From NCBI GenBank assembly GCA_021234155.1, contig JAJEKV010000001.1, positions 31,696,177 to 31,760,176 on the forward strand: 64,000 nt of DNA, given 5' to 3'. Source of the stretch: Isoetes taiwanensis (taxonomy: Eukaryota > Streptophyta > Lycopodiopsida > Isoetales > Isoetaceae). Position 1 is the stretch's first letter. The number at the start of each line of letters is the position of its first letter. This document shows positions 1-64,000 of the stretch, in pieces. A program made the translations under genes and the position numbers. The notes under the pieces are model-generated. The model saw only the letters and a list, made by a program, of their open reading frames with translations. It had not been told where the DNA came from and did no database searches.

Positions 1-3000
1 CATGTTTTTGATGCAGCTGAGAATAGTCTGCACCGCTTTGTTTGGGCATTCCATTTTGCTGGCTGCATAACCTAGAGCAGTTATCTCCTTGTTCCATGTA
101 GGTGGGACAAACTCGAATTTCACCTCATCAATGTATTTGTTTTCTTCCTGTAATATAAGTCAGAATATTAGTTCCGATGTTTTAATGTTATTTTTTTTCC
201 ACACATGATCAAAGCTAAGAGATTTAAGTCCCTGGTTGTACCAAGGAATTGAAGTGTCTAAAAAAATCCAGCCAGACCTAATGTCCTAGGTCTAACATCA
301 AACCTCGGTCAATCCCAAGGAATGTATTATCAATCCCGATTCTGTTTTTAACGTGAATCCCTATTACTTAAAGTCTCTTAGCCATTGATCATTATGACGT
401 TTTCTTAGACTGATATCCATGGAATTCCTAGAAAGCTTGACCAAACATATGTCTTTAGACATTACTTATGAGCAAAAAAAAGGGGCTGAAGCCTTTACAA
501 CAAACCATAGATCTCATACAATTTTTCCTTTCTTATTTACTCTTTATTATCAAATGTCCCTGTACCAGGACCATATAACCTGTAACAGGCCACTTTCCCA
601 TAGGCAAATGCCTCTTCTTTTTATGTTTTGCAGATGCCTTCATATGTACTTTGCATGACTTTAGCCTATTTGTATGTCAAGCTCAAAAATTACAGCCCAT
701 GCATGTAATGCTTTCTGATATTTTGTGATGGTCTGAAGTTTTTTTATTAAAACAAAGGGACCCTTTAAATGACCAAACAGACAAAAACATTTAGTTCACA
801 AGTGTTGCTAATATCAATGTATAATGACCTATTTCAGCTTTCAATGGTAAAGCAGATCGAAATTTTCTTCTTGCCTCTTTAGGACAATACAAGCATTTGT
901 TCTTTATAGATTTAAAATATGAACCTAAGGTTTATTACTTGAAAATTTTAAAACTAAAGTGGCAGCCTTTTTAGATCATAAGCTTCCATAAAAAAAGGTG
1001 GTGCATGTTAATGTAAAAAAGCATGTTCCATTAAGCAACCAGCTTTATGCATCCTTAGACGCTTACAAAATCAGCAAAGTAAAATGAGAAACAAGACTGG
1101 TTTTACCTTTGCTTCTGATATAACATCTTTCATTACCATTTTTCCATACCCAATCTAAGTACAAAAAACCTGTTTTAACTTGAGGAGGAAGTCTGATACA
1201 GTATTAAAAACCAGGAGCAGCTTTTGTTTGTTTATCTTCCAGATTTTTGCTCAAGTCCATGTCCAGATCTACCACGTTCAACCAACAAAAAGCAAGAAAA
1301 AACACAAGGATAGGAGAGGTCCGGTACCTGCAGCCAAACATCAAAACTTTAGCATGGGCATGGTAAAGATTGAAGGGCCAAAAGGTACAATGGAGCCTCT
1401 CGGTTTATAGCCGATCAGCCCTTGTATCCTTCTGCCCTGTTAGTAAACCATAGTAGATCCTTTTTTATTAAATGAATGCTAACCTTGTATACAATGGGTA
1501 ATCAAACCTGTTATGCATGCTCTTATATTTAGAGAGGCCACATTCTTAAAACTGTTTTTTCAGGATATTAAGACATTCTGCACCTGGATTTCGTCTTGAT
1601 CCGAAGTATATTCATCAGCAATTTGTGTCTCAGGGATGCTGGTCTCTCCTTTACCATGATATCCTGAGCTATTGTTATAAGAAGCTCTCCCCCCATAATT
1701 TCCTTTTTTGTTTGCCACAGCTCCTCTGGTTATGCAAGCTTCCCTCTTAAGGCTAGAATCAATATGTAGCATAATAACAGGGGGTTTTCTTTGTGTTTTT
1801 GTATGCTTTTCACTACGGTTTTCCTATGATTTCGTGATGTATTCAAATGGATGTACTAATGCGTACATCTAGAGTGCACCATTTCTGAGCCATTGATTTT
1901 AGCCTTTTTTTCCAATGGTCAACAACCAATGGCTCTCACAACAAAAAGCCCTTTTTTGTGTGTGTGGTGCATAATGGTCAACAACCAATGGCTCACAACA
2001 AAAGCCCCTTTTGTGTGTGTGTGGTGCATAATGGGCACATGAAGAGCTTTGAGGGATGTAGTGCGCTTCCCAACAACACATTTCTTATCATAACTTTTGA
2101 TCTTTTGATAGTGTATGATATGGATAGGTTAAGTTATCTATGCTAAAACAACAATTTTTTGGTCGGTTTGGTAGGCTTTCACATCCTACCAAATTGATTA
2201 ATACAGATTGCGCTTATTGGATATTGTTTTATGGTTCATTCCGAATGAAGCTTGCAAAAATTATCATGCATTTTTAGATTTTGAGGCAAGTTATTAAGCA
2301 AATTCAAAGGCTTCTAGATCCTTGTGCTAACAAGCGTAAAAGATTCCCACTTTGGTTTCTCATCACAAGAATCCATGGAGGCCAAAAGGTCACGTTAAAT
2401 TCCAAATTGAAAAATGTTTGTGTATGGGTGTTGCAAACTTTATGACTTTCGAATAATGGGATCAATCTGCCTATCTTTATGGTAACATTTACTTATGTTC
2501 TATTTGTTTTATTGTGATGAAATTCAAAAGCTACAGTGTGATGAAAGCCTCAAATGAATTCTAGTTTTTTCTCGTTTGAATTCTAAAATTTTTGTCACAC
2601 CGGGGAGGGGCGGACGTTCCTAAGGCCCCAAAGGGCCAAAAAAAATTTTTTGCAACACAAACCATTAACATCCAACATATGTGTTTCTATCTCCAACACA
2701 TAACAACAATTATTGATTATTAACAATCAACACATAACTACCATTGACATTAATTATATCCATTGGGTCCAAACACATTTAAATTAAAATCCCCCTTAAA
2801 CCCCCTTTGGTTTGGGTGCATATTCACACTGGGTGACGAGGGCAAATGAGAGCCCCTCATAATTGTATTTTTGCACGCACGTAAATCAACACCATATAGT
2901 ATTCCGCTTTGAAATCTTATAGTATTTTGCGAATCTTGTTATACAAGATAGCAAATTTTGTACTTTGCATACCCCACAAACGAGGAACTTTACGCATGAC

Positions 3001-3584
3001 GGTGTAGATTAAGGAATAAGGTGAATATGCTCATCCAAATGCCTCTCGCTGTTCTGAGTCACCCCTCAGAATATGCACCCAAACCAAAGGGGTGTAAGGG
3101 GGATTTTAATTTAAATGTGTTGGACCCAATGGTTGTGTTAATTAATGTCAATGGTAGTTATGTGTTGGTTGTTAATGTCAATGGTTGTTATGTGTTGGAG
3201 TGCTATCAGAAAGGGATAAGCATGCTAAGAGTTCATCTTCCAGCTCTATTTCATTCAAATACTCTTCCACATAACTAGAACTACAAGGCCGGCCGTCTGA
3301 ATCGAATTCTCCCTCCATAAAGTATAGAAGCATTATGTATTTTATCTAAAGTTTTTCAGTAGATCTTTATCCTGCCATGGCATGTGCGGGAGATCCTTTC
3401 TAAAACTAGAGAGTAGTGTTCAGATTAGTGTTTTACCACTAGCTTGTATTAAATCCAAATCTTTTCAGAAGGATTTTTCTTACCTTCCACCGTGAGGCAT
3501 GAATGCCACGATTGCCAATGCTGAGGTACTGCCAGTCTTTGGTATGTGATGCCTAGTATGGCTGCCACAAGTCGCCTTCCCTAG
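1..3584 (-). CDS. Partial spliced gene, product unknown (3' exons run off left edge)
   Basis: Four minus-strand exons join in phase with GT-AG borders: 3484-3584, 1584-1752, 1107-1154 and 1-147 (cut by the window edge). A possible further upstream 27-base exon lies at 4295-4321. The 3484-3584 exon ends with two bases of a codon that the 1584-1752 exon completes; the later junctions are phase 0. Readable peptide pieces include GSTSALAIVAFMPHGG, then an acidic stretch SIPETQIADEYTSDQDEIQ, then KMVMKDVISEAK and KYIDEVKFEFVPPTWNKEI. I do not recognise the family, so no function is offered. Support is only splice borders, open frames and phase agreement across three introns; the 5' end is not located. 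The introns contain the 59-bp tandem repeat near 1.9 kb and the fold-back element near 2.6-3.2 kb. Confidence 0.5.
1914..2034. repeat. Tandem duplication, 59-bp period, two copies
   Basis: The block beginning AATGGTCAACAACCAATGG at 1914 recurs at 1973. Each copy ends in a GTGTGTGTGGTGCATAATGG run. The copies differ by small indels. It sits in an intron of the minus-strand gene. Confidence 0.85.
2624..3205. mobile_element. Fold-back (long inverted repeat) element, copy 1
   Basis: Arms of about 145-150 bp at about 2691-2835 and 3055-3205 are inverted copies. Both contain ATTTAAATTAAAATCCCCC and a core GGTTTGGGTGCATATTCAC (inverted on the right). Outside the left arm lies a short GGCCCC-AAA-GGGCC palindrome followed by an A run, which a second copy near 53.7 kb shares. 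No coding frame is present. The target duplication is not clear, so the superfamily is unassigned; a MITE-like or fold-back DNA element is likely. Confidence 0.7.
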
Positions 3585-3890
3585 CTGCCTCAATAACTTT
3601 TGGCTGTCATTTTGTATTTCCCTAGTTTCGATCCTACTTACAATACTGGTTTGAAGGGTCAAGATTACATGTATTCCATTTTTTTGCAATAAAGGGTATT
3701 TAGACCAATGTGTAAATGGTATTCCTTATACTTCCATCTTTTGGAAAGGCCTCATGTTGTAGACATATCTCACCATCTCATGCTATATTTACCTATTCAA
3801 TTAGATATCTTTGTCATCTAATGTAATATATGGTTAATAATATATAAAAAAAAAAAAACTTTTAAAATCTGTTCAAACAGACTTTTACCT

Positions 3891-3919
3891 TCTATTCTAT
3901 TCTATTCTATTCTATTCTT
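3891..3919. repeat. (ATTCT)n microsatellite
   Basis: Five-base motif TCTAT repeated about five times, just upstream of an ordinary AT-rich stretch. Confidence 0.9.
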
Positions 3920-5565
3920 CTATGGACTTTTGCAAAGACCACTTCGAGCCAATATGCAGCCTTAAGCTAAAACAGGTGTAAAATTGACTTAAGCCTTAAA
4001 AATGGTCAACGTTTATCAAAGCAGAAGGAAGTACAAGATTCTATAATAAGTAACAATTTCCTTTTGTCATTCCAATTAACATTTTTCGTTCAATACATCA
4101 TTTTTACCTTCATAAGAGTTGATAATTGACACTAGAACAACATAACATAAAGTTTAAAATTTTCCTTTCTTTCGAATCAACACTATAGAGTTCAATAGAC
4201 TTCTCAGAATTGTATCTTCAACGCCATCACGTCTTGTAGCTTTTCCAACGTGAATAAATGGGAAAACACGCGTAGGAGCAAGAAATCCCGTTACCTGCAG
4301 TGAAACCAGAGGACAATTAGCCTAAGAAGGGTAAGTGCCTAAGTCACTAGCAGGTAAGCTACGGGTCTCTTGGGCTTTTCGTCCTTCACCTTGCATGTTT
4401 ATACAACCAAAAATGCAAGTATGTCCAATCATGTATCAGCAAGAGCATACCATGTTTACAGCCTTGTTACCATTTAGGCATAAAGCATTAGAGAAAAAAG
4501 GACCTCAAAATGTTCAAGTTCCAAACCTGCCCAGTAGTTAGAATTTCCATGAAGCTATTGTATAGCAGTACTGTTAACCTATTCACATACAGCCATAGTT
4601 CTAATATTTCATTTTTCCAAGTATTTCCTGCAATAGGCCCCAAGCATTTACACTATGGTACTTCTAAAGCTATCTCAAAGTGAAGTTAATGTCTGCAAGA
4701 CTCTGAACCAATATAGACCTGTTTTATTACAAACAAACAATCTGATAACAGTAGAATCTGCTTCTGTAGAATCAAGTTCTAGTTAAACTAGCCCACTATT
4801 GATTAGATCAGCATTTGTTCTTTCCACCATCAGGTTCAAGATTTGTAGAAAATAGTGTGCAGGTCCATCATGCAGATCACTAAAGCTTTCTGTTCAGTCA
4901 TATTCCAGAATCAAGTTTACCAAGTCCACAACTTTAATTAAAAAGCACCTTAGGCTTTCGGCATAAGTATTTTAGTCATTAAATTTACTGTAATCTTCTC
5001 ACCAGCATCCACTCTGTCCTTAAAGCTATACCACCTGCACAAGAATCCACACTGCACAGTTCAAGACTCACAACAGTTCTCTTAATAAGTTTTAATTAAA
5101 TTTTAGATCTAATAGGAACATGGCCACAACTCATGTATGCTGCTCTGTCTGAAGCTTAAATATCATGCATTAGTTGGCAGACTTAAAAATTAAGCTTTCT
5201 ACCATCTGGAGAATGTGAATATAACTGTTAAAACCCATCTATGTCTACTCATAGCTGCACATTATAGACAACCTAGGTGTATGGACAAGTGCATGCTAAT
5301 CCCATTAACATCAGTCCTAAGTTCAATCCATCTTTTTAGTTTCATATCTCCATTGCTTTACGGTAGCCTTGTATCCCTGTGTACAGGGTGCTTAAACGGA
5401 TACCATTTCTAAACCAGAATTCTTATGCTATAATTATCTCGATTACTACTGTTGTAGACATCTTTTAAGACCTCAGGCTTTCCAAAGGCTTTGTCACACA
5501 AAGAATGCAATACTCTACTAGGTCTGAAAATGCAGGAGCAGTTATCTTTTCGGTCTACAGTGCAT
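3920..5565. other. AT-rich stretch, upstream part of the left gene, no clear gene
   Basis: Contains the possible 27-base minus-strand exon at 4295-4321 and several splice-like sites, but no open frame that I can assign. The rest reads as intron or intergenic sequence. Confidence 0.4.
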
Positions 5566-5569
5566 CATG

Positions 5570-6178
<609 letters not shown>

Positions 6179-6802
6179 TAATCCGTGATATCAATAAACA
6201 TATCCCCGGGTTGAATTGCCCTCTCAAAATTCCCAAATGTGCCTGACAACAACTACCATGCTATCTCAACGCCTTATTTTTTCGTACCAACTTAATTGTT
6301 CAACCCAATCAATTTGTGCAGTGTCGTATATATACGAGCAATCGCATTCTCGACTTCAAGAGATACATCAAGTGATTTGGAGAAGCCGATGCATTCAAAG
6401 GTAATCATGAAGGCATGTCGGAGGAAGGAGCAAATACATGCTATTGCAAAGAAACACATAGGCCACAAATGCACAACCCATGGCTCATTATAGTAGCATT
6501 AGACTAATGTAAACATCTCAGCCAGAAAAGAAAAATAGATCCACACGAATAGTGTCATGCCTTATTCTCATATAAAGAAAAATATCCACACAAAGTATTC
6601 AAGAAATAGAGTTATTCAAACCGAGAAGACCTTTGTTCCAAAGATAATTGCCTTTGGTCATGTTGATCCGCAAATTGCCGTAAGCTCTCCAATGCCTTGT
6701 TTACTCAAAGAAATAGTGGATGGCATCTCTATATTATTCTCCTGGATTATCACATGCAAAAGACAGTAGATTCAGTTAATATCACCAGCATCTTTCCCTT
6801 TA
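6179..6802. other. AT-rich spacer between CKX relic and Mutator-like element
   Basis: Short overlapping open frames on both strands (6216-6493) show no recognisable domain. Nothing further seen. Confidence 0.4.
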
Positions 6803-6811
6803 TTCAAATTA

Positions 6812-7820
6812 GGGAAAAATTACAATATACCCCTAACTTTTTGCAAAATTCACAACATACCCCTAACTTTTAGAAAATTCATGAAATGCCCCTATATAGA
6901 CTTGTGCTTGTCAAAAAACGTATACCCCTCCTCGTATTTGTCAAAATTGTAACACAAGCAAAAAACTTGCAAAACTTCCTGCTATGAACCGATTAAGATG
7001 CGTGGAGTTCACCGAGTAGAGGCCAGATGAAGGATTTTGCCGCAAGATGGAGCTTCATGATGGATGGTCTTCTCCAACCCGAATTCCGGATGTTCTTGCT
7101 TGAATCTTTGAATTTCGCTTAGATGATTTTTGTCGTAATTAGCATTGTAAACATGCAACTTTAGAGATAAGAAAAGGTCGGGTGATCTTGAAAACCTCAA
7201 GGCATGTGCACAAGGACGCTCATATCGATATAATAATGGCTTCCGAGTTTGAGTTTGAAGTTTTGTCTTCAAGAACAAGAGTTGTAGACTTGCGCGTAAC
7301 ACATGTACACATGTAAGAGATGGCAACACCGGGTATTCCTTGTTCTCATGTCGCCAGGCCATACCGCATGTGAAAGAACTCAGAAGAAACTATGTCCATT
7401 TCACATTCTTCATGACGCCCACGGCAAGAGTTCGCATCAAGGTGAATTGAAGGAGGTCCATCATTGTGCTAGATGCAAGGGAACAAAAGCATAATACACG
7501 ACATGTAAGGTTAATCAAAACATCTACCTACTTTGACCATCAATTGCAAGTTAGGGGTATTCCATCAATATCTTCTAATGTTCTAAATTGTCATACGCTG
7601 AGCAAGGGCTTTGATCAAATATTACAAAAATTAGGGGTATTTCTTGAATTTCATTAAAAGTTAGGGTATTTTATAAAAATAAAACAAAAGTTAAGGGCGC
7701 TTTTATGAAAACATAAGAAATATAAATACATGTATAGGTTTTTAGCATTTTGTGAATTTTTTAGAAAGTTAGAGGTATATCGTGAATTTTGCAAAAAGTT
7801 AGGTATTTTGTAGTTTTCCC
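6812..7820. mobile_element. Non-autonomous Mutator-like element (MULE), complete
   Basis: The ends are inverted repeats of about 80 bp: left GGGAAAAATTACAATATACC, right (inverted) GGGAAAACTACAAAATACC. Both continue with CTAACTTTTTGCAAAATTCAC. The element is flanked by a perfect 9-bp target duplication TTCAAATTA at 6803-6811 and 7821-7829, the size typical of Mutator transposition. The interior lacks a transposase. It carries a less AT-rich segment (about 7000-7460) with a 117-codon minus-strand frame (7009-7362) of unknown identity, possibly a captured host fragment. Confidence 0.9.
7009..7362 (-). CDS. Unidentified open frame inside the MULE
   Basis: 117 codons, beginning MAWRHENKEYPVL, in the GC-richer middle of the element. 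I recognise no domain. Base composition differs from the AT-rich arms, which would fit capture of host sequence (Pack-MULE behaviour), but there is no direct evidence of expression or of the donor locus. It may be fortuitous. Confidence 0.2.
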   Translation of the reverse strand: MAWRHENKEYPVLPSLTCVHVLRASLQLLFLKTKLQTQTRKPLLYRYERPCAHALRFSRSPDLFLSLKLHVYNANYDKNHLSEIQRFKQEHPEFGLEKTIHHEAPSCGKILHLASTR

Positions 7821-7829
7821 TTCAAATTA

Positions 7830-9790
7830 TCATAGCTCTTCACCATGTTGCTACGATAGCCTTATGGAATTGGCATATTTTTTCCATGAAGCATTTACCT
7901 TCTTCTCCCAAGAAGGTGCATCAAAGCCATCTTCAAAGCCATCTTATTTACATCTATTTTCATGCCTTTATGCAATCAAGGTAGCCATTTAGCCTCTATA
8001 GAACTAGAAGATCACCCATCTTGTTATGCATTTGTGGTTCGGCCATCCAAACATGCCATAATATTCTATATGCATCTATCTTCCCAAAGATTCTATGCCA
8101 CAAGAGCAAGTTCTGAATACCCTTAATTAGGGTTTCAAGAAATGCATTATGTTAGGTCGATCATAATTTACCTTTTATTTTTCTAAACCATAGTTCTTGC
8201 ATAATCGAAATCTCACCATCCATCAATGGCTAAGAGTTGCCTAACTGGTTGCATGCCAATCGTATGGTGGTCACGAGTCGTTTTAAACTCGCTATAAAGT
8301 AGAGGTTCAGTGGTTACAAAAGCATGACCATGTTTTTTCATTTTCCACCGCATTTTTCTTTTCCACAGTTTTTGTGTACACATGTGAAGGACACACATGC
8401 GAAGCTGACATTTTCAACAACACCACCATTATGTAAATCATGGGTTTTCTACCCATACTCCATTTCTCATAAAACAATATCAAACCTCTGCCATATCTAG
8501 CGATAGTGCAATAATGCCTTAGATCTTCTAAAGCTTATGATAGAGCACCTTAAAGCAAAGGTATCACTTTGTGCATCCATAAAGCCCTCAGGTCACATAT
8601 ATGCCATAGAACCATTGGTCTTCATCTTGTTCAAGTAACCTCGGCAAAGAAATAACTACATAGCTACAAACAGAAAGCAATAATTTCTTAGAGTCCCGTG
8701 CATTAGAGCCCCAAGGATTCCATCAATACTTATAATAAAAAAAAAAAAAAAAGAAAACATACCATAGGAAACTCCAACAAACATGGTGATCCCGAAAGCA
8801 ATTAAATCATCATTATGGTGATCCCCGTGAGGCTCTGATCAACATGCGTATCGATGTCATTCACTCCGGATGGTGATCTCTGAGGACTAAATCATCCTAT
8901 CCTATCCTATCCTATCCTATATATATATGTTAAGAAATTACATGGCCAAGGTCACTTCTCTTTCCCTAACTCGCCTTATACATGCTAGAACATGCAAATT
9001 TGAACCGTGATTGCCTTCTGCTAGGTGCCCATCAAGTTATCGAGTCTCCCAATAACTGAATTTTGATTTAGTATTTGAACTCGCTTAGATCTTTTTAAAA
9101 CTTCAGTGGTCTATTGCATGCCTTTGATTAAGGCTTTCCCGTGAAAACTTATAGTTGTTAAAGACTTCCACTGAACTCAAAGATATTTTGATTATGACAA
9201 TCACGGACAAAGTATTTCATAAATCAAATACATAGATTATATTAGCACCTAATCAAATACATAGATTGTATTAGCTTTATACCATTTTTCATGCTTTTAT
9301 TTTAACTTCATGTGTGTGTAGAATATTTGATATGGAATTTTAGCTAGTACAAAATTTTTGTTACATAATTTTTGTTGCCAAATTTCTATTCTCTTTGTAT
9401 TTGTAGATTCTAACAATCCCTCTCGATAACATAAGGCAAGACATATCATATTATCTTCTCATTTATATCACTAACTACTAATATATTGCCTTCCTTATGG
9501 GACGCGACCTATAAGGCATGCAGTGCTATTTCCAATCCGTGAAGGAACAACAGCCTATATGAACATTTTAACAATGCTTGCACTGCACTTCAACAGATGA
9601 TTCCTAAAAAATGAACGACTGGCTTAATATACCGTATATGTTTCAAGAAAGCCTCCCATCACAAAGCAATGGACTCACCTGCTATGCTTCTTTTCAACAG
9701 AAAGGGTTGTACATCCGATTACAACAAACAATCGAGACAAAAACGATATAAAAATCAACATAGAAAAAAGTAAGAATGAAGACTAGCCTA
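7830..9790. other. AT-rich intergenic stretch with simple repeats
   Basis: Holds an A-run near 8729-8745, a (CCTAT)n run at 8893-8918 followed by (TA)n, and a short GATC-rich block at about 8770-8900 that resembles those near 18 kb and 22 kb. No assignable gene. Confidence 0.5.
8893..8928. repeat. (CCTAT)n microsatellite with (TA)n extension
   Basis: The unit TATCC is repeated about five times and runs into alternating TA. Confidence 0.9.
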
Positions 9791-9796
9791 ACAATC

Positions 9797-11330
9797 CTAC
9801 AGTAACTTGTCATAATTATGTAAAGCTGGTGCTTCTCTGAAGGACGTCACCAAATGGATAAGATGCCTGCAAATGGAAACTCCAGTTGAAAGGAGAAACA
9901 ACACCATGCCAAATACTAACAAAGATGCACAAAATAATTAACAATTCCCATGGACCTGCAATGATATGTTATGGCTAATGGCTGTTCGACTAAATCCCTG
10001 CTATCCATTGGTCCTGGAATCACAAAGTAACGTTACGTTTTATTTCAACTAGAGAAAACCATAGACAATTATAGAAAGATTACCTTAACTTTAGGATATG
10101 CACCGATCACTAACTGTGATATGCAACAGCTTAAAAATCATGGAACTCCTGCAAGCAAATCCCCTTCTCGATGTTCGTCTCAGAGGTTTTTCCCCTGCCT
10201 AATAGTCCTATTTCCAAATGTGTTCTCGTGTTGTTTGCCTTAATAAATCATTATTAATGAAGGTTTTAAACATGCCGTAATCCTAGATCGCTTCAAACCA
10301 AATAAATCCACAAACAATGATACCTTCCTAAAAGCTGTGCCTGGGTTACAACAAGGCCTTCTCCGCAGCAGCCGCCTCATCACCGCTCTACCTTTTGTGC
10401 AACTGAAAGCAAATAAAACTCATCGGACCTATGAGCCCAAGAAGTTGGCAGAATATAGTTCCCTAAATAAGAGAAACAACATGAGTAGAAAGAATAACTT
10501 TAAAAAGTACAACAATTTTGCGTTCCGTAAATCATTTCACTAAATTGATATACCTTTTCACAAACTACATCAGACAAAAAATGAAACATACAAAATATAG
10601 AATCAATAGAAAGGACATAGAAGATCAAACTTCCAAGCTAGAATCCCTCTGTTTCAATAAAGAATCAGCAAAGAATAAGTATCAGGTTCAATAAAGACAC
10701 AAAATTATAGAATACACACAAACAACAGGCAAAATAAAGTGCTATATTTTTGCAAAGTGCAAATGATATGCCTTTGCAAATGAAGATCCCCTTGTTCCAA
10801 ATAGTGTTAAGGAAGTTCTAGATGATTGCTTATACCTTTATATTCCTGTGTATTGTCTCAGGTCAAGGGTGAGCTGAGGACTGCCTGTGAAATATAAAAT
10901 AATGGAGACACGCTAAGGTGTAATGATAGTGATAGCATGTACTGAAAAGCGTAAATGGTTGTAAAAACTACACAAATAATAAACCCTCAACTGAAGTACT
11001 AAAGAAGAAAACCTTACCTAAACCTAGTGGATGCATATAGGGAAATCACAGCGCTATGCCAAGCTCACCAGTCAGAAAAGTCCACAAAAGTAGTATTGGG
11101 CCACAAATCAATCCTAATACACCAGAGATGATTATTTTTCCTTCACAAAATTGTTTGCCAAATTGAATCTTTAAATAGGAAAATACACTTATCACACAAC
11201 CCAAAAGTATCAGAAGAACTTACATAAGATCAGCCACAGCTGGATAAACTTCTATCTTCTTAAAGGATGGGCAAATTGATATGGTGCTTAATAAGCAGAC
11301 GTACTACGCTCCTCGCAATGGTACGCCTTT
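9797..11330 (-). CDS. Possible spliced minus-strand gene, 3' exons, product unknown
   Basis: Several segments are bounded by splice-like sites on the minus strand: 11224-11303 (or to 11330), 11018-11053, an exon starting at 10884, 9956-10013 and 9797-9866. One phase-consistent reading joins KKIEVYPAVADL from the first to IAVISLYASTRF from the second and then ends in QSSAHP with a TGA at 10863-10865. A competing reading of the first exon ends RLLIKHHINLPIL-stop. The 9956-10013 and 9797-9866 pieces also join in phase (ending HNYDKLL-stop) and could be a separate end or untranslated exons. Nothing matches a family I know. Treat it as a transcript hypothesis. Confidence 0.28.
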
Positions 11331-12990
11331 CTAAGAATCAAAACATAAAGTAAATAAAGGAGATAATGAACTTAAAGGTAGTTTAGAATCCCGCCTAACC
11401 CAAGATCAAATTTTGCAAATCATAAATTTTGATATTTCTCGAAAAAATATCTCCCTTTGCATTGCTCTAGCAACAAAGCCGGCTCTACTCAAGAACCAAA
11501 GCACTATCCAAAAGGACAGGTATCCTCATCCAAATGATCAACAAAGGAGCTCTGATAGAGCTCCTTCAAACATCGACTTTAACATCCTTACCTATTTATG
11601 GCTTTAGATAAGAATATCGACTTTCAAAGATCCTGGATTCTCGGCCAAGGCCAAAAAGTAAAATCATTAAAAATTCCTTAAGCCCTTTAGTCAAGGGTAG
11701 AGCCGATTGATATGCAAAGATGCATTCCTAGAGCCTTGGGAGGAGATCCACACCCCATCACAAAGGTCTTAGACAAATGCAAGATTTATCGGTGCCACCA
11801 TCAATACATGGAGCCTCATATCGGTGAATGCAAAGAAGGGGATTGATTGGTGCGGAGTCACGCGGCCGGGTTCTCCTCAATAAAATGCAAGAATGCAAAA
11901 ATTGTGAAAAATGTTCCTCAAAAATTTTTGACAATTGGCACGATGCATGGAGCACTCATGAATATTGGAAGAATAGAATCAAAGTGAATGACTTATATAT
12001 GGTTTGATTATAAACCGCGGGCGCCGGGTTCGCGGCGCCGATCGACGGCCTAGATTGTCCCAATGTCCCTCCGCATCTCTATCACGGCTCGGGACATTCA
12101 TGTCCTTTGACGGCTCCAGATTGTGCCACGTGGTACCATCAAACCATTAAAAATTGAAGAGGCACATAAAACATACCCCTTTTCGTTCAAAACAAAAATT
12201 TCAAATATGGCGTTATTTTTAGATTTTCTTGCTTTTTTCTCCACGAGACGCTACTAATCAGGAACACGAAGGATCTGCATTTCTCAAATGAGCTCATATC
12301 TATAGCAGGTGATCGAAAATTTATGCGGGAAGCTCTGTATGAGCAACAATGGCCTTCACAAGAAATCCCCAAATCAAATCCCTCACAGATCTCTAACGCC
12401 CAGAGGTAAATTTTTGGCTTATTCTTCATTGATGTTTGCCTAAAGCCGCAGACAGACCTTTCAATCGGAGGGTTTTCGGAAACAGGAGTGGACTCTCTCT
12501 CTCTAACATTTTTTCGCATGCAGGATTTGTTCTCCTTGGATTCTACTTGAGCCCTTTCTACGAATTTCGATTCTTACGAAACAGAAGAAACACATTTTCT
12601 CCTCAAAGCTGCAAAACGTTACGAAGCAGGCTATGTCTCAATAAAATGCAGATTATTCAGATTCTTTGCTCTTGGGCATCCTGTGAATTTGCTCTTTGGC
12701 ATCTCATAATTTTCGGCCCCCTTTTTCTTGGTATGAACATGGTGAGACTTCAGAAAATTTTCATGCATTCTTTTTTCCCGCTCCGGCTATGGCGGAGGCT
12801 ATGGAGGCCGCTATGGATATGCATGCAAGTTTCTGGTGCTTCAGATTGGCGCACAAGAGGCCCTCAGAATCGTGTTTATAGGTGATGTTGCAAAATTAAT
12901 GTTTCCATGCTTCCTCCAGATTACCTAAATTGCAAAAGCAATGCACAGCAGTAAGCAGAGAGTCCGTGAAGCAAACAGTTTCAAATATTT
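11331..12990. other. AT-rich stretch with a GC-rich block near 12.0-12.2 kb
   Basis: The block at 12015-12140 is GC-rich, CpG-containing and includes a CACGTG (G-box) at about 12127. Small plus-strand frames follow (for example a 30-codon frame starting MAEAMEAAMDMHA at 12789). This could be a promoter and leader region, but no gene can be assigned. Confidence 0.3.
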
Positions 12991-13049
12991 GGGGTTAATC
13001 GGTACTCACGAATGTTGGGCATGGCATTCCGGCATAGGCTTCCACTACT

Positions 13050-13302
13050 CTAAATCTTAAGAGTTTGTGCGAAGCAGAGGTCGCCTGGCATCCGTTGCCT
13101 CCTATTCCTCGGGATGAATTCTAATCTTCATTGTGGCTTTGCACTGCTGTTGCTGCAAAACAAACTACTCATAATTGGTGGCTACTATGGAAGCATAGAA
13201 AACACAGCCTTCCAGCTGCTTTGCAACAAACGAGTCTTGCAGTTTGATCCATTTTTACAAGAAATGGAGCAAAGCAAGGTTTTCGTAAATCCAGCAGGTT
13301 GA
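13050..13302 (+). pseudogene. Kelch/F-box-like protein fragment
   Basis: Plus-strand reading AEVAWHPLPPIPRDEF runs into a stop; in the next frame FALLLLQNKLLIIGG is followed by VLQFDPFLQEME. A hydrophobic strand ending in GG, then a FDP motif, is the pattern of a kelch blade. The W-x-PLPPIP lead is common in plant F-box/kelch proteins, which act as substrate receptors of SCF ubiquitin ligases. Only about one blade remains, with a frame break, so this is a relic or an unrecognised exon pair. The family call is tentative. Confidence 0.45.
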
Positions 13303-16300
13303 AGCTGTTTGGCAAATGTTCTTCTTCATGGTAAATATTAATATTCTTCGAATCCCACTTTGGAAAGTAACTTTTCTAACTTGATAGATGATAATGGTTT
13401 GTGGGTTGTTACCAGGTACTAGGTACTGGAACAGTATGGCATTAACAGAGTTCAAATCATTTTTTCCACCATTGGCAGGACACTATAGACTTCCAAAGCA
13501 GCTGCAAAACTTCTGATATAATGCAAGAAAAACCACAAATAAGGTGTAAGGGCTTTGTTTTTAGCATCTTTATAAGTCTGATTTTCCCTTCAATGTCTTC
13601 TATCCTTTCCAGAAATACATTGAGTTTTGGCAATATTTTAGTGAATAGGAATTTCTAGAACTTTAAAATAGTGTCACTTTTGCATGAAAGATTTGAAATT
13701 ATCCTTCAAAATCCTTGAAATTTTACAGAAGTTTGAGCAGTTTGTTGCTTTATGGTCTATATACCCAATAGAAAAGCTCTTATTTTAGAGTAGGTACACT
13801 TCTACATGTATTTTCTGTTAATTCTCTGCCTATGCAAAAGCATTAGTCTAATTCCTGAATGTCGGGAGATAGTACTCAAAATGTTTGATGCCAACAATCC
13901 AATGGTTGCAGATGCTGCAAGGTGGACCTTGCCATAATTTTTATGATTTCCAACACGTTCTTCACGAAAGGCTTCACGGAGTGTAAGATCCTGGATTGAT
14001 CCTGCAGATCCTTCTAAAGGATCTTCTTTAGATTCGGAATCTATTGAGCGCTGACCAGTAATGAAACCATTTGGCTACAATAATACAGTGTAATCTTTAT
14101 GTCCTTAACTGTTATCTATGCAGAAATACATTCTTCCAGAATTGCAGGTAGGTTAGTGGCAGCTGCACATTCATTCTGGTATCATTTGAACATGCAGCAG
14201 GGATGATGCCCCTAACATTTGTGACCATTTTGATAAACGTAAGCCATCAATATGCCATTTCTAATTACTTTTGCAATACAGGATGGTAATAAATATTCTA
14301 AGATCAGTACTTTGCTTTTGCAGATATCGGGTAACAGTACAACAGAGTTCCAGATATTGGGTAGCAGATATGCAATCCATGCTGTATCATTTCATGTATG
14401 TTTGGTTTCTTAGATGCATTAAAAGAATGGTTACAACATTAGAAGCAGGCAACATAGATTTAGCTTTCAAGAAAGATATGACAAGCTGAGCCTTTCCAAT
14501 ATCATTATATACAAATGTACAACGAATTGTATAACTTAATGTTCTCAGGATGTACAATGAATTGATCGTATCAGGAACCATGGTGCCATTGAAGAAATAA
14601 ACCTTTTCATATTCTGGCATGGCTTTGTCAAGTTGACTGCAGCAAACTAAGTTAACAATTAGCAATGGTATCAGACTTTGGTTGGGAAACGGCCGCGCGC
14701 TGCACTCCATCCATCCCTTTCATATTAGACACAACATATCATAGTAGTCATTGTATGGCAAGGATAAGGCGCTGAGAACTGCTTCTCGGTTTATATATGA
14801 TTGTGCATTGCATCTGTTTGACTGTCTCAGCAATCGGCCACTCCAGCAGGTCTTGCAAGGAATAATTGAATTGTCAAAATAGGCAGAGAAACACAGCACG
14901 TGCTATTAAGAGAGACAATGCTTTGGGGGCACGTTGCGCTTGTAAGCTCTGTTTGAAGCAATTGTGCCTTAAGTTACACGGTCGTTTTATTCTTTAAGTG
15001 CGGTTGATTTAAATTTTGTATTTTGTCGTTTTATCGTGAATGATGGTTGCTTTAAATTTTTATGGTTGAGCTTCAAATGAATTTTTAAATCCTGACAAGA
15101 TTGTTCATAAGTAAATTCACAAGGGCTAAATGTGCAAGAAATTTAAGAGGTGGCCTTAATATTTGGTTATCACGTTTACAAAACAGTATGATGTGAGATG
15201 CAAACCAAGGAGGAATAGACAATGATAAATTTCAACTATGGCATCACCCTCATCAATTAAATCTACAACCCTCGAAGATGGAGACAATTCCAAAGGGTTA
15301 AGTTCTACGTTATAATTTTTCTCAAATACGCTCTTTTATGCATGGATATGAATACAAATTGTACGCAAAGTGAAAAATAAGTTTTTTCTAACCAAACATA
15401 TACAATATAAAATGGGTAGAGTAGAAAATCAATGATTTGAACTCAAAAAGCTATACACTCCCACAAATGCCTAGATCATGAACCCTAAGGTTGAGCCTAC
15501 TTTTATGCCGACTTTTTCTTTGCCTAATAATTCTCCTAGAACAAATTTGACTAACAAAAAGAAATAGTAATGAATCTCATTAACTTTCACATGCGAATAC
15601 GTTAAAGAAATAGTATGAATCTCATTAACTACATGCTAATATCGTTACTATCCTCTTGATTCACCAAACTCGAATTCACACACAAGAACATAGCTACACA
15701 TTTCTTTTCATCTTTTCCCACATACCAAATATCCAAAATCATTATACTTCAATTGGTACTTTGTGTTGACTATATATATCGTGATGGACTTCAACAAAAC
15801 CCTAAACTATCACATATGTCTATTCCACATCAGGCATTCTATTCTACCCATTCTCAGCTTATGAATGAAAACACCCCTAAACTCTAAACTTTCACGTACC
15901 CTTCCTACTATAATTGTGTAAATGTTTGTTAATGAATTGTTAGTGTCCCATTGATCTCAAAGTGGATGATAAAATCACCCATTCATTCATTCATTCCTAT
16001 GTTTTAGTGTTGTTATGCCTGTACAAGAACAAAACAAGAAAATCACAGGAAATATAATACCGTAAAATTCACGGTTGGTTCATTCTCCTAGCACCAATCG
16101 ACAACCTAGAATGTCTCGCCAGCTTCCGCCCCCATGGCCGTAATTCTCATCCTACATTGGATACAAAATATGTAGTCTCTTGAACCAAAGAAAACAATGT
16201 CAAATCACCTATCGGCCTTTGGCTCTTTGCCTGACTCCTTATAAGTCGCCATTTCACACATTCTTGTATAACACACAAATTAATATATTTTAGTATTCTA
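13303..16300. other. AT-rich intergenic sequence, no gene recognised
   Basis: Only short frames without recognisable domains on either strand (for example 14387-14710 minus). A (TCAT)n-like run lies near 15985-15996. Nothing else supportable. Confidence 0.5.
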
Positions 16301-16321
16301 CAACTATTTTTCTTACATTGT

Positions 16322-16777
16322 TTGTCTACAATCATACGGACAAGGATCGCCCTAATGTCCTTCCGCCCAATGGGCGTCAGATCAGCTCATCCGTTCCCTC
16401 CCATCGCTATGGACGATCCGCTACACGTGATGCCAGAGGAAGGGAGGCGCGCTAATTATTTGCAGCGCCAAGTGGTTTGGGATTTGTTGTTTGCATCGCT
16501 ATGCAGATTCTCCTTTGCCCCTTTTCTTACACTTCCTCCTGAGCCCGCCATCTATCCGAGCCTTCCTGCAGCTAGACCCATAACGGGTCCCATCTTCTCT
16601 CAAGGCATTAGAATGGCTGAAAGTTCTTCGGCCATCACAGAGACCTCACCCGCCTCCAGCGTTGGTTTAGCAATCAAACAAGTTACGCAAATTACATATT
16701 ACATGACAATTCGTTTAGTCGCCATGCTATTTAGGCAAATCCTGAGATGCCCCCATACTCAAACAATCCAAGTTTAA
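16322..16777 (+). CDS. Hypothetical open frame in a GC-richer island
   Basis: A 151-codon frame lies in a locally CpG-containing segment of otherwise AT-rich DNA. An internal ATG at 16613 has a good context (A at -3, G at +4) and begins MAESSSAITETSPASS, which could be a first coding exon. No domain is recognised and no downstream exon can be joined with confidence. It may equally be a promoter and leader region. Confidence 0.25.
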   Translation: MSTIIRTRIALMSFRPMGVRSAHPFPPIAMDDPLHVMPEEGRRANYLQRQVVWDLLFASLCRFSFAPFLTLPPEPAIYPSLPAARPITGPIFSQGIRMAESSSAITETSPASSVGLAIKQVTQITYYMTIRLVAMLFRQILRCPHTQTIQV

Positions 16778-17930
16778 GGTGACTGCTTTTGCTTCCGGGT
16801 TAAACTCGCTTTTTTTACCCTCGAATATATAAGTTACCGTGTTTTAGAACTAATGATGCCTTCAATGGACTACGCTTTGACTCATGCGTAGAAGTTTGCA
16901 TCATTGATTTTCTTCGCAAATAATTACATCGATAATGTGGTGAGTATTGGAATATATTATGATGTTCTTTCTTTACTTTACCGTTGATGCCGCCTATTAG
17001 CAATGCTTTTGCCTTATAATCATGGAATTTACTCATTCTTCCAAAGAGGCAGAAAGTAAAACAATATTTGCCATTGTGAATGCTGCTAGTTCAAATGTCT
17101 CAAGGTAAGATAGCCAGGCGTATCGAGTCTGTAAAACTGCGGCTGCATGTATGAAAATTCTAAGCTGAAGGATCCTTAAGCTTTTGAGCTTAACTTATCA
17201 TTTGAGCCGCCCTTACGCTAATTGATATGGTTCTAAAATAATTGCCATAATCCTCCATGCTCTTCTTCTATATATGCCCTCTTAGTTCCTTGGGTTTATT
17301 CCTTTGAGTTTTCAGATATATGGTGTTCTATGGTGTGGCTAATTAAATGTGTACCAAGCTTTCAAACAAACATTAGAACTTTCATTCAAATGTTTCAAAG
17401 CACCCTCTTGGTTCATTACAAAGATAAGGTTCCTCATCTTATGTTCGAACTCCAATGTTTAGAGCACATGAAGATGCATAAAGAAAAGATTAACTTCTAT
17501 ACAAATATAAAATGGTTAATTTTATATCTTGCTTTCCAGTATTTGATACAAATGCAATGCATGTGCATGTACTTTTGCTCCTCCAAGTTATATTTTCATC
17601 ACAAAGTTTTGCACAAATCAGTACAAGGAATGTATTTTAGAGATGCTTCTACCCAGATGCTGTAATTGAGTCACATCGAAGATATTTTGCATAATAAGCA
17701 TTTCTTCGCTACCAAATTTCTTCCTCATCCCCAGCCTCCAAAGTTTTCATTTTTGTTGTGGTAGTTTGAAACTTATTGCTATATGTTAAAATCATCTTGA
17801 ATTAAAGGTTCATAACACCAGCAACCTCCCACTAGCACGACACCTGTTCCAATGCATTTACCTAGGGAAGTCACGCCAAAATCACCAATGTTTTTCATGC
17901 TTGAAACCGGCCTTTGGTATAATCATATTA
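16778..17930. other. AT-rich intergenic sequence
   Basis: A 111-codon plus-strand frame (17330-17665) has low-complexity composition and no recognisable domain. Nothing supportable. Confidence 0.45.
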
Positions 17931-18880
17931 TCTAAAAAGCTCACCCCACCCTGTGGGCAAATTTTCAGGTTTGTACAATGATCCCTGAGGTGGGATCAAC
18001 TATGCAAAAACTATGTCGCCTCCGATCCCTGGCATGGGAGGTAACACAAAACAAATCTACAAAAACAAAGCATTAAAAAATTCTGCCCACTCTTGATAGG
18101 TGATTCCCCTGAGATACTCTACCTTGCATGGTCCTGTGATCACCATGTAACAGACTATCCTGCACTTCAAATGACGTATCAAATAGAATAAAACCATACC
18201 ATAGGGAAAATGTAAACATTGGCACGGGTGATCCCTTTAAGCATGGAAATCATTAATACAGGATCTCGAGGTCGATCAACATGCGCACGATGCCGTCCTA
18301 GATGAGATCCGGGAGGATGGAATCATTTTACGGTGATCCTTAGGTGGGAATGCATCACCATGCACGCGCCTCCCTCCTCGAATCCCCAATTTTTTTTGGG
18401 GAGGAGGGGGGATAATAAAACGCACCTTTACGAAAACAAGGCATTAAAGAAATCCCATCCACTAGGGACTCTCCCCGAGATGGCTTAATATGCATAGTGA
18501 TCCGATCCCGATCCCAAAATGCGTACTCCACAAAAACATGCGAAACAAACACCGCATGGTGATCCCAGGCATGAATCGAGCATTATATGATTCCCTACAC
18601 GGAATCGTCACCGTGAAACCGGAGGGATCACCGCACTCCCCATGAATCCGGCCCTCCTGATCCCCAAACCACCAAGGCCAAAGTAAAAAACGGAAACCTA
18701 TTAAAAATTACGCCCAATTTGTATCGGGATCATCTGCCCCGGATCCCGAGGACGAATCATTCTGCGATGGGATCCTCGGAGATCTAAATTATCTACCTTG
18801 TGATCCCAGGAGGATCACTAGGTCGATGAACTGCCCTCCCGATCTTCAATCACCAAGGGTCGGGATCAATGTGAGGCAAG
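17930..18880. repeat. GATC-rich degenerate repeat block
   Basis: The motif (A/G)TGGTGATCCC and its complement recur many times, for example near 17975, 18220, 18330, 18558, 18620 and 18805, often followed by a CCTGAGG-like piece. Spacing is irregular, so it reads as an old, decayed repeat. Similar motifs occur at 8770-8900 and 21990-22510. No protein-coding frame is convincing. Confidence 0.5.
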
Positions 18881-19178
18881 GGCTTCATTAATTAACAAAT
18901 ATGCTACTAATGATCACCATTACATTCACTCCATATACTGAAAGAGTGAGAAATACAAGTTTGAGTCTCTCATTTGTTCTCAAAGGTTTGACTAGGTGGT
19001 CGACTCTAGGGCTTACTTACATAAAGCCTCCATCTCAACTTCCTTCCAACTCTTCTTGGTTCCTTCCACCTTCATTTTCCAAGTTCTATTACAGGCTTGA
19101 GCCTTGCCTAGTACCACAGCTCACTCTCTCTAAGGTAAGCTCAGTAGACTTGATATATTAGTGCTCGTGTCGGCCATG

Positions 19179-21291
19179 TCATCCATCTTTCAAGCTTCCA
19201 AAATCGAGCCGCCACGGTAGAAAATCAAGCAGTAAATTCAAAATGTTAGGATCTTTGCCAGCCCTAGACATCACTCTAGCAATTATCGCCTCCAAGGAGG
19301 CCTTAGTCTTATCCAACTCCATTTCATTGCATGTTTGCAAGGGAGAATCCTCTCCTAGGCCTACTACATCAAGCATCTCCGATCCCCCGTCTCCACAACT
19401 CTCTTGCATGGCCTCATATAGCTTCAAGCGGTCCATGCCCCAACCAATTATCCCATATTGGGAACCCAGCACCTGTAAAAGATCTTGATCCTCAGACTAC
19501 AAGCATTTGCATAACTTTTTACCTCGATGCTTACATACAATTACCTCCTTAGTTCCCCAAGGGCACCACACAAATATGCCCAATTCTTATGTGCTCCAAC
19601 AACAAAATATGCGCCCTACCCAAGAGTGTGCTCACTTTGCACTTTAGCCTCGCCTTCCTCAAAGTTAGTAAATGTCACTTGTTCATCAGCAATATTCCGA
19701 GCACCTCTTATAGCACACTCTAGTATCTGTTCCTTTGAGGTGTTTACTACAATCCATGTTCCTTCATAGACCTAGAACATAGCTATATATCAATCAAAAG
19801 CAAGGTAAATTAGACCAAGCAGTGGTATAGGAACATTACCTCATGTAAGCCATGTGTGTCTCCACATTGTTTGTGAGAATGTAGAAAGCAACTACCACCC
19901 TCCCCACTGGCAGCACTACATGCATAGAAGAATCATCTCATATAAAGATATACCATGCCTCTATGGCATTGGTCTCCTCGATTAGAATGCATGTACATTC
20001 TTGTAGCCAATACCCATTGACAGATGTTCTTAATCCACTCCTTGCTCATGTAGGCCGAGAATTTAGGGTATTGAGGATACTTCCTCACCAACTCTTCCAA
20101 TCTCTTGATGGCTTCTTTCCTAACAGCTTCCCTGTACTCCTCGCCATACTCATTGTCCCATGTAGGACCCTCTGTCTTGTACATTATATTCCCTAGCTCC
20201 TTGAACTATGCACTTTATTCCTTATATTTTTATGTAGCCACTTAATCCACGCTCTCCTCACATGCCAAACGCATATTTGCATATGCACATTTGGGAAAAC
20301 CTACACAAATGCACAATGTTAGTCCATAATGTTAGCTACCATAATAAGTAGGCAAGAAAGTATAAGAAACGGGAAGGGAGATAAATTGCCTAGGAACTTA
20401 CATTTTTCACGGCCTTGATTTCAACATCAAAGATCGGCCAAGAATTTCATGCAAGAAGGGTGCCAATCCGGACCAACGCAACTACTTAGTGATAGCTCTA
20501 GTTTTTTTGAGAATTGATTATGACACAGGCCAATGGCAAGCTGGCTGTAAATGTCATCAGCAAATTCAGTGTAAAAAAAGATAGTGACCGTGATAATAGA
20601 AACCAGGAGCTTTGATTGGATCTAAATATGAAATGCTATCTAAATTTTAAATGAACTTTAGAAATGCAAGTAGTGTGCCTCTTGTCATTAGTTTTGAAGG
20701 TTGCATCCATGCAAATGGCCCTATTTTTTCCAAACTTTAGCGTTGCCTCTCTTTGGATTGGAGTCATCACTCCCAATTGGAACGTATCACCTTGTTCATA
20801 CAAGAACACAGACTCTTGATGTGTTAAGGTAAATTGGCCATGCTGATGCTAGTGGAAGGTCTTCGCTGTAGTCAAGCGTTTCTGCAACACCTTCTCAATG
20901 CTGTAAAACATGGATCTTCAGCATGTCATCCCTTACACATACTATCTTTGCCATGCACATCGAGTTTAAATCTCCACCTCTCCTCATGCATGTTCATATC
21001 ACTACGTCATGTGTGCCAATGCACGAGCTTATCTCTAACCCATTCCCTCAATTCCTGAGAGATCCATGGTGCTAGCTTGAATGTGATACCTTTCTCTGCA
21101 TCAACAAATTTACCATGGCAAGGTTCACCTTGGAGATTCTTATGCTTAAGCCCATAATAGATAACTTGTGAGCAATCTGGGAGAAGGTAGATTTGTCTAA
21201 TGGTAAAATGCCATTGGCAGCCCCTAGGCACAATCTCTCCCCTCTCAACACTTTCCCCATAAAGCAAGTTAGTGGGTCGTATCAAGAACAT
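19179..21291 (-). pseudogene. Decayed Mutator-like (MULE-domain) transposase
   Basis: Reading the minus strand from 21291: an N-terminal piece ends ISQELREWVRDKLVHWHT, followed by MHEERWRFKLDVHGKDS. About 20.7-20.8 kb reads FQLGVMTPIQREATLKFG then AICMDATFKTNDKRHT, the block with the first catalytic aspartate in MULE-type transposases (Q-x-fG followed by hDaTf-x-TN). Further on, 19933-20184 gives YPQYPKFSAYMSKEWIKN and QWVLATRMYMHSN, like the region before the HR motif. A 97-codon acidic frame (19179-19472) may be the tail. Frames shift repeatedly and stops intervene, so it is not functional. No terminal inverted repeats were identified with certainty. Confidence 0.65.
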
Positions 21292-21989
21292 GTGGAGTGT
21301 TCAATGACTTGTCCTGGGGTCCATATGTGCACCAATATATGTTTTGAGTGTTGAAAATTAGTGCATGGAACTAGTGCATGTACATCTAAGAATAAAACAT
21401 ACTTCTAAAAAAGAAGCCTATTGGATTGAATTATATTGTCTCGTTGGAAACTGCTACAATGTCTTCTTATATAGAAACAACAGAATTAAATTTGAGGATA
21501 GAGTTTCATACATGCATACCTCTTCATAGTCAAATAAGAATCCTTGGATGCCTTAGCACCCTCTCGGGATTAGAACTTCTTAAGTAGAAACTGCAAGGTG
21601 CCACACAATTTCTTTGCTCTCCAAGAATGAAATCTTGAACTCAGTTTGTTGGAAAGTAGCAGGTCCAGATAAGCATTTCTCCCTGAAGGAATTTGGTGCT
21701 ATTCGGGAAACCAATGTAGGTTGCTATGGTCGAATATGCCATTAGGGGATGACTCCACATGTATTTCAGCCCGTCGCTGAGAATGGCGAGAATGGGAGCT
21801 TAGATGCCTGTCCACCCGCAGATAAAATAGCGATTTCTCCCAGCCAAATCGCCTATAACGCCAGGTGTCAAAAGTGCATCTGTACAGTGCAGCCCCGCCA
21901 GAGAAATTTGGATGATAAGGGAACCTTGAAGCCGTATGTACAAACCGGTTTTTGTTCTATTGGAGTCCAAGTGGCCAGCCAGAAGGCCA

Positions 21990-22510
21990 CCCAGCCACTT
22001 TAGAGGAAGTACGTGGGGATCCTGGTGGACTTCCTATCGGCCAGCGCAGCAGGATCCTGAGGACGTTCTGCACCAGCGCATTTACCTGCGGTGGGGTGAT
22101 CCCGATCGGATAACCCGCCTCGGCGAGTACTGGGGCCGACGCTGCATTGCGGATCCCAGAGGGAGGGAATCTCAAGCATCCAAGCATGCGTGGGGATCCC
22201 TGCGATGTTGGGCTACCAATTTTGATGATTGAGGAGCCGCTATTGGCTACTCTGCAGGGGATCCTTGAGGCTTCGTGCAGATCACATGTTGGTGATTTCG
22301 GAAGGTGGGATTACCATGTACTTTTTATGGTGATATCGGAGGCGAGGAACATCATGGATGGCCCGTATGTGTCATGGGAGCGGATGGCCGAGATTGGCAC
22401 AGAGCCCCTCACGCAGGTTTCGCAGACGATGAAACGGAGGGGACAACTCAAGCCGCCTGAATGGCGAAGGATACCGAGGCCGTATTTTACCTCCGGATCC
22501 CCTAAACCGT
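21990..22510. repeat. GATC-rich degenerate repeat block, right of the transposase relic
   Basis: GGGGATCC and GGTGATCCC motifs recur in GC-richer DNA (near 22017, 22050, 22097, 22194, 22258, 22495). It resembles the block at 17.93-18.88 kb. The two blocks flank the transposase relic and may be its eroded arms, but an alignable inverted repeat could not be shown by eye. Confidence 0.4.
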
Positions 22511-22790
22511 GGTAAGACTATCCCATACCAAAGTAGCAGTCTTGGATATTTCATGTCCAATTTTGTTAGAATTGCCTGTTAAATTTTTTTGGAAACCTTT
22601 GAATCCCAATTGCAACCACAAAGGACTAAATTAAATTCGAGAATTCTGATCTTTGGGCTCGCACAATCTTGTGTCAAATGAATCGGTCACTTTCTACCCC
22701 ATATCATTGGAGTGCCCAAGGTAGTCTAAGTTCACTTCAATTTTTCCCTTTACTTGTAATGATTTTCGGCGAATGTTCTTACCCTTTTTC

Positions 22791-23306
22791 TCAAGCCCAC
22801 AAATTGGTCCACGCTTTCTTCCGGACCGACGGCGTTCCAACGGGGCAGGAGTATAGAGACATTACCAGAAGCTGAAATCGATCTGTGGGGACTCCCTCCC
22901 CCTTTAAGAGGCCAAGGTCTGATTCGTCGTCTTCTACAACAACCCGTGAAGCAAATATATTCAACATCTGCAATGCATTAATGAATCCGGCGGAGGTTGC
23001 AACTGTTGTGCCCTCTGTCTGTTGAGGTATCACATCGAAGATTGCCCCACAAGTGGAGCGGGCCAAATTAGATGGGGATCTCATTCATTGCCAATTGGTG
23101 ATAGTGAAGGGGATAATATCCTCTTCCAATCCCCTGTTGGATCTTGATATCCCTCCCAACATGTTCACAGTTTTTTCATTCCTACCATGACCGTGACGAG
23201 TATCCCCGTCCCCCCCTCCCCTAATACTATCTTTGAATTTTCCCTCTCTGTACAACACTATGTGGCTATGATTTTGTGCAACCTCTCGGTGTTTTAAATG
23301 GTACAT
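22791..23306 (-). CDS. Two adjacent hypothetical frames, product unknown
   Basis: A 73-codon frame (23085-23306) and a 97-codon frame (22791-23084) abut on the minus strand. The composite contains a glycine-rich piece GGGDGDTRHGHGRNEK and an acidic piece VVVEDDESDLGLL. It looks more coding-like than its surroundings and could be a retrotransposon ORF1 remnant, but no domain is recognised. Confidence 0.25.
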
Positions 23307-24069
23307 ATAGTGTTCTTAATGAATGCTAATTTCTGTTCACTTATATGTTATGTCCCTGTTAATGTTAATATGATGTGCCCTTGTTCAATTAATGTGATGT
23401 GCCCTTGTACAATTTTGTTCAACTTAGTTCTGCTAGGCAAATATGTTTTTCAAAAAAAAGTTAAAGGGTTCTATCAGAATTGCTCCCCCCCATCATTCTA
23501 GTTAAAGGCAATCCTATAGCTTTGAAAATAATTCAGTTCTTGCTATCATAAACCTTTGTTGTATCATGTGTTCATTCATGCACATAAAACTTATGCAGAT
23601 AACCTATGATGAAAACTATATAGGGAATCTATTAGTGACAGAGTAGACAACCAACATTTGACATGCAAATAATCATTTCACACATTTAAAATAGACATAG
23701 CAAAGTTTAGGCCGATGCTTTTGTATTCAAATAGCTCGTGATAAAATAATATTCAAATTAGGGCACAAGTGCATCTCCTATACATGTACAACTTCATCAC
23801 AGCCTTGAGAAACCTGCAATCACAAATTGATGTCCAGCAATGATTTAAGAGAAAATGACAAAACACTAAGCACTGAAAGTTACATGGTCTGGTGTGTTTG
23901 TTGCTGTGAATGTGCAACTAAACCTTCCTCAAATCTTGCGGCTACCAAGTCAACTCGAGTCCACATTTGAAAATGAACAAAAGCAAAGGGTTTACAAATA
24001 GATATGCTCCATCTCGGCCCTCCACCTTGTGGCAAATCCCATGTCTCGAAACAATGATATCATTATCTA
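23307..24069. other. AT-rich flank left of the Helitron array
   Basis: No gene, repeat or element recognised up to the CTAG terminus at 24070. Confidence 0.5.
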
Positions 24070-24079
24070 CTAGTAATGG

Positions 24080-24098
24080 TGCCCAGCATTGCTGGGCA
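24080..24098 (-). other. Helitron 3'-terminal hairpin, copy 1
   Basis: Eight-base-pair perfect stem with a 3-base loop, six bases from the terminal CTAG, the usual spacing for Helitron 3' ends. Confidence 0.9.
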
Positions 24099-24946
24099 TA
24101 AGTTTGGAGCCTGTAAATATTTTGACAGCAATGAGAAAAGCATGTAATGCTGCCACTATTGTGGTATCACTTTAGGAAAAAGTAACGTCTCCTTGCATTT
24201 GAATATTAAAGTCCAAACTCTTCTACCGTTGTTTACCTAGGCAAAGTTAGAAGCCTTGATATAACCAAGTCATCGTTCCATGTGCACGCTTGTGGATCCA
24301 TGTTTTGTAATAGTGTATATCTAAATTTCCAAACGTTCACAAATGACCCAAATCTGGCATTCTACTCAATATAGAAAAGTGCCAGCTTTCGGTGGCCTTT
24401 CTCTTTTCTAATATAATTGTATGATAGCTCAAGATAAATCTTGTTGTTTGTCAAATTTGTAGTATAAAGCTTCACTTCTTGTTTTTTTTTTTTGCAATGT
24501 TTATACATGGAGCCAGTTTGGACCAGCTATAAAGTTGCTTCTACGTATAGATGCACGTCAATTGTGGTATAAAACTTCACATCTCTATTGTTGAATGTCT
24601 ACATGGAGTTAGTTTGGACCAACTATAAAATTGCTTCTATGTTATAGATGCATTTATGATGATGTTGTTAAAACAAATGATGCCAATCTTGCAAGGTCGC
24701 TTGATAACATTTTGGCTTGTGTTGAGATAGAGAAATTTGGAATATATATTTAGTATATTTGTGTGTGCACTCCATTACAACGTGCATTTCCTATTGTTGA
24801 CACATAGGAAAAAAAATTTGAGAATCAAATCATCCATTTTTTTTTCCAATATTAGCTTTTAATCTGTAATCAAAGCTTCTAGTATCCCCTTATTTGCTAA
24901 TTAATGAATTAGCGGTGTGTGATCAAATCTTCTAAAATCCCTTTTT

Positions 24947-24962
24947 TCATTCATTCATTCAA
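24947..24962. repeat. (TCAT)n run inside Helitron copy 1
   Basis: Short CATT/TCAT tetranucleotide run, also present in copy 2 near 40125-40136, so it predates the duplication. Confidence 0.7.
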
Positions 24963-25593
24963 TTGCTAATCAATAGATCGACAAGAATAGAAGTAAATTT
25001 GGGATATCCATTTTGCCTCTTAAATGGCTCTTATAACTTCCTATAAATCTAGATAAGCTCTTCTTATATAAGAATAACAAAAGCAGAATAGTGATGACCA
25101 TATCCATAGCCCACAATAGTTGCATATTGTATAGTAAAAGCCTGGAGACATTTTATTTAAATTTGTGACATCACGTTATATGGCGCAATTCTATTAGTGC
25201 TGGTCTTTACAATGTTTTCTACGTTCCTTGGTAAGACCATGCTTAGCATATCCCAATCATGGCGGATAGAAACCTCATTTAGCATATGACATGCAAATCC
25301 ATTAGTGCAGTCTTTACAATGACATGTATATTGAAGCCATGTCTAACAATATCCAGATATATCAAAATCAGCTTAGTCATAGATTCAAGCCTATTACACA
25401 CTTCAGGATCGTAATCCCAAGACTATGCACAAAGGTGGCATCCTATCTTACCTCCTGCATGCAAAAACCACCTTGATTATTTTGCTTCAATTTGAAGGTC
25501 ATTTTCTGTTATTTGAAAAAGAAAACCTCAGCAAAGTTATTAATAATTTAAATGTGCAAAGAACAGAAAAAGCAGCAATTCATCAAGAAAATG

Positions 25594-25776
25594 CTAACAA
25601 TTGGCACTCACCTCCAAAAGTCTTTGACAACAGTCATATGTCTTCCAATAATTTGATGCAACAAAGTTTTCCCTATATATCAAGAGGACTACATCAAGGA
25701 CCCCTATATATATTGTGTTTGTCCCATTCTTCTCCAGGTGGATGAAGCTCCAATCCCTGCATCTGCTGGTAAACAT
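25594..25776 (-). pseudogene. Possible captured exon inside Helitron copy 1
   Basis: The 60-codon minus-strand frame begins MFTSRCRDWSFIHLEKNG. In the genomic DNA a GTGAGT donor-like site follows near 25610 and CAG acceptor-like sites precede it. An alternative frame reads QQMQGLELHPPGEEWDKHN. Copy 2 keeps the same piece at 40776-40958. The donor gene is not identified. Helitrons often carry such fragments. Confidence 0.35.
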
Positions 25777-26562
25777 CTGCTGGGGTTTGTTCGTCCACTT
25801 ATGATAAATAGTTCTTTTAATGAACCTAAAATGAACACATCAGAAAATTTAGCACTGAATCTCTAAAATGTCATGCCTTGACGCCATTTATTTGCAGGAC
25901 ATGTAAGCATGACAGCAAATAAAAAAGTGCAGAAGACCGCCATTTGTACTTGCACAAATAAAAGCTAAGAATTATCAATAATAACTACCTAACAAATAGA
26001 GAATCTAGCATAATGTTGCAAATGTCGACAAACAGATTTGAGTTACCTTTAAGAGTCTTCAAAGGCTTCAAACAAATGAACGACAATATGCAGATAACTA
26101 ATCATGGGGCTTTAGAACATTAGTCTGAAACATTATATTTCTTCCTATGACACATCCATTTCTAATTTGGCATCTGCAATAGACACAGACTGTAAACCAC
26201 ATTATCTGGTTTCTAAAAATAAATAAAGAAGTTCATGTTTTTCAAGTTTACCCGCTATTCTTGGAGATATTTAAAAGCTTGCATTTAACGATCCGGTACT
26301 TCACATGTTCTTGATGATTCAAAGCCCAAACCGATTTGTTGCATGCCCCACCCATCCGCCATGAAGCAAACCTTACGCTAAAAAACTTTGTCGGGCATAG
26401 CCGAGCACGGGCATTTTCGACTTTTATTGTAAGGGGAAGTGACAATATCTTGGCGTTGTAAGATATTAAGCCTACAAAAAGCGAGTTGGCTTGTTGGAAA
26501 AATGGCATTGTAGGTCATAAAAAACTCCCTTGTTTGCATCGGAATCGAACTAACGATTAATC

Positions 26563-27190
26563 TGTTGACCCGATTTTTGGCAAAATCGGGGTCAACATAG
26601 AAGAACACTATCAAGGTCTAAAGGGGAGGGGGTGAAGATCAAGGGTCTAGATTCATTTGTGCTTGTTGTTAGAATCCAAGGGCCCATATTAAGTTGTGTT
26701 AGTTGTTAAACAAAAAGACAAATTTGGTTATGGAGAAGAAGAAGACAAAAAACAAAGGATTGATGAGGTGTAAAAAAGGAGTGCTAAGATGATGACACGT
26801 GGATGGCCAAGATTTGTTTAAAAAATTATAAATATCTTGAGGGGACTTGTTCTCCTCCTCTTGGGCTCTAGAATCTCACATGGAGCAAGGGTAGTGGCAG
26901 CCCTGGGAAGATGGTGTCAGAGACCTCTTCCCGTATGCAAGATATCTTGAAGCATTGTTTTGTATTAGCTTCTTGAATAAAGTGGTGCACCCTCTTTTTA
27001 TTCCATTTTTCCATATTTCTACATTTTCTTCCACACTTCCTTTATCAAATTTTCATTACCAAATTTTCGTCCTTTTTTTCCTTCAAATTTTTTTCTTGGT
27101 TCTTGGTTCTTTTGCCTTTGCAAAGACACTATTTGATCCCATGTTTGCCTTTGAAGGTCGATGATGAGGATGTGGGGAAATCCGTCATCA
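26563..27190 (+). repeat. 5' LTR
   Basis: Starts with a near-perfect 15-bp palindrome (TGTTGACCCGATTTT ... AAAATCGGGGTCAACA) and ends GTCATCA. It contains about 66 bases missing from the 3' LTR (16 bases after GAAGAAG, and about 50 bases between two AGATATCTT-like pieces). Confidence 0.88.
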
Positions 27191-28600
27191 TCATGGAGGT
27201 CCTACCGGATCCTACTTCTCCCGGGGATCACATTCTTGGTCTTTGCTATCATCTTTTGCCATTTTTCTCCCAGTCTATTTCTTTTTATTGCCTTTGCCAT
27301 CTTTTTTTTTTAAATTTCTTTGCCATGCTACCAAAATCGGAAGCGCCAAAGGGGTGGCCACATGTAATATTTGTTTGCCTCCACCTCAGGTATCTCAATT
27401 TCATACAAGAGCCGGATACCGGAGGTGAAGAGCGCGAGAATAAAGGGGAAGAGCCGAGAAGAGAGGGGAACCGCCAGGTCGAACTTATTTTTGTGGATGC
27501 TCCCCTTCCAGAATGGAAGATTGAACCGGCCTCAAACTTCAAGATGGAGGCCTCCACTCCGTTTTGCCTCAAAATCTGCCGTTGAAGGCGTAAAATGATC
27601 ATGTGGCCACCCCCAAAGACTCTGGCGACTTGCAAGAAAGAGAGAAAGATGCTCTGCTTATTATCTCTGTTGCCTTCGCCTCCGAAGCTACCGGATTTTC
27701 CGATCAAATAACGAGAAGGATGAAGCGGCCTCGATTATTCTTTGTCCAAAGTCCGCAGTTTCCAAGATTCTCAAGCTTCTGTTGGTGCACAAGGCATCTC
27801 AAAGGATGGGAAGAAGGATCTTTGCTTATTATTATTTTGGGAGAGCCAAAAAAGCCAGCCTCCCGCAATTTCAAAGCTTTTTGTTCTCTCGCCATAAAAA
27901 TCAACTCCTTTATCTATTTCTTGCTTTTCTTGCTAGCATTTAGACCCAATCAGGACAAAAGCCCCACATATAGAGTTCTGCGAGGAAAGAAAGGTAAAAA
28001 AATGTGAATGCCAAGCCCGCTAGCTCATGTTTGCTTGAACGCGAAGAGAAGAAAGCAAGGAAATGGGAAGGAGAATAGAAGCAAGATGCCTGTTGCCGAT
28101 CTACAGAAGAAAGGAAATCAAGAATAAAAATCGTGTAGAAGAAGCCGGCATTCCGCCTGCCATAGCTATGCTTTCGAATCTGCAGAAAAGAGCAAAAAGA
28201 GAACAAGAAGTGAAGAAAGATCTGCCATAGCCATCGCCACGCCATTGTTAAGCTTCCTGTTCGCCTCCTTGCTTGTGCTCCAGCGCCACCTACAGAAAAG
28301 ATGAGAAGGGAAGCATTCGGAAGAAATGAAACAGAAGGAAGCTCTGCCGCCATGTCTTTCTGCTATCCGCGTTCCAGAAAAGTAAAAAGTTTTTTTCCCT
28401 TTTTTTTTCCACGTTCTGTTTTTGCTTGCTTTTTGCCACTCATTTCATTTTCCCATTTCTTGCTCCCACTCTTGCCATATTTGCTAATTTTTTTCCACGC
28501 TTATCTTAATTGGCCACATGATATTATGATATTTTTTGAACAACTTTTTTTTTGTCTCTTGCCTGATGTTCTATTCTAATCTATGAGAAGCAGTGGCAGT
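27191..28600. other. AT-rich leader between 5' LTR and LINE body
   Basis: Purine-rich on the plus strand (runs of GAAGAG and AAGAAG), with several overlapping frames but none with a recognisable domain. No tRNA-iMet-type primer-binding site follows the LTR; TGGAGGTCCTACC at about 27194 is the only TGG-led candidate. Confidence 0.45.
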
Positions 28601-28869
28601 AGATTAGAGCAGTGGCATGTTAAATGGTGTCGTGTTGTACAAAGCTTTGGAAAGACCTATGAGAAGCAGTGGCAGTAGGTCAAAGTCAAAGTCAAAGGTG
28701 GTGGGCACCCCCTACCCGGGTGTTGCTGGGCTCGCTAGAAACGCACCGACACCCCCTGCCCACCACTTAGGGTTTCCGTTGACTAGCCCAAAAGGTGCTC
28801 TGCCCGCGTTCTTGAGTCCCCAAATTCAATTCTAGGCACCCTTTCCGCAGCGAGACCCCCTCAAACTTT

Positions 28870-29980
28870 GGGAGTCATGGCCACGAAGATGGGTCGGCCC
28901 GGGAAACCAAGGTGAGGGCCCGCCGCGACAAACGGGTCCCGATCAGCCATCATGGACCCGAGGCGTAGTCATCCTCCATGAAGAAGGAGGTTCTAAGCCT
29001 AAGGCCCCTCAACCCGAGGCCAGCCCGGCCGGAAGGGATTAATTGCTCGCATCACATAGGAACTCCCCACCGGCCAGAAATTGAGCCACGCCAAAGCGGG
29101 AATGGAGGCTACCGCTCGTATTGAGGCTAACGGCCACCCGGCCGGCATGGCGTTGGAGATGGAGTCCTCGCATCCCATGTGCTCAAAAGGCAAATCGGGT
29201 CGAGAAGAACCGTGATCCCGCGAGCTTGGAGACCCCGACGGCGCGATGTGGAAGATGGCCTTGGCCTTGCACACTTCGAAAGGCAAAAGGGCGCAGAGGT
29301 CGCCGACATGCGGGCCCGCCTTAGACTTCGCGGTTCATCACTCGACACCATGACACAGAGGGAGGGGCTGTCACGAGCGATGGTCCGCGATGGTCCGACT
29401 CAGCGGTCGAGGCGGCCACCACCATGGCACGGGGAGCCTGGTACGCTCTTCGCGGTGCGGCCGGCCGGGATCTTTAGAGTAGAATCGGGAGCGCAAGCCC
29501 AGGCCCTCGGCCTTGGGTGTCTTTGGGGCTCGGAAACAGCTCGCTACTCCGAGCACGGAGCTCCGAGGGTTTGCGGGCAACCATCACGAGCGAGCCGGGG
29601 TCTCCCTAAGGTTCATAGTCATTTCGCGGCGGTCGGGGGGGAGATGGCCAAGCGGCGGCGAGGCTGCAGAAGCTGTGCTCGGCGAGGGGCCGAAGCGGCT
29701 CGGGCCAGCTATCCCGCCCACGGCCTCTCCGCAGCGGCGGCCCACGCCCCCGCTGCTACCCACCGCTCTCCGGCCACTCCCGCCATCCCGGCCACACTCC
29801 CGGTCACTCCCGCGCCATCCCGGCCACCACCACCACCCCGGCCACGGGACTGGGCCTTGCGCCCACCTTTGACCCGGCGGTCGCGAGAACTCCAGGCCTT
29901 GGCGGGAGGCCACACCGTAGTTCGAGGCATGCGAATGGCGGGGAGAGTCTAAGCCCACAACATCCGGAACACACATTCTC
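28870..29980 (+). pseudogene. LINE ORF1-like region, broken
   Basis: A sudden GC-rich stretch with plus-strand frames such as 29121-29324, 29179-29952 and 29513-29872, rich in Arg, Gly, Ala and Pro. Its place directly upstream of the endonuclease/RT region and its shared GC content suggest the nucleic-acid-binding ORF1 of the same LINE. No zinc knuckle or coiled coil could be read with certainty, and stops and frame slips are frequent. Confidence 0.35.
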
Positions 29981-30479
29981 GATCGGATGATATTCGGGGC
30001 AGTTCACATTTCTCGGCGGCCCTAAGATGGGGCTTCAGCGCCCCGCCGTGGACCGCATTGTCATATTCACGGTTCGCGGATGCACAGTGCGTGATGCCAT
30101 ATTGCGCCCGGGGCAGGATGTTGAAGGGGACATCCCCAGACGTGGGCCGGGACCTCACAACGCGTCTGCGGCCGGGAGGCACGGCAGACAGAGCTTGTCG
30201 CCGTATCGAGGGCATTAAGCCACCGGGGTGCCGCAGATTGGTTCGAGGGGATGCACATTTTCCGACAGCACGCCATCGCTGCGGGAACCGCAGTCCCAAC
30301 CACAATCGCGCGGCCCTCGCGATTTCTACTACCACGGCCCCCCTTCTCCTACTCCTACTCCCCCTCCCTCCCACGCCCTCTCGACCCACATCTTTGCCTC
30401 GGCTCCATCTACTTCTCCTTTCGGCCTCTGCTTCCCGTCCTCCCCCGCGACTTCAGTGCGCATACCATCCCTATTTGAC

Positions 30480-33400
30480 AAATAGGAATTGTGCCTCCGG
30501 GTGGTCTCATGGAATTGTCGAGGCTTCCCTTGGCGGGGACGATCCCGAACTTCAGTGGCGGCCGGTATGGATCTCATCTTCCCTTATGGAGACATGGGAG
30601 CATCTTTGGGCCTGAGCTACCCGATTTTGCCGGGTTACCAACATTTCTCGGTCTTCAATACACATACCGGGACAGATGGGGTCATGGTGGAGTGGCTTGC
30701 TACTACGGACAACCTTGGCACATTCGGTTACCCTCCGTATTACCGCGACGGACACAACCGTACCGGGTTCGTGTGCATAATACCGCTGGCAACCCTCTTT
30801 TTCCGGCGCTGTTATTTCCCTCACGCAGACAAAGACCTTCTATCGCAGCCACCCGATGCGGATAGGATGGACCCGTATGTCGATCTATATGATGACATAC
30901 AGCAGCATCAGCAGTTGGGTAGGGTCGTCCTTCTTGGAGATTTCAATGCACGGACAGGAGTAGAGCAGCCCATGCGACTTGACCCCCTCGCTGACGATGT
31001 CCTGCAGCTACGCCCTATAGCCTGGCCACGCTGGTCGGATGACGACCATGTCACTCGCTTTGTGCACGATTGCTCCCGCTATGTGGCATTTTGACTTGAT
31101 AATTTGCAATCGCCTTTCCGCGGTGGCCCGATTCTGCAAGTGCACATGCATGTGACAATCGGGGGAGGGTCTAGTGTGGTGGACTATGTGCTTGTAGTTG
31201 CGCAAGATATGCATCTCATCGATGAAGTTTCCCTGGACACAGATCGGGATGAGGAGGTCGACTCGGATCACCTCCCACTTTATTTGGACTGGTTTGGCGA
31301 GCCTCCGGAACCCCCACTATGCCAGCCTCGCCGCCTCGGTTGAGACTTCGATTATGAGCGGAGCAGAGGACTACGCCGATGCTCATGGACGCCCTCCCGG
31401 TAATTCTGCAGACCTCCACACTAGAGCAGCAGACAGACCAGCTGACTTCGCTATTACGGGATGCAGCGGACAGGTGCTTTGGCAGACCCCCCCCGCGTCG
31501 CCGCTCAGAAGTCGGCAACATTCCCTCAGAACTCATGGTTTGATGCGATCAGAAGAACGCAGCGGCGGCTTCCGCCACATTCTCGATCAAGTACCCGCTA
31601 CTGAGCCACCACCGTCTGGCGCCCATCCAAGGACACAAAGGCGATTACCTTGCCAAGCATCGAGGGGAGATGTTCGCCTCTTTGGACACTCATCCTCGAA
31701 CCTTTTACGCCAGAGTGCTTCAAAGGCCAGCCCGACCCCACGGGACATCACACCCGGCAATTAATCGCGACTGGCGGCTCTATGACCTCGCCGGGGGACG
31801 CCAGACGCCCATACCACCACAGGATGGCCCCCATTGGTTCTCGTGGACGAGGATGTTGAGGAGGGCCTGCAACGGCTAGCTAATGGGAAGGCAAATGACC
31901 CCGATGGTATCGTGCCCGAAGTTACTCAAGTGGGCGGGCGGCCCGCTTTGGGTCCTCACTACCCCTTTCAACCGAAAGATTGCGGGGAGGGTTTCCCGAC
32001 AATGGACCACAAGCGTGGTTGTTCCCATTCACAAGGCGGGCGACCCACACCGTCCGCCAATTACCTGACGATCATGGTCAGTTCAAGATTTGCCAAACCA
32101 TTACCGGCATTCTCGAAAGCAAGTTGACCGGCAAGGCGAGGCGGCCGGATGTGCGAAGCCCTCACACAAAGTGGCTTTCGACCCCGCCACTCAACGATTG
32201 ACCATATCTTTACGCCGCGGGCGCGATTGAAGACAGCCAGGAATCATGGGTACCGGACTTGTATTGTCGCTTTGTGGACTTCGCAAAGGCTTTTGATACG
32301 GTCCCCGTGAAAAGATGTGGGCTAGGATCAAGCGTCAACTGGGCTCCCGCCGCCTGTGCGCGTAATGCCATATACAGTTGTATGAGAGTTGTTTTGGCAG
32401 GATGCAGTACCGACGGACCAAGCATTCACCAGTAGTATCGGGGTCGGTCCCGCAGGTTGCCCCTCTCGCCAACACTTTTGGCCTCTACATTGATCGGTTA
32501 GAGCCACTCGCTTACCGAGCATGGGGGATGGCATACGCCTTTTGCACCAGGTCATCCGCCCGGCTCATCTATGAGGACGATGTTGGCCTTCACACCCCGA
32601 AGGTTATGCGCCTCACGGATGCCCTAGACACATTTTGTCGCTCTGACATGCGGCGTCAATCTGCCAAGACCGGGGTGGTTCTCATATCCTCTTCACGCCA
32701 CCCCATGCCTCCTGCACTCACATATCGGGGGGCGAGCGTGGACGCCACGCCCACCTACAAGTACCTAGGGGTGGAGTTCCCCTCCTCGCTTCTGGCGGGA
32801 GGCGCCTATCCGCTTATGGGTGACAGTCGGAAAGCGCTTTATGCCATGCGAGAAAATACCACCCACCAGAGCTATATGATTGGGGCCATCGGTCCACATC
32901 TGCTCAGCACCGGTCGAGCCCGCCATTCATACGGGTCGAGGTTTGGGGCCCGGCCGCCTTTGGCGACTGGAATGACTTGGAGCAGTGCGTAAGGCATTTT
33001 TGGCACGCACTTGGGTGAAACCTTCACCCCTATCGGTTCTCGCTGCGGCAGAAACGGATTCTTGCCGCCTCAAATGGGCAGCCCTTTGATAGACACATCG
33101 CCTATTTTCGTAAAAGTGGTTACTATGGGTGATGCTCGCGGCTCCCGACTGGCTTACACCGCCATGAGTCCAGCAGCCGCTTAGGGCCTGTTGGAGGGGT
33201 AAGAGAGATCGCTGGTTCGCCAGATGGAACGAAGGCAGAGCACAGATGCATACCGGGCGCACGTCGATCGTGGACAGCCGCATGGAGTACCTAGATGCTT
33301 GTTTCCTTGGCAAGCTCGGGACCCCATTGCTTTCTGAGCAGGTCAAAATGGCCCATTACAAGGAGCACATCAACCCTGTTAGCGGGGCCCATGACTCTAC

Positions 33401-33735
33401 CTCGCTTTCCCGCCTCAAAAAAAAGCTGCCAGACTCATTGCCTCCATTCGCACAAAAACCCACCATCTTCGCGCTCGAGGCGCAGGTGGATTAGGGGAGC
33501 CCCGCCAGACAAAGCTCTGTCAGTGCTGTCAAACGGGTGCCATTGAGGATGAGTCTCACACTTTCCAGAGTTGCCCAGCGTTCAGTCAGATCCGCCGATA
33601 CGCTCCTTAGTACGGCGGACGTGCGTCTTGCATTCTTTGATGAACACATTGTCGATCACGTGCCACGGGGTCATACATCCGGTGAGGTACTGGACATAGC
33701 GGAGTCACCTTTGCCCCGCTTTGGTTGTCATTGAC
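30480..33735 (+). pseudogene. LINE ORF2: endonuclease, reverse transcriptase and C-terminal zinc motif, broken
   Basis: ORF2 proteins nick target DNA and reverse-transcribe their own RNA. The APE-type endonuclease starts RVVSWNCRG (about 30495), has VVLLGDFNART (about 30925-30960) and ends SVVDYVLV...SDHLPLYLDW (about 31170-31290). The RT region begins GLQRLANGKANDPDG (about 31864), then TSVVVPIHKAGDP (32010-32050), FVDFAKAFDTVP (32270-32306) and GLYIDRLEPLA, with the catalytic box as YEDD instead of YADD (about 32568). Near the end, about 33510-33580, KLCQCCQTG...HTFQSCPAF gives a Cys-Cys-His-Cys motif. Many frame slips and stops inactivate it. GC content is far above the flanking DNA and LTRs. 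Confidence 0.85.
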
Positions 33736-33739
33736 TGAC

Positions 33740-34551
33740 TAAGGCACTTCTGGGGTGGTATGATTGTATATATTGGGATGTTTTACGCATTTTATATGAT
33801 TAACCGTTTGTCAACAGGTGATTCGCTGCCCGCGCTTTTCCCTCGAAAACCGCCGGTGGGGTTTTAATCCGAAAGCGTGAATCCGCTTCTTTGCGTTTTG
33901 TATTGGGTCCCATAGACCGATTGGTCTCCGTGGACGATAAAAGTACCTTCCTTCCTTTGTGCCCACTCGCTATTTTCACCACTTATCACTTTTCGAAAAA
34001 GCCATCTTTACCTTATCTCATCTTTTTACCACTTTTATTTTTTACCACTTCTTGTTATGCCTTGGCCATACCTTGCACACATTATTGCCTTTATTGCACC
34101 TCCACATATCTTATCTTGCCACTTCCTTATTGTGAAAAAAATTATCATTTGCCTTATTGCACACCTTGTTGGACACTTTGGCTAGCAACATGACATCTTT
34201 TTGTTTGTGCGACTCTATCTTATCATTCCCTAATATCTTTATGACATAGCCCCTTTGCATTTTTAAGCCCTACCCCAAGGCCAAATACTATCATCATTTT
34301 TTCAAAATCTTTCCTATGGCACAAGTTACATTTTGGTGTTGTACACCTAAAAAACTCCAAAATATTATCTTTTTTAATAGGTTTGGAGGGTCCGTTAAAA
34401 CCCCCATTTTCTTAATAGGTTTGGTGGGACCCGTAAAACCCCCAGTTAGCTCTTCTTTGTGCCAAAGAAGACTAACTTATTGTACTTAAATGTGAAAAGT
34501 ATTGAAGTCGGTGGCCGAGGGGACCGGCCACATCTTTTTGTTTGTGCGAGA
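33740..34551. other. Pyrimidine-rich trailer before the 3' LTR
   Basis: T/C-rich plus strand. It holds a tandem pair of TTAATAGGTTTGG(A/T)GGG units (about 34375 and 34412), an inverted repeat AGTTAGCTCTTCTTTG / CAAAGAAGACTAACT at about 34443-34477, and a repeated CATCTTTTTGTTTGTGCGA (34194 and 34531). No polypurine tract abuts the 3' LTR. Confidence 0.6.
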
Positions 34552-35114
34552 TGTTGACCCGATTTTTGGCAAAATCGGGGTCAACATAGAAGAACACTAT
34601 CAAGGTCTAAAAGGGGGGGGGTGAAGATCAAGGGTCTAGATTCATTTGTGCTTGTTGTTAGAATCCAAGGGCCCATATTAAGTTGTGTTAGTTGTTAAAC
34701 AAAAAGACAAATTTGGTTATGGAGAAGAAGAATTGATGAGGTGTAAAAAAGGAGTGCTAAGATGATGACACGTGGATGGCCAAGATTTGTTTAAAAAATT
34801 ATAAATATCTTGAGGGGACTTGTTCTCCTCCTCTTGGGCTCTAGAATCTCACATGGAGCAAGGGTAGTGGCAGCCCTGGGAAGATGGTGTCAGAGACCTC
34901 TTCCCCTATGCAAGATATCTTTTTATTCCATTTTTCCATATTTCTACATTTTCTTCCACACTTCCTTTATCAAATTTTCATTACCAAATTTTCTTCCTTT
35001 TTTTCCTTCAAATTTTTTTCTTGGTTCTTGGTTCTTTTGCCTTGCAGCAGCACTATTTGATCCCATGTTTGCCTTTGAAGGTCGATGATGAGGATGTGGA
35101 GAAATCCGTCATCA
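34552..35114 (+). repeat. 3' LTR
   Basis: Matches the 5' LTR apart from the two deletions noted there and a handful of substitutions, for example GTGGAGA for GTGGGGA near the end. Confidence 0.88.
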
Positions 35115-35251
35115 GTGTCAGAACGGATCCAAACCTTAAAAGCATAGCCAAACCATAGTTTTTGGAAAAAATCCTTATTGTCTTGAGTTTTCTAGCTTTC
35201 TGGCTTTCATAGAGATTTCTGGCTTCTGGCTATGGCGGAGCGCCCCATCCT

Positions 35252-35440
35252 CTACCAGCACCCTTTTTCTCCTGCCATCGGATTTAGGGCTTCAAATCCA
35301 AACCCACAGAGCTCATAAAGATTCCTAAACCAGCTTCTGATCTGATAGCCATAGTTGAGCACCAGGAATTCGATCCGGAGGTAAAAAAATACCTTAAGCC
35401 CTTTTTTGGACTTATCTCTGTCGTTCAAAGAGTCAGTCAA
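35252..35440 (-). pseudogene. Conserved short frame near Helitron 5' end, copy 1
   Basis: A 62-codon frame including RIEFLVLNYGYQIRSW and RNLYELCGFGFEALNP. The same frame survives in copy 2 at 42907-43095. Perhaps a captured host exon; product unknown. Confidence 0.3.
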
Positions 35441-36099
35441 TGTGGACCGCCCGGTCTAGGGCTCGATGCACTACAGACTTACATTAAAACCTTATAATAT
35501 AAGACTAGTAATGGTGCCCAGCGTTGCTGGGCATAAGTTTGGAGCCTGTAAATATTTTGACAGCAATGAGAAAAGCATGTAATGCTGCCACTATTGTGGT
35601 ATCACTTTAGCAAAATGTAACGTCTCCTTGCATTTGAATATTGAAACCTAGGCAAAGTTAGAAGCCTTGATATAACCAAGTCATCGTTCCATGTGCACGC
35701 TTGTGGATGCATATTTTGTAATAGTGTATATCTAAATTTCCAAACGTTCACAATTGACCCAAATCTGGCATTCTACTCAATATAGAAAAGTGCCAGCTTT
35801 CGGTGGCCTTTCTCTTTTCTAATATAATTGTATGATAGCTCAAGGTAAATCTTGTTGTTTGTCAAATTTGTAGTATAAAGCTTCACTTCTTGTTTTTGGG
35901 TTGCCCCTAGGGGGGCACACCCTTGTTTATAAGGTTTGTGGCATATCCTAAGTATATGCTAGGATATACCTAGAATATGCTAGTTGCTCAAAACCTATTG
36001 TTGGCTGTAAATTAGCAATCATGTGCGTTCTGGATCCCCGATGTTCGAACCGGGTAACTGGCAGCAGGGCAGGCCCCCCTTGACCGCTCCTCTGGGCGC

Positions 36100-36860
36100 C
36101 TTCGGGCATACACTAATTTGTGCTTTCCCTTCATGTGTCTTGCACGATCCTTGCCTATTCTATGGATCTTTTCCTTCTGATACATCCAGCCATAGATTCG
36201 CCATCTCCAGAGCATTAGGAGGAGCCATCTTTTGGCTGGGTAGCAGAGTAATCCAGCAGGGATTGGGCTGCCATAGTTGAAGCTTTTACCAAGGATTCAG
36301 GGGAGGTGCAGCAAGGTTTTCATTCGTGGATTGTAGTTCTGGGCTGCTGGGACAGCCAGTGGCATTTGATGGAGGGGATTCAAGAGCTTCAAGATGATTT
36401 TTCCAAAAGAAAAGGGATTTAATCAGTTTTGGGCCTGGTTAGAAGGAGTTATGAGCTAAAACAGAGATATGGATAAAAGAGCTCTGATTGTTTCTCTAAA
36501 TGGAGAGCGAGGCATATCCATTGGCAATCCTAGTTTGCGCAGCAGCTTTAAACCTGAAAAAGGGACATAAGGACACCACTCCCAGATATGTATATGCAGG
36601 TACAATTTCCACAGGCGCCCCTTAAAGAAGAAGAAATTCTCCTTCCATCCAGGAGGTATTAAACAAAATCATCTTCGCTTTTTGCAGCTTGAACTATAGT
36701 TCCCTTTCTTTGCCTCTAAAGCTATCAAATCTTTCTGAAGGCCTTGAGGGAAAGAGGACATCAAAACTACATAATCAGCATAAAGATAAATTGGGATGCA
36801 TTCTTGTGCAAGCATGGATCCTTCTCCATCCAAGGTCTGCATGAGATGCAGATCCATATA
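36100..36860 (-). pseudogene. LINE reverse transcriptase fragment
   Basis: The minus strand reads CIPIYLYADYVVLMSSFPQG then LQKDLIALEAKKGN, the RT catalytic segment with YADY in place of YADD. After a stop it continues as YTYLGVV and RFKAAAQTRIANGYASL, the usual connection and thumb region. N-terminal RT and endonuclease are missing. It is a passenger or older insertion within the 9-bp-duplication element. Confidence 0.7.
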
Positions 36861-37039
36861 ACTTTGCTATTACATGGCCACTCATGATTAGCGGATAGTT
36901 TTCCATCTTTATGGACAGGTCCGATAACAAAATTAGACCATATCATGGGAGGCCAAGATATAATTGAGAGCTCATCAGTGTTCCAAGTTTAGATGAAGCA
37001 TATACAGTGTTCGGCAATTTAAGCAGTCGAGATGTAGTA

Positions 37040-37985
37040 TCATAGGGAGCAATAATTGCAGGATATGTTGGCCATGGGCATGGTGAAATTGCTTTAGAAC
37101 GTTCGAGAAGATGGAACAGGAAGCCATAGCTACCTATATGTGTCTCGAAAGCTTGCCGCTGCATGGAGTCTGCACAGCAAGGCAGGTTTGCACATAACAA
37201 GATCATTGAATGTGGACTGACAGTAAATTTTATGCTTGGGAACAGTCTCGTTGACATGTACGTCAAATGTGGATGCATAGATGAGGCACATAAAGTTTTT
37301 GACAAGTTGATCGTCCACGATGTGATAACATGGAGTGCACTGATTGATACGTTGTGTATGGTTTGGGTGCCATTGCTCTAGATTTGTTCGGGTGCATGCA
37401 CAAACGGGCATAAAGCCAGACAAAGTTAGATTTTTAAATCTTTTGAAGGGGTGCACTAGCACTGGGAACATAGCAAATGCATAATTATATTATTGATAGT
37501 AGTTTTGAATGGGATCTTGAACTTGGAAATATGCTTGTTGACATGCATACTAATTGTGGTGGTTTAGATGAGGCGGAACTTATGTTTTGCCAAGTAATAA
37601 TATGCAAACAGAAGGTTTGAAGCCAGAAAAAGCCTCGTGTTTGGGTGTTTTGAAAGCATGTGGTGATGTAGGAGCAAATACATATGTGACAAAATGTACA
37701 TAAACAATTTATTAAAAATCATTAAGAATTTGGTGTGGTTATATGCAATGCCCTTGTGTACACGTATGCCAAGTATGGAATCCTTCCAGAGGGACACAAA
37801 GTATTTGATAATATGCAAGAATGAGGCAATGAGAGAAACTATCTCAAATGATGCCACACGTTAAGCACTACAACTGCACGATTGACCTCAAAGATTGAAG
37901 ATAGAGAAATTGTAATAAATGATGCATACCAGGTTCATCATTTCAAGGATGGAATGTGTGCTGTAGGGATTATTATTGACTAGCT
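37040..37985 (+). pseudogene. DYW-type pentatricopeptide repeat (PPR) pseudogene
   Basis: PLS-class PPR-DYW proteins are organelle RNA-editing factors that read RNA one base per repeat and deaminate C to U. Recognisable repeats: GNSLVDMYVKCGCIDEA with HKVFDKLIVHDVITWSALI (37237-37350), then IKPDKVRFLNLLKGC, then GNMLVDMHTNCGGLDEA, then LKPEKASCLGVLKACGD, and NALVYTYAKYGILPEGHKVFD. The tail reads REIVINDA then VHHFKDGMC, the last part of a DYW deaminase domain; the terminal CxCxDYW is shifted out of frame (closest reading ends D-Y-Y). Stops and frame shifts are frequent, and only three or four repeats plus a DYW stub remain. Confidence 0.85.
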
Positions 37986-38089
37986 CAAATATTATTGAAA
38001 AACCAGAGTTTACAGTCAGAATACCATGCCTGAATACCATGCCTGGAAGTTCAATTGTCGTTGCTCTAGAAAGGGACAAATGGTATTCA

Positions 38090-39650
38090 AATCTGCAAAA
38101 GTAACGAATCTACATCGTAGAAGAAATGGAAGTTGCAGAGCAGTGAGTGCAAACAACTTTGGTACTGGAAAGTACTTTATATACCAGCACCAGCACTGCT
38201 GGTGGTGAGTGAAAACAACTTTGGTGCTGGTGGATTTTTACCGTTTTTGGAGCAAAATCTTGCCTACCTCATCTTCACGCTGCATCAATGCACGGGTGGC
38301 CCTGATGCAGGATTGGTTCGGCTGAGGTGATAGCCCAGAATCAGGGGCCAGACTCACGCTCAGAGTCCTGTATACAAAAGGCAGCTAATATTCCAAACGA
38401 CTTTCCACGAGGAACAGAACACTGTGAAGATTTTAGAACGATCATAACATATCAAATATGCAGAGCCTCAATGGTACCAATTTCCTGTTCACAGTATTTT
38501 CTTCAAATTCCATAAATTACTCAACAATTTAACGGCAACAAGCTTCATTGCGTCAAATACCAAACACCATTTAAACGGAATTAAGGCATAAGGCAAAGGA
38601 TGCTTCCCATATATTATAAATCATAAATACAAACATATATGGGTAAATTCTACAAGAAAATGCCTCAAGAAAGCTTAATATCTACCTTCTGCGACCAATT
38701 GGCACAGATAAATCATGTAAAGGCGCTACAATTCGAGGTAATCAACGTCAGAGCAACCAACCAAAGCCCGGTCAATTCTATTCACACAGTTGCGGCTCAT
38801 TGTACCCTTAGTATAATTGAAGTATTGGTATTGATGCCATTGAATGCCTGCTTGAGGATTGGATATATGAAGTGGATGCTAGTCTTTTCGACATATGTCA
38901 GACTCAAATAATATTCTAGAATATGTTCCCAAACAGAATATGACACTGGTCCATTCCGGTCCTGCAAGTAATGGTTACAAGCTTTTTTATGGGATTCAAT
39001 TCATGATCTTGGATTCTCTAATGAGTATTGTTGCATTCATGGGGAAGACTACCGTGGCTATCACAGGTTTCAAAAATTTGGGGCCAGGTGTACTTGCTCA
39101 TTCAGCCTCAGACATCATAGATGGCATGAATCCTGATGCGAAGAAGATAAAGAAGGCACTGAAGGCACTTTGTTATCATGACAAAATGCACGTTTAAGCT
39201 CAACCACGGACTCCAAATCATTGCCTTCGATAGGGCCTAGGCTCAGAACCCGACCTATAACATGCCATTGCATTTTTAAGTAGCTCTACCTTGCTTGCAA
39301 CTTCCATGTACTTCATGCTATTAAATTCTTAGCAACCTTCTTCAATTTATAAAATCGAGTTCTTCCTTCATACCCTGAACAAAATTGACATGCAAAACAA
39401 TCCTAAGTTCCTAAGTTCTTTTGCACACACCCCCGTTTCTTCTTATTTCTCTATTTGCATTCTTCATACATTGTTTCAGATGTTTCTAAGGATCCGGATT
39501 TATCCACTATCTAAAAATTCCCATAAAGACATGGTATCAAGTATTCTATATTTTGAAGTAGCAATTTGAATTAATTGTCAAAACATGACTTTGAACTATG
39601 ATTTAAGCCACTTCACCCTCCGGCCATAGAGGGCAACCCTCCGTGCGCAG
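38090..39650. other. Unassigned right half of the Pack-MULE-like insertion
   Basis: Short plus-strand frames (38639-38911, 38895-39197) show no recognised domain. A local repeat of ACAACTTTGGT(A/G)CTGG occurs at about 38152 and 38216, with AGCACCAGCACTGCTGG between. Confidence 0.4.
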
Positions 39651-40775
39651 CACCTTGTTTTTTTTTGCAATGTTTATACATGGAGCCAGTTTGGACCAGC
39701 TATAAAGTTGCTTCTACGTATAGATGCACGTCAATTGTGGTATAAAACTTCACATCTCTATTGTTGAATGTCTACATGGAGTTAGTTTGGATCAACTATA
39801 AAATTGCTTCTACGTTATAGATGCATTTATGATGATGTTGTTAAAACAAATGATGCCAATCTTGCAAGGTCGCTTGATAACATTTTGGCTTGTGTTGAGA
39901 TAGAGAAATTTGGAATATATATTTAGTATATTTGTCTGTGCACTCCATTACAACGTGCATTTCCTATTGTTGACATATAGGAAAAAAAATTTGAGAATCA
40001 AATCATCCATTTTTTTTCCAATATTGTATAGCTTTTAATCTGTAATCAAAGCTTCTAGTATCCCCTTATTTGCTAATTACTGGATTAGCAGGTGTGATCA
40101 AATCTTCTAAAATCCCCTTTTTCATTCATTCATTCAATTGCTAATCAATAGATCAGCAAGAATAGAAGTAGGCTGGGATATCCATTTTGCCTCTTAAATG
40201 GCTCTTATAACTTCCTATAAATCTAGATAAGCTCTTCTTATATAAGAATAACAAAGAAACAGAACAGTGATGACCGTTATCCCATAGCCCACAACAGTTG
40301 CATAGTGTATAGTAAGGACAGACATTTTATTTAAATTTGTGACATCCTGTTATATGACTGCAATTCTATTAGTGCAGTCTTTACAATGACATTCTGTTCC
40401 TTGGTAAGACCATGCTTAGCATATCCTGCAATCATGGCAGATAGAAACCTCATTTAGCATATGACATGCAAATCCATTAGTGCAGTCTTTACAATGACAT
40501 GTATATTGAAGCCATGTCTAACAATATCCAGATATATCAAAATCCGCTTAGTCATAGATTCAAGCCTATTACACACTTCAGGATCGTAATCCCAAGACTA
40601 TGCACAAAGGTGGCATCCTATCTTATCTCCTGCATGCAAAAACCACCTTGATTATTTTGCTTCAATTTGAAGGTCATTTTCTGTTATTTGAAAAAGAAAA
40701 CCTCAGCAAAGTTATTAATAATTTAAATGTGCAAAGAACAGAAAAAGGTTGCCATAGCAATTCATCAAGAAAATG

Positions 40776-40958
40776 CTAACAATTGGCACTCACCTCCAAA
40801 AGTCTTTGACAACAGTCATATGTCTTCCGATTATTTGATGCAACAAAGTTTTCCCTATATATCAAGAGGACTACATCAAGGACCCCCACATATATTGTGT
40901 TTGTCCCATTCTTCTCCAGGTGGATGAAGCTCCAATCCCTGCATCTGCTGGTAAACAT
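40776..40958 (-). pseudogene. Possible captured exon inside Helitron copy 2
   Basis: Counterpart of the frame at 25594-25776, differing at a few residues. Retention in both copies shows it was present before the dimer formed. Confidence 0.3.
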
Positions 40959-41155
40959 CTGCGGGGGTTTGTTCGTCCACTTATGATAAATAGTTCTTTT
41001 AATGAACCTAAAATGAACACATCAGAAAATTTAGCACTGAATCTCTAAAATGTCATGCCTTGTCGCCATTTATTTGCAGGACATGTAAGCATGACAGCAA
41101 ATAAAAAAAGTGCAGAAGACCACCATTTGTACTTGCACAAATAAAAGCTAAGAAT

Positions 41156-42187
41156 TCTAGAATGGGACTCGCAAGAAACCAACAAACCGCATAGATAGGC
41201 TTCTCATTCATCTCAGCAGATTTTCTACAATGGGATATAAGGTAGCGACACATGCGAACTACCCATGAAAAATAAAGGGAAAATCCAATTATATCATTTG
41301 GACCCCAAAACAAATACAATGCTAATAGATGAGTGGTTGATGTACCGCCGAAAGCTTATCACCGGGATTAAAAACCCGCCCTTTCGGTTTTCGAGGAAAA
41401 CCCTAGTGATAAGCCTTGACAAGGGGGGCTTAGACAAACGTAAAGGCCTAGAATCGCCCCAAAACCCCCATGGAGAAGTCGAAATGGATGCCGCCGCCAA
41501 CCCGTACCGCACATCACCAACACAACAAACGAAACATACCAGAGAATAGCATCACCCAAATGGTGGAAAAGCATCACCCAAATGGTGGAAAAACATGATA
41601 AAATGTAACTTGTACAAAATATAATAAACAAAGAAGGGGAGGGTGGGTTCAAAGAGAATAAGGTATCTGGCTGAGAGAAGAGGAAGCTAGATGAGACGTG
41701 GATGCGTAAACGCTACCAAATAGCGAACTCCCAACCCAAAACGGGCATGCGCCGCCTGCATGCATGCATGACATGCATGCTCGTCCCATTTTAGAATGGC
41801 GATCCGATGTCTCTTCTGATCGATGCGATTCTAGAATGGGACTCGCAAGAAACCAACAAACCGCCCGACTACCAGAGAACTTCCTTACAAACTAGGATCG
41901 AGGACGAAGGTCACAGGACGAGGCCAAAGGCCGGTAAAGGATAGCAAGAAAGATACGCCAAAGTGGCTAAACCAGGCAGGAAGAAGCCCCTCCCCTGCCT
42001 GGGAACAATTCAAAGAGAATAAGGTACTGCTGAGAGAAGAGGAAGCGCCGATGAGACGTGGATGCAGAAACGCGCCTGAAATAGCGAACTCCCAACCCAA
42101 AACGGGCATGCGCCGCCCGCATGCATGCATGACATGCATGCTCGTCCCATTCTAGAATGGCGATCCGATGTCTCGGATCGATGCGAT
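41156..42187. mobile_element. Helentron-like (HINE-type) array, two tandem units, inside Helitron copy 2
   Basis: Copy 1 has the empty site (AAGAAT|TATCAA, about 25981). The insertion begins TCTAGAATGGGACTC and ends ATCGATGCGAT, consistent with insertion between two Ts (or, equivalently, a 3-bp ATT duplication). The 5' terminal ATTCTAGAATGGGAC has its inverted copy GTCCCATTCTAGAAT about 40 bases from the 3' end, upstream of an 8-bp hairpin CGATCCGA-TGTC-TCGGATCG: asymmetric terminal repeats plus a 3' hairpin, as described for Helentron/Helitron2 elements. Units: 41154-41827 (long) and 41828-42187 (short). No protein is encoded. Confidence 0.7.
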
Positions 42188-42906
42188 TATCAATAATAAC
42201 TACCTAACAAATAGAGAATCTAGCATAATGTTGCAAATGTCCACAAACAGATTTGAGTTACCTTTAAGAGTCTTCAAAGGCTTCAAACAAATGAACGACA
42301 ATATGCAGATAACTAATCATGGGGCTTTAGAACATTAGTCTAAAACATTATATTTCTTCCTATGACTTATCCATTTCTAATTTGGCATCTGCAATAGACA
42401 CAGACTGTAAACCACATTATACCGTTTCTAAAAATAAATAAAAAAGTTCATGTTTTCAAGTTTACCTGTTACCGGGGATATTTAAAAGCTTGCATTTAAC
42501 CGATCTGGTACTTCACATGTTGCAGTGATTCAAAGCCCAAACCGATTTGTTGCATGCCCCACCCATCCGCCATGAAGCAGGCCTTCTGCTAAAAAACTTT
42601 GTCAGGCATAGCCGAGCCTGAGCATTTTCCAGCTTTTATTGTAAGGGGAAGTGACAATATCTTGGCCGTTGTAAGATATTAAGCCTACAAAAACAGAGTT
42701 GGCTTGTTGGAAAAAATGGCATTGTAGGTCATAAAAACTCCCTTGCTGCATCTGGAATCGAAACTAACAATGTCAGAACGGATCCAAACCTTAAAAGCAT
42801 AGCCAAACCATGGTTTTTGGAAAAAATCCTTATTGTCTTGAGTTTTCTAGCTTTCTGGCTTTCATAGAGATTTCTGGCTTCTGGCTATGGCGGAGCGCCC
42901 CATCCT

Positions 42907-43095
42907 CTACCAGCACCCTTCTTCTCCTGCCGTCGGATTTAGGGCTTCAAATCCAAACCCACAGAGTTCATAAAGATTCCTAAACCAGCTTCTGATCTGA
43001 TAGCCATAGTTGAGCACCAGGAATTCGATCCGGAGGTAAAAAAATACCTTAAGCCCTTTTTTGAACTTATCTCTGTCGTTCAAAGAGTCAATCAA
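42907..43095 (-). pseudogene. Conserved short frame near Helitron 5' end, copy 2
   Basis: Counterpart of 35252-35440 with only a few residue changes. Product unknown. Confidence 0.3.
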
Positions 43096-43159
43096 TGTGG
43101 ACCGCCCGATCTAGGGCTCGATGCACTACAGACTTACATTAAAACCTTATAATAGAAGA

Positions 43160-45259
43160 TAAGATACCAATTTCAACCATATCCCTGATAACTCTTGCCT
43201 TGTCTATGGCTCTGACTTGATTGTGATGTGTTCCACTATTAGCACCCCAACCCGTTTTTTTTATCCATTATAGTTGAGTTTTTAACACCAATGCCAGCAT
43301 GTGGTTGGGGGCTTGTATCCTTGTTGGCTAGATCCCATCTCTTCATTCCGGGTCTAGTAGTATAGATATCATTTGGCACCAATTGGCACTGGTCTTACCA
43401 GAGATAAATAACTCTTATTGCTAGAGATAAATAACTCTTATTGCTAATGATTTAGCCTCTTCGACGGTCACCTGAGCAGAGGTGTGTATCCTCTAAACTT
43501 CAAGAGCATCAACATCACACTATCTGCCAGTTGTTTAACTCCATAGGAACAGTATGATGTCCACTTCCTATTGGTACATTATTCACAATAGGACTGGTCA
43601 AACCATGCTCATGCATTGCATCCTTCACCATCACTTGTGGGTTTGCTATAATTGGGCTGAGTCCTTGCCTCATTCTTAACTTATTCCTGACCTCCAACCT
43701 TATATTCCATGCTCCTAGCTGTTTCGGCAAGGGCTATATTTGTCTTGAGCGTACATGAAGTCCCTCAACCTCTTGTGCTGACTCCAGATGCTGCATTCTC
43801 TCTCTTATATATATTTTTATACAGGCCTGCCAGTCCGGACGAACAGATGCATCGTAGCCATTGAGCTAGCAATGGTAGTCATAAACGAACGACTATGATT
43901 GCGAATTAACAAGATAAAAAACACCCAGATCATCAATCTAAGCTAATCCTAGCCATCTATTTTATCAGATCCTGATCATCCATTAGGTTTTAGTGCATCC
44001 TATTAGTTTTTAGATCATTTCATCCGCATCTTAAAAAGAGGTTCTAGAGCTTCTAGATAATTCTAGAATGTTCTTTGACTAGTCAAATAAAATGGATGAG
44101 CACCTCAAACTAAAATAGAAGGTATTTAACAATAATAAGTTTATAGTAATTTTTACTAAATCTTAGAGAATGTCATGGAGATAAGCTATTAGGCATTGAC
44201 TGGCCAATTAGCATGAATAGGCACCTCAACCTAAAATAGAAGTTGCTAAAAGTAGTAATTTTTAAAAAGTTCCTAAAAATATTAAGTTTCTGGTAGATGT
44301 CCTAGAATGCCGTGAGAGTGAGTTGATGCCAGTCTTGAGTCTTCTAGGCATCTTTCTCGTGTTCCTGCTTGCCTTCGGGCCATTGTATTCTTGTTTCTCC
44401 GTCACAAATCAAATTCTTTCCCGATCTTGCCATATTTCTTCCTTATCTCTTGTGTATTTCTTACGTATTTTGCTTGTTTTCGCATAGGTTCATGACACGT
44501 TTAGTAATTTTGGCCAGTTCCACTCTACTCATGGCTTGGAATATGATCACAAGCATCTTTTGGTCCATCTTCTTCTTCAGTATCAAATGCTTGCTTAGTT
44601 AGTTTTCCCTTTCTGCAACTATTTTTAGCATACCAGCCTAACCAAGCCTAGAGCCTTCATTGCAATTCTAGCCTATCCGCGTAGCACCTCCACCTCATCA
44701 AAAACTGATGTGGCATTATTTTAGCCATTGGATTTTTCTATTTCTAACATCTACAGCCAAGAAAATTAGATAAGGGGAAGAAATAACAGAGATGTCATTC
44801 GTCACAATCATCGAAGCCCAAGCATCAGTTTTTGGATTGCAAGGAAAGCCATTGTAAGGCCTTCTTCATATTTCCGGCTATGATAATGTCCCCTTCAATC
44901 CGGTTCTGGTGAGTACTCTAGCGTTTTGGTACCCCCTTAAATCCATGCCCTAGGTTATTGTGGCCATGGCAGATGGCTAAATGCAAGGCATCAAATCTGG
45001 CTCGTCTTTCCTTTTTGAAGAAGCAAAACGGAGTTGGCATTTGAGGGAAACATGGTATTAAGGCACTGTGGAGGTCGGCATACAGAGCGGAAGGGAAGCC
45101 AATTTTCCGCCCATCTATTTGACCACTATCTGCTCGCCATAGCATTATCGCTCAAATTTTTTCCAATTTAATGCCCTTCTGCTGCATTATGGCTTAATGG
45201 GTCCTCTATGATCTTCCTTGTTCCCCTTGTCCATCGTCTTCCATTTTTTTTCCTCGTCA
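43160..45259. other. AT-rich region upstream of the right-hand gene
   Basis: Contains an imprecise repeat of GGCACCTCAACCTAAAATAG near 44107 and 44221 and a doubled GAGATAAATAACTCTTATTGCTA at about 43400-43443. ATGATAATGTCC at about 44882 is followed after 20 bases by a GTGAGT donor-like site and could be a first exon. No confident gene. Confidence 0.35.
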
Positions 45260-45272
45260 ATTTCGCTCTCAA

Positions 45273-46194
45273 CGGCGCTGGCGGTTAGCAGAATCTTAAC
45301 AGTTGCAGCATGGTATGATTCTGGCCAGTTAGCGACTTGGCAAATCTTTCAAACAAAATTCTTATTGTCTCGATGGGATAGACCTATTTGGCAAAAGGTT
45401 GCTAGTACTCTGCCATTGGTTGCTCCAGAGGCTGTTGAAGGGTACATGTGGGTTTCCCACCAGAGTGTTCACGAGCATAGGCTTGTGAATTTTATGTATA
45501 GGATGCTTGTCAATGGTGATATCCTTCCGCCATCCACTAAGTGGTCCCTTCAGCTTTCACCTCCTAGTTGGAGACGTATGTGGACTTGGGTTTGGGATAA
45601 ACTACTCCATCCGAAGGTGGCAGTGCTTTGGTGGCAGATTCTTCACAGATGCCCTCGGGTGAATGTGCTTGTCCACAGGTTTGATCCTCGAGTGTCAGCA
45701 CTCTGCCCACTGTGCAAGCAAAGGGACGAGACTATTGAGCATTGTTTCTTTTTATGTGATCATCTCCAGCCTGTTTGGTCTTGGCTGCTTTCTCTTTTTC
45801 ATGCGACATTGACAAGTCAGCAAGTGCTTCTGGCTATTTATCCGGATACTTGGAATAAGGTGCGGAGCCAAGCATTTTATTTGGCATTAGGATGGTTGTT
45901 GTGGTCCATCTGGAAGCGCAGAAGATTGTGTATCTTTCAGGGTTTGGATATTCCTCCTGTAGTAGTCCTCCAGGATGCACAAGCTAGAATCGCTAAGGCC
46001 TACCATTGTTCTTCGCTTGCTCCTGCCAAACGACAGTTGATATTTGAGTGTGTTGTCTTATGCATAGGCTGGTGGTTCTACTCAGTGGATCATGACTATC
46101 CTCTGAGATTTTATTCCCGCCTCTGCGGTTGTATCTGGCTTTTGGCTTGGTGTTTCAATAAAGATTGTCGTTCTTCCAAAAAAAAAAAGGGGGG
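45273..46194 (+). mobile_element. 5'-truncated LINE insertion with poly(A) and 13-bp target duplication
   Basis: The segment is flanked by perfect 13-bp repeats ATTTCGCTCTCAA at 45260-45272 and 46195-46207. It ends with A11 (46178-46188) followed by six Gs. It contains the C-terminal part of ORF2 in one uninterrupted frame, so the insertion is recent. Target-primed reverse transcription accounts for the truncation, tail and duplication; the G6 after the tail is unusual. Confidence 0.9.
45276..46194 (+). CDS. LINE ORF2 C-terminal fragment with zf-RVT domain
   Basis: The frame is open from the truncation point to the poly(A) tail, about 300 codons. The zf-RVT domain runs from KLLHPKVAVLWWQILHRCP to SALCPLCKQRDETIEHCFF-LCDH, with the Cys-x2-Cys...His-x4-Cys pattern that follows the reverse transcriptase in plant LINEs. 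RT and endonuclease are lost by 5' truncation. The frame has no stop before the tail: it passes through GATTGTCGTTCTTCC into the As, so any product would end in lysines and flanking sequence. It is not expected to function alone. Confidence 0.85.
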
Positions 46195-46625
46195 ATTTCG
46201 CTCTCAAATTTGGTTATAAATCTCCTCTTCCAAACTGCTCCAAAAATTGTCTCAGTATTGTAGCTTTTTGCACACTGTATGATGCAGAAAATCTGTAAAG
46301 TTTAATAATCTTGCAGTAAAACTAGTAAAACTTCCACACGGCTCTAAATTAGACTCTGTATTTCCTTACTTCAGGCTTTGATTTCCCACGGTCATTTCTT
46401 TTTGTAATTCTGGTTGCCTCTTTGTTGCATTTATTTTCTGAACTTTTGGTTAAGAGGTCTCTTTGCTTGGACTCATGTCTTTGTAAAGTACCAGATTTGA
46501 AAGTTTTTTTTTCTGTTTGCTCTCAGTTTTCCCCATGATTTTAGGGTCGGATCGATGAGTCCCAATGTGCTTACTTGACCCAACTGTATTTTGCTCTACC
46601 CTTTTGTTGTTTTTCGCGTTCACAG

Positions 46626-49600
46626 GTTATGGTAAGACTTTGGTTTAAGACCTCAAGAGCGACTCTGCAATTCGATTACAACATGAAAAGGTACTGTCTT
46701 TGCTTGAGCTATTGTTTCTTGAAAAATGTTGCATTGTTTCCCTATCTGTGGCCATAATTCTGGATTGATTAACTAGAGAGACAAACCATGGTTTGCTACC
46801 ATTTCGTTTGGGTGCTTAAAAGGCCCCCCTGATTCCTCTATTTAAAGTATAAAATGTTGATTGAACGAGGTGCACAACTTGAACAGCGCCAAAATAGCTT
46901 TAGGGGCATAGCTCTGTCTAAATCTGTACGATCTTTTGTATTTGTACTTTTTCTGTTTGGTATCTATTGCCCATGTAATATCCATTTGTTCCTGTACACT
47001 AGATTGTTTATTTGTTCCTGCATGCTGAATTGTTTATTTGGCAGGAAAGGTGTATGCATGTATGTTTCGTTAAATAGGCATAGGCATAGCTAGGTTCCAA
47101 ATCCTTACAAACCAATGTGGATCGAGTTTTTAACTGTCGTAAAAAACATTTTGTTTTTGTAGACTTATAGATGAAGGACATTCACGTAAAATTTATCCAT
47201 AGTAGCTCCTGGATAACTAATATTAAATGGCATCACTGGCCCACATAACATTATGCAATTTCACTATTGCTGGGTGCAATAAAAGAGAGGCAAAAGTGGT
47301 ATGCACAAAAGAAAAGGAAAAAACAGATGCCAAGGCTACCATAAACCCTATCTCAATCCTGCATAAAATGCATCTACACACAAAATTTGACTACGGAAAA
47401 AATTAGAGATGCATATATAAGTGATTCTAGAATGGGACTCGCATGAAACCAACAAACCGCCCGATAGATAGGCTTCTCATTCATCTCATCAGATTTTCTA
47501 CAATGGTGGATAGTGGGTAGCCGCACACATGCAAACTACCCACGAAAATAAAGGGAAAATCCAATTATATCATTTGGACCCCAAAAATACAATGCTAACA
47601 GATGTTCGGCTGGTGTACCTGCCGAAAGCTTATCACCGGGATTAAAAAACCCCGCCCTTTCGGGTTTTCGAGGAAAAACCCTAGTGATAAACCTTCGGCA
47701 AGGGGCTTAGACAAACGCAAGGCAGAGAAATCGCTCCCAAAACCCACGAATGGAGAAGTCGAAACAAATGCCGCTCGCCAACCTGTACCTGCACATCACC
47801 AACACCACAAAAACAAAACAAAACAAACCTCCCAGAGTGGAGGGGCTGATTACGCGCGTGCCACGTGACAAATATAATAAACAAAGAAGGGGGGGGGTGG
47901 GTTCAACGAGAAAGAGGTACTGGCGAGAGAGAAGAGGAAGCTACCGATGAGGAGTCGATGCAAACGCCGCCTAAAATAGCTTAACTCCCAACCGTAATGG
48001 GCATGCCCCGCCGCATGCATGCAAAACATGATGCTCGTCCCATTCTAGAATGGCGATCCGATGTCTCTGGATCGATGGGATTCTAGAATGGGACTCGTGA
48101 TGAAACCAACAAACCGCCCGAATACCAAAGGACTTCCTTACAAACTAGGATCGAGGGCGAAGGTCACAGGATCTAAGGTTAAGGGCGAAAAAAGACACAG
48201 ATAAAAGAAACACCAAATTGGCCAAACCAGGCAGGGAGAAGCCCCTCCCCTGCCTGGAAACAATTCAACGAGAAAGAGGTACTGCTGAGAGAGAAGAGGA
48301 AGCGCCGATGAGGAGTCGATGCAGAAACGCGCCTAAAATAGCGAACTCCCAACCAGAATGGGCATGCGCCGCCCGCGATGCATGCAAAATATGCATCTGC
48401 CCCATTCTAGAATGGCGATCCGATGTCTCTGATCGATGGGATTCTAGAATGGGACTCGCTTGAAACCAACAAACCGCCCGAATACCAAAGGACTTCCTTA
48501 CAAACTAGGATCGAGGGACGAAGGTCACGGACGGCTAAAGGCTGAAAAAGGACAAAGATAAAAGAAACGCCAATTAGCCAAACCAAAGGAGAAGCCCCTC
48601 CCCTGCCTGGAAACAATTCAACGAGAAAGAGGTACTGCTGAGAGAGAAGAGGAAGCGCCGATGAGGAGTCGATGCAGAAACGCGCCTAAAATAGCGAACT
48701 CCCAACCAGAATGGGCATGCGCCGCCCGCATGCATGCAAAACATGCATGCTCGTCCCATTCTAGAATGGCGATCCGATGTCTCGGATCGATGGGATTTTT
48801 AAAGGCCTTTTAACGTCAGAAATTACTTGTCAAGTTTTCACATGTCGTAGCCCATTTCTTTATTAACTTCAATGTTCATATCCAAATTTATACCTAAGCC
48901 ATGATCTTTAACATTGTTACAATGGAGTCGTTTACAGAATGTGTGAAACGCAGTAGGTTTTATTGTATTTCAAGAATTTTTGAAGAGGTAGTTTTTGCAT
49001 ATAAAACATTATAACCATGTCTCAACTTGAATATCCTTGTTTTATTTTACCAGGATGGTTCTACTTTAACATCTTGCTAAATTGAGTAGCCAGACACTCT
49101 AATTTCCAGCAGAACCTTGGTGAGAATTTGAATCTTAACTCTCCAGTTATTTTATGCCTTATATATTACTAAAAAGGATCTCTGCTCTTTGTTCTTTCCC
49201 TGACAATTATACCTTGGCATTTATGTGATTATAATTCATGGCAATGCCACTGATATTTTAGAGAAGGTCACTCCCTTTTTAACAAGTTTTGCCTCTGGGA
49301 TTCTCCCTCTGAAGTGTGTTTTCTTCTTTCTTATCTTTGCAGAAGTGTTTCAGGAGGCCACCAATTGATGAGACTTCCCCTATAGTTGCTCGCATTTTTG
49401 CACAATGCCCGAGCTCAATATTAACAAAGTATAAAGAATCCGCATGTCGAAATCTGACAACTGACGGAGAAGTCATAGGAACTTGTGAGTCATTTGGATT
49501 TTGTAGGCTTACAACCTTGTATTATATTTTTCTTGTTAACTATAATTTGAATCACAGTGAACACATCTCTTCAATCACTTCGCGCTCATATTTTACAAGG

Positions 49601-49752
49601 TCTTTTTGGCGAACCTCCTAGATTTTCACTGGCCTCCTAACTTTTATGTATGCTTTTCTGATGTCATTTGTGCCGCTGCAGCTAAAGAATATGTTGACGA
49701 ACTTGAGCTAATCATTGAAGATGCAAATAAAATTATCTCATTGAAGATTTAG
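46626..49752 (+). CDS. Spliced gene, last three exons, product unknown
   Basis: Exons 46626-46690, 49354-49484 and 49682-49752 have AG/GT borders and join in phase: the first ends in AG completed by G, the second ends in T completed by CT. The product reads VMVRLWFKTSRATLQFDYNM, then PPIDETSPIVARIFAQCPSS and ILTKYKESACRNLTTDGEVI, and ends KEYVDELELIIEDANKII followed by SLKI-stop (TAG 49750-49752). The acidic helical C-terminus is coiled-coil-like. An alternative acceptor at 49342 would add KCF but breaks phase. I cannot name the family. The large intron contains a three-unit Helentron-like array; upstream exons are not identified. Confidence 0.55.
47426..48796. mobile_element. Helentron-like (HINE-type) array, three tandem units
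   Basis: Same family as the array at 41.2-42.2 kb. Units start with ATTCTAGAATGGGACTCG at 47424, 48080 and 48441; the first is long (about 656 bases) and the next two short (about 361 and 356). Each unit ends with GTCCCATTCTAGAAT, then the CGATCC...GGATCG hairpin and ATGGG. Outer borders GTGAT|TCTAG and GGGAT|TTTTAA again fit a T|T target. It lies in an intron of the plus-strand gene. Confidence 0.7.
47624..47708 (+). other. Branched stem-loop inside the long Helentron-like unit
   Basis: TGCCGAAAGCTTATCAC pairs with GTGATAAACCTTCGGCA (two mismatches in 17) and encloses two smaller hairpins, one of them GGGTTTT-CGAGG-AAAAACCC. The matching segment in the other array (41354-41414) keeps the inner GCTTATCAC / GTGATAAGC pairing. 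Function unknown. Confidence 0.5.
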
Positions 49753-51284
49753 TCCAAAACCTTGCAAGGATAGGCATGGCATGTAACAAAGACGATGTGC
49801 AGGTTAGTGGAGAACTATGAAGTCGAGGTTTCCTTTGGATGTAAACGGTTACATGGTTTAACTGAATCAGTGGATTTGCTGCATCTGCTTTGTGGACATT
49901 TGTATTTGCCCTATGACTATTTTCATGTCTGTCTGAAGTCAAGATGGAACTATCCATTTGCAAAGATGAGCACTATTGCAAACCATATTTCCATCTATAT
50001 TTTGCAAAGGTTCCTTCCATTCCCTCTTCCAATTCCTAGCTTCCCATGTTGTCTTTACCTTGTCAATTACCTCATAAATTGAACTCTTTTTTGCGGCAAA
50101 TATCAGGGTTAAGTTCATTTCTTGTAAGTTGAAATGATAATGCAATTGGGGGAAAAAAGCAAGATATATTGGTAGAAGATCCACTACATCCACTCAACAA
50201 GATCCTTTCGAGCTTTAGCGCTGTTCTTAAAATAGTGTAAGCAAAAGATGATGTCTAGCACATTTACTAGTCTAGTATTTCTTTGTCTTTGTTTTTCCAA
50301 GTGGCATCTACTTAGAGTAGATTGCCTTCTTTCGATGTATTACGTCTATGGCATGGCATTTAACAGTAGTTTTGCATTTGATTAGGTTAGCTTGTTGATG
50401 AAAACATTATCAAAATATTTATAAGTTAAGGAATATTCAGACTAAGCATTGATATATTAAAGGATGGATTAAAACCATGAAAATGAATCTGCTAGCCATT
50501 AAACAAACAGGGGTACAAGTTATACTCAGTACTTGAACAACCTCTTCATCGACTTTATGATTATTTCTTGTTGAAACTACAAAATATCTGCAAATCAATA
50601 ATCATTTCCATGTAGTCAAATATAATATATGTGCTTGGATAGTGATGGTAATGTGCAATCCAAGAACCACTAGTGACTTTTGATTGAATTTAACATTCAA
50701 GTTATATGACGATGATGTATGTTTTACATGCGTGAAGCCATGTTATAATTTTGTAAAAGGACTTTTGTTGAAACTGTTAATAACAACTTTGTATCATATA
50801 AGAAGAAACTACTACCGGATGCACATGCATTGAATTCAACAAAAGACCATTTTACATTTTTTAAAATACCCTTATGGGCTTTTATGCCACGTAAGGGGTG
50901 ACGTGCAAGGCTTGGCAGTGGACTCATCGCGATGGAGATCCTTTGACTTAAAGCACCATTATCTTTCTTGCAGTACCTTGTTGTCTTGCTCTATGAAGTA
51001 ATGTTAGGTTACTTCATTGCATAAGAAGGCTAATGATCTATGGAAAGTGCAAATTACTGCTAACATTATTATTATGCATATATTCTATATCTTAGGTACA
51101 AATTCGATGTATTTGTAGGCATTGGTTTTGTTGATATGTATACGAGATATGACAGCACAATATATGAGATGTGACAACACAAGATATGATTGGTTGGTGT
51201 TTGATAAGTTAGTTTGTTTATCATTGTCTCATGGATTACAATGATTGTTGGATATGCTCATCAGTTGTTTGACTCCCCACCTAT
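49753..51284. other. AT-rich sequence downstream of the plus-strand gene
   Basis: Probably includes 3' untranslated sequence; GATGTGCAG|GTTAGT near 49800 is splice-like. No further gene recognised. Confidence 0.4.
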
Positions 51285-51503
51285 ACAACATGGCAACTGG
51301 GGAGCCCATTCAGCCTCCGGAATGGAAAGCGGCGGGCTGGATTCCGCTCAACAGGTCAAGAACAGGTAAACGGATCAAATTTTGCATCCTCCCCAGTTGC
51401 CATGTTGTGGGGGATGAAGTTGGGTCGCTGATTCCAGGACCCGCTCCCGGCTGCCGCCGGTCGCAGGACCCCCTGGAATCAGCTTCCCAACTTCCATCCC
51501 CCC
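51285..51503. repeat. Two adjacent strong hairpins in a GC-rich island
   Basis: Hairpin 1: ACAACATGGCAACTGGGGA (51285-51303) is perfectly inverted at 51390-51408. Hairpin 2: 51409-51438 pairs with 51472-51503 over about 30 bp with few mismatches (GTTGGG..GCTGATTCCAGG), closing a 33-base GC-rich loop. The island is sharply GC-richer than its AT-rich surroundings. It could be a small fold-back element or a microRNA-like precursor. Confidence 0.75.
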
Positions 51504-53300
51504 ATACAAAGTGTACTTTTATTGAATGCAATGATCTGTCTATATTTAGTTCCGGGATGATACAGATGCAATAAATCCTATTAGGTAAATACAAGTGAAA
51601 GGACCGAAACTTTTTTTTTTTTAATAATTGCAAGTGAAAAAAATTGGCACCAATAGCATGTAAGCTATTTAGTTGAGGCAGGACCTTATTACTCATTGCC
51701 AATTCCACCACGTGGTGAAATGTGTGGAGATCACTTATTGCAGCTAGCAGAGCATGCTACAAAGCATATAATGAATTTGGATCCATCTAATTCTGCATCC
51801 TCTGTGTCAGAGACTGGAAAAAAATATAAGAGTAGACTTTAAGCACCAAGGCTTGAAGATGAGCTTTGCAAATGGAGTATTGTTCACGTTCAACAATGGC
51901 CTTTATCAAGTTACATTCTTTTTTCTATATGCAGCTATACCAATATCTAGCATGTATTCTTTGCTATTTCATTTGGCTGTATGTTATGCTGATGATGAAA
52001 AGTTGATCTAGCAGAATGCATTTTGAGAAACAACATTCCGATCACAAGAAACATCCAACTTGAATATGTCCTTTCACAACGTGATAAGATAAAGTACATT
52101 TGTTCTTTATTTTTTTACGCATGCCTGAAGACCAATGCAAATACTAATGCCTAAACAAAAGATTAGTATAATCATACATAGTTCTTGCCAAGAAATGGGA
52201 TCGTGTACTGTTCAAAACAAATCGATGTAGTAGATAGAATAAACTGGCATGTGGCTGGACTTCTAACGATGGGGGAATTATACTATAGGCTGTTGACACG
52301 TAATTCTAGCATTTAGGATAGTGTCAAAAATTGCTGCAGATCAATCAAGATATATCTAGCAAGAACACTTCGATGTGTGCTGAATGATAGCACTAGTGTA
52401 AATACATTTTTTTATTTTATACACAATAAAAGTGTACTTGGCCGCATACATGGAATGATAAGATACTTATCCTTTTCTATATGCATAGATGCATCTCTCA
52501 CCATCTGTTGTGATTTGCTCTTTATACCCTCTTTGTCTCACTTTATACTTAAAGACGTGTGTAAGCAATCAAGTACAAGGCCAAGTTCAAGGTTTCTAAG
52601 GCTAGATGAAAACTCGATGATACCTCTGTACATATTTTTGTAGCTTATTTGCCCCATGGTGCATGAGCTGATCTCAGACATTGGATATTATGACAACAAA
52701 ATTTTTCTAAACTGAGAGCAAAGAGAACAAGAAAATGGAAGCAAAAGAAAGGTACGAGCATGCAAGTCCTTCATTTCCAATATATGTAAGTCCTTCACTT
52801 CCAACTTAGCAGATACATGTAAGTCCTCCACTTCCAACTTAGCAGAGCGGCCATGCTAACTAGTCTATCAATTCTCCCCATCCTTATAGATCATATGTTT
52901 TGTAATGGTAATTTTTTTTGTTTTTGCAATCGATCGAATAAAAACGTAGCCTTTATGAAGAGAGTGAGACATATCTGGTAGCATTAAAATCATCTAAAGC
53001 GAGTTAGAATCTTTAAGTTACAATATTTTAAATAAGTGTTATAAAAACAACTTAAATGAGTATAACTTGTAAATTTCAACTCCAATTTAAATGAATATCC
53101 CCTGGAAAGATCTTATTCTGGTTTATTATATTTGTAAAGACAACTTTTGAATTTGAGGAGCCACAAAAACTATGGAATTTATAAGTCATTGAATCCCTTG
53201 CTTTAGATTGCAAAGTGCTTAAAACCTCTAGGACTATGGATCAATAAAGAAAATCTGTTGTGCACAAGCCCAAGTAAAATGCAGTCCATGGGGTATAACT
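51504..53300. other. AT-rich intergenic sequence with a short tandem repeat
   Basis: Contains a T-run near 51610 and an imprecise repeat of GTAAGTCCT(T/C)CACTTCC (about 52760-52855, roughly 32-base period, three copies). No gene recognised. Confidence 0.5.
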
Positions 53301-53715
53301 ACATAAACTATTACATTTGACACTTCAAAATCAAGTTCCCCTTAAACCCCCTTTGGTTTGGGTGCATATTCACACGGAGGGTGACTTCGGACATTGAGAG
53401 CTGTTGGATAAGCATATATGCCCTTTATTCCTCATCTAGACTGTATATAGAGATCCTCGTTTGTGGAGTATGCCTTTACAAGTTTTGGTATACTGTATAA
53501 TACAGTTTGCAAAATACTATAAGATTTGACGCAATGTACTACATAGTGTTAATTTTGTACATGCATAATATAATTTCAGGGGCTCTCGCTGCCCTACGTC
53601 ACCACCCATGTGAATATGCACCCAAACCAAAGGGGGTTTAAGGGATAACTTATTTTTGAAGTGTTAAATGTGATGGTTATGTTGAATGTAAAATTTTTTT
53701 GGCCCCTTGGGGGCC
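53300..53715. mobile_element. Fold-back element, copy 2 (opposite orientation to copy 1)
   Basis: The inverted arms share CCTTTGGTTTGGGTGCATAT with the element at 2.6-3.2 kb. The right end carries the same A/T run and GGCCCCTTGGGGGCC palindrome (53701-53715) seen at the left end of copy 1. Interior pieces such as CTTATAGTATTTTGC and CCACAAACGAGGA are also shared on the opposite strand, so the two are one family. Confidence 0.7.
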
Positions 53716-55630
53716 TCGAGAATTGTAGCAAAGATTACCTACAATTGGGCCTACACCTTGTTCATGGAAAACATTCAAATCTTCGAATCAAATATACATC
53801 TTAATTTATAAAAGAAAGTAGAGAACATAGTTAATATAAAAGTTTCTGTGACCTTACAAGGTGCTTTCACATGTGCATGCAATGCTTTGCTTTTAAGGAT
53901 AGCTAAATGGAATAATATGATCTTTGATGAAAATCATTATAAAAGCTGGCAGGAGTTGCATGATATGCATCACTTCAATAGTGATAAGCTCTTTCATGTG
54001 GAAACAAATGGCATTGTTCTTATAAGTAGTATGCCAGAGTTGCATTTATGCAAAGATCATTGCGCATGTGTGTCCTTCCAATTTGGTAATCTCATGGGAG
54101 AGCTTGTTCTGCACAAATGAATATCTAGCATAATAAATAACACAATGAAAATATAACCATATAATAAAGAGGAACAAAAAGAAAGAGAACTTAATGTTTA
54201 ATGATGATAATTCAAGTCATGTAAATTAGGCACATCCCTAGTCGAGGCCAACCATTTGTGTATGTGCAGTCCAATAACTCCTATAACTATGGGTTAAAAT
54301 GTAACATTACACTTACAACTGTAGGTTAGAATGCAACACTACACGTGACATTTGCAGTCTAGAAACTTATGAATATCTTGAGCAAGAATATTAATATGTT
54401 GAAGGACTCCCTTCTGAAGAAGTATATTGTGGTTTTGGCCAAAATATTTGTTTGTCTCTATGCCAATGTCTGGAGAAAGAACTATTACAAATACAATATT
54501 AAGCAACTCGAGAAAACAACATGGCTGTAGTATCGACCGTGTAACAAGAAATAGCAAAGCATGAAGTATAAAACATGGAGGAAAATATATTGTTTTGCAT
54601 TTGTTTTGTGACAGAGAAAAAATTACTTCCTCTATGACTTAATGTGAAGCCATTCAGCAAGTACAACATGGCAAGTTGGATGAAATAGGAAATAATTTTG
54701 AACAGGCAAAGGGTTAGCTGAGCAATTCAAGCAACATACAATAAAATGACATAAATAATAGAAATGGTATCTTTGAATACCTGATTCAAGCAACATAGAG
54801 AACAAATGCATGTTCTTGAATGCCTGCTGTCTTCAATGACCTGTTTTTGAATATGCCACAGATAGATTGCCGTGCAATAACTGCCTAAAGAGCCATTTCA
54901 TCTGAACTTCTTTTCCACTTTGCCATCAAAATAATGCACGCCCGTTGTCCTTGTGTGCAATAGGTTGCATCAAATATTGCCTGAGTTGGGTTGCTAAAAA
55001 ACTGTTATTTTGGAGTGGAAGATGCCAAACCCTAAGTGATGAAGATGAATGTAGTTGTAGGTCAACTTCTACAAATGATTCCGCTCTGCTTAAAAAACGT
55101 ATATCGTATATATCATATTTGATTTTGTAAACATTAAAGGAGAAAATGCCGTATATCGTATATATCATATTTGATTCTGTAAACATTAAAGGAGAAAATG
55201 AGCTTTTGGCACAAATGTATTAGTGGCAGCCTGATGTCGGACTTTAAGAATCTATGCAAGAATCCCTCCAACGGCAATCCCTGCAAAGAATGTGAGCCTT
55301 AAGTAGCTTTTCTAGTACAAATATAGTAAGAATTTTCTAGAAAGAAGACAGAAATTCCTCTGCAAATCTACAGAAAATCATTATGAGGTAGCAATTACTA
55401 GGAGCACTTTAAATGAACTCTAAACAATGTAAAGTGCGCCCCATTGTTTCAGTAAGACATCTTAATATTGAATATCTTTCTGTAAGACATTGTAGTTTAA
55501 AAGTAGAGATGACTTCAAAACTTGTTAAAAGATTTTAAAGGATTTGTGCCTTTAGAGAAATTGTAAATCTATTTTATGATTAAGTTCCTATGATCATGCC
55601 ATTAATAGTTGCACAATGGTTGGTGCCATA
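53716..55630. other. AT-rich intergenic sequence with local duplications
   Basis: Includes a 31-base duplication near 54285-54350 (GGTTA(A/G)AATG(T/C)AACA) and the 52-base duplication listed separately. A 90-codon plus-strand frame at 53848-54120 has no recognised domain. Confidence 0.45.
55098..55201. repeat. 52-bp tandem duplication
   Basis: CGTATATCGTATATATCATA through GGAGAAAATG is repeated head to tail with one substitution (TTTTG/TTCTG). Confidence 0.9.
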
Positions 55631-55631
55631 A

Positions 55632-56870
55632 GTGTTGATGTTAATGGATGACATTGAAATTCTAGATTGGTGTCTAGAGTTTTGAGCAGTCGTTGGTGCT
55701 AGTGGTTGGAGTCGGTGCTTCAATGGAAACCTTGATCTTTTCTTACTCTTACCTTTATCTTAAAACTTAAATTTTATCTAGTAAATCTTAAGCTTTGTCA
55801 ATATATCTTAAAAGAATAATCAAATCCTCCCTGGATCTTTATCTTAATCTTTAGCCACAGCTGTTTTGATTGCCTTAAATAGTTGGTGCTATTAGTGAGA
55901 TCATAATCCTAGCCTTTGGCTCTTAAAATGGATTGAGTTGGTGCTCATGTACAAATTGAGTTAGTGCTCATGTACAAGTTGAATTGGTGCTTAATTTGTG
56001 GTTTACAACTGAGGTCAGTTGCTTCCAAAAAGAGAAGAATTATTATGTATGGTAGCTCGGAGGTGTGGTCTTGGACGTTAGTCTTGGTGGACTAACATGG
56101 GTGTGTAAGAATGGGAAAGTGTGGGCAATGCAAGGCAAATAAATGGCAAGGAAACTTTATAATGGTTATGGCCAAATAATACCTTGGAGCCAAAATATTA
56201 TTTAATGGTTAAAGTTTTAGAGTTTAAATATAGTTGAGCCAAGATAGTATCCTTACGTTTAAAAGTCAAAATATAAAAGGAACTAAAGCCAAAATTAGTT
56301 TGAAATGAAAAGATATAACTATTAAACTGTAAAAGAAACAATGGACATGAATAGTTATTATTGGACGACCACTTTTTGGACAAAACTACTTTAGCTTTAA
56401 CTCTAATTCGAATATCTCCTTGACCATGTGACCTCAATCATGTTTTGATAGATCTCCCTTGCACCGAGTGACCCGGTTGGGCAAGAACTACCAAAGACTG
56501 GTTAATGCATTTGGATCTAGCTCTAGGTTTGGTGAACTAAGAGCTTGACCAATCTGAGTTATTGGTGTAACTCATATCCTATGTTTATTAGATCTGAGCT
56601 TATTTGTCTTCTTATTTCATACTTAGATCATTTTGTCATTGCTATTGATTTATTCTGTGGATTGTGTAGCAAACCCGGACAGTTTACAGGTTATGAGATT
56701 ATGATTTGTTTTGAAAAAGTCTGGTAATCCGTTTAGAAGAGATAAAAGGTATGGTTCATTATTGTGAACCATAACAATTGGTATCAGAGCCAAGATTCAA
56801 TTCTCATGGCAACTTTGGTGTGTTCCACATGCTTGAGGGCAAGCATCTCGAGGAAGGGAAGGAATTGATA
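55632..56870 (+). mobile_element. Eroded LTR retrotransposon: LTR end, primer-binding site, purine tract
   Basis: TGGTATCAGAGCCA at 56779-56792 is the classic primer-binding site complementary to initiator tRNA-Met. It follows ATAACA, a plausible LTR 3' terminus, by two bases. Upstream, 55632 (TGTTGATG) is one possible LTR start, which is a guess. About 55 bases after the binding site a purine tract GAGGAAGGGAAGGAA resembles the end-of-pol/polypurine region, so the body may be deleted. No second LTR was found in the window. Confidence 0.5.
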
Positions 56871-57715
56871 TGGTCTATGGGGTATGGGATAAAGCCTGGA
56901 AAGGTTGGGGCCCATTGGATAATGATTTCCTTGAAGGATCCGCCCTTTTGGTGTGTTGGTTATCGCTAGAGGTGCTAGTGTGTAACACTTACAGTTAGAA
57001 GATATCCCAACTAGCTAGAAGATATCCCACCTGTGCCTATTCCAGAGGCAAGAAAGAACTGGGGCATTGTGGGATAGGCTTAACATTACTCCTTTATGTT
57101 CAATGGAAGATCCACCTATGAGGATTCAACCACCCTAAAAGTCGTCATAAGTCAGAATAGAAAAGACCACAATATAAACGACCTCAGGAACCCTCACAAA
57201 TCAAATATCTTACTTAAAGACAAGAAAGAGAGCATGTCTGTGAATTGATAATTTTTATCCCTTCCTGAAAACAGATCTTGACTCTGGAGCATAACGAGAT
57301 CCAAGCAACATCCCTTCAATAACTGGAACCCCTATCTTAACTTGACTGAGTACAACCGGTGCAGCAATGACCGCAAGAAGATGAAAATCAGCCTTAGAGA
57401 AACCCAGAGCCCCCAGCAATACTCAAAGTAAAAATAAAGTCAAACAGTTTCGTCATGCTCCTGCACACTTGAGACAGAGGAAAAAAATACTCGATAACCC
57501 TAAAATGAAGATCTCGAGGCTTGCATGCAGGCCTTATTAAAAAAAAAAGGCAAAGAAATAAAATAGAGGGGGGTAAACCATTGGGAATATGGAGACAATA
57601 AAGTGCTGAGTGCGCTCTAGAAATAATGATTAGTACACCTCGTGCAATACGACCAATAAATCATATAAAAACCATAGAAATAAACGTACAAAACTTTAAA
57701 AGAAACCCCCTGTTA
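56871..57715. other. AT-rich sequence, no gene recognised
   Basis: A doubled AGAAGATATCCCA(A/C)CT occurs at about 56997-57029. Nothing else supportable. Confidence 0.45.
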
Positions 57716-58225
57716 TTATGCTGGATTTTTGGAATATTTGCAAAATTGAGGGATATATTTTTCTAGGTTTTCTTTGATTGTTGCTGCCCTAATTTGCAGT
57801 CTTTGCAGACATCTCTCATTTCTAGCCCTCTTGGATGCCTTTGATTGCCTTTTATAAAACATGTAGCCCTTCCTTATACTCAACGGTTGCTCATCCATCA
57901 CTAAGTCTTCCACATGACCTTGGTGGGGCTTCAAGATATCTTCCTAAATTGAGGCTTCCAGGTTCTGCCCGTCTTTGTGAATAATATGTCTAATTCGCCA
58001 TCTTAGCTGAGCTTGAGACTCGAGCAGCCTAGAGCATACAATGAGATCACTGGAGGTCCTTTGGGACATGGTATCAACTTCGATAAGCAGCCTTCCAATG
58101 CCAACGCCTAGATGGTCATCCCCAAGCCTTTGATCATTGACATTATCAGATGGATCCACCACGGTTATGATTGCAAAACTGTCCTGGTGCACGGGTGCAC
58201 CATATAGCATTCTATCTTCCTCCAT
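57716..58225 (-). CDS. Hypothetical 170-codon frame with one internal TAG
   Basis: Two consecutive minus-strand frames are in the same register and separated only by a TAG at 57944-57946. The upstream part begins MEEDRMLYGAPVHQDSF and the downstream part is basic (QSKASKRARNERCLQRLQ). TTTAG could instead be a splice acceptor. No domain recognised; a retroelement gag or a host exon pair are both possible. Confidence 0.3.
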
Positions 58226-58801
58226 TGGAGCTTAGACATTGTTTCACACTTGCCATGCTTCTCTCAATTTTAGTTGGAGCCATTTCCTATATGGAAATAA
58301 ATTTCTAGTATATATTGGAAACACACTCCTAAATTAAAAAAACAATCAACAATTCAAAAAAAACATTGCACTAACATGTAACAATTAGCAGAATTAATTG
58401 CAATAACATCTAACATAAAGCTTAAAACCATTGTGCCATCGAACTCAACATCATTTCCAGAAATAACATCTAGCATAGAACGTAACATCTACCATATAAC
58501 ATAACATTATTTCCAAAAATTAAAAAATATGACATTAACAATAAAAATATTTTTCTCTAAGTTATACTTTAGCAGTCCATGTGGCGGTTGCTGAGCTTGT
58601 GTGCTGACGTAGCGTACGGCCAGACCATATGCCTGCCACATTAATCACAGCGCTTTATCTTTCGAATCAAGAAAGCCTCCAGATCTGCCATTATTTTTTG
58701 ACACTTTACTCTGTTCTTCGACTCCCACTCTGTTCTTCGACTCGCGCCTTCTTCCGTTTTTGGAAGTCGATCGAGGCGATATTGCAAGCTTCTTCTTCGT
58801 A

Positions 58802-58893
58802 TACGATGGTGGCAAGGTCTACAGATTGCGACGCATCCAGTGCCGAAGTCCTCGCTGAATCCTTCTCCTCGAAAGGCCGATACAGTTTGAGAA
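58802..58893 (+). CDS. Possible first coding exon
   Basis: ATG at 58802 opens MVARSTDCDASSAEVLAESF then SSKGRYSLRR, with a GTGAGG donor-like site at 58894 and a CT-rich leader upstream. The half-LINE inserted only about 35 bases into the presumed intron. No downstream exon was identified, so this is a tentative call. Confidence 0.3.
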
Positions 58894-58929
58894 GGAAGTG
58901 AGGGCTCTTTAGTAAGTTTTGCGCTATAA

Positions 58930-60802
58930 GGTCAAAATAACAATAAGGGGTTGAGAGGAGGAGGGAGATGGGCGCTCGTGAGTATGGCGCTTAGGGTTGC
59001 CAGCATCTATTTTTGTAAATTGAGCATTAGGCCGGATTTGGGCCTGTGTGATTTCGGCCACTTTTATTAGAGATGGGAAATTAAAGACAGATATTGCTTC
59101 AGCTTCTAAGGCTGCGGCAAAACGGCGTGAAGCTACCGCCACTTTGGTGATACGTGATCCCCCAGCTACTGTGCAAAAAGAGGTAAATAATTCAGTTGGA
59201 AGTTCTTTGCCATTGGTGGTGATTTCTCCAGGGGTTCTTGAAGAAAGGGATTTTCCTCCCTTACAAGGTGCTGCGAGTAAGGGAGCGAAAGTTAATGGGA
59301 ATTTGCATCAAACATGTACAGATTCTAGTCCTAATGTAGTTTCTCAGCCCCAGGCAAATGATAGTGCTTGAAAGTCATCTGATTCTTTTTCATATCAAAG
59401 ATTTAGTGATTGGCTTTGTAAAGATATATCTAGTGCATCTAGAAAGGCAAGGGTAGCAACTGCTTTACACGTATTGTCTGAAGGGAGTAAGGATGAGTTG
59501 TCCACGATCCTGAATACATTGAGAGCTCGACAGACTCAGCTTCAACAACAATTGCCTCTAGATGACATATTTTACTAGTCTGACTGTCAGAATGTAGTTC
59601 AAGCTTCTGGTATTCCTGTGGTTGAGGTGGACCATCAAGCTCATATTAAGTGTGCTGAGAACCTATCCTCATGTGCAGTCCTTGGATATTTTACTGGTGG
59701 CTATTTAGATTTTTCACGATTCTGTATTTGGTTATCTCGGCTTTTGAGACGCCTTCAACTTCCTCCTTTTCAGTCCATCAAGTTGTTGGTGAAAAACTTT
59801 GTTCTTATTATGTTTGAAAGTAATGGCCCAGTGGACTCTTTGGTATCAAGAGGGATTGATTCACTTGGTGGGGAGTATATGATGTATCAGTATTAGTCTC
59901 CTGGGTTTACACCAGATATGGTTCGCGCATTAAAGATGCCTTGCTGGTTCTCGATACCCAATCTTCCTCCTGATCTAATGGCCCATTAATTTCTAGTTGC
60001 AATTGCAACTGGTCTTGGGGTTCATATCTCACATTCCATCCTGAACGGTCAGAGGATTTGTGTTTCAATGCCAGTGGACTCGGCTTTACCAGATTGTATA
60101 GTGGTGAAAAGATTATGATTGGTATTGGACCTTAAGCTTTTGAACGGTCCAGAATTAGCCCCTTTGTTACCTGATAAGGAGGTTTTTGCTAGCTTTCTTC
60201 GAGGCACTCGTGCGTCTCAGGCATCTGTTCAACCTTCTTCTCAGGTTCAAGCTCCCGTTGTTACTTCTTTATCTATTCATGATCAACCTTTACCAGTTGT
60301 GTTGCGTTCCTAGTTCCATGGAAGGTGCTCTAATTCTAGTTCCGATGGTGCCATCCTTAGTGCCATCAGCTGTACCTGTAGCTCATTCTTCTCTCCATGT
60401 TGATGCTTCTTCCTCTCATGTTTCTGAGGTTGTTATGGCTGATGGTCCTAATCTTCTGTGCGCAAAAGAGTCATGGCAGGAGGTCAATTGGAAGAAGGTG
60501 GCAAGAAAAAAGTCTGTTATGTCATCTCACGAAGTTATCCCACCTCGTTCTATTCAATGGCATGATAATTTGATGTCTGCTAATGATCATCTTGATGTGA
60601 CAGAACATGTTGATTGTGATGAGGCCATTAAACGCCTCAAGGTGGCACAAGGAGTTTGAGTATATACTGCGTATGGGTGGTTTTGCTTAGTGGACTATTT
60701 CGTCCTCTAGGTTTTGAGTCCCATGTCACAGGTCCCTTGTATATATCTTGATTTTGCTTGATAATAGATTGTCGTCCTTCAAAAAAAAGAAAAAAAAAAG
60801 TC
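58930..60802 (+). mobile_element. ORF1-only (half) LINE with poly(A) and 13-bp target duplication
   Basis: Flanked by perfect 13-bp repeats TTTTGCGCTATAA at 58917-58929 and 60803-60815, with an A-rich tail at 60781-60799. The 3' end GATTGTCGTCCTTC just before the tail matches that of the LINE at 45.3-46.2 kb, so both belong to the same lineage. Only an ORF1 is present; there is no endonuclease or RT between it and the tail. It would depend on proteins from a full LINE. Confidence 0.85.
59048..60659 (+). pseudogene. LINE ORF1 with DUF4283-like domain, degenerate
   Basis: Reading across stops gives DFSRFCIWLSRLLRRL, LVKNFVLIMFESNGPVDSL, GFTPDMVRALKMPCWFSIPN-LPPDL and LVAIATGLG. This order (a nucleic-acid-binding fold followed by W-x-P-x-F and a P-x-W-x-x-I-x-N-LP motif) is typical of the DUF4283 region at the start of plant LINE ORF1. 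The tail is Ser/Val-rich and ends KRLKVAQGV-stop at 60657. At least four in-frame stops and no zinc knuckle are seen. Confidence 0.6.
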
Positions 60803-60815
60803 TTTTGCGCTATAA

Positions 60816-60980
60816 AATTTTTGTTTATGTTTCTGTAATCTGTGTTCTTACTTCCATATTGTTTTTATACTATTTAGAGGATCTCGCTAATCCCTTACAC
60901 TATTTCTAGCTCGACAAAACCATATTCTCGATTTGGAAGTTCTTGTTTGGAGGCCAATTCAGACTAGAGCTAGTCCCTCG
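60816..60980. other. Spacer between the half-LINE and the minisatellite
   Basis: Continuation of the presumed host intron after the target duplication. Nothing seen. Confidence 0.4.
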
Positions 60981-60984
60981 GTTT

Positions 60985-61850
60985 ATTCTTGACCCGTGAA
61001 TCAAGATAAGCCGCCATCTAGGCTAGATCCCTCTCCCTCACCCTCCCTTGTCTAGTCCTTGGTTTATTCTTGACTCGCGAGTCGAGATATACTGCCATCC
61101 AAACTGAATCCCTTCACTCTCCAGGACTAAAGGAGTAAAGGGGCACAGTCTTGGTGGTCGCATACTCGGATCACGAGTCGAGAATGCCGACCCGAGACTG
61201 GAATCTCGACCCATACTAACCCTCTATAGCAACCTATACTTGCTAGTCGAGATTGCCTATTCTCTGCTGGCTAGTCGAGACTGCCCATCCTCAACTCCAG
61301 AGTCAAAGGTGCCTCTACCCAGACTAGATCCCTCTCCCTCGAATCCTCAAATGGGAGTGGCCTAGTTTGTGTGGAGGCATCCTAGATTTGCGACTCAAGG
61401 CTGGATTCTCGACTCCGAGTCGAGATATGCCTCAATCCACACTAACCCCTCTAGCAACCCATACTTGCTAGTCGAGACTGCCTATTCTTGGCTCACGAGT
61501 TGAAGGTGCCTCTACCTAGACCGGATCCCTCTCCCTCGAGTCCTCGAAGGTAAGGGGCCTAGTCTAAGTGGAGGCATCCTCGATTTGCGACTCGAGGCTG
61601 GATTCTCGACCCCAAGTTGAGATATGCCTCGAGCCACATTAACCCCTCTAGCAACCTATACTGGCTAGTCGAGATTGTCTATTCTCAACTCACGAGTCGA
61701 AGGTGCCTCTACCGAGACTGGATCCCTCTCCCTCAAATTCTCAAAATGAAGGGGCCTAGTCTGAGTCAAGGTATCCTTGATTTGCGACTCGAGGCTGCAT
61801 TCTCGACTCGTGAGTCAGGATGTGCCTGCTCTAGAGCTAGAATCTCAGAA
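60985..61850. repeat. Minisatellite, about 197-bp period, with GACTCGNGAGTC palindromes
   Basis: Anchor GCTAGTCGAGA recurs at 61242, 61467 and 61664. Each unit holds AGATCCCTCTCCCTC or its variant GGATCCCTCTCCCTC, GGGGCCTAGTCT-like and TTGCGACTCGAGGCTG pieces. One unit has an extra 25-base partial duplication. Units left of 61.2 kb are shorter and more decayed. Many units contain ACTCG-N-GAGT dyads. Confidence 0.8.
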
Positions 61851-62302
61851 ATCTAACTCTACCCTTTATCGAGGAAATTGAACTCTCACCTCTATCTTAC
61901 AAATATGATTAGTCTTTATTCAAAAAAAATCAAACTATCCCCTCTATCTTAGAAATGTAATTTCATTCTCTATCCAAGAAATCGAGAAAGCAAACTTCCC
62001 TCTATCTAAGGAATGGAACTCTTCCCTCTATCAGTCATACCTTAAGCTGTCATGAACCCTTTATTGTAGGCAACTATTCGACGTTCTCTTTAATTGCTTG
62101 TTTCCTTGCTAAGCATCTCTCAACGTATAGAGTTTCTCGATGCTGAAACATACTCAACAAGGAAACAAGAAATGGAACGAACTCTCGAACGACTCTATAT
62201 ATTCAACATTCCCAACATTTCCATCTATATATTCTAGGAAATAAGCATTTTAACAGCATCTGAACAGCATTCGAACAACATTCTAACAACATTCGAACAA
62301 AA
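61851..62302. repeat. Short degenerate repeats after the minisatellite
   Basis: CCCTCTATCTNAGAAAT-like units recur between 61860 and 62035. Then an inverted pair CTTGTTTCCTTG (about 62099) / CAAGGAAACAAG (62158), and a (AACA-CATTCG)n-like run of about 15-base units at 62252-62300. Confidence 0.6.
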
Positions 62303-62323
62303 TAATGGAAAACCCCTACATTC

Positions 62324-62533
62324 TCACAAAAATTCTCTGGGCCATTGTATCACAGATCCCGATGCCTCTCCTACGGGCTTTGCTTTTTTCGTCGGCTTCA
62401 TCAAACGGGCTTCTCGCTGAATAACTTGTATCAAGGCGATCCTTGTATTTTCCTTCTCCATGGCAATGTAATGAACAAGGCCCATGATGAAGAAGAACAT
62501 AAGGTTGAGAAATATGGAATTTATAAATGGCAT
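62324..62533 (-). CDS. Hypothetical 69-codon frame
   Basis: Begins with hydrophobic NLMFFFIMGLVHYIAM and continues basic (REARLMKPTKKAKPVGEA). Composition is coding-like but no family is recognised. Possibly an exon or element remnant. Confidence 0.25.
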   Translation of the reverse strand: MPFINSIFLNLMFFFIMGLVHYIAMEKENTRIALIQVIQREARLMKPTKKAKPVGEASGSVIQWPREFL

Positions 62534-62539
62534 AACTTA

Positions 62540-63290
62540 TTATATGGTAGGAAGGTGATATCAATGGTATGGAATATTAAATATATAAGGTGTAATATGA
62601 TGCTATTTAAAGAGATGTCTAGGTTATACAAGACACATGGAATTTAAGTTGTATTGGGCATAGATGTGTAAGGAATTAAATGATGACGGTTGGTAAACCT
62701 TGGGCCCATAAATATATGATAAGGCCTCGTAATAAGGCCTAGGAAGAGCAAAATATTGTGAAAAGAATGCATAGCCTTGGTGGATGCGAAAAGCATTTAT
62801 TGGCATATAATCAAGAGATGTCGGCATCACACCCACTTTAATTAAATGCCACTTTCCATTTATAATTTTAGGCCATGTCCAGAATTCAAAAGAAAGAACA
62901 AAGCTATGTATACAACAGATAATCCAAGAAGCAAACAGACAACTTACTAGAAAGCATTATTCATTACAAGAAACTTATCGCGGCGGCCAAGGCCGCCTTG
63001 AACGTTTCTCTTTCCCAACCTTTTGTAGTTCATTACGTAAGATTAAATCTATTGTTTAAATTTGGATTTTCCGGCCTGGAGAAAAACTTTTTTTGTTTTT
63101 TGCTTGGCTCATTTCCCTAAGGTTTTGGGGATTTTCCCCGCCTGAAAAAAATCCGATTTCCAAAAATCGCAAATTTTTTTTGTTCATCTATTGTTGTGAT
63201 TTGCACGCTGAAGGCTGGATTAGGGCTTTTCCGGATACGGAGGCATGGCTTCCCCGAATTAGGATGATGCAGGATGTAATCTGCATGAGG
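62540..63290. other. AT-rich sequence left of a putative gene start
   Basis: No element recognised. From about 63060 the sequence is T-rich and promoter-like (repeated GATTTTCC and TTTTTTT). Confidence 0.4.
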
Positions 63291-63339
63291 TGCGCGTGGA
63301 AAAGAGAAAATAGTATTGTTTTATGATCACGTCATATTT

Positions 63340-63926
63340 TATGATCGATTCTTGGAGCTTGAAGCTTGGAGAGGGCATGCAGAAGCTTCAGTATTTGCTC
63401 ATCTCTTGCATTTGTATTTCTTTCAATCTTTCTTCAAGGTTTCCGAAGGCAAGTCCGTCTTAGGGTTCAGTTTCATAAGATCAGAGCTGTGCCTTGGAAC
63501 GGCTGGTTGCAGCAGCATTTCTTCTTGAGGGCAATCGATGCAGCAACATTCTTCCTGAGGTTTTTTAGCAGAGGGCGCTGAAGCATTCTTTGTGGGTTTT
63601 TTTTGTTGAATCGGGCAAACCAGAGGTTGCTGAATTGTGTGACCGGATTTGTAGGCCACTGAAGCAAACAGGTAAAATCATTTTAAGAAATACTTTTTTT
63701 ATATTGCTGTGTTAATCGGCTGTGTTTGCAAGGTTTCTATCAACTCTAAATCTTACGGGTTTGTGCTTTTCTTTACAGTCGCTGAAGCAGAGGTCCCTGA
63801 AACAAAGGAGCCGTTGAAGCAAAGAAAGCTTAAGGTGCTTATAAATATTCTGGCAGCTTCAGTTTCGGACATTCCTTCACAGATGTGCGCGGCGGATAAT
63901 GCAAAGCCCACAGCTACATGACACAT
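63340..63926 (+). other. Probable 5' leader exons of a gene extending rightwards
   Basis: An exon-like GC-richer segment ends at GCAAACAG|GTAAAATC (63671/63672). After a short intron, TTCTTTACAG|TCGCTGAAGC (from 63779) starts a second exon. GCTGAAGCA-like words recur (63577, 63659, 63781, 63935), giving the leader a repetitive look. The second exon's open frame (AEAEVPETKEPLKQRKLKVL) stops at 63921, so the main coding start is probably beyond the window. Confidence 0.35.
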
Positions 63927-64000
63927 GGAGTTTAAATCTTACCTTTAAACTTACAGTAAATTGCAAGAGCGTTGCTGAAGCCCCAAACAGGTAGATATTT

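Follow-up and report, generated by a model that had tools for sequence, protein, structure and literature searches.

Element Q of Isoetes taiwanensis, a probable non-autonomous rolling-circle transposon with Helitron2-like ends and an A|T target

The window, i.e., the whole 64,000-nucleotide stretch of Isoetes taiwanensis DNA that was analysed, contains a canonical Helitron that carries both a Helentron/Helitron2-type insertion and the subject of this report, here termed element Q. The features referred to below are as follows, with a vertical bar marking a junction.

35505-43159, minus strand: canonical Helitron that hosts Q, A|TC at 43159 and CTAG-3' at 35505
35898-39657, plus strand: insertion of Helentron/Helitron2 type into this host, 5' GGGTTGCCCC..., 3' GGGCAACCC plus a short hairpin plus CTTG, in a T tract
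41155-42186, plus strand: complete copy of element Q, 1,032 bp, 5'-TTCTAGAATGG...GATGCGA-3', inserted at A|T without duplicating the target
41155-41828, plus strand: Q unit A, ending at the head-to-tail junction GCGA|TTCTAG
41829-42186, plus strand: Q unit B, which has ~37-41 bp of the 5' end and ~185 bp of the 3' end in common with unit A
41155-41167, plus strand: Q 5' inverted repeat TTCTAGAATGGGA, holding the palindrome TTCTAGAA
42145-42158, minus strand: inverted copy of the Q 5' repeat, its end 28 nt inward of the Q 3' end
42161-42180, plus strand: Q 3' hairpin, with an 8-bp stem, a loop reading TGTC and 6 nt between it and the 3' end
25962-25985, plus strand: unoccupied Q site in the paralogous copy of the Helitron, from window self-alignment
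47425-48795, plus strand: second Q copy of three units, A 47425-48080, B 48081-48441 and B 48442-48795

By self-alignment of the window, positions 24827-25973 matched 40000-41156 and positions 25971-26557 matched 42186-42771, i.e., the two flanks of Q, which confines the insertion to one Helitron copy. The repeat that Q interrupts is unbroken at 24482-26554 and reads AAGAATTATCAA at the uninterrupted, pre-insertion site, bearing out the insertion and empty site claimed in a preliminary description of this DNA. Of the further claim that one type of Helitron lies inside another, the host part is borne out: Q is within a minus-strand canonical Helitron (5'-TC at 43159, CTAG-3' at 35505). The limits proposed there, 41156-42187, are one of four placements of the ends that are equivalent at the window locus alone, but only 41155-42186 agrees with the empty sites found for other copies. 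The make-up of Q from two units joined head to tail was absent from that description.

The first 13 bases of Q, TTCTAGAATGGGA, recur in inverted form, matching at 13 of 13 positions, within its last 70 bases; none of 20,000 single-base shuffles equalled this. This inverted copy is followed by a gap of 2 nt, the 3' hairpin (CGATCCGA-TGTC-TCGGATCG) and ATGCGA-3'. The last 60 bases folded with a z of -3.87, beating all 200 shuffles, and a similar result was obtained for the 3' end of the second window copy (z -3.46; 0 of 200 shuffles as good). Both the inward-displaced inverted repeat, here measured at 13 bp, and the hairpin at 42161-42180 had been described previously and are present. A hairpin was not found at the 5' end of Q (z 0.57), where the repeat is palindromic in itself (TTCTAGAA).

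Q is a high-copy family with at least hundreds of copies in the genome (1.66 Gb). A first look yielded 4,642 candidates, the best 40 of which were scored, with 44 matching pieces listed, 35 of them longer than 1 kb. A 5' pattern with 25 fixed bases matched 629 sites, in which outer ends and inner junctions are mixed; the first 100 listed comprised 57 outer ends and 43 inner junctions with the sequence GA|TTCTAG. A second pattern, for 3' ends and with 23 bases fixed, was designed to skip inner junctions, thereby also dropping outer ends with T at the last place, and matched 1,042 sites. The termini of Q copies read TT...GCGA or TT...GGGA. At one locus (L034, C453:91000-94000), Q units in both orientations are nested in another Q element.

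The flanks of ten Q copies, mostly picked for unusual flanks, were joined, and the best 40 candidates were scored. Uninterrupted paralogous sites were recovered for seven of the ten copies, and no empty site was recovered for L011, L017 or L020 among these candidates. All 18 empty sites fetched for the seven copies crossed the junction without a base gained or lost, and two further loci were concordant, i.e., the empty site in the window and L010 when compared with L029. The sole placement that fits all 18 is 5'-TTCTAG...G(C/G)GA-3', which assigns both T to Q itself and makes the target A|T, with a following T favoured. Individual empty sites read A|T in L014 and L052, A|A in L038, L043, L049 and L050, and C|T in L002. 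The target of Q is mostly A|T, and exceptionally A|A or C|T.

The ends themselves gave concordant counts. TT preceded CTAG in all 57 outer 5' ends, and A preceded the TT in 54, in a set that retains two flank sequences occurring twice and one possible damaged inner junction. Among the first 100 3' ends listed, all kept although two resemble indel-bearing inner junctions and another two are off register by one base, the base preceding the junction was A in 99 and the base following it was T in 89, with TT following in 63 and a near-constant GA closing the element. The 36 outer copies that were fetched, partly for their unusual right flanks, had TT in 33, a preceding A in 33 and a T after the element in 30. 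The copies without the 5' TT were L017 (TG), L042 (AT) and L051 (TA); L017 has ATGCTAG on both sides and TG rather than TT at its left end, a possible insertion via a CTAG match. The T|T target put forward in the preliminary description had to be abandoned: both T are Q's own 5' terminus (57/57 outer ends; 33/36 fetched copies), and the 18 empty sites of seven copies give A|T, A|A or C|T.

These data also bear on whether Q might be a terminal-inverted-repeat DNA transposon with 3-bp ATT duplications, which we consider extremely improbable. ATT does flank both sides of the window copy and of the second window copy, but the two sides are unequal in L002, L007, L014, L016, L020 and others, and the inverted repeats of Q are not placed at both termini. 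A 3-bp ATT target duplication was rejected on these unequal flanks and on the duplication-free empty sites. Neither the fixed-length target-site duplication (TSD) nor the symmetrical terminal inverted repeats of a DDE transposon were found. The Replitron pattern of short direct terminal repeats with a 2-8 bp TSD (PMC10741241, accessible text) does not apply to Q, as it has no TSD.

Two samples were used to characterize the composite structure. All 20 Q copies selected by dimer similarity, a selection that itself favours the two-unit form, were A+B. Among 20 copies selected by their 3' ends, a non-random sample of the 100 listed that was chosen partly for unusual right flanks and includes two copies with no detected 5' end (L037 and L053), 15 were A+B, four A only and one B only. 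The solo A copies did not fall into a single group in a tree of 54 A units, a pattern that bootstrapping left unsettled. In three of the four solo A copies, the score against the 3' ends of unit A exceeded that against those of unit B (255/241, 252/225 and 205/184), indicating that the 3' end of unit A can itself act as an end; empty sites were recovered for both L038 and L052, which are solo A copies. The solo A copy L053 scored 283 against unit-A and 298 against unit-B 3' ends, and looks like the product of recombination between the two 3' repeats, another route to solo A.

Broken internal hairpins were considered as the cause of the composites. The inner-junction hairpins of the two window copies, which are disrupted in 3/3 cases, hinted at such an effect, but it was countered by the intact internal hairpins of 18/20 copies in L001-L020, a figure identical to that at the outer 3' ends (full-length rows only, with short opposite-strand read-outs (CGCATCGATCCGA) excluded). 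The composite A+B is usually the form in which Q is found, and broken internal hairpins do not account for its predominance.

Precise insertion with neither duplication nor loss, asymmetric ends, a mostly A|T target and exact head-to-tail units together lead us to read Q as, very probably, a non-autonomous rolling-circle (Helitron-superfamily) transposon of Helitron2-like build with an A|T target. Precise insertion free of target-site duplication is the behaviour of that superfamily. A Rep/helicase supplied in trans would nick at the 5' TT, and one strand of Q would be peeled off until a stop at the 3' hairpin. Use of the first 3' end, i.e., that of unit A, would give a solo A product, and passing over it would give the A+B composite. 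As no autonomous element with the ends of Q was found in the regions and listed matches covered by the search described below, the enzyme that moves it is one that we infer.

The host Helitron offers a second insertion for comparison. The element at 35898-39657 is flanked by 5 T on the left and 9 T on the right, and a paralogous copy has an unbroken run of 12 T at 24482. Its 5' GGGTTGCCCC pairs with the bases that follow, and is found inverted as GGGCAACCC right before a 4-bp 3' hairpin ending in CTTG. Since its folds were only moderately above shuffles (5' z -1.67, 11/200 as good; 3' z -0.63, 40/200), the case for this element rests on matching ends elsewhere. Exact 5' ends of this type numbered 1,894 and exact 3' ends 953; of the first 100 listed in each case, 93 of the 5' ends were preceded by TTTTT and 99 of the 3' ends were followed by TT (both scored by eye). 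No frame of at least 170 residues was found in it, and its build is that published for Helitron2 (PMC3627910, accessible text). The presence of Q and this T-tract insertion in one host Helitron allows a direct comparison of target choice. At 35504/35505, the host Helitron reads CTAG|TC, an exact head-to-tail join with the 5' end of another canonical Helitron.

A partial genome search, covering 15 Rep-bearing regions and the pattern matches listed, found no autonomous element with the ends of Q, endonuclease-bearing or other. Patterns for 5' ends with a different interior, using two exclusion patterns, gave 208 and 431 matches, and those for 3' ends with a different interior gave 159, the first 100 being listed in each case. 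All 14 loci fetched from the pattern lists matched units A and/or B; three loci from the second exclusion list were one tandem, one apparent chance match and one diverged 3' end. The Rep regions comprised four from the PF14214 list (L076-L079, with Pfam run on L077-L079) and eleven DUF6570 regions (L080, L081, L096-L102, L108 and L109, with Pfam run on all but the last two). No Q ends were present in these 15 regions, in all of which the 5' motif was sought and in all but L108 and L109 the hairpin; at a length of 7-10 kb each, Q ends farther out would escape. An autonomous Q element may exist.

The genome encodes autonomous Helentron/Helitron2-type elements with DUF6570, Rep and PIF1 helicase domains, to which two families add an endonuclease. 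Pfam DUF6570 (PF20209) had 24 genome matches, and the DNA around 12 of these was read in the eleven regions. Helitron_like_N scored 55-69 bits in L080, L081, L096, L099 and L101, with a 27-bit fragment in L100, versus 179-216 bits for the 150 Rep domains scored among 1,813 candidates; of the L097 and L098 frames that were tried, none matched a Rep domain. The two families, L096/L099/L101/L102 and L080/L097/L100, show ~90-98% identity within each over kilobases. PIF1 helicase was detected in L099 and L101 of the first and in L080, L097 and L100 of the second. The Exo_endo_phos endonuclease was above the Pfam cut-off in L096, L097, L100 and L101, just below it in L102 and a weak fragment in L099. 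L101 is the sole copy in which a full-length Rep match occurs together with helicase and endonuclease. The two families are colinear and ~44-45% alike across the endonuclease region, which argues against a chance LINE neighbour. The ends of these families were read from separate copies, never both in one: a Helentron-type 3' end in L100 and a 5' end in L080 lie opposite to the genes, and the 3' end in L102/L105, with one base changed, runs in the same direction as the genes.

A third family, represented by L081, is a Helitron2-like coding element whose two ends, both with hairpins (5' z -3.14, 3' z -1.72), lie 12.3 kb apart, a span taken from one copy only (L107:2683 to L081:7788, C1035). This element has T on both sides and encodes Rep and helicase; an endonuclease was not detected in the frames tried. 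TT followed the 3' end in 8/8 copies read, two of which have a common flank, and other long copies are 93-97% identical. The stretch L081:8089-8361, which is repeated at many places in the genome, has a weak match to Replitron_HUH (PF21859; 24.5 bits, below the cut-off of 28.5). Adjoining L081 is a PPR gene with an E motif, in keeping with a land-plant genome; PPR E motifs mark land plants.

Two variants of the rolling-circle reading differ in the enzyme. Whether these endonuclease-bearing Helentrons mobilise Q, making it a Helentron-associated element (HINE) proper, is in our view doubtful. The architecture of inverted repeat plus 3' hairpin is alike, and DUF6570-Rep-PIF1-endonuclease elements are at hand in the genome, but Q inserts at A|T, in contrast to the T-rich flanks of the genome's Helentron-type ends, and the end sequences differ. 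Moreover, the Q 5' motif was not found in the 11 DUF6570 regions read, and the near matches, i.e., TTCTAGAATTG in L081, the palindrome TTCTAGAATGTAA in L099 and one 25-base interior match also in L099, come with no matching hairpin. We tentatively entertain, as a possibility short of an even chance, that Q is moved by the Rep/helicase of a canonical plant Helitron (Helitron1), its Helentron-like ends being convergent or captured. Such Rep domains are present in the genome, the 150 scored of 1,813 candidates having the 179-216 bits given above, and Q has the A|T target, 5'-T and 3' hairpin in common with Helitron1. It lacks 5'-TC and CTRR-3', however, and 6 nt, not 10-12, separate its hairpin from the end; a displaced inverted repeat is atypical of Helitron1, and no Q ends occur in the four regions around such Rep domains (L076-L079). 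We would also be hesitant to regard Q as a separate plant rolling-circle lineage, in which asymmetric repeats of Helitron2 type go with the A|T target of Helitrons under a putative Rep of its own, with a composite unit whose two working 3' ends are used alternatively.

Taken as the rolling-circle transposon that we favour, Q is a variant of known elements, with Helitron2-like ends and the A|T target of Helitrons. Ends and target are usually taken jointly to sort Helitron1 from Helitron2/Helentron, and Q separates them: by its build it is closest to Helitron2/Helentron, and by its target it resembles a canonical Helitron. The Helentron-type interpretation of the preliminary description was borne out in part: the lack of a TSD, the asymmetric inverted repeats, the 3' hairpin and the lack of TC...CTRR support it, whereas the T|T target did not stand. 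To name Q a Helentron is unjustified, since a TT target was looked for and not found and no partner was identified among the regions and listed matches covered. A literature search, mostly of papers outside subscription, returned no title on a land-plant Helentron/Helitron2 among the matches listed. The paper on the HELIANO method is said to separate the two kinds of element. According to PMC4067079 (accessible text), most plant genomes had yielded no identified Helentron, which makes the autonomous Helentron-type elements of this genome notable.

Compared with canonical Helitrons (Helitron1), Q has the same A|T target, absence of TSD and 3' hairpin, but has inverted repeats in place of TC...CTRR. 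According to the accessible text of PMC3627910, Helitron2 of the Chlamydomonas Helitron-1_CRe group shares the 5'-T with Q, and Helitron-1N1_CRe is also without TSD; these elements, however, insert after TTTT, with TSDs in CRe-1, 2 and 3, unlike Q at A|T, and have a 5' hairpin, whereas Q has none and no protein was seen in it. Helentrons and HINE/DINE-1, in the part of PMC4067079 available, resemble Q in being high-copy elements that leave the target unmodified, with a palindrome at the 3' end and, close to the 5' end, palindromic subterminal repeats of 12-15 bp. They differ in the TT target with boundary T strings, in the distance from 3' repeat to end (~38-60 bp versus 28 nt in Q) and in the endonuclease partner of Helentron, none having been found for Q in the partial search. 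FoHeli1/2 of Fusarium (PMC5148889, accessible text) resemble Q in their asymmetric repeats ~20-40 bp from the 3' end, in their target, TNAT followed by A, and in their 5' end, for which the choice between TC and TTC was left undecided there, but include autonomous members and have hairpins at both ends and other sequences. Finally, proto-Helentron-Pi of Phytophthora, as far as the accessible text of PMC4067079 describes it, is a coding element of ~14 kb with a 3' CTAG and Helitron-like structure, unlike Q, but shares with it the 5'-TT, insertion between A and T, and the absence of a TSD.
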